Positions 1 through 64,000 of a stretch of DNA of 64,000 bases are shown piece by piece; positions within the stretch are counted from its first letter, which is position 1; the number at the start of each line of letters is the position of its first letter. The notes under the pieces were generated by a model. The model did no database searches. It worked only from the letters and a program-made list of their open reading frames with translations, and was not told the origin of the DNA. Origin of the DNA: Pelagibacteraceae bacterium AG-430-F16 (GTDB lineage: Bacteria > Pseudomonadota > Alphaproteobacteria > Pelagibacterales > Pelagibacteraceae); contig QCOG01000002.1 of the NCBI GenBank assembly GCA_003213015.1, positions 72,001-136,000 of the forward strand, written 5' to 3'. Both the position numbers and the translations under genes were made by a program.

Positions 1-568
1 TTTCTGCCCTGGATAAATATTCATTCAAAACAAATTTAATCAAATTTTCATTTGATATTATATCAAGATTTTTAGTTACATAATCAATTATTAGATCAAG
101 GTCTCCATTTTTAATTAGCCATTCTGCTTTTAAATCAAAAAATATTTTTTTATCCAAATTATTCTTTGGCGGAAAAGTGTTAGTAAGGAGAATTTTTTTA
201 TAGATGTCACTAGCATCACCAGAAAGATTCATGGAGTTTATTTTTTTTTTAAGTTCGTATATTTTTTTTCCATCTGATTTTGTCCACATATCTAATTCAA
301 AACCATATTTTCCTGGATCATATATCCCAACGACTAAATCATTTTTGTCAGTAAAATTTTCTTCTGAGACTTTAATATCATCTGTAATGCCGGCATTAAT
401 TTTAATTTTTTTATTTTTAGTCTCACTTGATGAATTTTCAATTTTTACATTTTCTTCACTACCTTTTTCTTTTTTCTCAAGACTCCAAATATCTGTAGGT
501 TCATTACCAAAGGCTAATTTAGTGAAAGATATTAAGATTAAAAAAATTATGAAAAAATTATTTAACAA
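1..568 (-). CDS. Secreted hypothetical protein, 3' part outside window (TTG start)
   Basis: This frame is open from position 568 to the left edge on the minus strand and is not in the ORF track because it starts with TTG. An in-frame TAA lies two codons upstream of that TTG, and the first in-frame ATG comes only well inside the protein, so TTG is the only reasonable start. The N-terminus (LNNFFIIFLILISFTKLAFG) is a typical Sec signal peptide. It is followed by a Lys/Glu/Ser-rich stretch and a helical-looking region (IYELKKKINSMNLSGDASDIYKK). The gene overlaps the end of the upstream small membrane gene by 11 bp, which suggests translational coupling. I recognise no domain. It is probably an envelope protein, but its function is unknown. 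Confidence 0.7.
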   Translation of the reverse strand, partial: MLNNFFIIFLILISFTKLAFGNEPTDIWSLEKKEKGSEENVKIENSSSETKNKKIKINAGITDDIKVSEENFTDKNDLVVGIYDPGKYGFELDMWTKSDGKKIYELKKKINSMNLSGDASDIYKKILLTNTFPPKNNLDKKIFFDLKAEWLIKNGDLDLIIDYVTKNLDIISNENLIKFVLNEYLSRAE

Positions 569-773
569 TTTTTAGATTTTCTTGAGGGATTTTTTTTTCA
601 ATTAATTGATTTGGTGAAGGGAAATTTATTTTACTAACTAGCACTAAAACTCCAAAAATGATTACCAAAATCACAACTACTTTTATTATGATTTTTAGTG
701 GGTTTATAGAGCTGCCAATGCTTGTTTTTTTATAAAATTGCATATACTTTTTATTAAATTCAAAATAAGACAT
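558..773 (-). CDS. Small single-pass membrane protein
   Basis: A 71-aa protein with a charged, aromatic N-terminus (MSYFEFNKKYMQFYKK), one hydrophobic segment at about residues 25-47 (IIIKVVVILVIIFGVLVLV) and a short polar C-terminus. It probably spans the inner membrane once. It is divergent from aroK across a 27-bp gap and overlaps the downstream secreted-protein gene by 11 bp, so the two probably form one transcript. I recognise no family. The coupling to a secreted partner suggests an envelope role, which is inference only. Confidence 0.6.
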   Translation of the reverse strand: MSYFEFNKKYMQFYKKTSIGSSINPLKIIIKVVVILVIIFGVLVLVSKINFPSPNQLIEKKIPQENLKIVK

Positions 774-800
774 ATTTGTGTTTTTTCAACTTAGAAAATT

Positions 801-1331
801 ATGAAAATAAAAAAAAAGATTGTTTTAATAGGCATGATGGGATCAGGAAAATCAACAATTGGTGCATTAATATCAAAAAAAATGAATATGAAATTTATAG
901 ATGTAGATAATCAAATTGAGATTATTGAAAAACAAAAAATTAGCGAAATTTTTAAACTTAAGGGCGAAAAGTATTTTAGAGCTATAGAAGTTAAAACAAT
1001 TCTATCATTTTTAGACTCTAAAGAAAAAGAATTAGTTTTATCTTTAGGGGGTGGTTCGTTTCTAGACGAAAAAGTTAGAAAAAGTGTTAAAAATAATTCA
1101 TTGTCATTTTGGTTAAATTGGAAACCCTTAACTATAATCAAAAGGATCAGGAAATCTTCAAAAAGACCACTTATTCAAGGATTAAACGATCAAGAAATTG
1201 AAAAAATGATGTTGGATAGAAATAAATATTATGCCAAATCAAATTTTAAAATAGATTGTGATAATCATAAAAAAAACGAAATTGTAGATAAAATAGTTTC
1301 GATATTAAGACAAAATGAAATTAAAAGTTAA
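801..1331 (+). CDS. aroK: Shikimate kinase
   Basis: This enzyme phosphorylates shikimate at the 3-OH with ATP, the fifth step of the shikimate pathway to chorismate. The Walker A loop GMMGSGKST is at residues 11-19. The shikimate-binding Asp region FIDVDNQIE is near 32-40, the LGGGSF motif near 82-86 and the lid arginine KRPLIQG near 122. At 176 aa it has normal single-domain length. The gene overlaps aroB by 17 bp, so the two consecutive-pathway genes are almost certainly co-transcribed. It is read divergently from the small membrane gene, and the short gap between them must hold the promoters of both. Confidence 0.95.
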   Translation: MKIKKKIVLIGMMGSGKSTIGALISKKMNMKFIDVDNQIEIIEKQKISEIFKLKGEKYFRAIEVKTILSFLDSKEKELVLSLGGGSFLDEKVRKSVKNNSLSFWLNWKPLTIIKRIRKSSKRPLIQGLNDQEIEKMMLDRNKYYAKSNFKIDCDNHKKNEIVDKIVSILRQNEIKS

Positions 1332-2406
1332 AACTAATGTAAATAATTATTCTGTAATTATTGGAAAAAATCTTTGCTCAAAGATTAACAAAATAATTTT
1401 AGATGAAAGAATATATTCACAAAAATTTTTGCTTGTTTATGATAGTAAAGTGCCAATTCAAATGGTTGAATCTATTTTAAAAAGATTTAATAAAAAAAAA
1501 ATAGAAAAGAAAAAAATAGTTTTTAATGAAAAAAGTAAAAATTTAAAAACTGCCTCCTCTATTGTAAAAATTCTTGAAAAGAAGAATTTTAGCAGAAATG
1601 ATTGTCTAATTTCTGTAGGAGGTGGTATTTGTGGAGATGTATGTGGATTTGCCTCAAGTATTTTTAAAAGAGGTTTGAATTTTGTAAATGTACCTACAAC
1701 TTTGCTTAGTCAAGTTGATTCAGCGATTGGTGGTAAAACAGGAGTTAATTCTTTATCAGGAAAAAATATGATAGGTTCTTTTTATCAACCCTCGCTAGTT
1801 ATTTCTGATACAGATTTCTTAAAAAGTTTACCTAAAAAAGAGATGATATGCGGATATGCTGAGATTCTAAAACATTCTCTTATAAGAAATAAAATATTTT
1901 TCAAATTTTTAAAAAAAAATTTTGATAAAATTATGAGTCATAATTCTAAAATTTTAGAGAAAGCAATTTTTAAAAGTTGTTTAATTAAAAAAGATGTGGT
2001 TGAGAAGGATGAGAAGGAAAAAAATATTAGAAAAGTTCTCAATCTAGGTCATACCTTTGCCCATGCTTATGAAGCAACAATTGGATACAATAACGGACTT
2101 AATCATGGTGAGGCAGTGTTATTAGGAATTATGTCAGCTGTTGAATTTGGTAGGCAAAAAAAAATTTTGAAAAAAAATGATTATAAGCAAATTATTGAGC
2201 ACTTAGAAAAACTAAATTATTGTAATTTAAATAAATATTTTAAAACTAAAGATATATCAAAAATTATTTTTTATATGAGACAAGACAAAAAAAATAAAGA
2301 TAGTAAAATAAATTTAATTCTTCTGAAAAGTATTGCGAAACCTATGCTTAACAAATCATTTGAAGAAAATAAAATTAGAGCATTTTTAAAAAATTTAATT
2401 TATTGA
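1315..2406 (+). CDS. aroB: 3-dehydroquinate synthase
   Basis: AroB converts DAHP to 3-dehydroquinate, the second shikimate-pathway step, using NAD and a divalent metal. The NAD-binding SVGGGICGDVCGF is near residue 100. The highly conserved VPTTLLSQVDSAIGGKTGVN follows at about 126-145. The metal ligands sit in GYAEILKH, LGHTFAHA and NHGEAV. At 363 aa it is the usual length. The start lies inside the end of aroK (17-bp overlap). The 3' end overlaps the convergent bolA gene by 12 bp, so no independent terminator can lie between them. Confidence 0.95.
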   Translation: MKLKVKTNVNNYSVIIGKNLCSKINKIILDERIYSQKFLLVYDSKVPIQMVESILKRFNKKKIEKKKIVFNEKSKNLKTASSIVKILEKKNFSRNDCLISVGGGICGDVCGFASSIFKRGLNFVNVPTTLLSQVDSAIGGKTGVNSLSGKNMIGSFYQPSLVISDTDFLKSLPKKEMICGYAEILKHSLIRNKIFFKFLKKNFDKIMSHNSKILEKAIFKSCLIKKDVVEKDEKEKNIRKVLNLGHTFAHAYEATIGYNNGLNHGEAVLLGIMSAVEFGRQKKILKKNDYKQIIEHLEKLNYCNLNKYFKTKDISKIIFYMRQDKKNKDSKINLILLKSIAKPMLNKSFEENKIRAFLKNLIY

Positions 2407-2655
2407 TAATTGGATAGAATGAATATAATTTTTTAATTCATTTTCTAAAATTTCATAAATTTTTTTTGAAGAATCAACTTTTTTTTTGGATTTGAGTTCA
2501 TCTGAGATTATTATAATTTTGAGGTGAAACTTGTTTGGAGAATTATTTTTATGACTCTTGTGTAAAAAAGATTTATCTTCTACATTTATTTCTTGTAAGA
2601 CAATCTCTCTCGAAATTTTTTTTTTAATAATTTCAATTAATTTATTTATTTCCAT
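2395..2655 (-). CDS. bolA: BolA-family protein
   Basis: An 86-aa protein with the BolA fold signature: VEDKSFLHKSHK followed by FHLKIIIISDEL, then a C-terminal helix pair ending in HSIQLSIN. The conserved His in the FHLKI segment is the residue BolA proteins use with monothiol glutaredoxins to hold a [2Fe-2S] cluster. The family acts in iron-sulfur trafficking or as a DNA-binding stress regulator, and sequence alone does not say which applies here. It is convergent with aroB (12-bp overlap) and divergent from the J-domain protein gene with only about 24 bp between the starts. No glutaredoxin gene is in the window. Confidence 0.88.
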   Translation of the reverse strand: MEINKLIEIIKKKISREIVLQEINVEDKSFLHKSHKNNSPNKFHLKIIIISDELKSKKKVDSSKKIYEILENELKNYIHSIQLSIN

Positions 2656-2679
2656 AAAATGTATTATAATAATACTACA

Positions 2680-3198
2680 ATGAAAATTTTATGCGACTGG
2701 AATAACTGTAACAAAATTGGTGAGTACAAGGCACCAATTGAAAAAGATAACAGTAAAGATTTTAGGTACCTTTGTTTAGAACACATAAAAGAATTTAACA
2801 AAAATTGGAATTACTTTGCAAATATGACTGATAATCAAATTAATGAATTTATTAAATCTGACGTGACCTGGCACAAACCAACTCAAAAGTTCAGTGGGCA
2901 AGACAATTTTTTTAAAGTTTTATGGAATAACACTCTCAAGGAAAGTTTAGATGGAATTAACAACGACAATATAAGAGCTTCGAAATTGCGACAATTCAAC
3001 TTTTCGGATGATGATATAAAAGCTTTTAACATTTTGAGTTTAAATATAGGTGCAGAATGGACCCTTATTAGAGATAAGTTTAAAAAACTTGTCAAACGAT
3101 TTCACCCTGATAAAAACTCAGGGAATAAAAAATACGAAGAAAAATTAAAAGTTATAACATTGGCTTATACACAACTAAAAAGGTCTTATAAAAAATGA
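2680..3198 (+). CDS. J-domain (DnaJ-like) protein linked to cobST
   Basis: The C-terminal part is a J domain with KRFHPDKNSG (HPD near residue 142 from the chosen start) and the following helix EEKLKVITLAYTQLK. The N-terminus has a possible metal site (CDWNNC then CLEH about 22 residues later). I place the start at the second in-frame ATG (2680), because the upstream ATG at 2659 adds only MYYNNTT and sits in a TATAAT-like stretch near the bolA start. At 172 aa it is a type III J protein without Gly/Phe or zinc-finger regions. It overlaps cobS by 4 bp (ATGA), so it is an operon partner. It probably recruits DnaK to the CobS/CobT AAA+ complex, which is inference from linkage. Confidence 0.85.
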   Translation: MKILCDWNNCNKIGEYKAPIEKDNSKDFRYLCLEHIKEFNKNWNYFANMTDNQINEFIKSDVTWHKPTQKFSGQDNFFKVLWNNTLKESLDGINNDNIRASKLRQFNFSDDDIKAFNILSLNIGAEWTLIRDKFKKLVKRFHPDKNSGNKKYEEKLKVITLAYTQLKRSYKK

Positions 3199-4175
3199 AT
3201 GAAAACATAAATGCGATACCAGATATAAAAATTTCTGTTAAGCAAACTTTTGGGATTGATTCAAATCTTGAAGTAGATGCATTCTCAAAAAAAAATGAAT
3301 ATGTTCCAGAAATAGATAAAAACTATAAATTTGATAAAGACACTACTCTTGCAATATTGTCCGGTTTCTCTTTCAATAAGAGGGTATTAGTTCAAGGATA
3401 TCATGGAACAGGAAAATCTACTCACATTGAACAAGTTGCTGCCAGATTAAATTGGCCTTGTATAAGAGTGAATTTAGACAGTCATATAAGTAGAATTGAT
3501 TTAATTGGGAAAGATGCAATCACAATAAAAGATGGAAAACAAATTACAGAATTCCAGGAGGGTATTCTGCCTTGGTCTATCCAAAATCCTATCGCACTAG
3601 TTTTTGACGAATACGATGCTGGTAGACCTGACGTAATGTTTGTAATCCAAAGAGTTTTAGAGGCAGAGGGAAATTTTACACTTTTAGACAAAAATAAAGT
3701 TTTAAAACAACATAAGTACTTTAGGCTATTTGCAACTTCAAATACAGTTGGCCTAGGTGATACTACTGGACTTTATCATGGCACACAGCAAATAAACCAA
3801 GGTCAAATGGATAGATGGAATATAGTAACATCTCTTAATTACTTAAGTTTGGAGAGAGAAATGGAAATAATACTAGCTAAGAATAAAACTTATAATAATT
3901 CAGAAGGTAAAGAAGATATTGCTAATATGATTAAAGTAGCCTCCCTCACTAGAAAGGGGTTTGTATCTGGTGACATTTCAACGGTAATGAGTCCGCGAAC
4001 AGTTATGCATTGGGCTGAAAATAATCTTATATTCAAAGATATTGGATATTCGTTCAGAGTTACTTTTTTGAACAAATGTGATGAAGTAGAAAAAAATATT
4101 ATTGCTGAATATTATCAAAGATGTTTTGGAGAAGACTTGCCAGAAGCGGTTATGAACAATCAATCTAATGAGTAA
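3195..4175 (+). CDS. cobS: CobS-type AAA+ ATPase (cobaltochelatase subunit family)
   Basis: CobS is the AAA+ motor subunit of aerobic cobaltochelatase (CobN-CobS-CobT), which inserts Co(II) into hydrogenobyrinate diamide. The N-terminus carries the CobS family segment ([20 protein letters not shown]). Walker [10 protein letters not shown] is near residue 68 and Walker B ALVFDEYD near 135. Sensor and arginine elements follow ([26 protein letters not shown]). At 326 aa it matches family length. It is coupled to the J-protein gene (4-bp overlap) and cobT (8-bp overlap). No cobN or other cobalamin gene is in the window, so the true substrate of this pair is open. Confidence 0.93.
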
Positions 4176-5970
4176 AAAAGAAGAATTCTTCAAAGAAAAA
4201 TTTAAACAAGCATTAGACTCTACATATAAAGTTATTTCAGAGGAATTTGATAATTTATGTAAAAAAGAAAATCAAAGCAACATTGATGACTATAAAATTT
4301 CAAATTTATACTCTAGAGAAGATTATATAAAATTTCGTGCCCTTACCGACTCTAATGCATTAAAAAAAAAGTTTTCAGATAAAAATATTTTAAAAAAAAA
4401 TTTTCCAAAAAACCACTCTTACAAAATATTTTATGAAATTTCAGAAAAAATAAGGTGTGAATTATTAGGCTCTGAGATGCTTAACGGTATAAAAAAAAAC
4501 ATCAACGAAAATTATTATAATAAAATTTTAAATAAAAAAGAGAGTAATGTTAAAAAAAGGGAAGATGTAAATGTTTCAGAAGCATTTGAATTGTACCTTT
4601 TAAAGAATTTTTTAGATATCAAACTAAATAATGTGGCTAATAAGATCTTAAGTTTTTGGGAGGATAAATTCGATAAAAACATAAAAAAACATACGCAATT
4701 TTTAAAGAAAAATATAAATGATCAAAATAAATACAACGAAAAGTTTTCAGAAATATTTCAAAATATGGATATATTTAAAAACGAAAATGAAGTTAAAAAT
4801 CAAAATAATGAGGACAGTAAAAATAATGAAAACAATCAAAATAACGAGGATGATAATAATAATGAAGACAAAGAAGGTAAAACAGAGGAAACTAGTGAAA
4901 ACAAAAGTTTAGAGGTGGGTGAAGATCTTAACGAGTTTAGAATGGAAGAGGAATTTTTAGAAGATGGTGATCAAAAAGAAAACTCAGAAAATATAATTCA
5001 AAAACTAAATATTTCAAAAAGTAATAAAGAATATAAAATATTTACAAATAATTTTGATGAGACTGAAAAAGCTGAAAATTTAGAAAAAGATGATGAAATC
5101 AAAAAACTAAGAAATAATCTAGATCAACAACTTACCAGTTTTCAGGATGTAATAACTAAACTTGCCAATAAATTACAAAGACAATTGTTAGCAAAGCAAA
5201 ACAGATCTTGGGAATATGATTTGGAAGAAGGTTTATTAGATAGCTCTAAATTAAGCAGAATAATTATAGATCCCCAAAATTCTCTGTCATTTAAAAAGGA
5301 AAAAGATTACGAGTTTAAAGATACAATAGTAACACTTTTAATTGACAACTCAGGATCAATGCGTGGAAGACCAATAACTATTGCTGCATTATGTGCAGAT
5401 ATACTTTCAAGAACTCTTGAAAGATGTAATGTAAAAGTTGAGATACTTGGATTTACAACTAAAAACTGGAAAGGTGGAGAGGCAAGAGAAAAATGGAGTA
5501 AGGATGGTAAGCCAAAAAATCCTGGAAGACTTAACGATTTAAGACACATAATTTACAAAGCAGCTGATGTACATTGGCGACAATCAAAAAAAAATCTCGG
5601 GTTAATGCTTAAAGAAGGATTGCTCAAAGAAAACATAGATGGAGAAGCAATTTTGTGGGCATTTAATAGGCTTGTTAGAAGAAAAGAAGAGAGAAAGATA
5701 ATGATGGTTATTTCTGATGGAGCTCCTGTTGATGACTCAACACTGTCGGTAAACTCAGGCGATTATTTGGAGAAACATTTAAAAAAAACTGTTAAATTTA
5801 TTGAGTCTAACTCAGATATTGAATTGCTCGCAATTGGTATTGGTCATGACGTCTCAAGATACTACAAGAAGGCAATCAAAATTTCTGATGTGCATGAATT
5901 AGGTGATGTTATGATTTCTCAAATAAGCAATTTATTTGAAAAAAAGAAGAATCCAAAAAAATTAAACTAA
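4168..5970 (+). CDS. cobT: CobT-type VWA protein (cobaltochelatase subunit family)
   Basis: CobT pairs with CobS to form the chaperone-like ATPase of class I chelatases. The N-terminal helical region is followed by a long acidic, Asn/Glu-rich linker (about residues 195-275, e.g. [19 protein letters not shown]). The C-terminal von Willebrand A domain carries the MIDAS sequence [10 protein letters not shown] near residue 393, with [10 protein letters not shown] further on. The 600-aa length fits CobT. It overlaps cobS by 8 bp at its start and the convergent regB by 4 bp at its end. The linker is low-complexity and produces spurious ORFs in other frames. Confidence 0.93.
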
Positions 5971-7247
5971 AGATTTTTTAGATCGATATTTTTCCACGTT
6001 AGTAAAACTTCTGCCCCTGATCTAGTTTTTGAATTTCTGCAAATTACTTTCGCACCATTTCTTTCAAGCAAAGTTTTTCCGATAAAAATTCCAAGACCTA
6101 GTCCAGATTTTGATATATCATTATTAGACGAAGACTTGATATAAGGTTCTCCAATTTTGTTCAAAACATTTTTAGAATAGCCATTTCCATCATCTTCGAT
6201 AGATACCTCTGTCAATTGGTTATCACTTTTAATGGATATATATATTTTTTTTTTTGCAAATTTGTTAGCATTTCCAACAAAGTTTCTAATTCCATAAATA
6301 ATCTCTATTAATTTTGTTATCTTAAAAGAATTAGTGTCTTGACTGTTGTTTACTATAAATTCTTTATTTGAAATGTCTTCAAATGATTTGATAATTTCAC
6401 TAATATAATCAAACATTGAGCATTCTTGATCAATAAAATCATCCTCAACACCGGGATTTAGTGACAATCTTTTAAGAATCTGACTGCATCTTTCTACCTG
6501 GTTTACTAATAATTCAAGGTCTTTTTGGATTTCTTTTTTATCTTTAAATTGATCATGAAGATCTTGAGAAATTATTTTTATAGTCGAAAGGGGTGTATTC
6601 AAAGAGTGAGCAGCGGCTGCAGCTTGTCCTCCCAATGATACTAACTCATGTTCTTTTGCAATGAATTCCTCAATCTTATTTAATGCTTCTTTTCTTAAAT
6701 TAGATTCTCTTCCAAATAATATTGCGAAATAATTAAGAAAAATGAGAGCGATAACCAAGGATATGGATGTTCCATAATAATAGTAGTCATTAAAAAGCAA
6801 TTTTTTGCCTGAAGGGTAAATCAAATGTTTGTGGAAAAGGGAAAGTAAAATTATTGAAAATATTGTTATCAATATTAATGATAAACTTGTTTTAAATGAC
6901 AGATTAGATGATGAAAAAACACTTGGAATTATTAAAAAAATTGAAAATGGATTTATAACTCCCCCAGAAAAATAAAGTATTAAACTTAATTGAAGTATAT
7001 CAACTAATAAGAATGAAAATGAAGCTCTATTTGAAAGAATATTTTTTTCGTAAAAATAGGTTAAAATTAAGTTGGATATTGCCCCAAAGGCTATAACAAC
7101 GTTGACAATTATAATATCAAATTCAAAATTAAAAACGTAACTCACAATATTTACTGTGAAGAACTGACCTAAGATTGCTATCCATCTGAGATTGATATAT
7201 GTAATTTTATTTAAGGTATATATTTTTGGAACTGACTTAGTTTCCAT
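5967..7247 (-). CDS. regB: RegB/PrrB-type redox-sensing histidine kinase
   Basis: This is a membrane sensor kinase of the RegB family, which senses ubiquinone redox state and phosphorylates RegA. The N-terminal half is hydrophobic with about six membrane segments. It carries the ubiquinone-binding heptad GGVINPF at residues 95-101. The H-box is [15 protein letters not shown] with phospho-His near 214. A Cys in VERCSQIL (about 254) aligns in context with the redox-active cysteine of RegB. The N-box (GNANKFA), EDDGNGYS and GLGLGIFIG form the ATPase domain. The gene follows gyrB by 2 bp on the same strand. The partner regA is not in the window, although in many alphaproteobacteria the two are linked. 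Confidence 0.9.
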
Positions 7248-7249
7248 AC

Positions 7250-9363
<2,114 letters not shown>

Positions 9364-9400
9364 ACTTGATTAAATCTTATAGTCAAATTAGTCTTAATAT

Positions 9401-9432
9401 TGTTGGTTAATTTAACAACATTTTTTTTTTTT
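9401..9432 (+). terminator. Hairpin followed by T12 (terminator-like on + strand)
   Basis: TGTTGGTTAATTTAACAACA can fold into a 5-bp stem, a bulged G and 3 further pairs, followed directly by twelve Ts. The form is that of a rho-independent terminator on the plus strand, but no plus-strand gene precedes it. On the minus strand the hairpin is preceded by the A-run rather than followed by a T-run, so it is a poor terminator for the SDR gene. Confidence 0.4.
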
Positions 9433-9531
9433 ACCTAAAAATGAAAAAAAAGCACTTTTATGGTTATTAAATGATACATCAAGCAAGTTTCAAGTAAAAT
9501 ATCAGAATTTTAAAAATTCCTAGGTTTGCAT

Positions 9532-10284
9532 TTACCAGGGAATTTCCTTTTTTTGTAAATTAATAAATTTACCATTTAACTTATTTTTCTTATCAAAAGC
9601 TATATTTAGTATGTATTCTGAACATTTGTCTGCACTAAGAAATCCTTTGGGATTCATATTTGTCTTAACATTTCCAGGGTCGATCGTTATTACTTCGGTT
9701 TTGTATCTCTTAAATAAATCAACTGATAAATTTTTTGAAATAGAATTTAGGGCAGATTTTGTTAATCTATAAATATAAGCATTACCTTGGTTATTAAGTT
9801 GTATACTTCCCCCATCACTACTTAAATTGATAATTTTTGATAAAAATTTAATTAAGTTTTTTTTTTCCATAACTTGTAAAATTTTTATAATTGAAACTGA
9901 ATTAATTTTAAATGTATTAAGTAAATTTTCAAATTCAATATTTTCTAATGATTGGTTATTTGAACCAAATATCCCAGCGCAATTAATTATAGTGTCGATT
10001 TTTTTGTTGGAAATAGTCTTATTCAAGTTTTCAAAATCTGAATAGTCACTTAAATTGCATTTTACCTTGATTAGGTTATTTGATCGAATTAAATCAAGAT
10101 TTGATTTGTTTGAATTATAAACACCTATTACTTTATTTTTATTTAATAAATTTTTTGTTAACGATAGCCCTATTCCAGAACTTGCACCAGTAATAAGAAA
10201 ATATTTTCCTGAAACAGAATTATTCCTTTTTTTGGTATACTTCAAGTTATATAGGGTTTTTTTAAATATTGTTCTTAATCCCAT
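9532..10284 (-). CDS. Short-chain dehydrogenase/reductase (SDR)
   Basis: An NAD(P)-dependent oxidoreductase with a classical SDR Rossmann fold. The cofactor loop TGASSGIG is at about 32-39, NCAGIFG (NNAG equivalent) follows, then the catalytic Ser in INLSSDGGSI and the YxxxK pair in YRLTK. A basic stretch of about 25 residues precedes the Rossmann fold. At 250 aa it has normal SDR length. It starts on the last base of the GT2 stop, so the two are probably translated together. Its position in a sugar-transferase cluster suggests a nucleotide-sugar or lipid-linked substrate, but this is not provable from sequence. Confidence 0.85.
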   Translation of the reverse strand: MGLRTIFKKTLYNLKYTKKRNNSVSGKYFLITGASSGIGLSLTKNLLNKNKVIGVYNSNKSNLDLIRSNNLIKVKCNLSDYSDFENLNKTISNKKIDTIINCAGIFGSNNQSLENIEFENLLNTFKINSVSIIKILQVMEKKNLIKFLSKIINLSSDGGSIQLNNQGNAYIYRLTKSALNSISKNLSVDLFKRYKTEVITIDPGNVKTNMNPKGFLSADKCSEYILNIAFDKKNKLNGKFINLQKKEIPW

Positions 10285-11150
10285 TATCTATCTCTAATTT
10301 TTTTTCTAAATTTATTATATGCAATTATTCTAGAAATATATAATATTGACTTATTTATTTTGAGTAAAAAAAGATTTATAAAAAATTTTATACAATAATT
10401 TGAAATTTTGCTTTTCAATTTATAAAATTTCTCTTGGTGATTTCCTGATATTAAATAGTACTGTAGCTCATCAAAAGTCATGTAAAATTCCTTTAAAAAA
10501 ATACCTTTAAAAATGTTTTTGACCTTATTTATACCATGGGTATGAATGGCTCTTGCATTAAATGCTTGTATTACAGGTTTTTTTAAATTTTTAAATTTTC
10601 TGCATAAGTCATCGTCAGAATAAAATAAAAATAATCTTTCATTAAACATACCTACTTTTAAAAAATCTTCTTTCCTTAAAAGCATTGATGATCCAAGAAT
10701 AGACTGAAAACATGTATTTCCCTCTATATTAGTAATTTTAAACTTGTTTCCGTTTTCAGGCAAAAGGCCACCGTTAAAGGTCAAATTATTGTTTTTATCG
10801 TAAGTAGTTGGTCCAACTACGCCACAATTTAAATTATTTTTATGCACTTCATATAAACTGAATATATTTCTCTCGTCTATTATACAATCTGCATTTAATA
10901 TTAATAAATATTCAGTATCTACATAGCTTGCAATTTTATTATGTCCTTTGCTATACCCTATATTTTTCTTTTCTAAAATATATTTCTGTATTTTATATTT
11001 ATTTATTAATTCATTCTTTAATTTATAATTATTTGCATTATCTAATATAATAACTTTAAATTTTTTTAGATTATTTAAACACTTTGAAATTGTCTCCAAA
11101 GTTTCTTCATATATAACAATTTGAATTGTAATTTTTTCAAAATGTTTCAT
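10284..11150 (-). CDS. Glycosyltransferase family 2 (rhamnosyltransferase-like)
   Basis: A GT-A fold family 2 transferase. It opens with ITIQIVIYEETLETISKCL, continues with KKNIGYSKGHNKIA and carries the nucleotide-sugar/metal motif as LLILNADCII in place of a canonical DxD. It then has GPTTYD and the GSSMLLRKEDFLKVG segment followed by LFYSDDDLCRK, all typical of WcaA/RfbF-like rhamnosyl- and related transferases. The C-terminal 60 residues are basic and hydrophobic and may lie on the membrane. It is divergent from the methyltransferase gene with a 31-bp gap. The donor sugar cannot be assigned. Confidence 0.85.
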   Translation of the reverse strand: MKHFEKITIQIVIYEETLETISKCLNNLKKFKVIILDNANNYKLKNELINKYKIQKYILEKKNIGYSKGHNKIASYVDTEYLLILNADCIIDERNIFSLYEVHKNNLNCGVVGPTTYDKNNNLTFNGGLLPENGNKFKITNIEGNTCFQSILGSSMLLRKEDFLKVGMFNERLFLFYSDDDLCRKFKNLKKPVIQAFNARAIHTHGINKVKNIFKGIFLKEFYMTFDELQYYLISGNHQEKFYKLKSKISNYCIKFFINLFLLKINKSILYISRIIAYNKFRKKIRDR

Positions 11151-11181
11151 AATTTGATATAAGTATTATATATTAGAAATT

Positions 11182-11892
11182 ATGTTTGAATATATTAATA
11201 TAAAACTTGCTAAAACTAAGGGTAGTAAAAAACTAAGAAAATTGATACGAAAATTAAAAAATTTTTTTGGTGAAAAAGACCCTGGTACTCTTAACTTTAA
11301 GTTTTCAGCAAAACCTTCAAGATTATTTATAGTTCAGTCATTTATAAATAAAAAAAAATTTAATTCTTATTTAGAAATAGGCACTTTTGATAATGAATTA
11401 TTTGATCATATTAAATGTGAGAATAAAGTAGGTGTTGACCCATTTTCAGGTGGCACACATCGTATGACCAGTGATGAGTTTTTTTTACAAAATAAAGACA
11501 AATTTGATTGTATTTTTATTGATGGACTGCATCATTACGACCAAGTTAAAAGAGATATTAATAATTCACTAAAATTTATTAATGATCAAGGAATAGTCCT
11601 TGTTCATGATTGCTTGCCTGAAAATATTGAGGCTCAATCAGTCCCCAGAACGGTCACAAATTGGAATGGAGATGTCTGGAAGGCATTTGCAGAGATTAGG
11701 GCTAACCCCAATTTAAATAGTTATACTTGTCTTGCAGATCATGGTATCGGAGTAATTTTTAAGAGTAGTAATAAGAAACCATTTAATTTTAAAATAAAAA
11801 ATTTTAAAAAATTAAAGTTTTTAGATTATTACAAGAGTCATTATGAAATGATGAATATAATTGAATACGAAGATCTAATTAAAATTATTTAG
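11182..11892 (+). CDS. Class I SAM-dependent methyltransferase
   Basis: Motif I is YLEIGTFDNELF and motif II/post-I is NKVGVDPFSGG. They are followed by FDCIFIDGLHHYDQVKRD and GIVLVHDCLPEN, the pattern of Methyltransf_24-type enzymes found in glycan and antibiotic clusters. It has 236 aa with a basic N-terminal 40 residues (KKLRKLIRKLKNFFG). It sits between the GT2 gene and tRNA-Ser inside the glycan cluster, so it probably methylates a sugar or a glycan end. The acceptor is unknown. Confidence 0.8.
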   Translation: MFEYINIKLAKTKGSKKLRKLIRKLKNFFGEKDPGTLNFKFSAKPSRLFIVQSFINKKKFNSYLEIGTFDNELFDHIKCENKVGVDPFSGGTHRMTSDEFFLQNKDKFDCIFIDGLHHYDQVKRDINNSLKFINDQGIVLVHDCLPENIEAQSVPRTVTNWNGDVWKAFAEIRANPNLNSYTCLADHGIGVIFKSSNKKPFNFKIKNFKKLKFLDYYKSHYEMMNIIEYEDLIKII

Positions 11893-11909
11893 AGATACTG
11901 ATCAGAAAA

Positions 11910-11999
11910 TGGCGGAGAGAGTGGGATTCGAACCCACGAAAGAGTTTCCCCTAAACACGCTTTCCAAGCGTGCGCCTTAAACCACTCGGCCATCTCTCC
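11910..11999 (-). tRNA. tRNA-Ser(GGA)
   Basis: The reverse strand folds as a complete class II tRNA. The 7-bp acceptor stem is GGAGAGA/TCTCTCC, the anticodon arm is CACGC-TTGGAAA-GCGTG with anticodon GGA, a variable arm follows (GGGGAAACTC), then GTGGGTTCGAATCCCAC and an encoded CCA. It lies within the glycan cluster and could mark a historical integration or recombination point, although no attachment repeat is visible. Confidence 0.95.
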
Positions 12000-12007
12000 A
12001 AGTTTTT

Positions 12008-13000
12008 TTAATTCATTTTATCAACATTTAATATAAAGAGAACATTATGTTTGATCAGGTTATAATAAAGTTTTAATTTTGTTTTAAAAACCATAATAAT
12101 AAAATCGTACCAACTTACTTTCCTTTTAAGCATCCCCATACTATTTCTATTTTTATGAGTATGTTCGTAGGTAACATTTGTAATATTTAATAAATTCAAA
12201 AAGTATAATTGCTTAGACGATAATGTACCCTTTAATCCTTTTCTTAAGCTCGCAATCATTTTTTGTTTTTCAGGTTTTACTAAAATTTTAGTATTACCAA
12301 TTAACTCATATTCTGAAAATAAAGATCCATTATAAGATCCACTCATAAAAAATATTTTTCTCATTATCAAAATAGATAAATTAATTGCAATATCATTTAT
12401 TTTATTACTTTTTATTTTTAATTTGCTCATTAACATTTTACTTTCAAAAGAGGTTATTGGTCCAAATTGAACAACGGAAGAAATAAAATATTTAGGAAGT
12501 TGACCCAATAAAACCTTGTTAATTTCAAAATATGATTTATGGAATTCTGTAAAAGTACCGAACTTTGAGGAAAAAGCCCCACTGAAGAACCTTATTTTTT
12601 TTGTAATGATTGTATCTGCATCCCATAAAACAACTCTTTTATTTTTTTTTTTTAAAAAATAAAAAACAAATGCTAGTTTCAATATTTGTTGGTAATACCA
12701 GGATAGTCTTTTTTTGAATGGGGTTTTGAATTTATATTTTTTTGATAATTTAAAAAATATTTTTTCAAATTTAGAAAAGGATACTATTTGATCCTCACCA
12801 ATTATAATAAATTCATCGTATTTAAGTTTTTTTTTAAAAAATTTAAAATCTTTTTTTGGACAAATGATAAAAATATTTAAATCTCCATAAAAAAATTTAA
12901 GTTTTTGATAGTTCTCAATTATTATTGGTATATTACCTTTTAGAGATACTTGACATATATTTAGTTTGTCTTTGTTAAACTCTATTTTATCTAATTTCAT
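12008..13000 (-). CDS. DUF6492-like putative glycosyltransferase
   Basis: The core RLSWYYQQILKLAFVFYFL followed by VVLWDADTIITKK resembles DUF6492 proteins, which look like GT-A transferases with a DAD metal motif. I choose the ATG at 13000 (protein starts MKLDKIEFNKDK) rather than the tracked start at 13033. It forms an ATGA 4-bp overlap with the stop of the upstream DUF4422 gene, whereas the longer form would overlap by 37 bp. That gives about 330 aa. It is strongly Lys/Phe-rich. It probably adds a sugar to the cell-surface glycan, with substrate unknown. Confidence 0.7.
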   Translation of the reverse strand: MKLDKIEFNKDKLNICQVSLKGNIPIIIENYQKLKFFYGDLNIFIICPKKDFKFFKKKLKYDEFIIIGEDQIVSFSKFEKIFFKLSKKYKFKTPFKKRLSWYYQQILKLAFVFYFLKKKNKRVVLWDADTIITKKIRFFSGAFSSKFGTFTEFHKSYFEINKVLLGQLPKYFISSVVQFGPITSFESKMLMSKLKIKSNKINDIAINLSILIMRKIFFMSGSYNGSLFSEYELIGNTKILVKPEKQKMIASLRKGLKGTLSSKQLYFLNLLNITNVTYEHTHKNRNSMGMLKRKVSWYDFIIMVFKTKLKLYYNLIKHNVLFILNVDKMN

Positions 13001-13794
13001 AAAAGATGCGTGTCTGAAAATATCCAGGGCCATTCAATAACTTTTGAATATTTTCTAAACCAAAATGGTACATATCTTTCAGCAAGAAATGCATATAATC
13101 TAGTTTGATCATACCCTTTTAAATTTTCCAACCCAAAAATTTTTTCGCATTCAAATAACCATTCGAACTGATCATGAAAAAAATCATTTAAAATTTTCTT
13201 TTTTGAAATAAACATGATGTGTGGATTATATATGGTATTTTTCTCTACAAACTCACCAAAATCATTTTTATCTTTTTCTTTCATAACACTTATTGCTTTT
13301 TCAATTACTCCATAGCCATGGTGAAGATCAAATTGAGTTTTAATATTTATTCGGCGATGGTTGAATAAAAGAGAAGGTTTTTTTACTATATTCCTCCAAC
13401 CTCTCTTTAAGAGCTTTGATAATTTTGTTCCAAGAAGAATAGGTTCACAAAGGACTGTTTCATAATTTTCCCACTCGTTCGGTAAACTTTTTAATATAAT
13501 ATTAGAGATATCATTACTTTTTTTATCAATTCTTGAATTTAACCAAAATCTCCTTTTTTGGCAAAATCCTATCCAATCCTCATCGTTTTTATGTTGTAAT
13601 TCGTTTTTCCAAAACCAATAATGAAAAGTTAATTCAGAATAATTTTGCTCTTTATGAAATATATTGTCGTTAAAATCACATTTTAAATACTTGTCTGAGA
13701 ACTTTTTTTTACCTACTGCTGCTAGTTTATAGTTGCTTTCCTCTAAAAAAGGTATTTCTTTATCAGTGACACAGTAAATTTCTAAATTTGACAT
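12997..13794 (-). CDS. DUF4422-like putative glycosyltransferase
   Basis: The YSELTFHYWFWKN and DWIGFCQKRRFWL segments match the pattern of DUF4422 proteins (YSEL..YW.WKN followed by G.CHYRRYF), which are capsule/LPS-associated transferases. It has 265 aa with no signal peptide or membrane segment, so it is cytoplasmic. It is coupled to the DUF6492 gene by an ATGA overlap and divergent from the GT61 gene with 33 bp between. The family assignment is by recognised motif, not alignment. Confidence 0.7.
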   Translation of the reverse strand: MSNLEIYCVTDKEIPFLEESNYKLAAVGKKKFSDKYLKCDFNDNIFHKEQNYSELTFHYWFWKNELQHKNDEDWIGFCQKRRFWLNSRIDKKSNDISNIILKSLPNEWENYETVLCEPILLGTKLSKLLKRGWRNIVKKPSLLFNHRRINIKTQFDLHHGYGVIEKAISVMKEKDKNDFGEFVEKNTIYNPHIMFISKKKILNDFFHDQFEWLFECEKIFGLENLKGYDQTRLYAFLAERYVPFWFRKYSKVIEWPWIFSDTHLL

Positions 13795-13827
13795 GAAATT
13801 AATTTAATTTGATTTATAAATTAAATC

Positions 13828-14904
13828 ATGATTTTTAATAGAAAAAAATTACAATTAATCTATAAATTTTTTATCTCTCAATTATTCAAAATAATCTATG
13901 GAAATGTCATTTTTTCAAATACGAACGATAACGATGTTAAATTTATAGAAATTAATAAAAATAATCATAAATATATGTTTGTCGAAGTTAATAATGGTAG
14001 AATATTTACGGATTATGTAGAGAACGTTGCAATAATAAATAAGAATCAGATTTTAGATCACGTATCTTATCAACAAATAAAAGGAGAGTTAAAGGAACCA
14101 TCTTTAAATGTCGTTATTAAAAAAGGGACACCAAAATTTAAAAAAAAGATTAAAGGAAAAGTATTTTCTCTAGTTCAAGGAGCAAGTGGAAACGTTAACT
14201 ATTTTCATTGGATGTTTGATGTGCTTCCAAGACTAATAATGCTGGAAAAAATTTATAATTTAAATGAAATTGATTATTTTTATGCTCCACAAATTAAACC
14301 ATGGCAATTATCTACTCTTTCTATTTTTGACATATCTGAAGAAAAGTTAATAGACAGTAATCGTTATAGACATATACAGTCTGAAAAAATTCTAGCTGTT
14401 TCACACCCATGGTATAATAAAGGTAAAATTCTTGATGAAGCTAAAAAATTACCAACTTGGGTAATGAACGAAATTGCCTCTAGATTTGAAGAACATGGAA
14501 AAAAATTTGACTGTGGCACCAAAATTTTTATTGATAGAAGAGAGTCTCATTATAATCATTGTCAGATTGTAAATGATGAGGAAATTAAGATCTATTTAAA
14601 AAAAAAAGGGTTTGATATATTTAAAATTGGTGAACTAAGTTTTTTTGAGCAAATATACCTTTTTCAGAATGCTAATATAATTATTGGTGCTCATGGCGCA
14701 GCATTTGCAAACTTAATTTTTTGTAAACCAAATACAAAAGTTTTTGACATTATTCCGAAAAATCATCCCAATACAGTAGATGAAACAATTGCAAAATTTA
14801 AGAATTTAGATTTTAAATTTATCAAAACTGAAGAGCTACCAGTTGAAAAAAAAGTTAATGGGGATATTTTTTTACCTATGGAAGTAATTGATCCTTATTT
14901 GTAA
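13828..14904 (+). CDS. Glycosyltransferase family 61 protein
   Basis: The protein shows the GT61 (DUF563) pattern: ASGNVNYFHWMFDVLPRL in the middle, FIDRRESHYNH, and the C-terminal IIIGAHGAAFANLIFCKPN with the family GAHGA motif. It has 358 aa, with an N-terminal amphipathic or partly hydrophobic stretch. It is flanked by a divergent DUF4422 gene and, with no gap, by the convergent GT17-like gene. GT61 members transfer xylose or GlcNAc in eukaryotes and various sugars in bacteria. The bacterial donor cannot be inferred. Confidence 0.85.
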   Translation: MIFNRKKLQLIYKFFISQLFKIIYGNVIFSNTNDNDVKFIEINKNNHKYMFVEVNNGRIFTDYVENVAIINKNQILDHVSYQQIKGELKEPSLNVVIKKGTPKFKKKIKGKVFSLVQGASGNVNYFHWMFDVLPRLIMLEKIYNLNEIDYFYAPQIKPWQLSTLSIFDISEEKLIDSNRYRHIQSEKILAVSHPWYNKGKILDEAKKLPTWVMNEIASRFEEHGKKFDCGTKIFIDRRESHYNHCQIVNDEEIKIYLKKKGFDIFKIGELSFFEQIYLFQNANIIIGAHGAAFANLIFCKPNTKVFDIIPKNHPNTVDETIAKFKNLDFKFIKTEELPVEKKVNGDIFLPMEVIDPYL

Positions 14905-15714
14905 TTAATCAATCCATTCTTTAAAATCAGAAAGATTATCAATTAGGTACTTAGGAAAAGTTTCATCAATAGAAACTTTTTTATAATTATGATTTCTTCC
15001 AATAATATCTTTTTTTTCAGTTATCATTTTATTAATTGAGTCTAAAGATAAATATTTTTCATCAATTTTTTCCTTAAAATTTATTGGATCGTTCGTTTCA
15101 CACAAGTTTTTGTATTTATATAATAATTGCTCTGGTTTTTTTAAATTGCAAAAGTGCCAACCGCCTTCATCGATTATATTGTTTAACCGTAACTTATCTA
15201 TTTTCCAAAAAGGTCTTTTTTTAAATTTAAGGTCTCTCAACCACTGAGGAGATTTTAGATACTTTTTTACACAAATTCTACTCCCAAACCAAAATGGTTC
15301 GTTTTCACTTTGAAGATTAAATTTATAATAAAAATGATTTTGTTTAAAAACTGCATATCTCATTTTTTTATTAAATTTTTTTAATTGATTAGGATTTGGA
15401 ATTTCATCTAAGTCTGAGATAATAATTAGATCATCATCTTTACACATCTCCAAACCTCTCATAATTGAATTTCTCTGGAAGTTTTCTCTTAAATAAGGGT
15501 TATTACCGCCTGGCATGTCTGTAACTGGTACGTAAATGATTTTTTTTTTAAATTTATTAAACTTATTTATATCAAATCTTAAATTTTTTGAATTATTTTG
15601 CCATGTTCTATCGCCTTCCACGATAACAAAAAAATCAACATGTTTATCTAAAATATTTAATCTTAAATTTAATAATAAGTCTTCATCCCAATAGGAAAAA
15701 CAATCATAAATCAT
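14905..15714 (-). CDS. Glycosyltransferase family 17-like protein
   Basis: The start MIYDCFSYWDEDLLLNLRL, then DFFVIVEGDRTWQNN, RENFQRNSIMRGL and DDLIIISDLDEIPNP follow the GT17 pattern (beta-1,4-GlcNAc transferase family, with the DLDEIP metal motif). Further C-terminal GGWHFCNL is also typical. At 269 aa it has the bacterial family length. Its stop abuts the GT61 stop. It precedes lepA on the same strand with a 1-bp gap, so it may be read from the upstream translation operon. Confidence 0.85.
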   Translation of the reverse strand: MIYDCFSYWDEDLLLNLRLNILDKHVDFFVIVEGDRTWQNNSKNLRFDINKFNKFKKKIIYVPVTDMPGGNNPYLRENFQRNSIMRGLEMCKDDDLIIISDLDEIPNPNQLKKFNKKMRYAVFKQNHFYYKFNLQSENEPFWFGSRICVKKYLKSPQWLRDLKFKKRPFWKIDKLRLNNIIDEGGWHFCNLKKPEQLLYKYKNLCETNDPINFKEKIDEKYLSLDSINKMITEKKDIIGRNHNYKKVSIDETFPKYLIDNLSDFKEWID

Positions 15715-15715
15715 T

Positions 15716-17524
15716 TTATTTCTCCTTATTAATTTTCAATACTCCTATGAAAGCTTCCTGGGGTATTTCTACTCGGCCGAATTGTTTTGATTTAGCCTTA
15801 CCTTTTTTTTGTTTATCCAAAAGCTTCCTTTTTCTGTCCCTTGCTCCACCACCATGTATTTTTGTTAAAACATCTTTTTTAAACCCTTTAATAGTTTCTC
15901 TAGCAATAATTTTGCCCCCAATTGCTGCCTGAACAGGAATCATAAAATTGTGACGAGGAATTAAATCTTTTAATTTTTCACAGACTTCTCGACCAATAAT
16001 TTGAGCAAAATCTTTATGGACCATCATTGCAAGTGCATCAACTGTCTCGGAGTTTACTAAAATACCTAACTTTACTAAATCACCCTCTTTATGGCCCATA
16101 ATTTCGTAGTCAAAACTAGCATAACCACTAGTCATGGATTTAAGTCTATCGTTAAAATCGAAGACGACCTCATTTAAGGGTATTTCATAGTTTAACACCG
16201 CACGGTTACCAGAATAATTTAAATTTTTTTGGATTCCTCTTTTATTTTGGCACAGTTTCATTATTGATCCCAAATATTGATCAGGTGTAATTATTGTAGC
16301 TTTTATCCATGGCTCTTCTATCAATTTTATTAAAGTTGGATCTGGTAAATTTGAGGGATTTTGTAAATCTTGGACTTTGCCGTTATTAAGGTGAACTTTA
16401 TAAACAACTCCTGGTGTTGTTGTTAACAAATTAATGTCAAATTCTCTTTCAAGCCTTTCAGTTATAATTTCAAGATGTAGCAGACCTAAAAAACCACAAC
16501 GGAATCCGAGTCCGAGAGCTGAGGATGACTCTGCCTCATATGAAAAACTTGAGTCATTTAATTGTAATTTAGCTAAACCATCTTTTAATTTTTGATACTC
16601 TGAACTATCAACTGGAAATAAGCCACAAAAAACAACTGGTTTACTTGGTTTGAAACCAGGTAAAGCTTTTTTAAGAGGACTTTGAGCTTCACAAATAGTA
16701 TCGCCGACTTTTGTATCAGATAAATTCTTTATGCCTGTAATAATAAATCCTATTTCACCAGATTTGAGTTCTTCAATGTCTTTAGCCTTTGGTGTAAATA
16801 CACCTACTTTTTCTACTATATATTCTTGATCTGTAGACATCATCTTTATTTTCATGTTTTTTTTCAATGTTCCATCTATCACCCTAACTAAAATGATAAC
16901 TCCTAAGTAAGAGTCATACCAGCTATCAACAAGCAAACATTTTAATTGTTCTTTAGTCTCACCTTTTGGTGGTGGTAGTGATGAGACAATCGACTCTAAA
17001 ATATCTTCTATACCTTCGCCTGTTTTTCCTGAGCAAGGAACAGCATTAGATGTATCTATACCAATAACATCTTCTATTTGTTTTTTTGTTCTATCTAAAT
17101 CAGAGGCTGGTAAATCAATTTTATTTAATACAGGTATTATTTCATGGTCTATATCTAACGCCTGGTAAACATTGGCGAGTGTTTGGGCTTCAACCCCTTG
17201 AGTGCTATCCACAATTAATATGGATCCTTCACAGGCATAAAGTGATCGACTAACCTCATAACTAAAGTCTACATGACCTGGTGTATCAATAATATTTAAA
17301 ATGTATTCTTTACCATCTTTTGCTTTGTAATTCAGCTTTACTGTTTGTGCCTTAATTGTAATTCCCCGCTCTCTTTCAATATCCATAGAGTCTAATACTT
17401 GATCTTTCATTTCTCTTTCTGTCAAACCTCCACACTTATGTATTATTCTATCTGCAATTGTTGACTTACCATGATCGATATGAGCGATGATAGCAAAATT
17501 TCTAATGTTATTAAGATTAGACAT
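15716..17524 (-). CDS. lepA: Elongation factor 4 (back-translocase LepA)
   Basis: A translational GTPase that binds ribosomes and promotes back-translocation or rescue. G1 is AHIDHGKST, the G2 region has [13 protein letters not shown]3 is DTPGHVDF and G4 is NKIDLP. Characteristic LepA blocks follow ([24 protein letters not shown]), and the C-terminal domain carries [18 protein letters not shown] and [18 protein letters not shown]. At 602 aa it is full length. It lies 0 bp after pheT on the same strand, extending the thrS-infC-rpmI-rplT-pheST block. Confidence 0.96.
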
Positions 17525-19909
17525 TTATGATCTTAATTTTGCTCCAGTTTTCTCTTCGACAGTGCTGACTATCTTTTTTGATATATTTGTCAAATCGTTT
17601 TCGTCTAAAGTTTTGTGGTCAGATTGTATTGTCACTTTTAAAGCAATAGATTTTTTACCAGATGGAATATTTTCCCCTTCATAAACATCAAAAATTTTTA
17701 TTTCTTTGATTAAATTTTTATCTATATTCTGGATAACTTCTGTTAAATCTTGAGCTCTAGTATCTTTATTGACTAAAAAAGCAAAATCCCTATCTGACTT
17801 CTGATAATCTGAAAAAGTTAGACTTTCTTTAAACTTTTTATTTTTTGCTTTATATTCAACTAAGTTTTCTAAAAAGATTTCAAATCCAAAAGTATTTGAA
17901 ATTATTTTTGGGTGCAAGGCACCAAAATGTCCAAGAACAAGATTTCCATCTTTTGAGACTATGGATCCTGAAATACCTGGGTGATAATAAGAAGGTGTAT
18001 TTTCCACAACCTTAAAATCTTCTTTTCTTATCTCAAGTTCAGTTAATGATTGAACTAAATCTTTTTTAATATGAAAAACATCTATTAAATCATTTTTCTT
18101 TAAATTATTATCTTCATCTATAGATTGTTTTTTAATCCCACAAACAACTGTGATTTGTTGACCAGGTTTTTTTCCTGTAAAAGTTGGACCAATTTCAAAA
18201 AGGGCTTGATCACCAAATCCTCTGTTAAGGTTTTTTTCTAAATAGAAAATGAGATTTGGATACAAAGAATTTCTTAATACACTTAAATCTGAACTTATTG
18301 GATTTACAATCTTTACGCTTTCTAACTTTTCTTTAAATTTGTTATTAATTTTTTCGTCAGTAAACGACCATGTTATTGTTTCAAGATATCCTTTTGAGGC
18401 TACCGATCTTTGAGCTAAATGAAAATGTTTCTGAAAGTAATTAAGTGTTGGTTTAGTTCGCTTTTTCTCGGGTTCAATGGACCTAATTTTTTCAAATCCA
18501 ATAATTCTAATAACTTCCTCTACTAGATCAATCTCACCAAAAATATCCGGTCTCCAACTTGGAACCTTAACATTGAGAAATTTACCTTTGGTTTTAACAG
18601 TGAAGCCTAAGTTTGATAAGATCTTTTTTATCTCATTAATGTTTATGTTGGTTCCAACTGTCTTTAATACCATTTTGGGGTCAAATTTTATCTCAAGATC
18701 TTTAAATTTTTTTGTCTGCTGTACATCAAATTTAGAAACTTCTCCTCCACAAATTTCTAAAATTAGTTCAATGGCTGAATCCAGCCCAGTAGTTACAGAT
18801 TGAGGATCTACTCCTCTTTCAAAACGGAACTTTGCATCACTATTCAAATCTAATTTTTTAGCAGTTTTTCTTATAATTGAAGGATCAAAATATGCTGACT
18901 CTAATAGTATATTTTTTGTATGTGTTTCTGTGCTTGACCTTTCGCCTCCGATCACTCCACCCAAACCAAGTACACCTTCATCATCCGATATCACACACAT
19001 CTCTTTATCAAGTGTATAATTTTTATTATCCAGGGCTTTAAAACTCTCTCCTTTCTTTGAATTTCTTACGGTAATTTTATTTTTTATCTTGTCTAAATCG
19101 TATGCATGGAGGGGTCGGTTCAAATCAAACATTACATAATTTGTTATGTCAACAACGGCAGAAATAGGCCTTAAGCCTAGTGCTAAAATTCTATTTTTTA
19201 ACCATCCTGGACTTTCAGTGTTTTTAATATTTTTAATGATACAGCTTCCAAAAATTGAACATGGCTGATTTTTATTTTTTTCAATCTTTATCTTTAAATT
19301 ATGTTTAATGTTCTTTTTAACTTTGCTTTTTCTTAGTTCTTTTAGTTTTCCAAAGTTAGAGGCTGACAAGTCTCTCGCTATACCTCTCACACCTAGGCAG
19401 TCTGGTCTATTTGGGGTAATTGATAATTCAATTACATTTTTTCCTTTTTTTTCACCGAAAAATGATTTACCAATTTTTGTTTTATATTTATCATTTAGAT
19501 CTATTATTCCTTCACTCTCATTAGAAAGTTTCAATTCTGACTCAGAACAGAGCATTCCGTAAGAGGTTTCTCCTCTAATCTTTGATACTTCTAATTTCAT
19601 GCCATTTTTTGGAATTACTGAACCCGGCGGTGCATAAATTGTCAAAAGTCCATCTCTTGCATTAGGAGCACCACACACGACTTTAAGTGTATCTTTTTTT
19701 CCTATATCCACATCACATAACTTTAGCCGGTCAGCGTTAGGATGTTTGTTTGCTTTTATTATTTTCGCCACTATAAAGTCACTTAATTCGTTTTTGATTG
19801 GTTCTACTTTTTCTACTTCTAAACCAATGCTATTTAGTTTTTGGATAATTTGGGACTCACTTTTATTTGTCTTTAAATGAACGTCGAGCCAATCTTTAGT
19901 AAATTTCAT
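17525..19909 (-). CDS. pheT: Phenylalanine-tRNA ligase beta subunit
   Basis: The large subunit of the (alpha-beta)2 PheRS that charges tRNA-Phe. The N-terminal EMAP/OB tRNA-binding domain contains [20 protein letters not shown]3/B4 (editing) carries the GLGGVIGGE segment. B5 follows ([18 protein letters not shown]...VPSWRPDI), and the C-terminal ferredoxin-like anticodon domain includes SDRDFAFLV. At 794 aa it is the usual length. Its ATG overlaps the pheS stop by 4 bp, so alpha and beta are translationally coupled. Confidence 0.96.
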
Positions 19910-20973
19910 TTACTTAAACCTCTATAGTTTGTTGGAACATCTAAAGGATCAAAGCCATAATAATTTAACCATCTATAATCACATTCAAAAAAAGATCTTA
20001 AATCATTAATTCCGTATTTAAGCATTGCCAATCTATCGATACCAATACCAAAAGCAAAACCTTGATAATTTTTTGGGTCGACCTTACAGTTTTTTAAAAC
20101 ATTTGGGTGCACCATTCCACATCCAAGAACCTCTAGCCATTTATCGCCTTCGCCAATAATAATTTTATTTTTTTCAATTCTATAACCAATATCTACCTCA
20201 GCCGAAGGCTCTGTAAATGGAAAGTGACTAGGTCTAAACCTCATCTTAATTTTATCCACTTCAAAAAATTCTTTTATAAAATAGTTTAAACACCCTTTTA
20301 GATGACCCATATTAATATTCTTATCTATGTGAAGACCTTCCAGCTGATGAAACATTGGAGTGTGAGTTTGATCACTATCGCTACGATAGGTTCTTCCAGG
20401 TGCGATTATCTTGAAAGGAGGTTTCCCTTTTAGCATCGTGCGAACTTGAACAGGAGAGGTATGAGTTCTAAGTAAAGTCTTCATATTTTCATCCAAATAA
20501 AATGTATCATGCATATCTTTTGCTGGATGATCTTCGGGAGTATTTAAAGCGGTAAAATTATTATAATCGTTTTCAACATCAGGCCCCTCTTCTACACTAA
20601 ATCCGATTTCTGAAAAAATACATGATATTTCATCAATAACTTGTGATACAGGGTGGATCTTTCCTATTTTGAATTCTTTCTCAGGTAAGGTAACATCAAC
20701 TTTTTCTTTTTTTATTTTTTCATAAAGATCTCTATCTGAAACTTCTGATGCTTTCACTCTAAAAATTTCAAGCAATTCTTGCTTTGCTTTATTTATATTG
20801 GACGCAAAAGTTTTTTTCTCGTCTTCAGACAAAGAGCCAAGTTTTTTAAATTGAGAATTTAAAAAACCATTTTTACTGAAAATGTCTGTTCTTATCAACT
20901 CAATTTCGTTAGAATCCTGAGTACTATTTAATCTGCTTTTAAACTCGATAATTTTTTTTTCAAAATCAGACAT
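19906..20973 (-). CDS. pheS: Phenylalanine-tRNA ligase alpha subunit
   Basis: The catalytic subunit of PheRS. An N-terminal coiled coil (about 1-85) precedes the class II core: motif 1 region [10 protein letters not shown], motif 2 [24 protein letters not shown] and motif 3 [14 protein letters not shown] near the C-terminus. At 355 aa it is typical. The pocket segment [15 protein letters not shown] is present. It lies 43 bp downstream of rplT on the same strand. I see no pheM leader peptide or obvious attenuator in that gap. Confidence 0.96.
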
Positions 20974-21016
20974 TTTTACAGATTATTTCTTAAACTAAGA
21001 AAAACAATAGGGAAGA

Positions 21017-21373
21017 TCAATTAAGTGCAGCTTGAGCTTTTTTAACAATTGTTTTAAACGCCTCGGGGTTATCGTAGGCAATTTCAGCTAGAATTTTTCT
21101 ATCTAGCTTGATACCAGATTTACTTAAAGCATGTATAAATTTTGAATATGTAAGACCTTCATCTCTTACACCTGCGTTAATTCTTTGTATCCACAATGAT
21201 TTAAATTCTCTTTTTTTATTTCTTCTATCTCTATATGCATATTGCATGGACTTTTCCATCGCTTGTCTTGCAACTCTTATAGTATTTTTTCTTCTGCCCC
21301 ACTGACCTTTTACAGCCTTAAAAACTTTTTTATGTTTAGCTCTGCTTGTGACTCCTCTTTTTACTCTTGGCAT
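21017..21373 (-). CDS. rplT: 50S ribosomal protein L20
   Basis: The 118-aa protein has the L20 signature [19 protein letters not shown], then [21 protein letters not shown] and [20 protein letters not shown]. It binds 23S rRNA early in large-subunit assembly and in other bacteria represses its own operon. It is 1 bp after rpmI on the same strand. No clear L20-like translational operator can be recognised by eye in the short leader upstream of rpmI. Confidence 0.97.
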
Positions 21374-21374
21374 T

Positions 21375-21581
21375 TTATCCTCTCAAACTATATGGCATGT
21401 ATGATTTTACAATTTTGCCATCCTGTTTAGACATAACAGTTGTTCCTCTTTGTTTTCTAATTTGTGAATTCGTTCTTTTGATCATACCATGTCTTTTTCC
21501 AGCTTGAGGCATTATAACTTTTCCTCTCGCGGAAATTTTAAATCTTTTTTTAGCTGAACTTTTTGTTTTTAACTTTGGCAT
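21375..21581 (-). CDS. rpmI: 50S ribosomal protein L35
   Basis: A 68-aa basic protein beginning [20 protein letters not shown] with the family [16 protein letters not shown] block. It is a structural large-subunit protein near the exit tunnel. It lies between infC (45 bp upstream) and rplT (1 bp downstream), the standard bacterial order. The C-terminal extension after KRGT-type residues ([21 protein letters not shown]) is usual for the family. Confidence 0.96.
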
Positions 21582-21626
21582 AACTGAGGGGGTTATACAA
21601 ATATAATGATAAATTTACAAGAATAA

Positions 21627-22172
21627 TTAAATTGGTTGAATGACCATTATCATCTGTTTGCCTTCAAATTTAGGCTGTAACTCTACTTTTCCAAGTTTTT
21701 CTATATCAGTCTTAATCTTATCCATTAATTCATGACCGAGATTTGAGTGTTGCAACTCTCTTCCTTTAAATTTAATAGTAAATTTTACTTTATCTCCTTT
21801 GCTCAAAAATTTTTGAGCATTTTTAATTTTAAATGAGTAGTCATGAATTTCTGTTACTGGTCTAAGTTTTATTTCCTTAAGTTCTACTTTTTTTTGCTTC
21901 TTCTTTGCTTTATTAGCTTTTTTTTGAGCATCATATTTAAACTTACCCATATCCATAATTTTACAGACTGGAGGTTTAGTATTTTGAGCGATTTCAATCA
22001 AATCAAGCCCTTCATTTTTGGCCATGTTGATTGCTTCTTGAGTATTTAGTATACCCAAATTTTTTCCATCACTGGATATTACTTGGACTTCTTGAGACAT
22101 GATTCTATTATTTGAACGGGGTCCTCTATCCTTAGTTCTTCTCTGAAAATAGTTTTGTTTGAAGTCTGCCAC
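21627..22172 (-). CDS. infC: Translation initiation factor IF-3 (GTG start)
   Basis: IF-3 controls start-codon and initiator-tRNA selection on the 30S subunit. The N domain contains NLGILNTQEAINMAKNEGLDLIEI and PPVCKIMDMGKFKYD. A basic linker (KKANKAKKKQKKVELKEI) leads to the C domain with FTIKFKGRELQHSNLG and PKFEGKQMIMVIQP. At 181 aa it is normal. It begins with GTG directly after the thrS TAA, with no clear Shine-Dalgarno. The alternative ATG at residue 25 would remove part of the usual N-terminal leader. Rare start codons are a known device for IF-3 autoregulation in enterobacteria. Confidence 0.95.
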   Translation of the reverse strand: MADFKQNYFQRRTKDRGPRSNNRIMSQEVQVISSDGKNLGILNTQEAINMAKNEGLDLIEIAQNTKPPVCKIMDMGKFKYDAQKKANKAKKKQKKVELKEIKLRPVTEIHDYSFKIKNAQKFLSKGDKVKFTIKFKGRELQHSNLGHELMDKIKTDIEKLGKVELQPKFEGKQMIMVIQPI

Positions 22173-24089
22173 TTACAATGATGGAGCTTTGTTTAAAGCT
22201 TGGTAGTGGTTAATAAATTTTTTTAGTTCCATATTTTCTTGTTTTGTAGAGTCCAATTGTCTAATAGTTACACTATTGCTGTCAACTTCTTTTTTTCCAC
22301 AAATTAATAGTATTGGGACCTTTGACAAAGAATGTTCCCTTATTTTGTAATTTAAATTGTGATTTTTCAAATCAACTTCTGAATTTAAACCAGATGCTAT
22401 AAGTTTTTTATTAACTTCAACAGAATAATCATTAAAATCTTCAGAAACTGGTATTACAATTATTTGAGATGGGCTAATCCAGAATGGAAGTTTTCCAGAG
22501 TAATTTTCAATTAATATTCCAATAAATCTTTCAAGGGAACCAAATAAAGCTCGATGTAGCATTACTGGTACTTTTTTTGATCCATCTTTATCTACAAAAG
22601 ATGCACCTAGTCTCCCTGGTAAATTTAAGTCAACTTGAAGAGTTCCACATTGCCAATCTCTTCCTATTGCATCTCTTAAAACAAACTCAATCTTTGGACC
22701 ATAAAATGCACCTTCTCCTTTATTTATATTGTACTCTAATTTTGTAGCTTTAACTGCTTCTAAAAGGGCTTTTTCTGCTTTATCCCAAACATCATCCTCT
22801 CCAACTCTAAGATCTGGTCTATCAGAATATTTTAAAATTACATTTTCAAATCCAAGATCTTTATAAATATTTAAGATAAGATTTGTAACTGAAAGAGACT
22901 CTTCTGTAATCTGATCTTCAGTACAAAAGATATGCGCATCATCTTGAGTAAATGCTCTCACTCTTAACAAGCCATGTAATGCTCCTGATGGTTCATACCT
23001 ATGTACTTTTCCAAATTCGGACATCTTATAGGGTAGGTCCCGATAACTCTTTAAGCCTTGATTGAATACTTGGACGCATCCTGGACAATTCATGGGTTTA
23101 ATAGCAAATACTTTTTTATCCGGAGTTTCAGAGGTATACATGTGTGCACCAAATTTTTCCCAGTGGCCAGATTTTTCCCATAAAGATCTATCTAAGACCT
23201 CTGGTGTATTAATTTCTTTATAACCTGCTTCATTTTGTTTCTTTCTCATATAGTCAATAAGTTTTTGAAATAGAGTCCAACCCCTTTGATGCCAAAATAC
23301 TGCACCTGGACTTTCTTCTCTAAAATGGAATAAGTCCATTTCTTTACCAAGTTTTCTGTGATCTCTTTTTTCAGCCTCCTCTAATCTTTTAATGTAATTA
23401 TCTAAATCTTTTTTTGATGCCCAAGAAGTCCCATAAATCCTCTGCAACATCTCATTTTTTGAATCACCTCTCCAATATGCTCCTGCAACTTTCGTTAATT
23501 TAAAATTTTTACCAATTTTACCAGTAGATGATAAATGCGGTCCTCTGCAAAGGTCATGCCATTTTCCATGAAAGTATATTGAAATCTCCTCAGTTTTGGG
23601 AATATCTTGAATAATTTCTGACTTGTAATTTTCACCAATTTTTTTGAAATGTGAAATAGCCTTATCCCTATCCCAAACTTCTCTGTAAGTTGGTTCATCT
23701 CTATCAACAATTTCTGACATTTTTATTTCGATCTTTTTTAAATCTGCTTCAGTGAAAGGTTCTTTTCTTGAAAAGTCATAATAAAAACCATCCTCAATAG
23801 TTGGTCCAATCGTTACTTGCGTTCCAGGAAATAATTCTTGAACTGCCATAGCTAGAATATGGGCTGTATCATGTCTGATAGTATCAAGACCATCTTTATC
23901 TTTTGATGTTAAAACTTTTACTTCGCAATCCTTTTCAATTTCATAACTTAAATCTTTTAATTTTCCATCGACACTGATAACTAAAGCCTCCTTAGCTAAG
24001 GATTTACTAATTTTTTCAGCAACTTTAAGTCCAGAAACTTTTTCTTTAAAAGCTAATTTTTTTCCATCAGGTAAAGTTATATTAAGCAT
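22173..24089 (-). CDS. thrS: Threonine-tRNA ligase
   Basis: Charges tRNA-Thr. It has all bacterial ThrRS parts: an N-terminal TGS domain (about 1-60), an editing domain with RHDTAHILAMAVQELFP, a class II catalytic core with the zinc-site MNCPGCVQVF, motif 2 YEPSGALHGLLRVRAFTQDD, motif 3 LHRALFGSLERFIGI, and a C-terminal anticodon domain (QIIVIPVSEDF). At 638 aa it is full length. It overlaps the upstream GT4 gene by 8 bp, so this translation operon may start with a glycosyltransferase gene. Confidence 0.97.
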   Translation of the reverse strand: MLNITLPDGKKLAFKEKVSGLKVAEKISKSLAKEALVISVDGKLKDLSYEIEKDCEVKVLTSKDKDGLDTIRHDTAHILAMAVQELFPGTQVTIGPTIEDGFYYDFSRKEPFTEADLKKIEIKMSEIVDRDEPTYREVWDRDKAISHFKKIGENYKSEIIQDIPKTEEISIYFHGKWHDLCRGPHLSSTGKIGKNFKLTKVAGAYWRGDSKNEMLQRIYGTSWASKKDLDNYIKRLEEAEKRDHRKLGKEMDLFHFREESPGAVFWHQRGWTLFQKLIDYMRKKQNEAGYKEINTPEVLDRSLWEKSGHWEKFGAHMYTSETPDKKVFAIKPMNCPGCVQVFNQGLKSYRDLPYKMSEFGKVHRYEPSGALHGLLRVRAFTQDDAHIFCTEDQITEESLSVTNLILNIYKDLGFENVILKYSDRPDLRVGEDDVWDKAEKALLEAVKATKLEYNINKGEGAFYGPKIEFVLRDAIGRDWQCGTLQVDLNLPGRLGASFVDKDGSKKVPVMLHRALFGSLERFIGILIENYSGKLPFWISPSQIIVIPVSEDFNDYSVEVNKKLIASGLNSEVDLKNHNLNYKIREHSLSKVPILLICGKKEVDSNSVTIRQLDSTKQENMELKKFINHYQALNKAPSL

Positions 24090-25239
24090 TTATTAATTTT
24101 TTATATTCTGAATAAGTTGAAAAACACATTTTTTCAACATTAAACTTTTTTTGCACGTTTTTTCTACCATTATTTCCCATCACATTAAGTGAAGTATCAT
24201 CCAATCTAAAAACAAAATCTAATTTTTCACTTAAAGAATGATGATCACTAGATCTAAATAATAAACCAGTTTTATTATCAACTATCGTTTCTCTAGATCC
24301 ACCAATATCACTTGCGACTATTGGTTTTTTCATTGATTGTGCTTCAACTGATATTCTGCCAAAAGCTTCTGGTTCAATTGATGCAGAAACGACTACATTT
24401 GACACACTATATGCCACAGGCATTGAAGGTGCATGTTCAAGAAAAATTACCTCATTATTTAATCTAAATCTTTCAATCAGTCTAATTAATTTTTTTTTGT
24501 AAATTTTTCTTCCTTGGTCGGAACCGAGAAGTATAGCTATAAAATTTTTATATCCATATTTTGTTTTAAGTTCATTGAGGGCTTCAATAAAAATTTCTTG
24601 ACCTTTCCACTCAGTAAGTCTTCCTGGCATTAAAATAATTTTTTTATTACCTTCGATATTTAATTTATTTAGAAATTTAATTCTGTCTGACTCTTTAATT
24701 TTATCAGGATCATAATATTCAGTATTAATTCCTCTAAAAATTACTAAAAATTTTTTGATTTTAGATATGTACTCTGAATATTTTTCTTTGATATGGGAAA
24801 AAATAAAGTTTGAGCCTGCTATTACGCAATCTGACTTAAGCATAATTGCATTGTATTTTTTTTTTATTGAATTGTTAAAATTATAAGTCCCATGGAATGT
24901 TGTGACTAATTTACATCTAGTTATTTTAGAGACATAATAACAGGACCACGCTGGCGCTCTGCTTCTTACATGGAGTATGTTAACTTTATAAAATAGAACT
25001 ATAAAAGTTAATATTAATATATTTATCAATATTAGTAATGGATTTTTGCTGTGGACCGGAAGTCTAAATAATTTTACTTTTTTTTTGTCTATATATTTTA
25101 ATAGTTCTCCTCCACTAGTAGCAATAAAAGAGCTGGATTTTTGTTCTTTTAAATAGTGGGCAAGATCGTAACAACCAATTTCAGCTCCACCATAACCAAG
25201 TCTTGGTATTACTTGTAAAACTTTTAATTTAGATGACAT
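24082..25239 (-). CDS. Glycosyltransferase group 1 (GT4)
   Basis: A GT-B fold retaining transferase. The N-terminal acceptor domain starts VLQVIPRLGYGGAEIGCYDLA. The C-terminal donor domain has ILMPGRLTEWKGQEIFIEAL, then VVVSASIEPEAFGRISVEAQSMKKPIVAS, with the family EAFGRxxxEA/E-x7-E signature, and GGSRETIVDNKTG. At 385 aa it is typical of bacterial lipopolysaccharide-type GT4 enzymes. It is divergent from the hydrolase gene (36-bp gap) and overlaps thrS by 8 bp. The sugar and acceptor are unknown. Confidence 0.88.
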   Translation of the reverse strand: MSSKLKVLQVIPRLGYGGAEIGCYDLAHYLKEQKSSSFIATSGGELLKYIDKKKVKLFRLPVHSKNPLLILINILILTFIVLFYKVNILHVRSRAPAWSCYYVSKITRCKLVTTFHGTYNFNNSIKKKYNAIMLKSDCVIAGSNFIFSHIKEKYSEYISKIKKFLVIFRGINTEYYDPDKIKESDRIKFLNKLNIEGNKKIILMPGRLTEWKGQEIFIEALNELKTKYGYKNFIAILLGSDQGRKIYKKKLIRLIERFRLNNEVIFLEHAPSMPVAYSVSNVVVSASIEPEAFGRISVEAQSMKKPIVASDIGGSRETIVDNKTGLLFRSSDHHSLSEKLDFVFRLDDTSLNVMGNNGRKNVQKKFNVEKMCFSTYSEYKKLINA

Positions 25240-25275
25240 TTACTTAACTTATAATATCATATTTAAAATTTCAAA

Positions 25276-26022
25276 ATGACTAAATTCAATTATATCTATT
25301 TCAAAAAGGATAAAAAATTACGAGTTTTGAATAGTAAGTTAAATTCTAAACTGACTATAGTGTTTTTACACGGTTTAAAATCTGATATGGAAGGAAGAAA
25401 ACCTCTATTTATAAATAGATATTGTAAGAAAAACAAAATTAACTTCCTGTCTCTTGAATATGCTGGTCATGGTAAGTCATATGGAAAGTTTGAAAATGGA
25501 ACCATTTCTCAATGGAGGAACAACGTCAAATTTGTAATTCGCAAAATAATAAAAAAAGAAAAATTTTTAATAGTTGGCTCAAGTTTAGGTGCTTGGCTCG
25601 GACTTCTGCAATTTCAAGATTTTAAGAAACAAATAATAGGATTTATTGGAATAGGTTCAGCTCCTGAATTTTTGGATAGGTTAATTTGGCAGAAACTGAA
25701 AAATAATGAAAAAAAGCTGTTTCTAAAAAAAAAATTCTACATGCTTAAAAGTGATGGTTATGAATATAAAATTAAATTAGCTTTTCTAAAAGATGGCAGA
25801 AAAAATAAAGTGCTTAATAAAAAAATAAACTCAAAAATCCCTGTTTTTTTAATTCATGGGAAAAAAGATGATGTTGTTCCTTTAAAGTTATCAAGAAAAA
25901 TCTTCAGTATTTTTCCTAAAGCAAAAAAGAAAATTAAGATTATAAGAGGTGGTGACCATAGTTTATCCCGTAAAAAGGATTTAGTTTCACTCGCAAATTT
26001 AATCGATGAGGTTATATATTAA
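25276..26022 (+). CDS. Alpha/beta hydrolase
   Basis: The fold is shown by TIVFLHGLKSDMEG (oxyanion HG loop), LEYAGHGKSYG, the nucleophile elbow VGSSLGAWLG, the acid region IHGKKDDVVPL and the catalytic His in GGDHSLSR. It has 248 aa without a signal peptide, so it is cytoplasmic. It resembles the small serine-hydrolase group related to palmitoyl-thioesterase ABHD10-like proteins, but the substrate cannot be assigned. Its 3' end overlaps the convergent epimerase-like gene by 11 bp. Confidence 0.8.
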   Translation: MTKFNYIYFKKDKKLRVLNSKLNSKLTIVFLHGLKSDMEGRKPLFINRYCKKNKINFLSLEYAGHGKSYGKFENGTISQWRNNVKFVIRKIIKKEKFLIVGSSLGAWLGLLQFQDFKKQIIGFIGIGSAPEFLDRLIWQKLKNNEKKLFLKKKFYMLKSDGYEYKIKLAFLKDGRKNKVLNKKINSKIPVFLIHGKKDDVVPLKLSRKIFSIFPKAKKKIKIIRGGDHSLSRKKDLVSLANLIDEVIY

Positions 26023-26869
26023 CTTTCAAGCCCTCCTCATAAGTTGGGTAAATCAATTTTAATTTAAATATATCTTTAATTTTTTTATTTGAGACTTTTT
26101 TAGAATCTCTATAAAAATCTTTAAGCATACCTTCCTCTAATTCGTCAAAACTAATAATTTTTGGTAATTTAGAATTAATCAAATTACATGCGTATTTAAC
26201 TACCTCAATATTCGATGCTGGTTTATCATCAGACAAATTATAAATATCGTTATTTAAAGATTTATTCAGTGACAGATATAATGTTTGAGCTATATCTTTG
26301 ACATGTATTCTTGAAAAAAAGTGATTTTTTTTTTCAACAACAAATTTTTGATCATTTCTAAGTCTGGTAATTGCATTGTATCTATCAGAATAGATTCCAG
26401 AAAGTCTAAAAATTTGAACCGGCAATGATTTTTTTGTTCCAATAGATAACCAATCTTTCTCAACATTTAATCTATTTTTTCCTGCAAGCGTTTGTGGATT
26501 TGTTGTGCTGCTCTCATTTACCCATGCTCCATCATGATTACCATAAACACTTGTTGAAGATAAATAAGTCAGCCATTTTAGGTTTGGCAAATTTAAATTA
26601 TTTTTTACAAATCTTTCTATAAATATATCCTTTCCATTTATTGGGGGAACAGATATTAAAATATGATCAGACTCTTGTAATGGATTGATCAAATCTTTAT
26701 CAAAATCATTTTCATTAAATGTGAAATTTAAATATTTTAAATTTTTAAAAGTAAGTTCAGAAGTATTTTTTCTTGATGTTGTTGTTAATATTAAATCAAC
26801 TTTACAATTTAATAGATGGTCCACAAAAGATTGGGCTACTTGTCCAAAACCGAAACAAAATAATTTCAT
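26012..26869 (-). CDS. NAD(P)-binding epimerase-like protein (extended/atypical SDR)
   Basis: An N-terminal Rossmann segment MKLFCFGFGQVAQSFVDHLL is followed by ISVPPINGKD, LSSTSVYGNHDGAWVNESS, RLSGIYSDRYNAI and HVKDIAQTLYLSL. This pattern is like YeeZ-type atypical SDRs. The usual YxxxK is not obvious, as in that subgroup. It has 285 aa. It lies 6 bp after the gltB stop on the same strand, so it may be the tail of the gltD-gltB transcript. The function is unknown. Confidence 0.75.
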   Translation of the reverse strand: MKLFCFGFGQVAQSFVDHLLNCKVDLILTTTSRKNTSELTFKNLKYLNFTFNENDFDKDLINPLQESDHILISVPPINGKDIFIERFVKNNLNLPNLKWLTYLSSTSVYGNHDGAWVNESSTTNPQTLAGKNRLNVEKDWLSIGTKKSLPVQIFRLSGIYSDRYNAITRLRNDQKFVVEKKNHFFSRIHVKDIAQTLYLSLNKSLNNDIYNLSDDKPASNIEVVKYACNLINSKLPKIISFDELEEGMLKDFYRDSKKVSNKKIKDIFKLKLIYPTYEEGLKVNI

Positions 26870-26875
26870 CTTATA

Positions 26876-29800
26876 TTAACTTGCGAAATTAGAGATATTA
26901 TTTGTAATAGGATTTTCAAGTTTGTCGATCATTTCTTTTGGGCAAACTTGAATAAAATTTTGTATCTCTATATCAAAGTTTTCAAGTATTTTTTTGGAAA
27001 CATTTGAATTTGTTTCATGAAAGTGTTCTTCAACAATTTTTTTTAGAAATTCCTGCCAATATTTCGTTTCAACACCTTGCCAAATTACACTTTCAGGATT
27101 AACTCTTTTTTCAAATTCTTTTTCTTTATCATAAATAAAAGCCATACCACCTGTCATACCAGCTGCAAAATTGTCCCCAGTATCTCCTAAAATTACAATA
27201 TTTCCCCCAGTCATATATTCACAACCATTCGAGTCACATCCTTCAACTACAGCCGTAGCTCCAGAATTTCTTACGGCAAATCTTTCACCTGCTTGCCCAG
27301 CTGCAAATAATTTACCTGAAGTTGCTCCGTATAAAACTGTGTTACCAATAATTGTGTTATCATTTGAAATCAAATTACTTTCTTTGCTCAGCTTAATGAC
27401 TATTTTACCTCCTGATAATCCTTTCCCAACATAATCATTAGCATCCCCACTTAAAACTAATTTTAATCCTTTAATACCGAATGCACCAAAAGATTGTCCT
27501 GCAGATCCTTCAAAATTTAGGGTTAGGTAGTCATCGTTTAATTTTGTATTATTATGTTTTTTATATAACTCGTAAGAAATACGTGTACCTACAGCTCTAT
27601 GAGTGTTTTCAATTTGATAGGATTTTTCAATTTTTTCATTTTTATCAATTTTTTTATTTATCTCAGGCCAAATTTTCTGGTCTAAAGTGTCTGGTACAAA
27701 ATTAATTATTTGTTTTTCACAATATCTTTTGTTTTTACCAGGATCAGCTCTTACAAAAAGAGGGTTCAGATCTAAATCATCCAAATTAGGGGATCCTTTG
27801 CTCACTTGCCTTAAGAGATCCGTTCTTCCAATTACTTCGTTTAAAGATTTAAATCCAAGCTCAGACAGAATTTCTCTCACCTCTTGAGCTATAAAAGTGA
27901 ATAGGTTAACCACTTTATCAGGAGTTCCGTTAAACTTTTCTCTCAATTTTTCATCTTGCGTGCAAACACCTACTGGACACGTATTTGAGTGACATTGCCT
28001 TACCATAATACATCCCATTGCGACTAAAGCAGTTGTTGCTACGCCAAATTCTTCCGCTCCCATCATGGCTGCAATGACAACATCCCTGCCAGTTTTAATT
28101 CCACCATCTGTCCTCAATGTAACTGTATGTCTTAAATTATTAAGGGTTAAAACTTGATTTGCCTCAGTCAATCCCATCTCCCAAGGTATACCTACGTATT
28201 TTACACTAGTTTGAGGTGTAGCTCCTGTTCCACCATTATGCCCAGATATTAAAATTATATCGGCTTTTGCCTTTGCAACTCCTGCTGCAATTGTACCAAC
28301 ACCAGAAGATGCAACAAGTTTTACACCAACACGTGCTTTAGGATTTATCTGTTTTAAATCATAAATTAATTGGGCCAAATCCTCAATTGAGTAAATATCA
28401 TGATGAGGAGGGGGCGATATTAAAGTCACCCCAGGAGTAGAATGTCTTAATCTGGCAATTTCTTTTGTGACCTTAAATCCTGGTAACTGTCCACCTTCTC
28501 CTGGTTTAGCGCCTTGTGCAATTTTAATTTCTATCTCGTTACAATTATTTAAATAATTTATTGTAACTCCAAATCTCGCGGATGCTATTTGTTTCACTCT
28601 TGAATTTGCACTATCCCCATTAGATTGAATTTGAAATCTTTTTTCATCTTCACCGCCTTCTCCACTACAAGAAGCTCCCTTAATTCTATTCATTCCAATA
28701 GCTAGTGTTTCGTGAGCTTCCTTTGATAGCGCTCCATGAGACATGCTCCCACTTCCAAAACGTTTTAAAATATTCTCAACTGGTTCCACCTCATCGATAC
28801 TAATTGTGTTTTTTTTCTTGAAATCAATTAGGTCCCTTAAATTTATAGGGGGTAAATCATATATTCCTTTAGAGTATTTTTTATATAATTCATAAGATTT
28901 GTTTGTAACTGCTGATTGAAGCAAATGTATCAGTTTGCCTTGGTATTGGTGTGTCTCACCATTTTTTCTATATCGATAAATTCCTCCTATTGGCAATACA
29001 TTTGTGTCAGATCTAAAAGCCTCCTCATGAATACCTCTAATTTTTTTCTCGATCCCTGTAAGTCCAATACCTGAAATTTTAGAGGTAACACCAGGAAAAA
29101 AATCATTAACAATTGTTCTGCTTAATCCTACAGTTTCAAAATTACATCCTCCTCTGTAAGAACTAATTACAGAAATACCCATTTTTGACATTATTTTTAA
29201 AAGGCCTAAATTTACCGATTTTACATATCTTTCTACACAATCATCATAAATAAACTTTCCAAATAATTTTTTTTCAAATCTTTGGTAAAGACTATCTAAT
29301 GCTAAATAAGGATTAACTGTAGTAGCTCCAACCCCTATAAGAGTTGCAAAAGAGTGGGTATCTAGCGCTTCACCAGTTTGGGCATTAATTGAAACATAAC
29401 CCCTTAACTTTAATTTAATAAGATGAGTATGAACAGCGCCAATACATAGAAGCATAGGAATTGGGTACTTCTCTTTAGAAATTTCTTTATCACTTAAAAT
29501 AAGTTGCGTTACACCTTGTCTTACTAAAACTTCAGCCTCTTTTTTTAATCTTTCAAGTGAAGACTCTATATTTTCCTCATTTGTAAAAGTACAATCTAAA
29601 ACATGATTATTCTTATCAAAAAAAGAAACAAATTTTTCAAACTGTTTGTTTGATAGAATTGGACTATTTAGTACGTAGATATTTTCTTCAGTAAGGTTAT
29701 TAAAATCTAAAATATTACCAAGATTTCCAAACCTTGTTTTTAAACTCATAACTTTATTTTCCCTTAGCGAGTCGATTGGCGGGTTTGTTACCTGGCTAAA

Positions 29801-31402
29801 ATTCTGTCTAAAAAAGTGATACAAGGGTCTGTATTTATTAGACAAAACTGCTAGGGGTGTATCATCACCCATAGATCCAGTCGCTTCTTTTGCATCCTCT
29901 GCCATTGGGTGCAGTATTAATTCAAGGTCCTCTAAACTGTATCCGAAACAATGTTGAAGTTTTCTTAATTGATCACCTTTAAATATATTTGTCTCATTTT
30001 TGATTGGGAATTTTTTATCTAAATCAATAATCTGGTTATTAAAATGTTTATACTCTTTTGCTAGGTAGTTTTTTATCTCTTTATTCTTAAATATTTTTCC
30101 TTTTTCTATTCTTACACCTAAAATTTCACCAGGACCTAATCTTCCTTTTGAAACTATTTTTTTTTCATTAAGTTCAATCATTCCAGTTTCTGATCCAGCA
30201 AAAAGTAAATTATCTTTTGTGATTGTGTATCTCATAGGTCTAAGACCATTTCTGTCTGTTGCAACTATCACCCATTCATTATCTGTGGCAGCAATAGCAG
30301 CGGGACCATCCCATGGTTCCATGGTGCTGTTCAGAAAGTTAAATAATTTTTGATGTTCAGCTGGTAGTACTTTACTTTTTTTAGACCATGCATCTGGTAT
30401 TAACATTAGTTTTGCTAAAGGCGCAGGTTGACCAGAAATATTAAGTAACTCAAAAACATTATCTAATGATGCTGAATCAGAATTTCCGCTTGGAATCACT
30501 GGCTTTAAGTTCTCCATATCTTCAAAAACTGGGTTGAACATTTCTTCTTCATGAACCTTCATCCAATTAACGTTTCCTTTTAGGGTATTTATTTCTCCAT
30601 TATGCGCTAAAGCTCTGAATGGCTGTGCCAGATCCCAGCTTGGTGCGGTATTTGTCGAAAATCTCTGATGAAAAATTGCATATCTTGATACAAATCTTGG
30701 ATCTTTAAGATCTAAATAAAAATCAGACAAGGACTCAGCAAGGAACATTCCTTTGTAAATGATTGATTTAGAGCTAAAGGAACAAATGTAAAATTCATTA
30801 AGGTTTTCATGAAGTATTTTTTTTTCAATCTTTCTTCTAGCTTCATAAAGTTTTATCTCTAGTGACTTACCCTTTTCATTTTTATCATTATATTTAAACA
30901 AGACTTGTGTAATTTCTGGTCTATTTAAATCTGCCTTTTCTCCTAGAACAGAAGGGTTAACAGGTACCTGTCTCCATCCATAGATGTTAAAATTACTTTT
31001 TGTTAACTCACTTTCAACAATAGTTCTGCAAGCTTCTTGAGCGCCATAATTATTTCTTGGAAGAAACAACATTCCCACACAAACTTCTGAGTTATCATGC
31101 TTATGACCTGTAGCTTCAATTTTTTCGATAAAAAAATCTGAAGGAATTTCTATATGGATACCAGCACCATCACCTGTTTTTCCATCAGCATCAATTGCTC
31201 CTCGATGCCAAACAGCTTTTAATGCTTCAATTCCGTATTCAACAACTTGTCTTGATTTTTTTCCATCTGTAGATGATACCAAACCAACTCCACAAGCATC
31301 ATGTTCCATATTTTCGCTGTAAACATGATTTGATTTTAATAATTCTAAGTTTTCTTTTCTTCTTAATTTTTCTAACTTTAGATTTATTTTTTTCTTACTC
31401 AC
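26876..31402 (-). CDS. gltB: Glutamate synthase large subunit (GTG start)
   Basis: The large subunit of NADPH-GOGAT, which makes two glutamates from glutamine and 2-oxoglutarate. The class II glutaminase nucleophile is Cys37 in MEHDACGVGLVSS, after a propeptide of 36 residues that must be removed. The FMN/2-oxoglutarate domain contains GAKPGEGGQLPGFKVT and ISGHNGGTGATP. The [3Fe-4S] cysteines are in CIMVRQCHSNTCPVGVC near 1134. The C-terminal beta-helix has repeated G-x-x-G turns. At 1508 aa it is full length. It begins with GTG 2 bp after the gltD stop. Confidence 0.97.
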   Translation of the reverse strand: MSKKKINLKLEKLRRKENLELLKSNHVYSENMEHDACGVGLVSSTDGKKSRQVVEYGIEALKAVWHRGAIDADGKTGDGAGIHIEIPSDFFIEKIEATGHKHDNSEVCVGMLFLPRNNYGAQEACRTIVESELTKSNFNIYGWRQVPVNPSVLGEKADLNRPEITQVLFKYNDKNEKGKSLEIKLYEARRKIEKKILHENLNEFYICSFSSKSIIYKGMFLAESLSDFYLDLKDPRFVSRYAIFHQRFSTNTAPSWDLAQPFRALAHNGEINTLKGNVNWMKVHEEEMFNPVFEDMENLKPVIPSGNSDSASLDNVFELLNISGQPAPLAKLMLIPDAWSKKSKVLPAEHQKLFNFLNSTMEPWDGPAAIAATDNEWVIVATDRNGLRPMRYTITKDNLLFAGSETGMIELNEKKIVSKGRLGPGEILGVRIEKGKIFKNKEIKNYLAKEYKHFNNQIIDLDKKFPIKNETNIFKGDQLRKLQHCFGYSLEDLELILHPMAEDAKEATGSMGDDTPLAVLSNKYRPLYHFFRQNFSQVTNPPIDSLRENKVMSLKTRFGNLGNILDFNNLTEENIYVLNSPILSNKQFEKFVSFFDKNNHVLDCTFTNEENIESSLERLKKEAEVLVRQGVTQLILSDKEISKEKYPIPMLLCIGAVHTHLIKLKLRGYVSINAQTGEALDTHSFATLIGVGATTVNPYLALDSLYQRFEKKLFGKFIYDDCVERYVKSVNLGLLKIMSKMGISVISSYRGGCNFETVGLSRTIVNDFFPGVTSKISGIGLTGIEKKIRGIHEEAFRSDTNVLPIGGIYRYRKNGETHQYQGKLIHLLQSAVTNKSYELYKKYSKGIYDLPPINLRDLIDFKKKNTISIDEVEPVENILKRFGSGSMSHGALSKEAHETLAIGMNRIKGASCSGEGGEDEKRFQIQSNGDSANSRVKQIASARFGVTINYLNNCNEIEIKIAQGAKPGEGGQLPGFKVTKEIARLRHSTPGVTLISPPPHHDIYSIEDLAQLIYDLKQINPKARVGVKLVASSGVGTIAAGVAKAKADIILISGHNGGTGATPQTSVKYVGIPWEMGLTEANQVLTLNNLRHTVTLRTDGGIKTGRDVVIAAMMGAEEFGVATTALVAMGCIMVRQCHSNTCPVGVCTQDEKLREKFNGTPDKVVNLFTFIAQEVREILSELGFKSLNEVIGRTDLLRQVSKGSPNLDDLDLNPLFVRADPGKNKRYCEKQIINFVPDTLDQKIWPEINKKIDKNEKIEKSYQIENTHRAVGTRISYELYKKHNNTKLNDDYLTLNFEGSAGQSFGAFGIKGLKLVLSGDANDYVGKGLSGGKIVIKLSKESNLISNDNTIIGNTVLYGATSGKLFAAGQAGERFAVRNSGATAVVEGCDSNGCEYMTGGNIVILGDTGDNFAAGMTGGMAFIYDKEKEFEKRVNPESVIWQGVETKYWQEFLKKIVEEHFHETNSNVSKKILENFDIEIQNFIQVCPKEMIDKLENPITNNISNFAS

Positions 31403-31404
31403 AG

Positions 31405-32844
31405 TTAGGCTACCTTTCTCTTTGAGTCCTTTAAATCTTTCAAATATTTATGAATACTTTCTGCAACATCTCTTCCATCTTTTATAGCCCAAACAACCAA
31501 AGAAGCTCCACGAACTATATCGCCAGCAGCAAATACACCTTTTACACTTGTCTCCATAGTATCAAAATCAATTTTTATTGTACCCCATCTTGAAACTTGT
31601 AATTTGTTTTCACCAAATAAAACTGGTAAATCTTCCGGGTCGAAGCCTAATGATTTAATAACCATGTCAGCTTTCAATTCGAAATCAGAATTTTCTTGAA
31701 TGATAGGTTTTCTTCTTCCACTTTCATCAGGATCTCCAAGTTTTATTTTATCTACAGAAACTTTTTCTATTTTGTTTTTACCTAAAAACATTTTTGGACT
31801 AGATAACCAAACAAATTCAACACCTTCTTCCTCTGCGTTTGCAACTTCTCTTGATGAACCAGGCATGTTTTCTTTATCTCTTCTGTATAAACATTTCACC
31901 GACTTAGCTTTCTGTCTTACGGCAGTTCTTACACAGTCCATTGCGGTATCACCACCTCCGATTACAATTACATCTTTATTTTTTGCATCTAGAGATCCAT
32001 TATCAAAGTTTTCAACCTTATCTCCAAGACCCTTTTTATTTGATGCGGTCAAAAATTCCATAGCAGGGTAAATGTTGTTCAAATCGCTTCCTTCAATTTC
32101 AATTTCTCTTGGTTTATAAACCCCAGTAGAAATTAAAATTGCGTCATGCCTTTCTCTCAATTCGTTTAATGATGCATCTTTTCCAACTTCAAAATTTAAA
32201 ACAAACTTAATACCACCATCTTGTAAAAGCTTTGTTCTTCTCTCGACAACATGTTTTTCCAATTTAAAATTTGGTATTCCGTATATTAATAATCCACCAG
32301 CTCTATCATATCTATCGTAGATAGTTATTTGGTAACCTTTTTTTCTGAGTTGCTCGGCGCAAGCCATACCTGCGGGTCCAGATCCAATGATTCCTATACT
32401 TTGAGTTAATTCCCTCTCAACTTTGATTGGCTTTACCCAACCCTTATCCCAAGCATTGTCGGTTATAAATTTCTCAACAGATCCTATCGTTACCGTGCCA
32501 TGACCAGACTGTTCGATAACACAATTCCCTTCACACAATCTATCTTGCGGACAAATTCTTCCGCAGACTTCTGGCATATTATTTGTACTTTGAGATAAAT
32601 TGTAAGCCTCTTCTAATCTTCCCTCCGCTGTAAGTTTTAACCAATCTGGAATATTGTTACTTAAAGGACAGTGAACTTGGCAAAAAGGAACACCGCATTG
32701 TGAGCATCTGCTTGATTGTTCTTTCGCACCTTCATGAATGAACTCTTTATATATCTCATTAAAATCTTCTTTTCTGGAATCGGTTTTCCTTTTAGGTGGG
32801 TTCTGTTGACCTATTTCCACAAATTTGAGCATTTTTTCAGACAT
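31405..32844 (-). CDS. gltD: Glutamate synthase small subunit
   Basis: The FAD/NADPH subunit that feeds electrons to GltB. The N-terminal [4Fe-4S] modules are CSQCGVPFCQVHCPLSNN and CGRICPQDRLCEGNCV. The FAD motif IGIIGSGPAGMACAEQL is near 150, the NADPH motif VIVIGGGDTAMDC near 293, and the C-terminal FAD contact GVFAAGDIVRGASLVVWAI is present. At 479 aa it is typical. It is first in the gltD-gltB pair and divergent from uppP across a 178-bp region, which is unusually long for this window and contains a TGCA-N9-TGCA dyad. Confidence 0.96.
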   Translation of the reverse strand: MSEKMLKFVEIGQQNPPKRKTDSRKEDFNEIYKEFIHEGAKEQSSRCSQCGVPFCQVHCPLSNNIPDWLKLTAEGRLEEAYNLSQSTNNMPEVCGRICPQDRLCEGNCVIEQSGHGTVTIGSVEKFITDNAWDKGWVKPIKVERELTQSIGIIGSGPAGMACAEQLRKKGYQITIYDRYDRAGGLLIYGIPNFKLEKHVVERRTKLLQDGGIKFVLNFEVGKDASLNELRERHDAILISTGVYKPREIEIEGSDLNNIYPAMEFLTASNKKGLGDKVENFDNGSLDAKNKDVIVIGGGDTAMDCVRTAVRQKAKSVKCLYRRDKENMPGSSREVANAEEEGVEFVWLSSPKMFLGKNKIEKVSVDKIKLGDPDESGRRKPIIQENSDFELKADMVIKSLGFDPEDLPVLFGENKLQVSRWGTIKIDFDTMETSVKGVFAAGDIVRGASLVVWAIKDGRDVAESIHKYLKDLKDSKRKVA

Positions 32845-32953
32845 AGTGTGGTGGCTTATATATTATTAGACTGTTGAATAAAACGAAAAATAGGACAGTT
32901 ATTATTACCTATATTTTAAAAAATTCACTGTTTTTGCTTGTTTTTTCCTGTTT

Positions 32954-32970
32954 TGCATACCTCATATGCA
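32954..32970. promoter_or_regulatory. 17-bp dyad TGCA-N9-TGCA between gltD and uppP
   Basis: TGCATACCTCATATGCA is a perfect TGCATA-N5-TATGCA inverted repeat. The outer TGCA half-sites and the 17-bp total length are the same architecture as the NtrC-family consensus (TGCAC...GTGCA). It lies about 110 bp upstream of gltD and 53 bp upstream of uppP. A nitrogen-regulatory role is inferred from the gltBD context. Confidence 0.4.
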
Positions 32971-33022
32971 TTCATGTTATTGCTTTAATTTACCCCTAAT
33001 TAGTTTAGTTAAATAATTAATA

Positions 33023-33787
33023 ATGGCGGAATTCATCGAAATTATAATTTTATCTGCAATACAAGGGATATCTGAATTTATTCCTGTCAGTTCATCTGCT
33101 CACTTATACTTAATGTCTGAATTACAAAATTTTGAGATAAAGTCTCTTTTGACTGATGTTTCTCTTCATCTAGGATCACTATTAGCAATACTATTTTATT
33201 TTAGAGATGATTTTTTAAAATTATTCAAAGATCAAAAATTACTTAAATTATTAATTTTTGGATCTCTACCTCTAATTATAGTTGGTTTCGTTGTATTCAA
33301 AACTGGCTTAATTAATTATTTTAGAAACTTTGAAATAATAGCGTGGACCACCATAATTTTCGCAATCTTTTTATATTTTGCTGATAAATTTTCTGTAAGA
33401 AAAAAAATAGATTCAGATTTAAATTTAAGATTGATACTTGCTATTGGAATTTTTCAGGTGCTTGCATTAATTCCAGGGGTGAGTAGAGCTGGGATTGTTA
33501 TTACTGCTGGTAGATTGCTCAACTTTGACCGATACGACTCAGCCAAAATTTCATTTTTTTTATCTGTACCGGCAATCGCCGGCGCAAGCTTTTTAAACTT
33601 AAAAGAATTAACTCTTTCTAATATTGAGCTAAATTTTATAGTTATACTTGCAGTCATCTGCTCTTTTATTTTTTCATATGTTACAATTAAATATTTTTTA
33701 ATTTTTGTTAAAAAATTTAGTATGAATTTTTTTGTAATTTATAGAATTTGCTTAGGATTAGTCTTATTTTGGTTTATCTATACTTAG
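33023..33787 (+). CDS. uppP: Undecaprenyl-diphosphate phosphatase (UppP/BacA)
   Basis: An integral membrane enzyme that recycles undecaprenyl pyrophosphate for peptidoglycan and surface glycan synthesis. The two catalytic motifs are present: QGISEFIPVSSSAHL near the N-terminus and LIPGVSRAGIVITAGRLL at about 150. Seven or eight hydrophobic segments cover most of the 254 aa. Its 3' end overlaps the convergent EamA transporter by 24 bp, so transcription of the two must be terminated inside coding sequence or the transcripts overlap. Confidence 0.94.
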   Translation: MAEFIEIIILSAIQGISEFIPVSSSAHLYLMSELQNFEIKSLLTDVSLHLGSLLAILFYFRDDFLKLFKDQKLLKLLIFGSLPLIIVGFVVFKTGLINYFRNFEIIAWTTIIFAIFLYFADKFSVRKKIDSDLNLRLILAIGIFQVLALIPGVSRAGIVITAGRLLNFDRYDSAKISFFLSVPAIAGASFLNLKELTLSNIELNFIVILAVICSFIFSYVTIKYFLIFVKKFSMNFFVIYRICLGLVLFWFIYT

Positions 33788-34669
33788 CCGCTTTAATTCT
33801 GGCATCAATTGTGAAAGTAAAACTCCGCCAAGAATAAATAAACATCCTAAAATATTATCTATGTTCAAAATTTGATTTAATATAATCCAAGCTGCTATTG
33901 TTGCAAAAACACCCTCTAATGAATAAATTATTGCTGCTGGTGCGGGACTAATGTTTTTTTGTGCATAAATTTGTAAAACAAAGGCAAATCCACCAGATAA
34001 TACGCCCGCATAAAGAATTTCATATGTCTCCGATAAAATATTTGAAATTGTAAAAGTCTCATAAACTAATCCAATAAAGATTGATAAAATTGATACTATT
34101 AAGGTTTGAATAAGGCCGACTGTGACTGGTAAATCAAATTTTTCTACCAGTTGACCGATAAAAATAATGTGTAAACTCCAAAACAAAGCACATATCAATA
34201 CTAATATGTCTCCTTTTCTGACTGATGCGTCGTAAAAATTTGTTAGCAGATATCCTCCTACTACACACAACAAAACAGACGGCCAAACACTCCAATGAAC
34301 TTTTTTTCGATAAAGGATATAAAGAACAAATGGTACTAAAGGTACATAAAAAATTGTAAAGAAAGCTGCATTAGCTACATCAGTGTAGAGGAGCGCAACT
34401 TGTTGTAATGCAGAGGCTAAGAATAAAAATATACCTATAGAGATTGAGAGATACAGAAAATTTCTTCTATCTTTATTAAATTCATTAAAAAATTTATTTT
34501 TTTCAATTATTAAAAAAAAAGGAACTAGCGCAAGGAAACCAACTAAAAATCTCACCCCATTAAATGTGAAAGGCCCAATTTCATCCATCCCAGTGTCTTG
34601 TGCAATAAACGTGGTACCCCAGATTAAACAACAAACAAATGCACTTATAAGTGATAGTCTTTTTGACAT
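33764..34669 (-). CDS. EamA/DMT-superfamily transporter
   Basis: A 301-aa membrane protein with about ten transmembrane helices in two EamA repeats. The first starts FVCCLIWGTTFIAQDTGMDEIGPFTFNGVRFL, and the second contains LVLICALFWSLHIIFIGQL with PAPAAIIYSLEGVFATIAAW near the end. EamA proteins export or import amino acids and other small metabolites, and the substrate is not predictable. It follows the aceF start region after a short gap on the same strand, so it may be read through from aceEF. Confidence 0.88.
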   Translation of the reverse strand: MSKRLSLISAFVCCLIWGTTFIAQDTGMDEIGPFTFNGVRFLVGFLALVPFFLIIEKNKFFNEFNKDRRNFLYLSISIGIFLFLASALQQVALLYTDVANAAFFTIFYVPLVPFVLYILYRKKVHWSVWPSVLLCVVGGYLLTNFYDASVRKGDILVLICALFWSLHIIFIGQLVEKFDLPVTVGLIQTLIVSILSIFIGLVYETFTISNILSETYEILYAGVLSGGFAFVLQIYAQKNISPAPAAIIYSLEGVFATIAAWIILNQILNIDNILGCLFILGGVLLSQLMPELKRLSIDKPK

Positions 34670-34677
34670 TTAGTTAA

Positions 34678-35574
34678 TTATATAGAGAGGTTGTAGGCAA
34701 AATTTTTACCCAAGTTTTCTTTAATCTCATTACAAAATCTTGCAGCATCTGCTCCGTTAATAATTCTGTGATCATAGGATAGTGACAGTGGAAGAATAAG
34801 TTTGTCACTTTTATCTTTTTGAAATATTTTTCCAATTCCTAATATGGCTACCTCAGGTGGATTTATTATAGGTGTAAAAAATGTTCCACCTATCCCACCA
34901 AGGCTAGTGATAGTTATTGAACCACCTTGAAATTCTTTTTTATCAATTTTTAAATTTCTACATTTATCACTTACCTCTTTTAATTTTTGAGATAAGTCAG
35001 ATATTTTAAATTTGTCGGCATCTCTTATTTTAGGAACCATAAGACCATGTGGAGTATCTACCGCAATACCAATATGAAAATATTTTTTTAATATAATTTG
35101 ATAATTTTCTTCATCTTTAATTGATGAATTGAATATAGGATATTTCATCATACTTTTCACCAATGCCTTAATTATAAAAGCAAGTGGAGTAACTTTCTTT
35201 TGCTCACCTGTGTAACCATCCTTTAAATTTTTACGGAAGTTTTCAAGTTCAGTAACATCAGCTTCATCATGGTGTGTAACATGTGGAATGGTTCTCCAAG
35301 ATTCGGATAACAACGGTGCCGCAAGCCTTTTCACTCTTGGCATTTCAACAATTTCTATTTCGCCAAATTCAGAGTGATCAACTAAGTTTTTTTTAGGTTC
35401 TGTTTTTTGGGTTTCTTCTACTAATATATTCTTTTTAGAATTTTTTATAAAATTTTTGACATCTTCCTCTGTTATTCTCCCGTTTCTTTGAGACCCTTTT
35501 AAGTTAGATATATCGGCCCCTAATTCACGTGCAAATTTTCTTACTTTTGGAGTAGCGAGTATTCTATTAAACAT
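34678..35574 (-). CDS. aceF: Dihydrolipoamide acetyltransferase (E2) lacking a lipoyl domain
   Basis: The acetyltransferase core of pyruvate dehydrogenase. It begins directly with the peripheral subunit-binding domain (LATPKVRKFARELGADISNL...RITEEDVKNF, residues 6-42), a short linker and the catalytic domain (about 70-298) with the active-site motif SYDHRIINGADAARF. The Asn in HRIING is the form seen in the gammaproteobacterial-type E2p, so it is not a defect. At 298 aa it is less than half the length of E. coli AceF, because no lipoyl domain is present. The upstream base pairs belong to aceE (stop 2 bp before), so no domain was lost to a frameshift here. Confidence 0.92.
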   Translation of the reverse strand: MFNRILATPKVRKFARELGADISNLKGSQRNGRITEEDVKNFIKNSKKNILVEETQKTEPKKNLVDHSEFGEIEIVEMPRVKRLAAPLLSESWRTIPHVTHHDEADVTELENFRKNLKDGYTGEQKKVTPLAFIIKALVKSMMKYPIFNSSIKDEENYQIILKKYFHIGIAVDTPHGLMVPKIRDADKFKISDLSQKLKEVSDKCRNLKIDKKEFQGGSITITSLGGIGGTFFTPIINPPEVAILGIGKIFQKDKSDKLILPLSLSYDHRIINGADAARFCNEIKENLGKNFAYNLSI

Positions 35575-35576
35575 AA

Positions 35577-38500
35577 TTATAATTTTGTAGGTATAGGTTT
35601 ATTTTTATCAATGTTATATTTCTCAATAGCTTGTTCTGCATATTTTGAGGGGATTAATTGTTCTTTTGCTAAAACACTTAAAGCATAAGTAACGATATAT
35701 TTTTTATCAACCTCAAAGAAATTTCTTAGTTTTTCTCTACTATCACTTCTTCCATATCCATCTGTTCCTAGCGAATAAAAACTTTTGTTAGTAAAAGGTC
35801 TTATTTGATCTGATGTAATTCTCATATAGTCTGATGCAGCCAATATGGGGCCTTCGGAGTCCTTTAAACAATTTTCAACATATGTATTTTTAGGTTTTTC
35901 ATTTGGATTTAAAAGATTAAATCTCTCCACCTCCATACCGTCTTTTCTTAATTCATTAAAACTTGTCACACTCCACACATCACAATCAATTTTAAAATCT
36001 TTGTCTAATATGTCCGCCGCCTGCATCATTTCTCTTAAAATAGTTCCAGATCCTAATAGTTGAATTTTTGTTTTTTTGTTTTTTGAAATTTGTTTAATTT
36101 TATACATTCCTTTTAAGATTGCTTCTTCAATATTTTTATCTTTTGGTATTGCTGGATGCGGATAATTTTCATTCATTGTTGTAATATAATAAAAAACATT
36201 TTCCTTTTTTTCATACATTCTTCTTAAACCATCTCTGAATATTACAGCTAACTCATAAGCAAAGGTTGGGTCATAGGAAACACAATTTGGTATTGTGGAA
36301 GCAAGTAGATGGCTATGTCCATCTTGATGTTGTAATCCTTCTCCAGCCAAAGTTGTTCTTCCAGATGTAGCGCCTATAAGAAATCCTCTTGCCTGACTAT
36401 CCCCTGCAGCCCAGGCGAAATCACCGACTCTTTGAAAACCAAACATTGAATAGAACAAATATATTGGAATCATTTCTATATCATGATTAGTGTATGATGT
36501 TCCTGCTGCTATCCAAGATGACATAGAACCAGCCTCTGTTATTCCCTCCTCTAACACCTGTCCTGATTTATCTTCCCTGTAAGATGAGAGTAGTTTTGCG
36601 TCTACAGGCTCATACTTTTGACCTTCATGCGCGTAAATACCAATTTTTTGAAAAAAGCCCTCCATACCAAATGTTCTAGCCTCATCAGGAATTATAGGAA
36701 CTAATTTAGGTGAAACATTTTTATCTCTTAAGAGGTTTGTTAACATTCTAACCAGTGCCATAGTCGTCGACATTTCTTTAGTGCCTGTCGATTGTTTCAT
36801 CACATCGAAGATATCTTTTGGAGGAACTTTAATTGGTTTTGCAAAAGATGATCTTTCAGGAATGAAACCTCCGAGTTGAAGTCTCCTCTCTTTTAAATAT
36901 TTTATTTCTTGTGAGTCTTCTTTTGGTCTGTAGTATTCAATATTTTTTACCTGCTCGTCAGTTAAAGGAACATCAAATCGATCTCTGTAATAAAGTAAAT
37001 CGTCTACGTCCAATTTTTTTTGTTGATGGGTGGTATTAATACTTTCCCCAGATTTACCCATTCCATAACCTTTGATAGTTTTAGCAATGATCACTGTTGG
37101 AGTACCTTTATTTTCTACTGCTCTATGGTAAGCTGAATACACTTTATGTGGATCATGGCCTCCTCGATTAAGCTTCCATATATCTCTATCGGTTAAGCTG
37201 GAGACCATTTCTTTTAATTCTTTGTATTTTCCAAAAAATTTGTCTCTTACATATGCACCGCCCTTCGCCTTAAATGCTTGATACTCACCATCAACAGCTT
37301 CATTCATTCTTTTTACCAATAAACCTGTTTTATCTTTTGCTAATAATTGGTCCCAGTAAGATCCCCATATCACCTTTAATACGTTCCAACCGGCTCCTCT
37401 AAAAATTCCCTCAAGTTCTTGGATAATTTTACCATTACCTCTAACAGGTCCATCTAATCTTTGAAGATTGCAGTTAACCACAAATATTAGGTTGTCTAAT
37501 TTTTCTCTGGATGCTAATCCAATTGCACCTAAAGACTCTGGTTCATCCATTTCCCCATCTCCTAAAAAGGCCCAAACTTTTCTATTCTCATCTTTAATCA
37601 AACCTCTATTAATTAAATATTTCATAAATCTTGCTTGGTAGATCGCTAACATTGGACCAAGACCCATTGATACAGTTGGAAACTGCCAGTAGTTCGGCAT
37701 CAGCCAAGGATGAGGATAAGAAGACAAACCACCTGGTAAGACCTCCTGTCTAAAAGAGTCTAATTGTTTCTCAGTTAATCTTCCCTCTAAAAAAGATCTT
37801 GCATAAATTCCAGGAGCACTATGACCTTGGAAATATATTAAATCTCCACCAAACTTATTATTTTTTGCTCTCCAAAAATGATTCATACCAACGTCATATA
37901 ATGTTGCAGCTGAAGCAAAGGTTCCTATATGACCGCCAAGATCAGGGTTTTTTTTATTAGCTCGTACAACCATAGCAGCTGCATTCCATCTAATTAAAGA
38001 TCTTATTTTTCTTTCAATGTTTTGATCCCCTGAAGATTTTTTATCTTCTTCAGGAGGAATAGTATTTATGTAGGGTGTATTTCGAGATAAGACTAAATCT
38101 GAACCTTCTTTATAAGAATGCTCAATTAATTGTTTTATTAAATATTGAGCTCTTTCTTTACCGTCATTTTGAAGTACTGCAGATAAAGACTCTAGCCACT
38201 CTTTAGTTTCAGTTGGATCTAAATCATTGCCATCAGATATTATTTCAATATTTCTGGTTGGTATCTTTTTCTCTTGGCTTATAGTTTGTGTTTCAACAGG
38301 TTTTTCTTGTTCTACTTTTTGAGATTTTTCTGCATCTACAATTATTTTTTCAGTATCTTTAGGAATATCTAAATTTTTGACTTCTTTTTTTTCAGGTTCA
38401 GGTTTTTTTTCAGAAGCAGATTGAATTTCTACCAGTTTATCTCCCTTTGAAACTTTATCACCAACTTTTACTAAAATTTTTAATACTTCGCCCTCTTCTG

Positions 38501-38648
38501 TGCTTGGTACTTCTACGCTTGATTTATCACTTTCAAGTGTAACAATAGAATCATTTTTTTGAATTTTTTGACCCTCTTTTACAAGAACTTCTATGATTTC
38601 TACGTTATCAAAATCTCCTATATCAGGTACTAGAATGTCTTTTTTCAT
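35577..38648 (-). CDS. aceE: Pyruvate dehydrogenase E1 (homodimeric type) with N-terminal lipoyl domain
   Basis: Residues 1-76 form a lipoyl domain (ILVPDIGDFDNVEIIEVLVK, with lipoyl-lysine 42 in ESDKSSVEVP). A Glu/Lys/Pro-rich linker follows (about 77-150), then the complete homodimeric AceE-type E1 (about 155-1023). The E1 part has HFWRAKNNKFGGDLIYFQGH, the thiamine-diphosphate motif GDGEMDEPES near 365, and GRTTLAGEGLQHQDGHSH. E. coli AceE is about 887 aa without a lipoyl domain. The fusion explains both the 1023-aa length here and the missing lipoyl domain in the adjoining E2. No lpd gene is in the window. Confidence 0.95.
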   Translation of the reverse strand: MKKDILVPDIGDFDNVEIIEVLVKEGQKIQKNDSIVTLESDKSSVEVPSTEEGEVLKILVKVGDKVSKGDKLVEIQSASEKKPEPEKKEVKNLDIPKDTEKIIVDAEKSQKVEQEKPVETQTISQEKKIPTRNIEIISDGNDLDPTETKEWLESLSAVLQNDGKERAQYLIKQLIEHSYKEGSDLVLSRNTPYINTIPPEEDKKSSGDQNIERKIRSLIRWNAAAMVVRANKKNPDLGGHIGTFASAATLYDVGMNHFWRAKNNKFGGDLIYFQGHSAPGIYARSFLEGRLTEKQLDSFRQEVLPGGLSSYPHPWLMPNYWQFPTVSMGLGPMLAIYQARFMKYLINRGLIKDENRKVWAFLGDGEMDEPESLGAIGLASREKLDNLIFVVNCNLQRLDGPVRGNGKIIQELEGIFRGAGWNVLKVIWGSYWDQLLAKDKTGLLVKRMNEAVDGEYQAFKAKGGAYVRDKFFGKYKELKEMVSSLTDRDIWKLNRGGHDPHKVYSAYHRAVENKGTPTVIIAKTIKGYGMGKSGESINTTHQQKKLDVDDLLYYRDRFDVPLTDEQVKNIEYYRPKEDSQEIKYLKERRLQLGGFIPERSSFAKPIKVPPKDIFDVMKQSTGTKEMSTTMALVRMLTNLLRDKNVSPKLVPIIPDEARTFGMEGFFQKIGIYAHEGQKYEPVDAKLLSSYREDKSGQVLEEGITEAGSMSSWIAAGTSYTNHDIEMIPIYLFYSMFGFQRVGDFAWAAGDSQARGFLIGATSGRTTLAGEGLQHQDGHSHLLASTIPNCVSYDPTFAYELAVIFRDGLRRMYEKKENVFYYITTMNENYPHPAIPKDKNIEEAILKGMYKIKQISKNKKTKIQLLGSGTILREMMQAADILDKDFKIDCDVWSVTSFNELRKDGMEVERFNLLNPNEKPKNTYVENCLKDSEGPILAASDYMRITSDQIRPFTNKSFYSLGTDGYGRSDSREKLRNFFEVDKKYIVTYALSVLAKEQLIPSKYAEQAIEKYNIDKNKPIPTKL

Positions 38649-38723
38649 CTATTTTTTTTAAAGATCAATATTTTAACATATTTATATCTTTTTTTCGTCA
38701 TCCTAAAATGAGTTTATTAGCTT

Positions 38724-38840
38724 ATGTTAAAAATATTTATTAATTTTATTAAGAAAAAGCCTAATTATAAAAATTTAGATGCAAAAATTTGGATACAAAA
38801 AATCATTCTAAATAAATATTATAAATCACTCAAATATTAA
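38724..38840 (+). CDS. Possible 38-aa small protein (MLKIFINF...)
   Basis: An ATG-initiated frame encoding a basic, Ile/Lys-rich peptide (starts MLKIFINFIKKKPNYKN) fills most of the gap between the aceE start and the thiolase stop, overlapping the thiolase by 4 bp. I see no Shine-Dalgarno. The AT-rich composition makes a chance ORF of this size quite possible. It is listed because gaps this long are rare in the window. Confidence 0.2.
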   Translation: MLKIFINFIKKKPNYKNLDAKIWIQKIILNKYYKSLKY

Positions 38841-39943
38841 TCTTTTTCTATACACATCGAAATTCCCATCCCTCCTCCGATGCATAGTGTTGCCAAACCT
38901 TTTTTTCCATTCATTTTTTTTAATTCATTAAGAAGTGTAACAAGAATTCTTGCTCCAGAGGCTCCTATAGGATGACCAAGTGCTATTGCTCCACCATTTA
39001 CATTTACTTTTTCTTTTGGAATCTTTAATTCTTTGATTACTGCAATACTTTGAGCGGCAAACGCTTCATTTATTTCAATTAAGTCCAAATCTTTTACATT
39101 CCATTTTGCTATTTCAAGAGCTTTGTTTGATGAGGGGATTGGCCCTAACCCCATCATTGATGGATCAACACCGCAAGTTGCCCAAGATACAATCTTTCCT
39201 AATATTTCTAGATTATTTTTTTCAGCTAACTCTCTTCTTGTTAATACCACTGCAGCTGCTCCATCATTGATACCAGATGAATTTCCAGGAGTGACAGTTC
39301 CTTTTTCCTTAAAAACAGAATTTAATTTTGATAGGTCGTTAATTGTAATTCCAGTTCTTGGATGTTCATCGATATCGTCATTAATAATTTCATCATCAAA
39401 TTTTTTTTTGTTCATTGCTAAATTTGCTTTCTGTTGAGACTGAAGTGCAAATTCATCTTGTTCTTGTCTTGATATATTATATTTTACAGCAACATTTTCA
39501 GCTGTAACACCCATATGATAATTATAAAAAGCATCCGTCAAACCATCTTTCATCATTTGATCATGAATTGAATTAGTCATACTTTCTTGACCACCGGCAA
39601 TTATAAAGTTTGCAGAATTTGTTAGTAATGATTGATATCCATTTACAATCGATCGTAGTCCAGATCCACACACCTGGTTGATAATTATTGCAGTCTTTTC
39701 TTTTGGAATTCCAGAATTAATAGCTGCTTGTCTTGCTGGATTTTGTCCACATGATCCTGTCAAAACTTGTCCTAATATTACCTCGTCAATTTCATCTACC
39801 TTTAACTTAGTCTTTTCAATTAAACTTTTAATTACCAACGAGCCTAAGTTATGAGCCTGCAGATCTTTATAAATACCTTTATATCTTCCTATGGCTGATC
39901 TTTGAGCTGCAACAAAAACAATATCTTTAGAATTTTTTGACAT
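38837..39943 (-). CDS. Acetyl-CoA acetyltransferase (thiolase), short form
   Basis: A thiolase with the acyl-enzyme Cys in INQVCGSGLRS (about 88), NEAFAAQSIAV, the His in NGGAIALGHPIGASGARIL and the C-terminal CIGGGMG. It condenses two acetyl-CoA or cleaves acetoacetyl-CoA. At 368 aa it is about 25 residues shorter than usual. The loop after GGQESM goes directly to MMKDGLTDAFYNYHMG, and the DEI...DEHPR segment is also shortened. Both shortenings leave the frame and catalytic residues intact. It is not in an obvious PHB or mevalonate cluster. Confidence 0.9.
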   Translation of the reverse strand: MSKNSKDIVFVAAQRSAIGRYKGIYKDLQAHNLGSLVIKSLIEKTKLKVDEIDEVILGQVLTGSCGQNPARQAAINSGIPKEKTAIIINQVCGSGLRSIVNGYQSLLTNSANFIIAGGQESMTNSIHDQMMKDGLTDAFYNYHMGVTAENVAVKYNISRQEQDEFALQSQQKANLAMNKKKFDDEIINDDIDEHPRTGITINDLSKLNSVFKEKGTVTPGNSSGINDGAAAVVLTRRELAEKNNLEILGKIVSWATCGVDPSMMGLGPIPSSNKALEIAKWNVKDLDLIEINEAFAAQSIAVIKELKIPKEKVNVNGGAIALGHPIGASGARILVTLLNELKKMNGKKGLATLCIGGGMGISMCIEKD

Positions 39944-40006
39944 TAATATAGAATAATTATTTATTTAAAAATTACATTATTAAATATGATTTTTTTTTAT
40001 AATACA

Positions 40007-40083
40007 GCGCCTGTAGCTCAACTGGATAGAGCGCTTGGCTACGGACCAGGAGGTTCTGGGTTCGACTCCTAGCAGGCGCACCA
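40007..40083 (+). tRNA. tRNA-Arg(ACG)
   Basis: The acceptor stem GCGCCTG/CAGGCGC is perfect. The anticodon arm CTTGG-CTACGGA-CCAGG gives anticodon ACG (read as inosine after deamination). The T arm CTGGG-TTCGACT-CCTAG and an encoded CCA complete it. A TATGAT element about 17 bp upstream may be its -10 box. Confidence 0.95.
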
Positions 40084-40087
40084 AATT

Positions 40088-40171
40088 ATGAAAATCTCTT
40101 TACAATCAAGTGTTGTATATTTTTTTACTATAGTGTTAATAGTTCTAATTTTATTAACAATATTTTTATAA
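40088..40171 (+). CDS. Possible 27-aa membrane peptide
   Basis: ATG to TAA encodes MKISLQSSVVYFFTIVLIVL plus a short hydrophobic tail, a single predicted membrane helix with a basic start. It fits exactly between the tRNA-Arg CCA and the thioesterase start (3 bp from its stop to the next ATG), as an operon member would. It is too short for the ORF track. Composition alone could produce such an ORF, so this is a candidate only. Confidence 0.35.
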   Translation: MKISLQSSVVYFFTIVLIVLILLTIFL

Positions 40172-40174
40172 ACA

Positions 40175-40576
40175 ATGGAAAAAAAATTCGAACAAATCAG
40201 CAAAGTTTCTGGTTTTATGAAACACAATGGTGGTCTTCTTTTTAGAGATTTATCCGAGACTGAGTTTGAATTTAAAAGTACAATACAAAAAATTCATTTA
40301 AATAGAAGAGACATTACCCATGGAGGTTTTATTTGTTCTTTAATTGATGCAGGCGCTGGAACTGCTGTATATAGAGCTAGCAATAATCAATCATGTGTAA
40401 CAGTTTCATTGGATGTTAAATTTATAGCACCATCAAGATTAGGAGATGAAATAGTTGGAAAAGTAAAAATCTTAAAAAAAACAAAGTCGATGTTATTTGT
40501 TAGTTGTAACTTATATATAAATAAAAACGTTATTGCATCAGCAACTGGTGTCTGGAAAGTAATAAGAAAAATATGA
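40175..40576 (+). CDS. PaaI-type hotdog thioesterase
   Basis: A 133-aa single hotdog domain with the PaaI/YigI-type active-site block RRDITHGGFICSLIDAGAGTAV followed by CVTVSLDVKFIAPSRLGDEI. It hydrolyses an acyl-CoA thioester of unknown chain type. It overlaps the racemase gene by 4 bp, so the two are co-translated. The proximity to a thiolase on the other side of tRNA-Arg is suggestive of fatty-acyl metabolism, but the thiolase is on the opposite strand. Confidence 0.88.
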   Translation: MEKKFEQISKVSGFMKHNGGLLFRDLSETEFEFKSTIQKIHLNRRDITHGGFICSLIDAGAGTAVYRASNNQSCVTVSLDVKFIAPSRLGDEIVGKVKILKKTKSMLFVSCNLYINKNVIASATGVWKVIRKI

Positions 40577-41271
40577 TCGGAATTTTGGGGGGTATGGGTA
40601 CACAGGCTGGTTTAGATATTTGCAACAAAATAGCTATTTTGCACAGAGGAAAACAAGATCAACAATACCCAAAATTTTTATTATACAACAAATCAGACAC
40701 ACCTAAGAGGCCTGAAAATTTAAAAAAATACTACAACGTTCTAAAAGAATTAGTTAAAGGCTGTAAATTATTAGAAAAAAATAAATGTAAGTTTATTGTT
40801 ATGCCGTGTAACACAGCACATTTTTGGTATGATGATTTAAAGAAGAAAGTTAAAATACCTATTTTAAGTATGCCAGAAGAAGTTTATAATCATACAAAAA
40901 AAAGTTGCAAGATTAATTCTCAAATTGGAATACTTGCTACAGAAGCTACCTTAAATACAAAAATTTATCATAAATATTTCAATAAAAGATTTAAACTATT
41001 ATCACCACCTATAAAAATTCAAAAAAAAAATGTAAACAAGGCAATCAAATTTGTAAAAATGGGCAATGTCAGAAAGGCAGAAAAAATAATTAAGCCTGCA
41101 ATTGATTATCTTATTAAAGTAAAATGTAAAAAAATAATCTTAGGATGCACAGAATTACCTATAGCAATTTTTGCATTCAAATCTTTTAAAAAAGCAAAAA
41201 AGTCAAAAATTTTTATAGATCCAAATTTGATACTAGCAAACACTTGTGTAAATAAATATAAGGCTGCATAA
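40573..41271 (+). CDS. Aspartate/glutamate racemase family protein
   Basis: The start MIGILGGMGTQAGLDICNKI, the first catalytic Cys in VMPCNTAHFWYDDL, and the second in IILGCTELPIAI are the hallmarks of the two-cysteine PLP-independent Asp/Glu racemases (RacX/YgeA type). At 232 aa it is typical. It overlaps the thioesterase stop by 4 bp. It could supply D-amino acids for the wall or handle a different substrate, since the family is broad. It is less like MurI, whose motifs differ. Confidence 0.87.
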   Translation: MIGILGGMGTQAGLDICNKIAILHRGKQDQQYPKFLLYNKSDTPKRPENLKKYYNVLKELVKGCKLLEKNKCKFIVMPCNTAHFWYDDLKKKVKIPILSMPEEVYNHTKKSCKINSQIGILATEATLNTKIYHKYFNKRFKLLSPPIKIQKKNVNKAIKFVKMGNVRKAEKIIKPAIDYLIKVKCKKIILGCTELPIAIFAFKSFKKAKKSKIFIDPNLILANTCVNKYKAA

Positions 41272-41412
41272 TCAGAACAAATATGTTAATATCGAAAAAA
41301 AAATAAAAATGAGAACTTTTATCTGAGTGATTCGGACTTGTTTTAGACTATTTTTGTTCTTAAGCGGTAACTATATATAGTATTAAAAAAATTTAACACA
41401 CCAAAAGTTGAA

Positions 41413-43893
41413 ATGACGAAAAATAAAATAACTGCTGTTCTCGGGCCTACCAACACAGGTAAAACCTTTCTGGCTATTGAAACAATGTTATCTTTTAGCT
41501 CTGGAATGATGGGTTTTCCCTTGAGGCTTTTAGCGAGGGAAGTTTATGACAAAGTTATTAAAAAAACTGATCCGAATAAAGTTGCATTAATCACAGGTGA
41601 AGAAAAAATAATTCCTTCAAACGCTAAGTATTATTTTTGCACTGTAGAGTCTATGCCTATTGAAAAAGATTTAGAATTCGTCGGCATAGACGAAATTCAA
41701 ATGTGCTCTGACCATGAAAGAGGTCATATTTTCACTGACAGATTATTGAATTTAAGAGGTGAAAAATTAACAATGTTCATGGGATCAAACTCAATGAAAA
41801 ATATTATTGATAAATTAGATGGAGATATTGAGTATATCGATAGAAAAAGACTGTCTAAATTAACTTACTCAGGTCACAAAAAAATTTCCCGAATAGATAG
41901 GAAAAGCGTAATTATAGCATTTTCAGCCGAAGAAGTTTATGCAATTGCCGAATTAATAAGGCGTCAAAAGGGTGGGGCTGCAATTGTGATGGGGTCTTTA
42001 AGTCCTAAGACAAGAAATTCACAAGTACAACTATATCAATCTGGGGATGTCGACTATCTTGTTGCAACTGATGCAATTGGTATGGGAATAAACATGGATT
42101 TAAATAATGTTTTTTTTTCAAGTATAAAAAAATTTGATGGTAAAAAAATACGGAGACTTAGGTTATCCGAAATTGCACAAATCGCTGGAAGAGCAGGCAG
42201 ATATCTTAATGATGGTTCCTTTGGAATAACAGGCGAATGTGGCGAGATAAGTCCTGAGGAAATTGAATTACTTGAAACTCATAAAATTGACGACATAAAT
42301 ATAATTTTTTGGAGGAATCCAAATTTAAATTTTAAAAATGGACAAGCGCTAATTAAATCCTTAGAGGAGAAGCCGAATAAACCCTGGCTAAAAAGAATTT
42401 CAGAGTGTGAGGACGAAAAAGTTTTAAAATATATTTTAAAAGATACTGAAAAATTACAAATTTTTAATAATGAAAATGAATTAAAATTATTGTGGGAATG
42501 CTGCCAGATTCCTGATTTTGTAAAAAAAACTTATGGAAATCATTTAGAAGTAATTGGAAAAGTATTTAATTTTTTAAGAGAAAAAACAGGGAAAATTTCT
42601 AATAAATACATGAAGGAACAACTTTCAATTTTAGACAAAGTTGATGGAAATGTAGATTCTATATCGAATCGAATTGCAAACGTAAGAACATGGTCTTATG
42701 TTTCTAACAAAAATGGGTGGGTAGAAAATCAAGATTATTGGGTAAAAAGAACAAAATCTTTAGAGGATAAATTATCTGATAGATTGCACGAAGAGCTTAC
42801 TAAGAGTTTTATAGATAAACGTGCAAGTGTACTAGCAAGAGGTTTAAAACAAGATATCTCCTTTGAGACACAAATTAAAAATGATGGAGAAGTTTTGATC
42901 AACAATCAATTCATTGGAAAGTTAAAAGGTCTAAAGCTTGAATTAGATTTTAAAGTTGGTGATTTAGAAACTGATATAAAATCTTTAAAAAAAGCTGCAA
43001 GACAAAATGTAAGCCCGGAAATTTCAAAAAGAATTAATCAAATAATTGAAGGAAAACAAATTGAATTAAAAGAAGATAGAAAAATTTATTGGAATAATTT
43101 TCCCATAGCAATGCTTTCTAAAGGTGCAGATTACCTTTCTCCAGAACTAAATTTAATTGTTGATGACATTGTGGAAAATGAAGAAAAATTTAAACTTCAC
43201 TCTTATCTAAAAAAATGGCTAGACACAAAAATTGCTGATGAATTAGATAGTTTATTTCAACTTAAGAGTATTAATTCAGTTAATGCTCAAATAAGGGCTT
43301 TATCTTATCAATTATATGAAAACAACGGTGTAGTAAAAAGAGAGGAGGTTTTAAATATCATTAATAATATAGGCCAAGATGAGAGAAAAATACTTAGAAA
43401 TTTAGGTGTAAAATTTGGCAGGTATCACATATTCTTATTCAAGCTTTTTAAACCGAGTGTTGTCTCTTTAAGAATTCTACTCTGGAAGAATTTCAATGGA
43501 GAAGACTTAAATTTATTTCCTCCTACTTTTGGATTAAATTTTGTGAATAACGTTAAATACAAAAACAAAAAATTTATGCTTTTATGTGGATTTGAAAAAT
43601 TTGAGAACTTTTTTGTTAGAATTGATATTTTAGAAAGATTGTTTATCGAAATAATAAACTCTAATGAAAATAAATCTGATAAAATAAAACTATTACCTAA
43701 AATGTTAAATTTGCTCGGTTGTAACAAAGATAGTTTTATAAAAGTCATTAAATTAATGGGATATAAAGTGTTTGATGAAAAAAATGAAACGTTTTTTAAA
43801 TATAAACCTTTTAAAAAGATTAAAAAAAGTTTAGATTTAAAAATTAAAAAAAATAATCCCTTTGAAGCATTAAAACAACTAGATCTAAAATGA
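41413..43893 (+). CDS. Suv3-type superfamily 2 RNA helicase
   Basis: Walker A is VLGPTNTGKTFLAIETML, Walker B is FVGIDEIQMCSDHERGHIF (DEIQ box), and motif III lies in KLTMFMGSNSM. The second RecA domain has LVATDAIGMGINM and QIAGRAGRYL. This matches the mitochondrial Suv3 degradosome helicase and its alphaproteobacterial homologues. At 826 aa it includes a long C-terminal region of unknown fold (about 350-826), which is Lys-rich at the end. A 141-bp untranslated region lies upstream, longer than usual here, so this is probably the start of the helicase-TerB-fdxA-carD transcript. It probably acts in RNA turnover. Confidence 0.88.
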   Translation: MTKNKITAVLGPTNTGKTFLAIETMLSFSSGMMGFPLRLLAREVYDKVIKKTDPNKVALITGEEKIIPSNAKYYFCTVESMPIEKDLEFVGIDEIQMCSDHERGHIFTDRLLNLRGEKLTMFMGSNSMKNIIDKLDGDIEYIDRKRLSKLTYSGHKKISRIDRKSVIIAFSAEEVYAIAELIRRQKGGAAIVMGSLSPKTRNSQVQLYQSGDVDYLVATDAIGMGINMDLNNVFFSSIKKFDGKKIRRLRLSEIAQIAGRAGRYLNDGSFGITGECGEISPEEIELLETHKIDDINIIFWRNPNLNFKNGQALIKSLEEKPNKPWLKRISECEDEKVLKYILKDTEKLQIFNNENELKLLWECCQIPDFVKKTYGNHLEVIGKVFNFLREKTGKISNKYMKEQLSILDKVDGNVDSISNRIANVRTWSYVSNKNGWVENQDYWVKRTKSLEDKLSDRLHEELTKSFIDKRASVLARGLKQDISFETQIKNDGEVLINNQFIGKLKGLKLELDFKVGDLETDIKSLKKAARQNVSPEISKRINQIIEGKQIELKEDRKIYWNNFPIAMLSKGADYLSPELNLIVDDIVENEEKFKLHSYLKKWLDTKIADELDSLFQLKSINSVNAQIRALSYQLYENNGVVKREEVLNIINNIGQDERKILRNLGVKFGRYHIFLFKLFKPSVVSLRILLWKNFNGEDLNLFPPTFGLNFVNNVKYKNKKFMLLCGFEKFENFFVRIDILERLFIEIINSNENKSDKIKLLPKMLNLLGCNKDSFIKVIKLMGYKVFDEKNETFFKYKPFKKIKKSLDLKIKKNNPFEALKQLDLK

Positions 43894-44312
43894 TATTTAA
43901 ATTTTTAAATAAAAATAAGGAAAAAACTGGCTCAAAAGTAGAGTCTATTAACATTGCTTGTCTTTTAATTCATGCAGCTAAAATAGACGAAAATTACACT
44001 TCAGAAGAAAGAGAAATGATTAAAAAAACAGTAAAGAAATTATTCCCTGATTTAGATAATTTAGATGAGATTATTACAAACGCTGAGCAAAAAGAAAATG
44101 ACTCTAATCATATTCAAGAATTTACTAAGGAGGTAAAGTCTTTGAGTACAGAAAATAAGATTATTATTATTGAGACGTTATGGAGAATAATATTATCAGA
44201 TGGAAAATCAGACATTTATGAAAATAACCTTATGAGACGTTTAGCTGGGTTGCTTTATTTAGATGATAAGATAGTTGGTGAAACTAAAGTTAAAGTGCTT
44301 AATAACAAATAA
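43890..44312 (+). CDS. TerB-like (tellurite-resistance TerB family) protein
   Basis: A 140-aa helical, acidic protein with the TerB-type pattern: [21 protein letters not shown], then [30 protein letters not shown]. The repeated Asp-rich helix-hairpin ends ([16 protein letters not shown]) are the metal-binding positions of the fold. The name is historical, and members like this are not shown to confer tellurite resistance. It overlaps the helicase by 4 bp and fdxA by 1 bp, so it belongs to one polycistron. Confidence 0.82.
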
Positions 44313-44638
44313 TGACTTACATAGTAAACGACAAGTGTATTAAATGTAAACTAATGGATTGTGTAGAAGTATGTCCTGTTGATTGTTTTTACGAGGGAAA
44401 AAATATGCTTGTAATTAAACCAGATGAATGTATAGATTGTGGCGTTTGTGAACCTGAGTGTCCAGTTGATGCGATTAAACCAGATACAGAAGATGGAAGT
44501 GAAAAATGGTTAGAGTTAAACAAGAAGTATTCAGAGATTTGGCCAAATATTTCAGAAAAAAAAGATCCACCAATAGATAACGAGAAATATAAAAATGAAG
44601 AAAATAAATTTGAAAAGTATTTTAAAGAAAACCTTTGA
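44312..44638 (+). CDS. fdxA: 7Fe ferredoxin FdxA
   Basis: A two-cluster [3Fe-4S]/[4Fe-4S] ferredoxin. The N-terminal cysteines are in [20 protein letters not shown] (9, 12, 17, 21, 25), the second group in [18 protein letters not shown] (40, 43, 46, 50), followed by the family C-terminal helix [17 protein letters not shown]. At 108 aa it is typical for alphaproteobacteria. Its last 44 bp overlap the start of carD in another frame, consistent with the frequent fdxA-carD linkage in this class. Confidence 0.95.
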
Positions 44639-45464
44639 TAAGAGAAAAAAAGGCATACCAAAAAAGAAAGTTAAAACTGTAATAAAAAAAAATAAAATAA
44701 TAAAAATAAAAAATAAATTAGGTAGACCAAAGTTAAAACAAACACATAAAAATTCTTTAAAGGGAAAAGCTAAAGCTAATTTACCCAAACCAAAAAATAA
44801 TGAAAGTTTACGCCTTTCTAAAAATCAGGATCAAAAACCTGAAATAATTAAGATTAAAAAACAGGAAACCGAAAAAAAACAATTTAAACCAAAAGATTAT
44901 GTTGTTTATCCAAAACACGGTGTTGGACAAATTTTATCTGTAAGCGCAAAGACAATCGGTGGAATTAACGTGCAGTGTTACGATATTAAATTTGAAAAAG
45001 ATAAAGCTATTGGATTACTACCTATAAACAAACAATCGAATTTAAGACCATTATCGACAATCAACCAAGTCAATAAATCTATATCGATACTAAAAGGAAA
45101 GCCAAAAATTAAAAGATCAATGTGGAGTAGAAGAGCTCAAGAATACGAACAAAAGATAACATCGGGAAAAATCTATGAGTTAGCAGAGGTGGTAAGAGAT
45201 TTAAATAAAGGCGATGATATTATGATTGATCAATCATACAGCGAAAGACAGTTGTTTGAAAAAGCCTATGAAAGAATACTGACAGAATTCCAAATAATAT
45301 TAAATCTATCTCTGGGGGATACCCAAAAAAAGCTTGATAAGGCTTTGAAGAGAAATTTAGAAAAGAATCAGCAAAATCTAGAAAAAAAAGCACCAACTAA
45401 TCAAAAACTAAGTCAAGACACAGAGGAACCAGAAAATTTAGAAAACGTTTCAGAAGAAGGGTAA
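44595..45464 (+). CDS. carD: CarD-family transcription regulator with Lys-rich N-terminal extension
   Basis: CarD/CdnL proteins bind the RNA polymerase beta lobe and stabilise open complexes. The RNAP-interacting Tudor-like domain begins near residue 97 ([18 protein letters not shown]). The DNA-contacting helical domain follows ([40 protein letters not shown]). Residues 1-95 are extremely basic (e.g. [19 protein letters not shown]) and probably disordered. No other Met occurs before the domain, so the extension seems real unless a non-ATG start is used. A strong terminator follows the stop. Confidence 0.92.
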
Positions 45465-45506
45465 AAAAAAACGCTTCTCACACAAACGTTATGAGAAGCG
45501 TTTTTA
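45463..45506. terminator. Strong bidirectional rho-independent terminator
   Basis: ACGCTTCTCA (45471-45480) pairs perfectly with TGAGAAGCGT (45492-45501) around an 11-nt loop, with flanking A8 and T5 runs extending the stem. On the plus strand it ends the carD transcript. On the minus strand the complementary T-run follows the hairpin, so it also ends the Lys/Arg peptide gene transcript, whose stop is 12 bp away. Confidence 0.9.
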
Positions 45507-45517
45507 AAAAAGAAAAT

Positions 45518-45589
45518 TTATCTTCTTCTTCTTCTTTTTTTTGCTTTTTTCTTAGCTTTTTTCTTAGCTTTTTTTCTTCGTTTAGCCAT
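45518..45589 (-). CDS. 23-aa Lys/Arg/Ala-only basic peptide
   Basis: ATG to TAA encodes MAKRRKKAKKKAKKKAKKRR followed by three more Arg. Eighteen or more of the 23 residues are Lys/Arg and the rest are Ala apart from the start Met. GGGAG lies 7 bp upstream of the ATG, one of the clearest Shine-Dalgarno sequences in the window. Upstream on the same strand are a leader hairpin (45608-45626) and a perfect TTGACA (45665-45660). Downstream is the strong bidirectional terminator. The gene is between convergent carD and the fadD 3' end. The protein would bind nucleic acid or the ribosome by charge. I recognise no family. Confidence 0.7.
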   Translation of the reverse strand: MAKRRKKAKKKAKKKAKKRRRRR

Positions 45590-45607
45590 CTTTAGCTCCC
45601 TGTTGTT

Positions 45608-45626
45608 ACGAATCTTTTTGATTCGT
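45608..45626 (-). promoter_or_regulatory. Leader hairpin of the basic peptide gene
   Basis: ACGAATC-N5-GATTCGT is a perfect 7-bp inverted repeat with a loop of five identical bases. It lies between the presumed promoter and the GGGAG ribosome-binding site, near the 5' end of the predicted transcript. It could protect the mRNA end or be a protein-binding site. Confidence 0.5.
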
Positions 45627-45635
45627 TATAAGTTA

Positions 45636-45665
45636 ATTCTTAAATATTTTCTTTTGTTATGTCAA
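45636..45665 (-). promoter_or_regulatory. Putative promoter of the basic peptide gene
   Basis: On the minus strand a consensus TTGACA (45665-45660) is followed after 18 bp by AAGAAT (4 of 6 matches to TATAAT), placing the start point just before the leader hairpin. The -35 is exact but the -10 is weak. Confidence 0.4.
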
Positions 45666-45786
45666 ACATTTAATTAGTTATAAATCTATTCATCAATTAG
45701 CAAAAAATTAAAATTTTTTTTTTAAATGTTAAAAGTTAAAAAAGAATAGTGTTTATGCGCATTATAATCAAGTTTGTTTGTTAAAT

Positions 45787-47475
45787 TTAATAAAGTTTTT
45801 CCAAATCTTCTTTATATTTTTCTAAAATTTTTTTTCTTTTTAATTTCAAAGTTGGTGTCAACATTCCATTTTCAATTGTAAATTCCTCTTTAATAATTTT
45901 AATTTTTTTAACTTTTTCAACAGTTGACAAATTTTTATTTAAATTTTCGATGTATAAATTAATTTCTGCTCTATTTTCTTCACGATCACTTACAATTAGC
46001 GCAACTAAATAAGTTTTTTTATCTCCGTAAACTAAACTTTGTTTAATTTTTTCATTTAAACATAATAAATTTTCAATTTTAGACGGAGAAATGTTATCAC
46101 CACCTAGATTTACAATAATTTCTTTTTTTCTATCAGTTATTTTCAAATTTCCTTCTTTAGTAAACTCTCCTATATCACCAGTATGTAACCATCCTTCTTT
46201 AACAATTTCATTAGTTTCATCTTTTTTATTCCAATAGCCAAGCATAACGTTTTCTCCTCTAACTAATATTTCACCATCAATTGAAATTTTTACTTCGTTG
46301 GTTTTAAAAGGAGGTCCTACAGTCTCAATTTGAATATTCCCTGGAATGTTGCAGCTTACAACTGGAGAGGCTTCTGTAAGGCCATATCCTTGTAATGTAG
46401 GTAATCCAATAGAGTTCAAAAATTCTCCGATTTTTTGATCAAGAGCACCACCACCTGAAACAAATGCTTGAAGTTCTCCACCAAATTGTTTTTTGATCTT
46501 TTTTCTGACTAAAATTTCACACAAAAAATTAGATATTTTTTCCCCAAAATTAAGGTTTTCCTTTTTAAGATTTTTTAAACCTAATTTTAAAGTATTCTCT
46601 ATCAGGCTCTTCTTGAAACCGCTCAATTTAGAAAAGTTTAAAGAAATTTTATTATATAAATTTTGATAGAATCTAGGGACAGCAGTCATGATTGTGGGTT
46701 TTGCTATTGACATATTGGGAATAAGTTTATCTAAACTTTCAGCATAATAAACCTTTGCTCCGAGAGAAATTTGCACAAATTGGACTGTATGTTCATAAGA
46801 ATGTGAAAGAGGTAACCACGTCAAAAAAACTGGTTTTTTCTTATTAACAATTGAAGATAATATTCCTAGAGCTCCTTCACAGTTAGAAAGAATTCCTCCG
46901 TGACTTAACATCACTCCTTTTGGTTTACCTGTCGTACCAGAGGTATAAATTATACAAGCTAAATCATTTCTTCTAATTTTTTGATTATAGCTTTCATTAA
47001 TTAGATTTGTTTTTTTAAATATTTGAGAAAAATTTTCAATTTTATCAGTTGTTTCATCAATCGAGATTATCTTAATATTGTTATTTAAAAATTTTTTTAT
47101 TTTTTCATACTGTAATTTATTTGAAACTATACAAACCTTTGGTCCACAATCATTAATGATGTATTCATAGTCTGAATTTGAATAAGTAGTAAATAAAGGT
47201 ACTGTAACACCTCCTGAATTCATTATTGCAATATCAGCAATTAACCATTGAGGTCTATTTTCAGATAGTAAAATACATCTGTCACCAGGAGTAATATAAT
47301 CTTGTAGATAAGCTGTTAGAGATCTGATTTTTGATGTTACTTCACTCCAACTTAGGGAATAATTCTTAACTTTTGAACTTAATCCAAATAAAAAATGCAG
47401 ATTTTTTTTATCCTCGATTTCATCATATTTTTTAAAATAAAGTTCTACTAAACTATTTAAGTTTTTTATTTTCAT
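45787..47475 (-). CDS. fadD: Long-chain acyl-CoA synthetase (AMP-forming)
   Basis: An adenylate-forming ligase that activates fatty acids to acyl-CoA. The ATP-binding P-loop is IIYTSGTTGKPKGVMLSH. It then has LTWLPLSHSYEHTVQF, LQGYGLTEASPVVSCN, GWLHTGDIGEFTKEGNLKITDR and KEIIVNLGGDNISPSKIE. The long-chain (FadD15/ACSL-like) subgroup is suggested by the SHSYEH and GGDNISP variants. At 562 aa it is slightly short. It starts just after tRNA-Leu on the same strand. The symbol marks the function rather than strict orthology to E. coli FadD. Confidence 0.88.
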   Translation of the reverse strand: MKIKNLNSLVELYFKKYDEIEDKKNLHFLFGLSSKVKNYSLSWSEVTSKIRSLTAYLQDYITPGDRCILLSENRPQWLIADIAIMNSGGVTVPLFTTYSNSDYEYIINDCGPKVCIVSNKLQYEKIKKFLNNNIKIISIDETTDKIENFSQIFKKTNLINESYNQKIRRNDLACIIYTSGTTGKPKGVMLSHGGILSNCEGALGILSSIVNKKKPVFLTWLPLSHSYEHTVQFVQISLGAKVYYAESLDKLIPNMSIAKPTIMTAVPRFYQNLYNKISLNFSKLSGFKKSLIENTLKLGLKNLKKENLNFGEKISNFLCEILVRKKIKKQFGGELQAFVSGGGALDQKIGEFLNSIGLPTLQGYGLTEASPVVSCNIPGNIQIETVGPPFKTNEVKISIDGEILVRGENVMLGYWNKKDETNEIVKEGWLHTGDIGEFTKEGNLKITDRKKEIIVNLGGDNISPSKIENLLCLNEKIKQSLVYGDKKTYLVALIVSDREENRAEINLYIENLNKNLSTVEKVKKIKIIKEEFTIENGMLTPTLKLKRKKILEKYKEDLEKLY

Positions 47476-47479
47476 AAAA

Positions 47480-47566
47480 TGGTGGGCAAAGAGAGAATCG
47501 AACTCTCACAGTATTACTACTATTGGATTTTGAGTCCAACGCGTCTACCAGTTCCGCCATTCGCCC
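47480..47566 (-). tRNA. tRNA-Leu(CAA)
   Basis: A class II tRNA on the reverse strand. The acceptor GGGCGAA/TTTGCCC contains one G-T pair. The anticodon arm TTGGA-CTCAAAA-TCCAA gives anticodon CAA. A long variable arm (TAGTAGTAATACTG), the T arm GAGAGTTCGATTCTC and an encoded CCA complete it. The fadD start is 5 bp downstream of its 3' end. Confidence 0.95.
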
Positions 47567-47615
47567 AATTTTAATAATTTCATTTTTATAATTATAGTAT
47601 AAAAATAATTTTAGC

Positions 47616-48224
47616 ATGTTTAAAGAAATATATAGAAAATCAATCGATTTGGCGGGTCATAAAAATTCAAAATTTTTTCTAGGTTTTATATCGTTCATAG
47701 AAAGTTTTATATTTCCAATACCACCTGACGTTTTTATTATACCAATGACAATTGCTAAGAGAACCGAATGGCTTAAAATTGCTTTAATCGCCACTATTGG
47801 GTCTGTTTTGGGAGCATGCCTTGGATATTTTATTGGCTATGTTTTTTTTAATGAGATTGGTATAAAGATATTTGAATTATACGGTGTTGATAATACTAAC
47901 TTTTTAAAAGACAAAGTTTCCTCAGATGGGGGTATAATAGCTTGGATAACTTTGTTAGCTATCGCTGGTTTCACGCCTGTGCCATTTAAATTACTAACTA
48001 TTACAAGTGGATTTGTACACTTTAATTTTTTCTATTTTGCTCTTGTATCATTATTAACAAGAGGTTTTAGATTTTTTTTAATAGCGTTTTTAATTGGAAA
48101 TTTTGGACCCGCTATGAAAAAAATAATTGAAAAAAGACTAGTCACCCTCTCGATAATTATATCTGTTATTTTGGTGATAGTTGCTTACTTTGTATACAAT
48201 TTCTTAGTCGAATTTAAATTATAG
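47616..48224 (+). CDS. YqaA/VTT-domain (DedA-related) membrane protein
   Basis: A 202-aa membrane protein with the VTT/SNARE-associated pattern: FLGFISFIESFIFPIPPDVFIIP near the N-terminus, GSVLGACLGYFIGYVF, then ITLLAIAGFTPVPFKLLTITSG, LLTRGFRFFLIAFLIG and a last membrane segment. The conserved Pro and the G-F/TP-PVPFK segment match the YqaA branch, which is linked to lipid scrambling in the wider family. The gene is 0 bp before dsbB on the same strand, so they form an envelope operon with coq7. Confidence 0.85.
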   Translation: MFKEIYRKSIDLAGHKNSKFFLGFISFIESFIFPIPPDVFIIPMTIAKRTEWLKIALIATIGSVLGACLGYFIGYVFFNEIGIKIFELYGVDNTNFLKDKVSSDGGIIAWITLLAIAGFTPVPFKLLTITSGFVHFNFFYFALVSLLTRGFRFFLIAFLIGNFGPAMKKIIEKRLVTLSIIISVILVIVAYFVYNFLVEFKL

Positions 48225-48701
48225 ATGTCTTTAGAGAGAAAATTTAAAATATTTTATACTTTAATTATTTTATTGTGTCTTAGTTCAATATGTTATGCAT
48301 TTTTTGTTGAATATATTTTAGGTTATAAACCATGTATTTTGTGTAAGTATCAAAGGGTGCCCTATATTTTAGCTTTGATAATTGGACTTATTGGTTTTGT
48401 AAAACCTTTAAACAAAAGAGTAATTTTTTTTATATTTTTAACCTTTTTAATAAGTATGACATTATCTGGATACCATGTTGGTGTTGAGCAAGAAATATAC
48501 CAGTCAATTTTTAATTGCTCAGACAATAATTTGAGTATTTTGGAAAAAAGCAAATTGCTTGAGAATTTGAGTGTGATAAATCCTGACTGTAGAAACGTAA
48601 ATTTTGCTGTATTTGGGGTGTCCCTTGCGACTATAAATTTTATATTATCATTTGTAATTTCCTTAGTTTCTTATTATTTGTATTATAATGCAAAAAACTA
48701 A
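48225..48701 (+). CDS. dsbB: DsbB-family disulfide oxidoreductase
   Basis: A four-helix inner-membrane protein that would reoxidise DsbA with quinone. The first periplasmic pair is KPCILCKYQRVPY (C-x2-C followed by the quinone-interacting Arg). A second pair of cysteines is in FNCSDNN and NPDCRNV. At 158 aa it is typical. It overlaps coq7 by 14 bp, coupling a quinone-using protein to a quinone-biosynthesis gene. No dsbA is in the window, although a TlpA-like thioredoxin lies 2 kb downstream. Confidence 0.88.
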   Translation: MSLERKFKIFYTLIILLCLSSICYAFFVEYILGYKPCILCKYQRVPYILALIIGLIGFVKPLNKRVIFFIFLTFLISMTLSGYHVGVEQEIYQSIFNCSDNNLSILEKSKLLENLSVINPDCRNVNFAVFGVSLATINFILSFVISLVSYYLYYNAKN

Positions 48702-49221
48702 TAAACAAAAACTAGAAGAATTCATCAGAGTTGATCACGCTGGAGAAAGAGGAGCGATCAAAATTTATGAAGGTCAACTATTAGCATTGAATACAATTAT
48801 TAAAGATGAGACTTTAAAAAAAAAGATTGAAGACATGAAAAAACACGAAGATGAACACTGTTCATTTTTTGAAAAGGAGATTAAAAAAAGAAATATTAGT
48901 CCTACTAAGTTTTTGCCTTTATGGGATTTATTAGGACTAGGTCTTGGGTTTGGAAGTACAATATTAGGAAAAAAGGCTGCCATGCTTTGTACTGCCTCTG
49001 TAGAAGAAGTAATTGATGAACATTACCTAAACCAAATTAATCAAATAAAAGATGATGAAAAGAAATTAAGAGAAAAAATTAAAAAATTCAGACAAGATGA
49101 AATTGATCATAAAGATATTGCATACGAAGAAGGTGCAACAAAAAAAGGTTTATACTCTGTTATGGACAAAGTAATAAAAACTGGATCAAGAATAGCGATC
49201 AATATTTCTGAAAAAATCTAA
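48688..49221 (+). CDS. coq7: Demethoxyubiquinone hydroxylase (Coq7)
   Basis: A di-iron monooxygenase that hydroxylates 2-polyprenyl-3-methyl-6-methoxy-benzoquinol in aerobic ubiquinone synthesis. The iron ligands are carried by two repeats: RVDHAGERGAIKIYEGQ then KKHEDEHCSFF, and ASVEEVIDEHYLNQI then FRQDEIDHKDIAYE, each giving E...E-x2-H. At 177 aa it is the single-domain alphaproteobacterial form. It is convergent with the HNH gene (1 bp between). ubiE and ubiB are found about 10 kb further on. Confidence 0.95.
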   Translation: MQKTNKQKLEEFIRVDHAGERGAIKIYEGQLLALNTIIKDETLKKKIEDMKKHEDEHCSFFEKEIKKRNISPTKFLPLWDLLGLGLGFGSTILGKKAAMLCTASVEEVIDEHYLNQINQIKDDEKKLREKIKKFRQDEIDHKDIAYEEGATKKGLYSVMDKVIKTGSRIAINISEKI

Positions 49222-49222
49222 T

Positions 49223-49789
49223 TTAAGGCTCTAATTCAACGTCCCAATATAGATAATCCATCCAACTTTTATGTAGGAAATTTGGAGGAAAATTCTTTCC
49301 ATTTCTATGTAGATCTTCAGTTGATGGTTGATAAGGCATTTTGTTCAAAGTCATACCTGATTTTGAAAGTAACCTTCCACCTTTTTTTACATTGCATGAT
49401 GAACAAGCAGTGACTACGTTGTCCCAATTTGTCTTTCCCCCTTTTGATCTAGGTAATAAATGATCAAAAGTTAATTCTTTGTTACTTCCGCAGTATTGAC
49501 AAGAAAATTTGTCTCTTAAAAAGACATTAAACCTTGTAAAATTTGGATTTGACATTGGTTTAATGTAACTTTTCAACGCAATTACACTTGGTAGTTTCAT
49601 GCTAAATGAAGGACTTCTAATAACTCTATCGTAGTAACTCACTATAGATACTCTATTTAAAAAAACCGATTTAATGGAATCTTGCCAGCTCCATAATGAC
49701 AATGGGTAGTAGCTTAATGGTCTATAGTCTGCATTTAAAACAAGTGCTGGACACTTTTCTAAAGACATGATTTCACTATTTATCATCAT
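49223..49789 (-). CDS. HNH endonuclease family protein
   Basis: A 188-aa protein with an N-terminal domain (CPALVLNADYRPLSYYPLSLWSWQD) common to a conserved group of bacterial HNH proteins. A C-terminal HNH nuclease follows: FSCQYCGSNKELTFDHLLPRSKGGKTNWDNVVTACSSCNVKKGG, with two zinc CxxC pairs and the catalytic D-H/N/N residues. Several Met codons lie at the start, and MSLEKCP (49768) is an alternative start. This group occurs widely in chromosomes outside mobile elements, so a housekeeping DNA role is likely. The target is unknown. Confidence 0.88.
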   Translation of the reverse strand: MMINSEIMSLEKCPALVLNADYRPLSYYPLSLWSWQDSIKSVFLNRVSIVSYYDRVIRSPSFSMKLPSVIALKSYIKPMSNPNFTRFNVFLRDKFSCQYCGSNKELTFDHLLPRSKGGKTNWDNVVTACSSCNVKKGGRLLSKSGMTLNKMPYQPSTEDLHRNGKNFPPNFLHKSWMDYLYWDVELEP

Positions 49790-49844
49790 AATTTTATTAA
49801 GTTAACCTAAAAAATATTTTAATTCAATGGGTCAATTGATCAAA

Positions 49845-50504
49845 CTAAGAATTTATATTAAATATTTTTTTTAAAAAAGTAAGGCCCAAACTAGACGCTT
49901 CTATAGGTATGTTGTGACCACACCCCCTTAACATTTTTGTTGTTATATCAATTTTATTCCTCTCAAAAAAATCTTTTGCCTCTAACAAATTAACTGGTGG
50001 CACAATTTCGTCTTGATCTCCATGAATTAATAATGTAGAAGGTTTTGATAAAATTCTATTAACTAGATCATTTTTATTAATTACTTTTCCCGAAAATCCT
50101 ATAATCCCTGCGAATTTTTCTTTCTCAGATAACCCAACGTTAATTGACATCATGCATCCTTGGCTAAAACCCGATAAACAAATGTTTGAGTTGTACAAAT
50201 TAAATTTAGTTTTTATTTCCTCTATGAATTTTTTTAATATTTTTTCACTTTCTAAAGCTTTTTCAGTAATATATTTTTCATCCTCGGTGTTTAAATCAAA
50301 CCACTCATAACCCACAGGGTTAATAGAACATTTTTCAGGTCCATTTGGACAGATAAAAAGAGTGTTTGGTAAAAATCTCTTCCAGTTAATTGTGAGTGAA
50401 GCTATATCATTACCGTCCCCACCATAACCATGTAATAAAATTACCGCATTATTGATCTTTTCGTCCACTGGCTTAATCATTTTAGCATCTAGACAAAATG
50501 TCAT
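49845..50504 (-). CDS. Phospholipase/carboxylesterase family hydrolase
   Basis: The alpha/beta hydrolase pattern of carboxylesterase 2 proteins: NAVILLHGYGGDGNDI, FICPNGPEKC, the nucleophile ICLSGFSQGCMM, the acid in LLIHGDQDEIVPP and the His in GCGHNIP. At 219 aa it matches the family. It has no signal peptide and is therefore cytoplasmic. It lies 55 bp downstream of the HNH start on the same strand and is divergent from the HIG1 gene by 51 bp. Confidence 0.87.
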   Translation of the reverse strand: MTFCLDAKMIKPVDEKINNAVILLHGYGGDGNDIASLTINWKRFLPNTLFICPNGPEKCSINPVGYEWFDLNTEDEKYITEKALESEKILKKFIEEIKTKFNLYNSNICLSGFSQGCMMSINVGLSEKEKFAGIIGFSGKVINKNDLVNRILSKPSTLLIHGDQDEIVPPVNLLEAKDFFERNKIDITTKMLRGCGHNIPIEASSLGLTFLKKIFNINS

Positions 50505-50555
50505 TTAATAAAAAATTTTAATTTTTTTTCTTTAAATATGTAATACATATAATTT

Positions 50556-50759
50556 ATGATTTCAGAAATATTTGTCAAAGTAAGTGCAGTAATACTTTTG
50601 GTCTCTGTGGCGGTTGTATTAATATTGGGTATTGGTACCCTATTTAAAGGTGGGGACACTAGCAAAAAATACTCCAATAAACTTATGCAGCTTAGGGTTC
50701 TGTTGCAGTTTGTAGCCATTATAGTCCTAGTTTGTTTAGCGTATTTTTTTAAAGATTAA
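50556..50759 (+). CDS. HIG1-domain twin-transmembrane protein
   Basis: A 67-aa protein with two membrane helices separated by KGGDTSKKYSNKLMQLRVLLQ. This matches the HIG1 signature (NKLMxxRVxLQ) of mitochondrial Rcf1 and its alphaproteobacterial homologues, which bind cytochrome c oxidase. The last 4 bp overlap the convergent TlpA-like gene. An opposite-strand ORF in the track (50501-50719) is its shadow. No cytochrome oxidase genes are in the window, so the partner is inferred from the family. Confidence 0.85.
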   Translation: MISEIFVKVSAVILLVSVAVVLILGIGTLFKGGDTSKKYSNKLMQLRVLLQFVAIIVLVCLAYFFKD

Positions 50760-51286
50760 TCATAATTTAAAAGCCAATTTACGAATTTAGGATCTTCAAA
50801 ATTTATAGAACCTATAACCTTTGCAAATTCATAGCCATCTTTATTGATCAAAATTGATGTTGGAATACCTCTTAAAGAAAATTTCTTGGCTAGTTTTACA
50901 TCAGAGTCATAAAATATTTCAAAAGCATCAATATCTATATCTAAAAAAAACTTTTTGATCGAATTCTTATCTTCTTGACCAATATTAATTGGTAAAATTT
51001 TTAGATTTTTAAATTTTGAATCGTTCTGAAGATTTTGTAGAGATGGCATTTCTTCTTTACACGGCTCACACCACGTGGCCCAAAAATTCAGAATTAATAA
51101 TTTGTTTCCATATTCAGATAATGAAACATTCTGGTCTTTTTCATTTTTAAATGATATTTCGCTAATTTTTTTTTGATCTTCATAAATAACTAAATTTTTT
51201 AAACCATTTAATTCTTTTGAATTAACTGTATTTGAGATAAATAATACCACTAATAAGATAAAGAACTTTAAAGTTAATAATTTCAT
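50756..51286 (-). CDS. TlpA-like periplasmic thioredoxin
   Basis: A thioredoxin-fold reductase exported to the periplasm. I use the ATG at 51286 (MKLLTLKFFILLVVLFISNT), which gives a clean signal peptide. The tracked start at 51349 would add 21 residues and run into argH. The active site is LNFWATWCEPCKEEMPS (WCxxC), with the cis-Pro segment LRGIPTSILINKDG. At 176 aa it is typical of TlpA/ResA proteins that reduce apocytochromes or CuA sites. It is divergent from argH across 23 bp. Confidence 0.88.
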   Translation of the reverse strand: MKLLTLKFFILLVVLFISNTVNSKELNGLKNLVIYEDQKKISEISFKNEKDQNVSLSEYGNKLLILNFWATWCEPCKEEMPSLQNLQNDSKFKNLKILPINIGQEDKNSIKKFFLDIDIDAFEIFYDSDVKLAKKFSLRGIPTSILINKDGYEFAKVIGSINFEDPKFVNWLLNYD

Positions 51287-51309
51287 ATAAAGTAGTATAG
51301 TTACATACC

Positions 51310-52704
51310 ATGAGTCAAAATAAAAACAATAATACAGTTTGGAACACAAGAATTAAAAAAAAGACTTCAAACATTTTTAAAAAAGTTGGATCCTCTATTA
51401 AAGTAGATAAAAGGTTGTATAAAGAAGATATATTAGCATCTATTTCACATGCAGAGATGTTATACAAGCAAAAGATTATTACTATTAAGATTAAAGATAA
51501 AATTTTGTGGGGATTGAAAAGAATTCAAAATGAAATTGAGAAAAAAAACTTTAAATTTGATGAAGGTTTAGAAGATATTCATATGAATATTGAGAATAGA
51601 CTTTTTGAACTTATTGGTAATGATGCTGGTTATTTACATTCAGCAAGGTCTAGAAACGACCAAGTAGTTACAGATTTAAAACTGTGGTTAAAAAAATCTA
51701 CAGTGGAAATTGATAGTTTGTTATTAAAGCTAATAAAATCTTTGATTAAAATTTCAGAGAAAAATATTTTTTCTATCATGCCAGGTTTTACTCATTTAAA
51801 AAATGCACAACCAATTTCTTTAGCACATTATTTTTTATCAAATGTTGAAATGTTCAAAAGAGATAGATTTAGATTTTCTTCTAACATGAAAAGTTTGAAT
51901 CAAAATCCTTTGGGAGCTAGTGCTTTTTCTGGAACATCTTTTAATATTGATAGATGGTATACCACTAAAAAACTAAAATTTGAGGAACCTACAAATAACT
52001 CTTTAGATACAGTATCCGATAGAGATTTTGTTTTAGATTTTTTGTACAGTTCATCTATATGCTCAATGCATATATCAAGAATTGCAGAAGAGTTAATAAT
52101 TTGGAATTCAGATCAATTTAAATTCATTAACTTAAAAGATAATATTGTAACAGGCTCATCGATAATGCCACAAAAAAAGAATCCTGATACTTTGGAATTT
52201 TTAAGGGGAAAAACTGGATCAATATTTGGAAATCTTTTTTCAATGTTAACAATCGTTAAAGGTTTACCCATATCTTATTTCAAAGACTTACAAGATGATA
52301 AAGATCTAGTTTTCAGATCTTTTGATAATTTGAAAAATTGTTTAATAATTTTTGATGAAGTTATAAATGGAATAATTGTCAACAAAAAAGCGATGTTAGA
52401 TGCTGCTAAAATAGGATTTACAACGGCAACCGATTTTGCTGATGCATTAGTTAAAAATATGAATTTTTCTTTTAGGGAGGCATATATGTTAACGGCAAAA
52501 GTTGTGAATTTTGCTGAAAGGAAAAATTTGGCTTTAAATGAAATTGGACACGAAGATTTAAAGAAGATTGTTCCAAAAATAAGTGTCGATGTAATGAAAA
52601 ATTTAGATTTAAGAAACTCAGTAAATTCAAAAAAATCATATGGTGGAACTTCTTTTGAAAACATTAAGAAAATGATAAGAAAACATAAAAAAGAAATAAA
52701 ATGA
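51310..52704 (+). CDS. argH: Argininosuccinate lyase
   Basis: The last step of arginine biosynthesis, splitting argininosuccinate to arginine and fumarate. The fumarase/aspartase-superfamily signature GSSIMPQKKNPDTLEFLRGK contains the catalytic Ser. DVHMNIE-like EDIHMNIENRL, SARSRNDQVVTDLKLW and FTHLKNAQPISLAHY are also present. At 464 aa it is full length. Its stop overlaps the start of the small lipoprotein gene by 3 bp, and lysA follows directly: the argH-lipoprotein-lysA arrangement seen in many proteobacteria. Confidence 0.96.
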   Translation: MSQNKNNNTVWNTRIKKKTSNIFKKVGSSIKVDKRLYKEDILASISHAEMLYKQKIITIKIKDKILWGLKRIQNEIEKKNFKFDEGLEDIHMNIENRLFELIGNDAGYLHSARSRNDQVVTDLKLWLKKSTVEIDSLLLKLIKSLIKISEKNIFSIMPGFTHLKNAQPISLAHYFLSNVEMFKRDRFRFSSNMKSLNQNPLGASAFSGTSFNIDRWYTTKKLKFEEPTNNSLDTVSDRDFVLDFLYSSSICSMHISRIAEELIIWNSDQFKFINLKDNIVTGSSIMPQKKNPDTLEFLRGKTGSIFGNLFSMLTIVKGLPISYFKDLQDDKDLVFRSFDNLKNCLIIFDEVINGIIVNKKAMLDAAKIGFTTATDFADALVKNMNFSFREAYMLTAKVVNFAERKNLALNEIGHEDLKKIVPKISVDVMKNLDLRNSVNSKKSYGGTSFENIKKMIRKHKKEIK

Positions 52705-52817
52705 AAAAAATTTTTATTATAATTGTTTTAAGTTTTTTATTAATTTCCTGCGGAAAAAAGGCTGATCCTGAATATAAAGGTTCAATTAAAATAAATAGTT
52801 TAATTCAAACATCATAA
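52701..52817 (+). CDS. lptM: LptM-like 38-aa lipoprotein
   Basis: This gene is absent from the ORF track. The ATG at 52701 overlaps the argH stop (ATGA), and the TAA shares one base with the lysA ATG (TAATG), so it is tightly coupled on both sides. It encodes MKKIFIIIVLSFLLISCGKKADPEYKG..., with a signal peptide and lipobox LISC and a CGKKxxP start after the acylated Cys, as in LptM (YifL). LptM in E. coli supports disulfide maturation of the LPS transporter LptD. The assignment to LptM is by lipobox context and neighbourhood. Confidence 0.85.
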   Translation: MKKIFIIIVLSFLLISCGKKADPEYKGSIKINSLIQTS

Positions 52818-54031
52818 TGAATTACAAAAATAATAATTTTTATGTTGAGAATATTTCTATAGAGAAATTAGCACGATCATTTCAAACACCTTTTTACTGT
52901 TATTCAAAATCAAGGCTAAATAAAAATATAAAAAACTTTAATAAAAACTTTGAAAAAACAAAACCGTTAATATGTTTTTCAGTAAAATCTAACTCAAATT
53001 CAAAATTATTAAAGATAATCAAAGACAATGGTTTGGGTGCAGATGTTGTCTCAATTGGCGAGCTTCAAAAAGTTTTAAAAGTAGGTTTTAAACCAAACAA
53101 AATTGTGTTTTCAGGAGTTGGGAAAACTATAAATGAACTAGATTTTGCAATTAAAAAGAAAATTCTGTTGATAAACGTTGAATCTGAGAGTGAATTAAAA
53201 AATATTATCAATCTATCAAAAAATAAAAAGTCTACAGTAAATGTAGGTATAAGATTAAATCCAAACGTAAACGCTCAAACCATAGGAAAAATTTCAACTG
53301 GTAGAATGCAAGATAAATTTGGCTTGGCTTTTAGGGACGCAATCAAAATTATCGATAAATATAAAGACTCAAACTCAATTAGATTTAAATGTTTAAGTGT
53401 TCATATTGGTAGTCAAATTTTAAGTAATAAGCCTTATCAAAAAATGATACGTGTTGTAAATAATTTTCTAAAAAAAGTTTCAATAAATTTTGAATACGTA
53501 GATTTTGGAGGTGGAATGGGTATTGACTATGTTTCAAATAAAAAAACTTTTGATTTTAAAAAACTTGCTTTAGGAATTAATAAATTTTCAAAAAAAAATG
53601 AATGTAAAATTATACTTGAGCCAGGAAGATCTATAATAGGTGATACTGCTGTACTTATTTCTAAGGTTATCTACATAAAAGAAAATCTAAACAAAGATTT
53701 TATTATTTTGGATGCAGGTATGAATGATTTAATTAGGCCAGCTTTATACAATGCAAAACACATGATTATTCCTGCAAATAAATCGAGTAAAAAAAGTAAA
53801 AAAGAGTACGATTTTGTTGGTCCAATTTGCGAAACTTCAGATAGGTTTTTGAAAATGAGAAAATTTCAAAAATTAAACGAGGGAGATATTGTTATTCTAA
53901 AAGATGTAGGGGCTTATGGTTATGTATTATCATCAAACTACAATGTGCGGCCAATGCCAAAAGAAGTGTTGGTTGATAAATCAAAAACTCAAATTATTAG
54001 TAAAAGCCAATCCATTAAAGATCTTATTTAA
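52817..54031 (+). CDS. lysA: Diaminopimelate decarboxylase
   Basis: A PLP enzyme converting meso-diaminopimelate to lysine. The PLP lysine is in PLICFSVKSNSNSKLLK, the substrate/phosphate sites are in SVHIGSQILS, FGGGMGIDY and EPGRSIIGDTAVLI, and the C-terminal VGPICETSDRF and DVGAYGYVLSSNYN carry the dimer active-site Cys and Tyr. At 404 aa it is normal. It starts within the stop of the lipoprotein gene and ends directly before plsC, so the operon runs argH-lptM-lysA-plsC. Confidence 0.96.
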   Translation: MNYKNNNFYVENISIEKLARSFQTPFYCYSKSRLNKNIKNFNKNFEKTKPLICFSVKSNSNSKLLKIIKDNGLGADVVSIGELQKVLKVGFKPNKIVFSGVGKTINELDFAIKKKILLINVESESELKNIINLSKNKKSTVNVGIRLNPNVNAQTIGKISTGRMQDKFGLAFRDAIKIIDKYKDSNSIRFKCLSVHIGSQILSNKPYQKMIRVVNNFLKKVSINFEYVDFGGGMGIDYVSNKKTFDFKKLALGINKFSKKNECKIILEPGRSIIGDTAVLISKVIYIKENLNKDFIILDAGMNDLIRPALYNAKHMIIPANKSSKKSKKEYDFVGPICETSDRFLKMRKFQKLNEGDIVILKDVGAYGYVLSSNYNVRPMPKEVLVDKSKTQIISKSQSIKDLI

Positions 54032-54733
54032 ATGATAAGAAATATAATTTTTTTCCTTTTTTTTTATTTAGGGATTATCTTAATTTCAATTTTATTTATT
54101 CCATCACTTTTATTTCAAAAAAAAGGTGTACATTTTGGAGGTCGTTTAATGGGCATCTGGACTGGAATTTGTCTTAAACTCTTTTTAAATGTCAACATTA
54201 TAGTTAAAGGTTTGGAAAACATACCTAAAGGTAAAAAGTACTTTGTTGTTTGTTCACATCAGTCGATGTTTGAAACATTTTACTTACAAACAATATTTTA
54301 CTCATCTGTTTTTATTTTAAAAAAGGAATTAATGAAAATTCCTCTATTTGGATCCTATCTTAAGAAGATGGGGTGTGTTTCGATTGATAGAGACAAAATC
54401 TCAAAAGAAAATTTAAGTTTCACAGGATTAGTCGGAAAAGTTTTGGATGACCAAAAAAATACACTAATAATTTTTCCCCAGGGCACAAGGAAAGATTGTA
54501 AAGACAGATCAAAGTTTAAAAAAGGGTTTGTAAGAATTTACAATGACTTTCAAATAAATTGCCTACCTATCGCAATTAATTCAGGGAAAACATGGCCTAA
54601 GTCATCTTTTTTAAAAAGTAAACAAAATATAACAGTGTCTATATTAAAATCTTTTCAACCTGGAAAAGATTTAGAGCAGTTCTCTAAAGAAGTTGAAAAT
54701 TTAATTTATAAAGAATTAGATTTAATAAATTAA
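54032..54733 (+). CDS. plsC: 1-acyl-sn-glycerol-3-phosphate acyltransferase
   Basis: A membrane-associated acyltransferase that makes phosphatidic acid. An N-terminal hydrophobic segment (IIFFLFFYLGIILISILFIPS) precedes the catalytic motif I VCSHQSMFETFYL, which is Hx4E rather than the usual Hx4D. Motif III is LIIFPQGTRKD, with Gln in place of the common Glu. The KKMGCVSIDR motif II is intact. Such variants are known in the alphaproteobacterial branch, so the enzyme is probably active. At 233 aa it is normal. It is convergent with dnaN across 2 bp. Confidence 0.87.
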   Translation: MIRNIIFFLFFYLGIILISILFIPSLLFQKKGVHFGGRLMGIWTGICLKLFLNVNIIVKGLENIPKGKKYFVVCSHQSMFETFYLQTIFYSSVFILKKELMKIPLFGSYLKKMGCVSIDRDKISKENLSFTGLVGKVLDDQKNTLIIFPQGTRKDCKDRSKFKKGFVRIYNDFQINCLPIAINSGKTWPKSSFLKSKQNITVSILKSFQPGKDLEQFSKEVENLIYKELDLIN

Positions 54734-54735
54734 AT

Positions 54736-55848
54736 TTAACCTTTCATCGGCATTATCACAAAAATGCTGTCAAAATCGCTTGGATCTTTTATTAATGCTG
54801 GTGACGCAGTGTCATTAAAAAAAATTTCTATTTTTTCACCTTCTAACTCACTAGCAACATCTATCAAATATTTAGAGTTGAAAGTTATATCTAAGTCATG
54901 TTCAAATTTCACAGAAACACTTTCATTTCCATCACCACTATGAGTATTGTTGACTGATAGATCGAGTTTATCCTTTGACAATTTAATTTTTACTCCATCT
55001 TTTTTGTCTGTAGAAACAGACGCAACTCTATCTACACTGCTTTTAAATAATTCTAAATCTGCTTCCATCTTTTTCTTATTATTTTTCGGAACAACTTGAG
55101 CATAATTGGGAAATTTTCCATCTATAACTTTTGAAATAAGGACACTGTTGTCCATGGAAATTTTAATTTTTGTTTTTGAATTTGAGACTTTGATTTTTCC
55201 TTGGTTGTTTTCAAGTATTGAACAAAGTTGAAAAATTGTTTTTTTTGGTAATATTATCGGTTCAAAGTTGATGGGTTTATCAAGTCTCATTTTCGATATA
55301 GACATTCTATGAGAGTCTGTTGAAACAGCAGTCAAAAAGTTTTTATCATCCCCACTAGTAAAATGTAAAAAAATACCACTTAAATAATGTCGAGTTTCAT
55401 CATTCGAAATTGAAAACTTGCATTTATTTAATAGCTTTAAAAAACTTTGCGAGTCTAAACTAATTTCTTCAGCCTCAAATACTTCTTCCATTAATGGAAA
55501 TTCCTGAGGATCAATGCAATTTAATTTAAATTTTGATTTTTCAGACTCCAGTTGCATCTTATTTTCTGACAGACTTTCTAAGTTAATTTTTTTTCCTGAA
55601 CTGAATTTTCTGACAATATCGTACATTATAAGAGAATTTGTGGTTGTTTTGCCTTCCTTTTCAATTTCAACACTTTGAATTCGATGAACAAAAATCATAT
55701 CTAGATCTGTTGCGGTTATAATTAGTTCTTTCCCACTCGCCTCTAAAAGAACATTAGATAAAATTGGCAGTGTACTTCTTCTTTCAATTACATTTTGACA
55801 AAAACTTAATGACTCTTGGAGATCTTTTTGATTTACACTAAACTTCAT
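54736..55848 (-). CDS. dnaN: DNA polymerase III beta sliding clamp
   Basis: The ring-shaped processivity clamp. The protein starts MKFSVNQKDLQESLSFCQNVIERRSTLPILSNVLL, the standard beta-clamp opening, then has three repeated clamp folds over 370 aa. It ends with ALIKDPSDFDSIFVIMPMKG, where the family has the MP(M/V)R terminus. It overlaps the dnaA 3' end by 11 bp, so dnaA and dnaN are one transcript. recF does not follow: the next gene is convergent plsC. Confidence 0.96.
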   Translation of the reverse strand: MKFSVNQKDLQESLSFCQNVIERRSTLPILSNVLLEASGKELIITATDLDMIFVHRIQSVEIEKEGKTTTNSLIMYDIVRKFSSGKKINLESLSENKMQLESEKSKFKLNCIDPQEFPLMEEVFEAEEISLDSQSFLKLLNKCKFSISNDETRHYLSGIFLHFTSGDDKNFLTAVSTDSHRMSISKMRLDKPINFEPIILPKKTIFQLCSILENNQGKIKVSNSKTKIKISMDNSVLISKVIDGKFPNYAQVVPKNNKKKMEADLELFKSSVDRVASVSTDKKDGVKIKLSKDKLDLSVNNTHSGDGNESVSVKFEHDLDITFNSKYLIDVASELEGEKIEIFFNDTASPALIKDPSDFDSIFVIMPMKG

Positions 55849-57241
55849 TTTCTGATTTAAACATTACCTGGTTTTTGAGATAGTTTATTCCATTATTTAT
55901 TTCGCTATTTTCTACCTTTAATTTCTCTATAGTTTTTACGGAGTGAATTATTGTTGTATGATCTCTGTTTGAAAATTCTCTACCTATTTCTGGTAAGGAT
56001 TTTGATGTAAGTATTTTTGACAAGTAAATTGCTACCTGCCTAGGTCTTACTAAATATCTTGATCTTCTTGAAGAAAGCATTTCATTTTTACTTATTTTAA
56101 AATATTTACAAACTAAAGTTTGAATATTATCTATAGAGACTTTGGCTTCGTTTATGTTTAGGAGGTCTTTAAGTATTATTTTAGTTTCTGAAATATTTGG
56201 AACTCTTTCATATATCCTTGCAAATGAAGCAATTCTATTTAAAGCACCAACCAGTTCCCTTATACTGCTTCTAATTTCATAACCAATAAATTTTAGTATT
56301 TCTTCCGATATATTAATCTTTTCATTATAGTATAAATTAAGTTCATTAGTTTTTTCTTTGAGAATCTTATATCTCAATTCATATTCAGGATTTTGAATAT
56401 CAACCACCAATCCTCCTGAAAACCTAGATTTAATTCTTTCTTGTATTCTTTTTAACTTATTTGGAGGTCTATCTGCTGAAACAACTATTTGTGACCCTTT
56501 TTCCAGCAAAGCATTAAACGTATGAAAAAACTCTTCTTGCATAGCCTCTTTTCCATCCATAAATTGAATATCGTCTATAATTAAAACGTTGGTGTTTCTA
56601 AAATTATCTTTAAATCTAACCATTTCGTTACTTTTTATAGATTTAACAAATTGGTACATAAATCTTTCTGCTGAGATAAATGTGACTTTGTTTTCAGGTT
56701 TAAGCTTTAAACCAATAGCATTTAACAAATGAGTTTTCCCCATACCTACACCTCCGTACAAATACAAAGGATTATAATGAGATATATTTTCTGATACTTT
56801 TTTTGATGCTTCAAAAGCTAGTTTATTACTTGTTCCGATGATGAAATTATCAAATGATTTATTTTGATCAATTCTGTTGTACTGTAGAAAACTGTCTTTT
56901 AAGAATGAGATATTGTCATCTTTTTTAATAATATTATTTACTGCTTTACCTTTTTCATGTTCTTTATCTTCAATTCTAAATTCTATTCTAGAAATTTCCC
57001 TTATCTGTTTTTTAACAATTTTTAAAATTTCATCTAAATATCTTGATACAATCCAATCTCTAAGAAATCTTGTTGAAACTGAAACAACTAAATAATTGTT
57101 ATGTTGCTCTTCAAAAAATATCTTTTTTAGCCAGCTCTCATAAATTTCAGAACCAAATTTTGATTTCATTTCTTTTTGAATATCTGTCCATATTAGGTTT
57201 GCATCCTTTTTTTGATTGAAATCTTTATTTAAATTTTTCAT
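55838..57241 (-). CDS. dnaA: Chromosomal replication initiator DnaA
   Basis: The AAA+ initiator that binds DnaA boxes and opens oriC. Domain I contains IWTDIQKEMKSKFGSEIYESWLKKIFF. Domain III has Walker A YGGVGMGKTHLLNAIG, Walker B VLIIDDIQFMDGKEAMQEEF and the arginine-finger box. Domain IV ends with the DNA-binding signature IGREFSNRDHTTIIHSVK. At 467 aa it is full length. It overlaps dnaN by 11 bp, and a 290-bp leader rich in palindromes separates it from rpsT, which may control its expression. Confidence 0.97.
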   Translation of the reverse strand: MKNLNKDFNQKKDANLIWTDIQKEMKSKFGSEIYESWLKKIFFEEQHNNYLVVSVSTRFLRDWIVSRYLDEILKIVKKQIREISRIEFRIEDKEHEKGKAVNNIIKKDDNISFLKDSFLQYNRIDQNKSFDNFIIGTSNKLAFEASKKVSENISHYNPLYLYGGVGMGKTHLLNAIGLKLKPENKVTFISAERFMYQFVKSIKSNEMVRFKDNFRNTNVLIIDDIQFMDGKEAMQEEFFHTFNALLEKGSQIVVSADRPPNKLKRIQERIKSRFSGGLVVDIQNPEYELRYKILKEKTNELNLYYNEKINISEEILKFIGYEIRSSIRELVGALNRIASFARIYERVPNISETKIILKDLLNINEAKVSIDNIQTLVCKYFKISKNEMLSSRRSRYLVRPRQVAIYLSKILTSKSLPEIGREFSNRDHTTIIHSVKTIEKLKVENSEINNGINYLKNQVMFKSENEV

Positions 57242-57531
57242 GTGAAGTTATTTCTAGCTAATCTTTAAAAAATCTTTATTCAATAAAATATTTCTCTGAT
57301 CAAAAGAAATTTAAAATCCTTAATTGAATGAAATTAAAAATTGTATAAATTTATGATTGAAAAACGATTAGCCTTAAAATTGAATTCAATTTTTAATATT
57401 TAAGTAAATAAAGATTTACTTTTTTGATTTACAAAAACTCCAACATGTTGTGTTTAAAGTTTAGAACCTAATTACATTTTGTGGCAAGACTTTTTTCTAT
57501 ATATGGTAAAAAAGATTTAACCGGAGGTTGT
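57242..57531. other. dnaA-rpsT intergenic region, palindrome-rich
   Basis: The longest gene-free stretch in the window. Within about 75 bp it holds three perfect dyads: AAAATTGAATTCAATTTT (57376-57393), AAGTAAAT-AAAG-ATTTACTT (57402-57421) and CAACATGTTG (57441-57450). Two degenerate DnaA-box-like 9-mers read on the minus strand lie nearby: TTAAACACA (57457-57449, 7 of 9 matches) and CTTGCCACA (57488-57480, 6 of 9). It is the upstream region of dnaA on the minus strand. There is no canonical TTATCCACA, so I call it regulatory or origin-like only tentatively. Confidence 0.5.
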
Positions 57532-57792
57532 TTAGAGAGAATTTATTTTTCTCGTAATCTTAGAAACGTTTCGAGTTGCGTTTCCTTTTTTAATTACACC
57601 GGTCTTAGCAATTTTCATTAATTCTGAGTTCAATTTGGGTAAGTAGGAAAGGGCTTCCTTCTTTTTCTTACTATCAATCAATTTTTTCATTTTTTTTAAG
57701 GCAATTTTATAACGGCTTTTACGGGTCTTATTAACCTCTGTTTGCCTTTTTATTCGTCTAATTCTTTTAATTGCTGATTTTGTATTTGCCAT
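57532..57792 (-). CDS. rpsT: 30S ribosomal protein S20
   Basis: An 86-aa basic protein with the S20 opening MANTKSAIKRIRRIKRQTEVNK and the C-terminal helix IKKGNATRNVSKITRKINSL. It binds the 5' and 3' minor domains of 16S rRNA. It follows mutM on the same strand with 47 bp between and is directly upstream of the dnaA leader, the mutM/rpsT/dnaA order known from several alphaproteobacteria. A weak AACC-TCC-GGTT dyad just after its stop (about 57520-57531) could be part of a terminator. Confidence 0.96.
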   Translation of the reverse strand: MANTKSAIKRIRRIKRQTEVNKTRKSRYKIALKKMKKLIDSKKKKEALSYLPKLNSELMKIAKTGVIKKGNATRNVSKITRKINSL

Positions 57793-57839
57793 TTTTGCGA
57801 TGGTATATCCTCTCTACGTTGGACGGTCAATAGGTATTT

Positions 57840-58697
57840 TTACTTTTGACAAACGGAGCATATAAAAGTAGATCTGTTTGAAATTATTTTTCTTCTAATT
57901 TGCCCAGAGCATTTATTCCGACTACATTTTTTTTTTGCACGATCATACACTTTAAATTCAGACTGGAAATTTCCACTTTTACCTGTAATCCCCTTAAAAT
58001 CTCTTATAGAGGAACCCCCAAATCGTATAGCTTTATTTAAAATTATTTTTGAATACTTAACTATTTTTTTATTTTCGTCTAAATTAATCAGGTAAGATTT
58101 TTTAAACGGATTAATCTTCGCCTGAAATAATATCTCATTTACATAAATATTACCTAAGCCGGAGACTAATTTTTGATCTAACAATAAGTTCTTTATATTT
58201 TTTGTTCTATTCTTTAAAATTTTTCTCAGATATTTTTTGTTAAAATCTTTACTTATCGCCTCAGGGCCTATCCGAGTAAAAAACCTTAGATAATCACTCT
58301 TGTTATTTAAAATCTTAAAAAAACCAAACCTTCTAGGATCGTTGTAAATTAGTTTAAAATTTTTAAACCTGAAAATTATATGATTGTGTTTCTTTGGTAG
58401 ACTTTGAGACCCATAAAAACTCAAATTAGTAATCTTTTTTTTTAAACCCATAAAATGAAGTGTGCCTGACATGCCCAAGTGGATCACACAATAAAGATGA
58501 TTATTAAATACCAAAATAAGATATTTTGATTTTCTTTGAATCTTTTCTATGACGGCATTTTTGAATATTTGTTCAAAATCCTTTGGTACTTTAAGTCTCA
58601 GGTTTCGGTTATTGACTTGAATTTTTATTATTTTGCGGTTCTTTACCTGTCTATTTAAAGACTGTCTTACTATTTCTACTTCTGGTAATTCTGGCAT
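57840..58697 (-). CDS. mutM: Formamidopyrimidine-DNA glycosylase
   Basis: A base-excision repair enzyme for 8-oxoguanine and formamidopyrimidines. The N-terminal catalytic Pro2/Glu3 are in MPELPEVEIVRQSL. The H2TH region is LLLDQKLVSGLGNIYVNEILFQAKINP. The C-terminal zinc finger is FKVYDRAKKKCSRNKCSGQI...STFICSVCQK with four cysteines. At 285 aa it is typical. It is divergent from ubiE across 34 bp and upstream of rpsT. Confidence 0.95.
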   Translation of the reverse strand: MPELPEVEIVRQSLNRQVKNRKIIKIQVNNRNLRLKVPKDFEQIFKNAVIEKIQRKSKYLILVFNNHLYCVIHLGMSGTLHFMGLKKKITNLSFYGSQSLPKKHNHIIFRFKNFKLIYNDPRRFGFFKILNNKSDYLRFFTRIGPEAISKDFNKKYLRKILKNRTKNIKNLLLDQKLVSGLGNIYVNEILFQAKINPFKKSYLINLDENKKIVKYSKIILNKAIRFGGSSIRDFKGITGKSGNFQSEFKVYDRAKKKCSRNKCSGQIRRKIISNRSTFICSVCQK

Positions 58698-58731
58698 TAA
58701 ATATTATATTATACTTTTATAACATTTAAAT

Positions 58732-59436
58732 ATGCAACAAAATCTACAAAAAAAAAGAGGCCTTGTAAAAAAAGTTTTTGATAACGTCTATAATAAGTAT
58801 GATCTCATGAATGATTTCATGTCTTTAGGTGTCCACAGACAGTGGAAAAGAGAACTAATCAGACAAATGAATCCTTATCCTGAGACTAGCTTAATCGACG
58901 TTGCATGCGGTACTGGTGATATTGCTAAATTATTTGCTGATAATACATCCAATAAATCAAAAATATTATGTGTCGATTTTAATAAAAAGATGTTGGATGG
59001 GGGTAAAAAAAGATTATCAAACTACAAAAATATAAAATGGAAAGTTTCTAGAGCTGAAAAAATTGATGCACCAAATGAAACCTTTGATTATTACACAATC
59101 AGCTTTGGTCTAAGAAATACAAAAAATCTAAATTCATCTATATCGGAAGCTTATAGAGTTTTAAAAAAAGGAGGCAGATTTTTCTGTCTTGAGTTTTCAA
59201 AAATTCAAAATCAAAATTTAGATTTCATTTATAAACAGTATTCGAAACTAATACCATTAATAGGAAAATTAGTAGTTGGAAAAAGTGCACCTTATGAATA
59301 CTTAGTTCAAAGTATTGATGAATTTGTTAATCAAGAAGAATTACTTGATTTAATCAAAAGTAAAAATTTTTACAATGCAAGTTATAAAAATTTGTCTGGA
59401 GGCATTGTATCTATACATACAGGTTGGAAAATATGA
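58732..59436 (+). CDS. ubiE: UbiE C-methyltransferase
   Basis: The C-methyltransferase of ubiquinone (and menaquinone) synthesis, using SAM. It starts VKKVFDNVYNKYDLMNDFMSLGVHRQWKRELI, the standard UbiE/Coq5 N-terminus. SAM motif I is LIDVACGTGDIAKLF, motif II has YYTISFGLRNTKN, and YRVLKKGGRFFCLEFS follows. At 234 aa it is typical. Its stop overlaps the ubiB start (ATGA), giving a ubiE-ubiB operon that leads into coaBC and dut. Confidence 0.96.
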   Translation: MQQNLQKKRGLVKKVFDNVYNKYDLMNDFMSLGVHRQWKRELIRQMNPYPETSLIDVACGTGDIAKLFADNTSNKSKILCVDFNKKMLDGGKKRLSNYKNIKWKVSRAEKIDAPNETFDYYTISFGLRNTKNLNSSISEAYRVLKKGGRFFCLEFSKIQNQNLDFIYKQYSKLIPLIGKLVVGKSAPYEYLVQSIDEFVNQEELLDLIKSKNFYNASYKNLSGGIVSIHTGWKI

Positions 59437-60992
59437 TTTTTAATAAGTTCTTTATACTTTTTAAAATTGGAAGGAAAATTGGCAAATCTAATATAATAAA
59501 TATAGTTTCGGAAACTCATAAAATACCAGTATTCATCAAAATATTTTTTAATTTACTGGCTTTTTCATTTTCAAGTTCAAAAGATACCAATAGTAAGGAA
59601 AGCTTAAGTGCATCAATACAAGAAATGGGAACTACTTTCATAAAACTTGGTCAATTCTTAGCTACACGTCCAGATATAATCGGTGAAAAATTGTCTAAAG
59701 AACTTGTGTCTCTTCAAGATAAATTACCTCCTTTTTCAAAAAAAGACGCAGAAAAAATCATAATCGAAAATTTAGGTCAGTCTAATTTTGAAGATATAAT
59801 TGACTTATCAGATCCTATAGCAGCAGCTTCGATAGCCCAAGTCCACAAAGCAAAAATTAAAGAAGATAATACGATCAAAAATGTTGCCATAAAAGTTTTA
59901 AGACCAAACATAAAGAAAATTTTTAATGAAGAGATAGATGCTATTATGTTATTGGCGTATATTGTTGAAAGTCTAATCACTAAAACTAAAAGACTAAAAC
60001 TCATTGAAGTTGTTTTTCTTTTCAAAGAGATAACAAATCACGAGATGGACCTAAGATTTGAAGCTGCAGCTGCAAATGAGTATGCAGAAAACACCAAAAA
60101 TGATTTGGGATTTTTTGTACCTAAAATATATTGGAATTTTACAAGCGAAAGTGTTTTAACTTTGGATTGGGTGGATGGTGTCTCAATAAGAGAAAAGGAC
60201 TTGCTTAAAGAAAGAAATATTGAAACTTCTAAAATTGCTACCAATTTAATTCAACATTTTTTAAGACATGCGGTCCGCGATGGATTTTTTCATGCTGACA
60301 TGCATCAAGGAAATATATTTATTAATGAGTCTTCTCAAATAGTTCCGATAGATTTTGGTATAATGGGAAGAATAGATAAACTTAGTAGACGATACTTAGC
60401 AGAAATTTTGTATGGATTTGTTCGTAGAGATTACAAAAAAGTAGCTGAAGTACATTTGTTAGCTGGATTAGTGCCTAAGGGAACGTCTGTAGAAGAGTTA
60501 GCTCAAGCTTTAAGATCTATCGGGGAGCCAATATTTGGTCAAAGTGTAAAAGACATATCAGGTGGGAAACTATTAAAACAATTATTTGATATTACAGAAA
60601 AATTTAATATGCAAACTCAACCACAATTACTTCTTTTACAAAAAACAATGGTTGTAGTAGAGGGTGTTGCAAGAAATTTAGATCCAAACAATAATATATG
60701 GGAGACCTCTAGACCTGTCTTGGAGAACTGGTTAAAAGAAACTAAAGATCCTATCAAGAATATGATGGATACCTTAAAAGACTCTTCTGAAGTAATAAAA
60801 AGAATTCCTGAGTTACCTAAAATAATGGACAACGCAAATCAGGCATTAGCATTTTTAGCAAGTGGTCAGATACCTCAAAATACAAATTCTTTTTCTTCTT
60901 TTAATGATAAAAAAAATGAGATGAAATCAATTAGAAATCAAAGTATAATTGGTTTATTAATGCTTGTCTTTTTAGGTGTCATAGTATTTTAA
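59433..60992 (+). CDS. ubiB: UbiB/ADCK-family protein kinase-like ATPase
   Basis: A membrane-anchored atypical kinase fold needed for ubiquinone synthesis. It has the family KxGQ motif in MGTTFIKLGQFLATRPDIIG, the Ala-rich nucleotide loop IAAASIAQVHKAKI, the catalytic-loop region FFHADMHQGNIFI, the metal Asp in PIDFGIMG, and a C-terminal membrane helix (IIGLLMLVFLGVIVF). I choose ATG 59433 (4-bp overlap with ubiE) over the tracked TTG at 59424, since both give the same domain but ATG suits the operon. It has 519 aa. Confidence 0.95.
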   Translation: MIFNKFFILFKIGRKIGKSNIINIVSETHKIPVFIKIFFNLLAFSFSSSKDTNSKESLSASIQEMGTTFIKLGQFLATRPDIIGEKLSKELVSLQDKLPPFSKKDAEKIIIENLGQSNFEDIIDLSDPIAAASIAQVHKAKIKEDNTIKNVAIKVLRPNIKKIFNEEIDAIMLLAYIVESLITKTKRLKLIEVVFLFKEITNHEMDLRFEAAAANEYAENTKNDLGFFVPKIYWNFTSESVLTLDWVDGVSIREKDLLKERNIETSKIATNLIQHFLRHAVRDGFFHADMHQGNIFINESSQIVPIDFGIMGRIDKLSRRYLAEILYGFVRRDYKKVAEVHLLAGLVPKGTSVEELAQALRSIGEPIFGQSVKDISGGKLLKQLFDITEKFNMQTQPQLLLLQKTMVVVEGVARNLDPNNNIWETSRPVLENWLKETKDPIKNMMDTLKDSSEVIKRIPELPKIMDNANQALAFLASGQIPQNTNSFSSFNDKKNEMKSIRNQSIIGLLMLVFLGVIVF

Positions 60993-60998
60993 TTCTGT

Positions 60999-62213
60999 AT
61001 GAAATTTTTAGAAAATAAAAAAATATTGATTATAATTACAGGTGGAATTGCCGCTTATAAAACACTTGATCTAATTAGAAAATTATCAAAACTTAACTGT
61101 GAAATAAAAACAGTTCTAACTAAAAGTGGTAAAGAATTTGTAACACCTCTATCAATTACTTCATTGTCAAAGAATAAAGTTTATACAGATTTATTTTCAG
61201 TAGAGAATGAAAGTGAAATGGATCATATATCTCTTTCAAGATGGTCTGATTTAATACTTGTTGCTCCAGCCTCTTCTAATTTTCTTACGAAAATTTCAAA
61301 TGGTTTTTCAGATGATTTAGCAAGTACTGTAATTAAAGCATCAGACAAAAAGGTTTTCTTGTGTCCAGCAATGAACGTTAGAATGTGGGAACATGCATCA
61401 AATAAGCAGAGTATAAGCACCTTAAAGAGTTATGGTTATAAAATTTTAGGACCAGAAATTGGTGAAATGGCTTGTGGTGAATTTGGGGAAGGGAAGATGT
61501 TAGAGGTTGATGAAATTATTAATAAACTTGAACTTTATTTTAAACAAGTAAGTAAAAACAAAAAATTAAAAGCAATAGTTACTGCTGGACCTACTCAAGA
61601 ATTGATTGATCCTGTAAGATTTATCACCAATAGATCTAGTGGTAAGCAAGGATATGAAATTGCAAATTCTCTAGTAGAAAATGGATTTGATACAACCTTA
61701 ATATCTGGACCTACCAACTTAGAGCCGAATGATAACTTAAAATTAATAAAGGTCAAAACTGGTGAAGAAATGTACGAAAAGACAATGGAGTTACTTCCAT
61801 GTGATCTTGCAATTTTTGCAGCTGCGGTATCAGATTTTAAGATAAAAAAATTTAATAAAGATAAAATTAAAAAAAATAAAGATCAAAGTTTTGATTTAGA
61901 CTTAAATCCAGATATTTTAGAATTGGTTTCCAAAAGTAACAAAAAACCAAAAATTGTTGTTGGTTTTGCCGCCGAGTCTGAAAATTTATTCGATAATGCA
62001 AGATCAAAACTAGAAAAAAAAGGTTGTGATTTGATTGTTGCAAATGATGTAAGTAATAATGAAATTGGGTTTGAGTCTGATTTTAACGAAGTTCATTTGT
62101 TTTATAAAAACAAAAATATAGATGATGATAAAATTCCAAAAAATTTCAAATCTGTCATTGCAGATGAATTAATTAAAAAAATTACGAATAAATTTAATTT
62201 TTTTAATGATTAA
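60999..62213 (+). CDS. coaBC: Bifunctional phosphopantothenoylcysteine decarboxylase/synthetase
   Basis: The two-domain Dfp enzyme of CoA synthesis. The N-terminal CoaC flavoprotein has IIITGGIAAYKTLDLIRKL, the Asn in CPAMNVRMW and the substrate clamp GEMACGEFGEGKM. The C-terminal CoaB synthetase (about 188-404) has KAIVTAGPTQELIDPVRFITNRSSGKQGYEIA, AAAVSDFK and KIVVGFAAESE. At 404 aa it is full length. It is 6 bp after ubiB and overlaps dut by 8 bp, the order known from many alphaproteobacteria. Confidence 0.96.
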   Translation: MKFLENKKILIIITGGIAAYKTLDLIRKLSKLNCEIKTVLTKSGKEFVTPLSITSLSKNKVYTDLFSVENESEMDHISLSRWSDLILVAPASSNFLTKISNGFSDDLASTVIKASDKKVFLCPAMNVRMWEHASNKQSISTLKSYGYKILGPEIGEMACGEFGEGKMLEVDEIINKLELYFKQVSKNKKLKAIVTAGPTQELIDPVRFITNRSSGKQGYEIANSLVENGFDTTLISGPTNLEPNDNLKLIKVKTGEEMYEKTMELLPCDLAIFAAAVSDFKIKKFNKDKIKKNKDQSFDLDLNPDILELVSKSNKKPKIVVGFAAESENLFDNARSKLEKKGCDLIVANDVSNNEIGFESDFNEVHLFYKNKNIDDDKIPKNFKSVIADELIKKITNKFNFFND

Positions 62214-62646
62214 GGTTTTAATTAAAAAGTTAAACCAAAAAGTAAAAATTCCCTCTTACAAAACGATGGGGTCCTCTGGAGTTGATCTTGAAGCATTTTT
62301 GGAAAATCCAATAGAAATAGAGCCAAATAAATCTGCTTTGATTCCAACCGGACTTGCTATTGCTATACCTGAAGACGCCGAGGTTCAAATACGCCCAAGG
62401 TCTGGTCTTGCAGCTAAGTCTAGTATCGGAGTGCTTAACTCACCAGGTACGATTGATAGTGATTATCGTGGAGAGATAAAAGTTATCCTTTTTAATCATG
62501 GTAATGAAAAATTTTTAGTCAATAATGGAGATAGAATTGCTCAAATGGTATTGATGCCTGTTTTAAAATTTGAATTTGAAGAAACGAAAGATTTGCCAGA
62601 CACTTTGAGAGGGTCAGGTGGATTTGGATCTACTGGAAAAAAATGA
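62206..62646 (+). CDS. dut: dUTP diphosphatase
   Basis: A trimeric dUTPase that removes dUTP and supplies dUMP for thymidylate. All five motifs are readable: MGSSGVDLEA (I), RPRSGLAAKSSIGVLN (II/III region), PGTIDSDYRGEIKV (III), GDRIAQMVLMPV (IV) and the C-terminal arm RGSGGFGSTG (V). At 146 aa it is typical. It overlaps coaBC by 8 bp and the MoeB-like gene by 4 bp. Confidence 0.96.
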   Translation: MIKVLIKKLNQKVKIPSYKTMGSSGVDLEAFLENPIEIEPNKSALIPTGLAIAIPEDAEVQIRPRSGLAAKSSIGVLNSPGTIDSDYRGEIKVILFNHGNEKFLVNNGDRIAQMVLMPVLKFEFEETKDLPDTLRGSGGFGSTGKK

Positions 62647-63371
62647 ACTTAAAAACAAATGAACTTGAGCGATACTCACGACAAATAATCATAAAGGATA
62701 TTGGTATCGAAGGACAAAGAAAAATTAAAAACTCAAAAGTTCTTATTGTTGGATTAGGTGGATTAGGGTGTCCCGTTGCAGAATATTTGTCTAGAAGTGG
62801 GGTAGGTACGATTGGTTTAATCGATCATGATAAAATAGATCTTTCAAATATACATAGGCAATCTATGTTTACTACAAAAGATATTGGTAAGTACAAAGTA
62901 AAAGTAGTTAGTGACAGAGTTAAAAAGATTAATCCAAACACAAAAATAGAAAGTTATAAAAAAAAATTAAATCAATCAAATGTTGAAAACCTAATAAGGA
63001 ATTTTGATATAGTGGTAGATGGAACAGATAATTTCACAAGTAAGTTTCTTGTGAATGAGTTTTCTAGGAAATTAAAAAAAATTTTCGTATGTGGTGCGAT
63101 TAGTAAATTTGATGGTCACATATTTAGTTTTAACTTTTCAAAAGATAAGAGGCTGTGTTTAAAATCTTTTTATCAAACAATACCAAGTGACGAAGTTTTA
63201 AATTGTGAGGCAGACGGTGTTGTCGGTACAATAGCAAGTGTTGTAGGTAGTATTCAGGCAAATGAGGTAATTAAAAATATTTTAGGAATTGGAAAAAGTT
63301 TAAATGGTAAAGTTTTGATAATAAACCTTTTAAATTTAGATTTTAGGATAAGTAATCTTAAAAAGATATGA
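62643..63371 (+). CDS. moeB: MoeB/ThiF-family adenylyltransferase, apparently without zinc site
   Basis: An E1-like enzyme that adenylates the C-terminus of a small ubiquitin-like sulfur carrier (MoaD or ThiS). The start LERYSRQIIIKDIGIEGQ, nucleotide loop VGLGGLGCPVAEYL, SNIHRQSMF, Arg/Lys residues and DGTDNF are standard. Cys188 in NCEADGVVG aligns in context with the conserved catalytic-region Cys. In E. coli MoeB zinc is held by two CxxC pairs. Here only one Cys (RLCLKSF, 172) remains of the first pair and the second pair is absent. At 242 aa it is otherwise complete. The carrier partner is not in the window. Confidence 0.85.
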   Translation: MNLKTNELERYSRQIIIKDIGIEGQRKIKNSKVLIVGLGGLGCPVAEYLSRSGVGTIGLIDHDKIDLSNIHRQSMFTTKDIGKYKVKVVSDRVKKINPNTKIESYKKKLNQSNVENLIRNFDIVVDGTDNFTSKFLVNEFSRKLKKIFVCGAISKFDGHIFSFNFSKDKRLCLKSFYQTIPSDEVLNCEADGVVGTIASVVGSIQANEVIKNILGIGKSLNGKVLIINLLNLDFRISNLKKI

Positions 63372-63820
63372 TGATTAAAAAATTTTTGATTATAAATTTG
63401 TTTTTATTTAGTTTTTTTTTAACCAATTCTCATGCAGATAACAATACGTATATGTCACTTAAGAATAAAAAAGTAAATGTAAGGTATGGCCCTGGATTAG
63501 ATTACCCAATAAAATTTGTCTTTAATAAAAAAAATTATCCAGTTGAAATTATTGACGAAAAAGAAAATTTTAGAAAAATTTTAGATTTTAAAAAAAATAG
63601 TGGGTGGATTCATAGATCTCAGTTAAAAAAAAGTAGTTCATTTATAACACTAGATACTGTAATTCTTTTTTCTGATAGTACAAAATTTTCAAGACCTATT
63701 GCAAAAATTGAACCAGGTAGATTATTAAATAAAAAAAAGTGTAATTTAAATTGGTGTAGTGTTAAAACTGGAGAATATAAAGGATGGGTTTTAAGAGAAA
63801 GTCTTTGGGGATTAAATTAA
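63368..63820 (+). CDS. Secreted SH3-domain protein
   Basis: A 150-aa protein with a signal peptide (MIKKFLIINLFLFSFFLTNSHA) and two SH3b-like repeats. The first has KVNVRYGPGLDYPIKFVF and SGWIHRSQL, the second SVKTGEYKGWVLRESLWGL. Bacterial SH3 domains of this kind bind wall peptides or act as envelope scaffolds. The gene overlaps the MoeB-like gene by 4 bp. It begins MMIKK, and either Met could be used. It matches the conserved alphaproteobacterial SH3 protein group (DUF1058-like), an assignment made by eye. Confidence 0.82.
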   Translation: MMIKKFLIINLFLFSFFLTNSHADNNTYMSLKNKKVNVRYGPGLDYPIKFVFNKKNYPVEIIDEKENFRKILDFKKNSGWIHRSQLKKSSSFITLDTVILFSDSTKFSRPIAKIEPGRLLNKKKCNLNWCSVKTGEYKGWVLRESLWGLN

Positions 63821-63821
63821 A

Positions 63822-64000
63822 ATGAAATACAAAATAAACGATCAGATTCCTGATTGTGAAGTTTTCCAATTAGTAGATGGAAATCCAAAAAAATTTCAAA
63901 TAAACGATTTTTTTAAAGATAATAAATCTATTCTATTGGGAATGCCCGGTGCGTTTACATCTGTGTGTTCAAATAAACATTTACCAAGTTATAAAAACAA
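63822..64000 (+). CDS. Peroxiredoxin (Prx5 type), 3' part outside window
   Basis: The frame starts at ATG 63822, 1 bp after the SH3 gene stop, and runs off the right edge. It reads MKYKINDQIPDCEVFQL..., then ILLGMPGAFTSVCSNKHLPSY. The PGAFTxxC segment is the peroxidatic-cysteine motif (PxxxTxxC) of Prx5-type thiol peroxidases. Only 59 residues are visible, so the full length and any glutaredoxin fusion cannot be judged. Confidence 0.85.
   Translation, partial: MKYKINDQIPDCEVFQLVDGNPKKFQINDFFKDNKSILLGMPGAFTSVCSNKHLPSYKN

Follow-up and report, generated by a model that had tools for sequence, protein, structure and literature searches.

What is known of NrdR concerns mainly its control of ribonucleotide reductase (RNR) genes. 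Its operators contain two copies of the consensus acaCwAtATaTwGtg placed at integral helix turns (PMC4009431). In the NrdR boxes of S. coelicolor, conserved G-C pairs are situated at 9/18 and 40/49, which gives a C-N8-G core and a distance of 31 bp, about three turns (PMC9110341), while the boxes of E. coli are separated by a 15-bp linker (PMC12176259). topA of P. aeruginosa, which has an NrdR site and is activated, is the one other target found reported (PMC4409342). The nrdR gene itself clusters with dnaA in some species, a feature distinct from NrdR boxes at dnaA (PMC4898720), and nrdR deletions exist in Caulobacter (PMC12186491). A literature search covering few subscription papers found no report linking NrdR boxes to dnaA, gcrA or ccrM.

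Symmetric elements of the rpsT-dnaA spacer

The window, the whole 64-kb stretch of DNA analysed here (G000:C2:72001-136000), belongs to a Pelagibacteraceae (SAR11) genome of 1.1 Mb in 13 contigs. Rfam scan of the window identified three tRNAs and nothing else. dnaA and dnaN probably form one operon, and the rpsT-dnaA order is kept in about 95 relatives. The initial annotation had described three dyads and two DnaA-like motifs in the 290-bp spacer between rpsT and dnaA, and all of them were confirmed in position (Table 1). It had also called the spacer the longest gene-free stretch of the window, which is imprecise, as 45465-45786 (322 bp) contains no ORF of at least 110 aa.

Table 1. Features of the dnaA region and related loci (window coordinates except for the origin-type locus)
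Feature	Sequence	Position	Strand	Remark
dnaN		54736..55848	-	Pfam DNA_pol3_beta domains; coordinates overlap dnaA end
dnaA		55838..57241	-	Pfam Bac_DnaA, Bac_DnaA_C, DnaA_N
18-bp palindrome	AAAATTGAATTCAATTTT	57376..57393	.	inner 14 bp in 10/11 close relatives
8-4-8 hairpin	AAGTAAAT/ATTTACTT	57402..57421	-	dnaA leader; stem invariant in 11/11 close relatives
Predicted NrdR-type box 2	ACACAACATGTTGGAG	57438..57453	-	includes CAACATGTTG and the end of TTAAACACA
10-bp palindrome	CAACATGTTG	57441-57450		core of NrdR-type box 2
DnaA-like motif	TTAAACACA	57449-57457	-	
Candidate sigma70-type promoter	TTGCCA-18-TAAACT	57458..57487	-	overlapped by box 1, then box 2
Predicted NrdR-type box 1	CCACAAAATGTAATTA	57469..57484	-	starts 31 bp upstream of box 2
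DnaA-like motif	CTTGCCACA	57480-57488	-	
rpsT (S20)		57532..57792	-	Pfam Ribosomal_S20p; conserved neighbour upstream of dnaA
Second NrdR-type box in window	TAACTATATATAGTAT	41368..41383	+	45 bp before Suv3-like helicase gene
Suv3-like helicase gene		41413-43893		Pfam DEXQc_Suv3
hemE-ppsR origin-type locus		G000:C2:194623-194902		DnaA boxes; ~65 kb from dnaA

The symmetry, which had been described as dense, is real, but its density by itself is only mildly unusual. When the 290-bp spacer was shuffled with its dinucleotides kept, 1.6% of the shuffles had an 18-bp palindrome, 24% an 8-bp hairpin and 0.9% both. By chance alone, a spacer of this length should contain about one 10-bp palindrome, and elsewhere in the window there are four more palindromes of 18 bp or longer, with a maximum of 24 bp. 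The significance of the dyads comes from their conservation and not from their density. Lack of conservation of the dyads among relatives had been named in advance as counting against an operator or origin, and such a lack was not observed. CAACATGTTG is kept genus-wide as a dyad class, whereas the 8-4-8 hairpin and the 18-bp palindrome are kept in close relatives only and showed no clear conservation in sister clades. TAGTAA/TTACTA dyads occur nearby in the sister clades. Within the close clade (11 relatives), ACACAACAT and CTTGCCACAAAAT are invariant.

NrdR-type boxes at dnaA and at other genes

Both "DnaA-like boxes" (CTTGCCACA and TTAAACACA) are the left ends of predicted 16-bp NrdR-type boxes. 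As in NrdR operators, box 2 is a palindrome of 16 bp that comes close to acaCwAtATaTwGtgt and has its C and G spaced by 9 bp. Box 1, which overlaps the right part of CTTGCCACA, is only half-conserved by the same measure, as the left C and the central AT are kept while the right G is changed to A. This right-hand consensus G is absent here and in most relatives, and box 1 of nrdA likewise lacks the left C. Start to start, the two boxes at dnaA are three helical turns apart in the window, and the 30-31 bp found in relatives also agrees with the integral turns of NrdR operators. The core CWANATNTWG was present in 69 out of 77 non-redundant Pelagibacteraceae spacers, compared to a mean of 3.2 and a maximum of 8 in shuffles. 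The offset of box 1 was measured by anchoring the spacers of relatives on box 2. In all 76 anchored spacers, a second box that keeps C and the central AT lies upstream at a distance of 30 or 31 bp. The mean score formed a sharp peak of 14.0 at offset -30, while its average for all offsets was 9.5 (s.d. 1.04).

The boxes are situated about 200 bp before the ATG of dnaA, much further than at gcrA or nrdA. The TTGCCA-18-TAAACT element which box 1 overlaps is a consensus-scan match only, of a kind no commoner than in shuffles. In many relatives, a conserved T-rich block followed by TTGCAA-N17-TAACTG was found just before the dnaA ATG, and this could be a second dnaA promoter. In the dnaA spacers L039, L101, L104 and L105, a conserved block CACTCnnAGATTTTATTTTTTTT (or CAATC...) precedes a TTGCAA element near the ATG, and some genomes have two or three tandem copies of it. 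A convincing box pair at dnaA was not found in 16 genomes of the sister family, nor was the pair found in another genus of Pelagibacteraceae. The dnaA link is therefore lineage-specific and looks like a novelty that arose in this genus.

The same pair at 31 bp is present in the nrdA promoters of 11/11 relatives including this genome, where box 2 of nrdA is ACACAACATATAGTTG and shares ACACAACAT with box 2 of dnaA. A GTTC-N7-GTTC motif (GTTCTATAAATGTTCT), the LexA-type pattern of alphaproteobacteria, occurs just upstream of the nrdA boxes in most promoters (L167-L177), and nrdAB may also be under SOS control. With regard to RNR type, the Pelagibacteraceae (G000-G036) have NrdA and NrdB, while the sister family (G037-G058) has a single class II-like protein of about 1200 aa. 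nrdR was found in 8/8 genomes checked. The NrdR of this genome (G000:C4) matches TIGR00244 at 160.5 bits together with PF22811 and PF03477 (Zn-ribbon and ATP-cone), and its Zn-ribbon DSR and RRRR motifs align to solved NrdR structures; by these domains and motifs it is a normal NrdR. The box pair was not found in the 3-kb locus of nrdR itself, which lies behind glyA.

To survey this genome, 262 kb sampled from it were scanned for box pairs with the published NrdR consensus only. Four pairs scored at least 36 where 0.45 were expected. At a score of at least 34, only three intergenic pairs were present, upstream of gcrA, dnaA and the Suv3-like helicase gene, and the score of the dnaA pair was reached by none of 3000 shuffled dnaA spacers. 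A single high-scoring NrdR-type box, AAGCTATATTTAGTAT, was also observed at window positions 9597-9612.

The gcrA pair of this genome (L149:15029-15074; G000:C2:35029) is directly upstream of the gene. All 17 Pelagibacteraceae genomes (17/17) have gcrA boxes, in almost every case two of them spaced by 31 bp. The gcrA box in L218 equals the full NrdR consensus. An NrdR-type box is present at ccrM in 15/15 SAR11 genomes. The ccrM box is strong (ACACAATATATTGAGT and variants), about 106-127 bp before the aligned start (L225-L239), and in many cases a half box, ACACAA, comes 31 bp after it. With the cut-off used, 15 of 17 relatives have the helicase box at the corresponding position, and one more has a weaker box. 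Outside this family, the sister family showed a pair, its boxes spaced by 31-32 bp, upstream of gcrA (13/13) and of RNR (14/14). Among 28 other alphaproteobacterial genomes, sampled mostly one per family, a pair upstream of gcrA reached p < 0.01 in 19, and the mean score peaked at exactly 31 bp. From this distribution, the link between gcrA and NrdR looks old and class-wide.

Replication origin and alternative explanations

Plain GC skew told nothing about the origin, since it tracks the orientation of genes. Fourfold-degenerate third positions were therefore counted per gene strand, which separates replication effects from those of transcription. In the complete relative G012, the best switch of the strand-corrected T/A skew was at 1,261,000, inside hemE (1,260,950-1,261,942), and dnaA (1.199 Mb) was worse as switch point by 12.5 quasi-log-likelihood units. 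The fourfold G/C skew was weak, and in the window's own contig the T/A skew alone did not decisively separate hemE from dnaA. The inferred leading strand of G012 is A-rich and not T-rich at fourfold sites in the sampled stretches, a sign opposite to the common bacterial pattern. Within its 280 bp, the hemE-ppsR spacer of this genome has two perfect DnaA boxes and four near ones, where 0.04 perfect and 1.15 of all kinds are expected, and that of G012 possesses 2 perfect and 3 near boxes. The rpsT-dnaA spacer contains no perfect and one near box in 290 bp against 1.3 near boxes expected, hence no cluster above chance. The gene order at the former locus is hemE-spacer-ppsR-maf-aroE-coaE-dnaQ, the order of Caulobacter-type origins and the usual one in alphaproteobacteria. 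Since the skew switch of G012, the cluster of DnaA boxes and this gene order coincide, the predicted origin sits at hemE-ppsR, about 65 kb from dnaA. An origin of replication in the dnaA spacer was one of the two proposals of the initial annotation, which had suggested cumulative GC skew as one check, and a skew minimum together with a cluster of DnaA boxes at another place as counter-evidence. The spacer is AT-rich and dyad-rich, and oriC adjoins dnaA in many bacteria; set against the hemE-ppsR locus with its skew switch, boxes and gene order, that proposal is hardly credible.

The other proposal, a dnaA operator, is supported as an operator of NrdR type and not as one for DnaA itself. Autoregulation of dnaA is common in other bacteria, and TTAAACACA is only one mismatch from a DnaA box, which could make it and CTTGCCACA degenerate sites for DnaA. 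The spacer nevertheless has no excess of such boxes, canonical DnaA boxes occur in only 3/77 spacers of relatives, and among close relatives the first four letters of TTAAACACA, which stand before ACACA and are required in a DnaA box, vary freely while ACACAACAT stays, all of which makes autoregulation very improbable. The dyads could also act mainly in the 5' leader, as RNA structures controlling dnaA translation. RNAalifold predicted hairpins including AAGTAAAT/ATTTACTT and AGCTAATC/GATTAGCT with some G-U changes, but two-sided change was seen in only 1 of 59 predicted pairs, a covariation too weak for structured RNA, and the invariant 8-4-8 stem gives no covariation evidence. As the loopless 10-bp palindrome forms no stable hairpin, this explanation also leaves the genus-wide element unaccounted for and is unlikely as the main role of the dyads; leader structure may coexist with the operator and concern the 18-bp palindrome and the 8-4-8 hairpin. 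It is distinctly unlikely, too, that the paired palindrome is the operator of another dimeric regulator of cell-cycle genes which also controls nrdAB. The set of targets (dnaA, gcrA, ccrM and the helicase gene) is indeed broader than the described NrdR regulon, yet the consensus, the C-N8-G core, the three-turn spacing and the presence at RNR promoters all fit NrdR, a gcrA box identical to its full consensus exists, and nrdR is present in every genome checked.

Proposed regulation and comparison with known systems

The observed motif with its conserved spacing and sequence, the operator of the same type at nrdA and the finding of nrdR in the genome argue for the rpsT-dnaA spacer as a tandem NrdR-type operator of dnaA(-dnaN). 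In this reading, to which we give a probability of about 0.8, NrdR would tie dNTP supply to initiation and to GcrA/CcrM. NrdR binding, the position of the promoter and the sign of regulation at dnaA are what we infer from these features. Two 16-bp boxes 31 bp apart would present the geometry bound by one NrdR tetramer. NrdR with dATP and ATP would bind both boxes and repress, and when replication draws dNTPs down, nrdAB, dnaA-dnaN, gcrA and ccrM would be released together. Initiation capacity (dnaA), RNR, gcrA, ccrM and the Suv3-like helicase would thus rise and fall jointly with dNTP demand. Repression is the most likely sign at dnaA, and activation, as at topA of P. aeruginosa, is possible.

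A wider proposal, to which we give slightly better than even odds, is that control of the cell cycle by NrdR, as a sensor of dNTPs acting through gcrA, is old and common to the class Alphaproteobacteria. In the ctrA-less SAR11, its regulon would have grown to ccrM, the Suv3-like helicase and finally dnaA, and dNTP status would gate initiation. If NrdR controls dnaA, gcrA and ccrM, dNTP sensing would be wired directly into the replication decision. This would concern bacteria that rank among the most abundant groups in the ocean and are without the usual master regulator CtrA, and would give a concrete and testable account of cell-cycle control in streamlined cells. The gcrA link is testable in a tractable alphaproteobacterium, e.g. 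Caulobacter.

Judged by its sequence, the dnaA site is an operator of a familiar kind, and what is new is the kind of gene it precedes. It resembles the NrdR operators of RNR genes (E. coli nrdHIEF and nrdDG, S. coelicolor nrdRJ) in its paired 16-bp palindromes with C-N8-G and central AT at 30-31 bp, in the presence of the regulator gene, and in the occurrence of the same operator at nrdA in the SAR11 genome. It differs from them in that the target is the initiator gene dnaA, one box is half-conserved and the distance from the start codon is large. P. aeruginosa topA (PMC4409342) is likewise a non-RNR target of NrdR in DNA metabolism, but it has a single box and is activated, while SAR11 dnaA has paired boxes. 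The Caulobacter-type oriC, between hemE and the RP001/ppsR-like gene, has its counterpart with DnaA boxes here, away from the dnaA spacer. As in the DnaA-GcrA-CtrA-CcrM circuit of Caulobacter, dnaA, gcrA and ccrM are linked cell-cycle genes; unlike in that circuit, Pelagibacter has no ctrA ortholog (PMC2877005), and the upstream element shared by these genes is of NrdR type.
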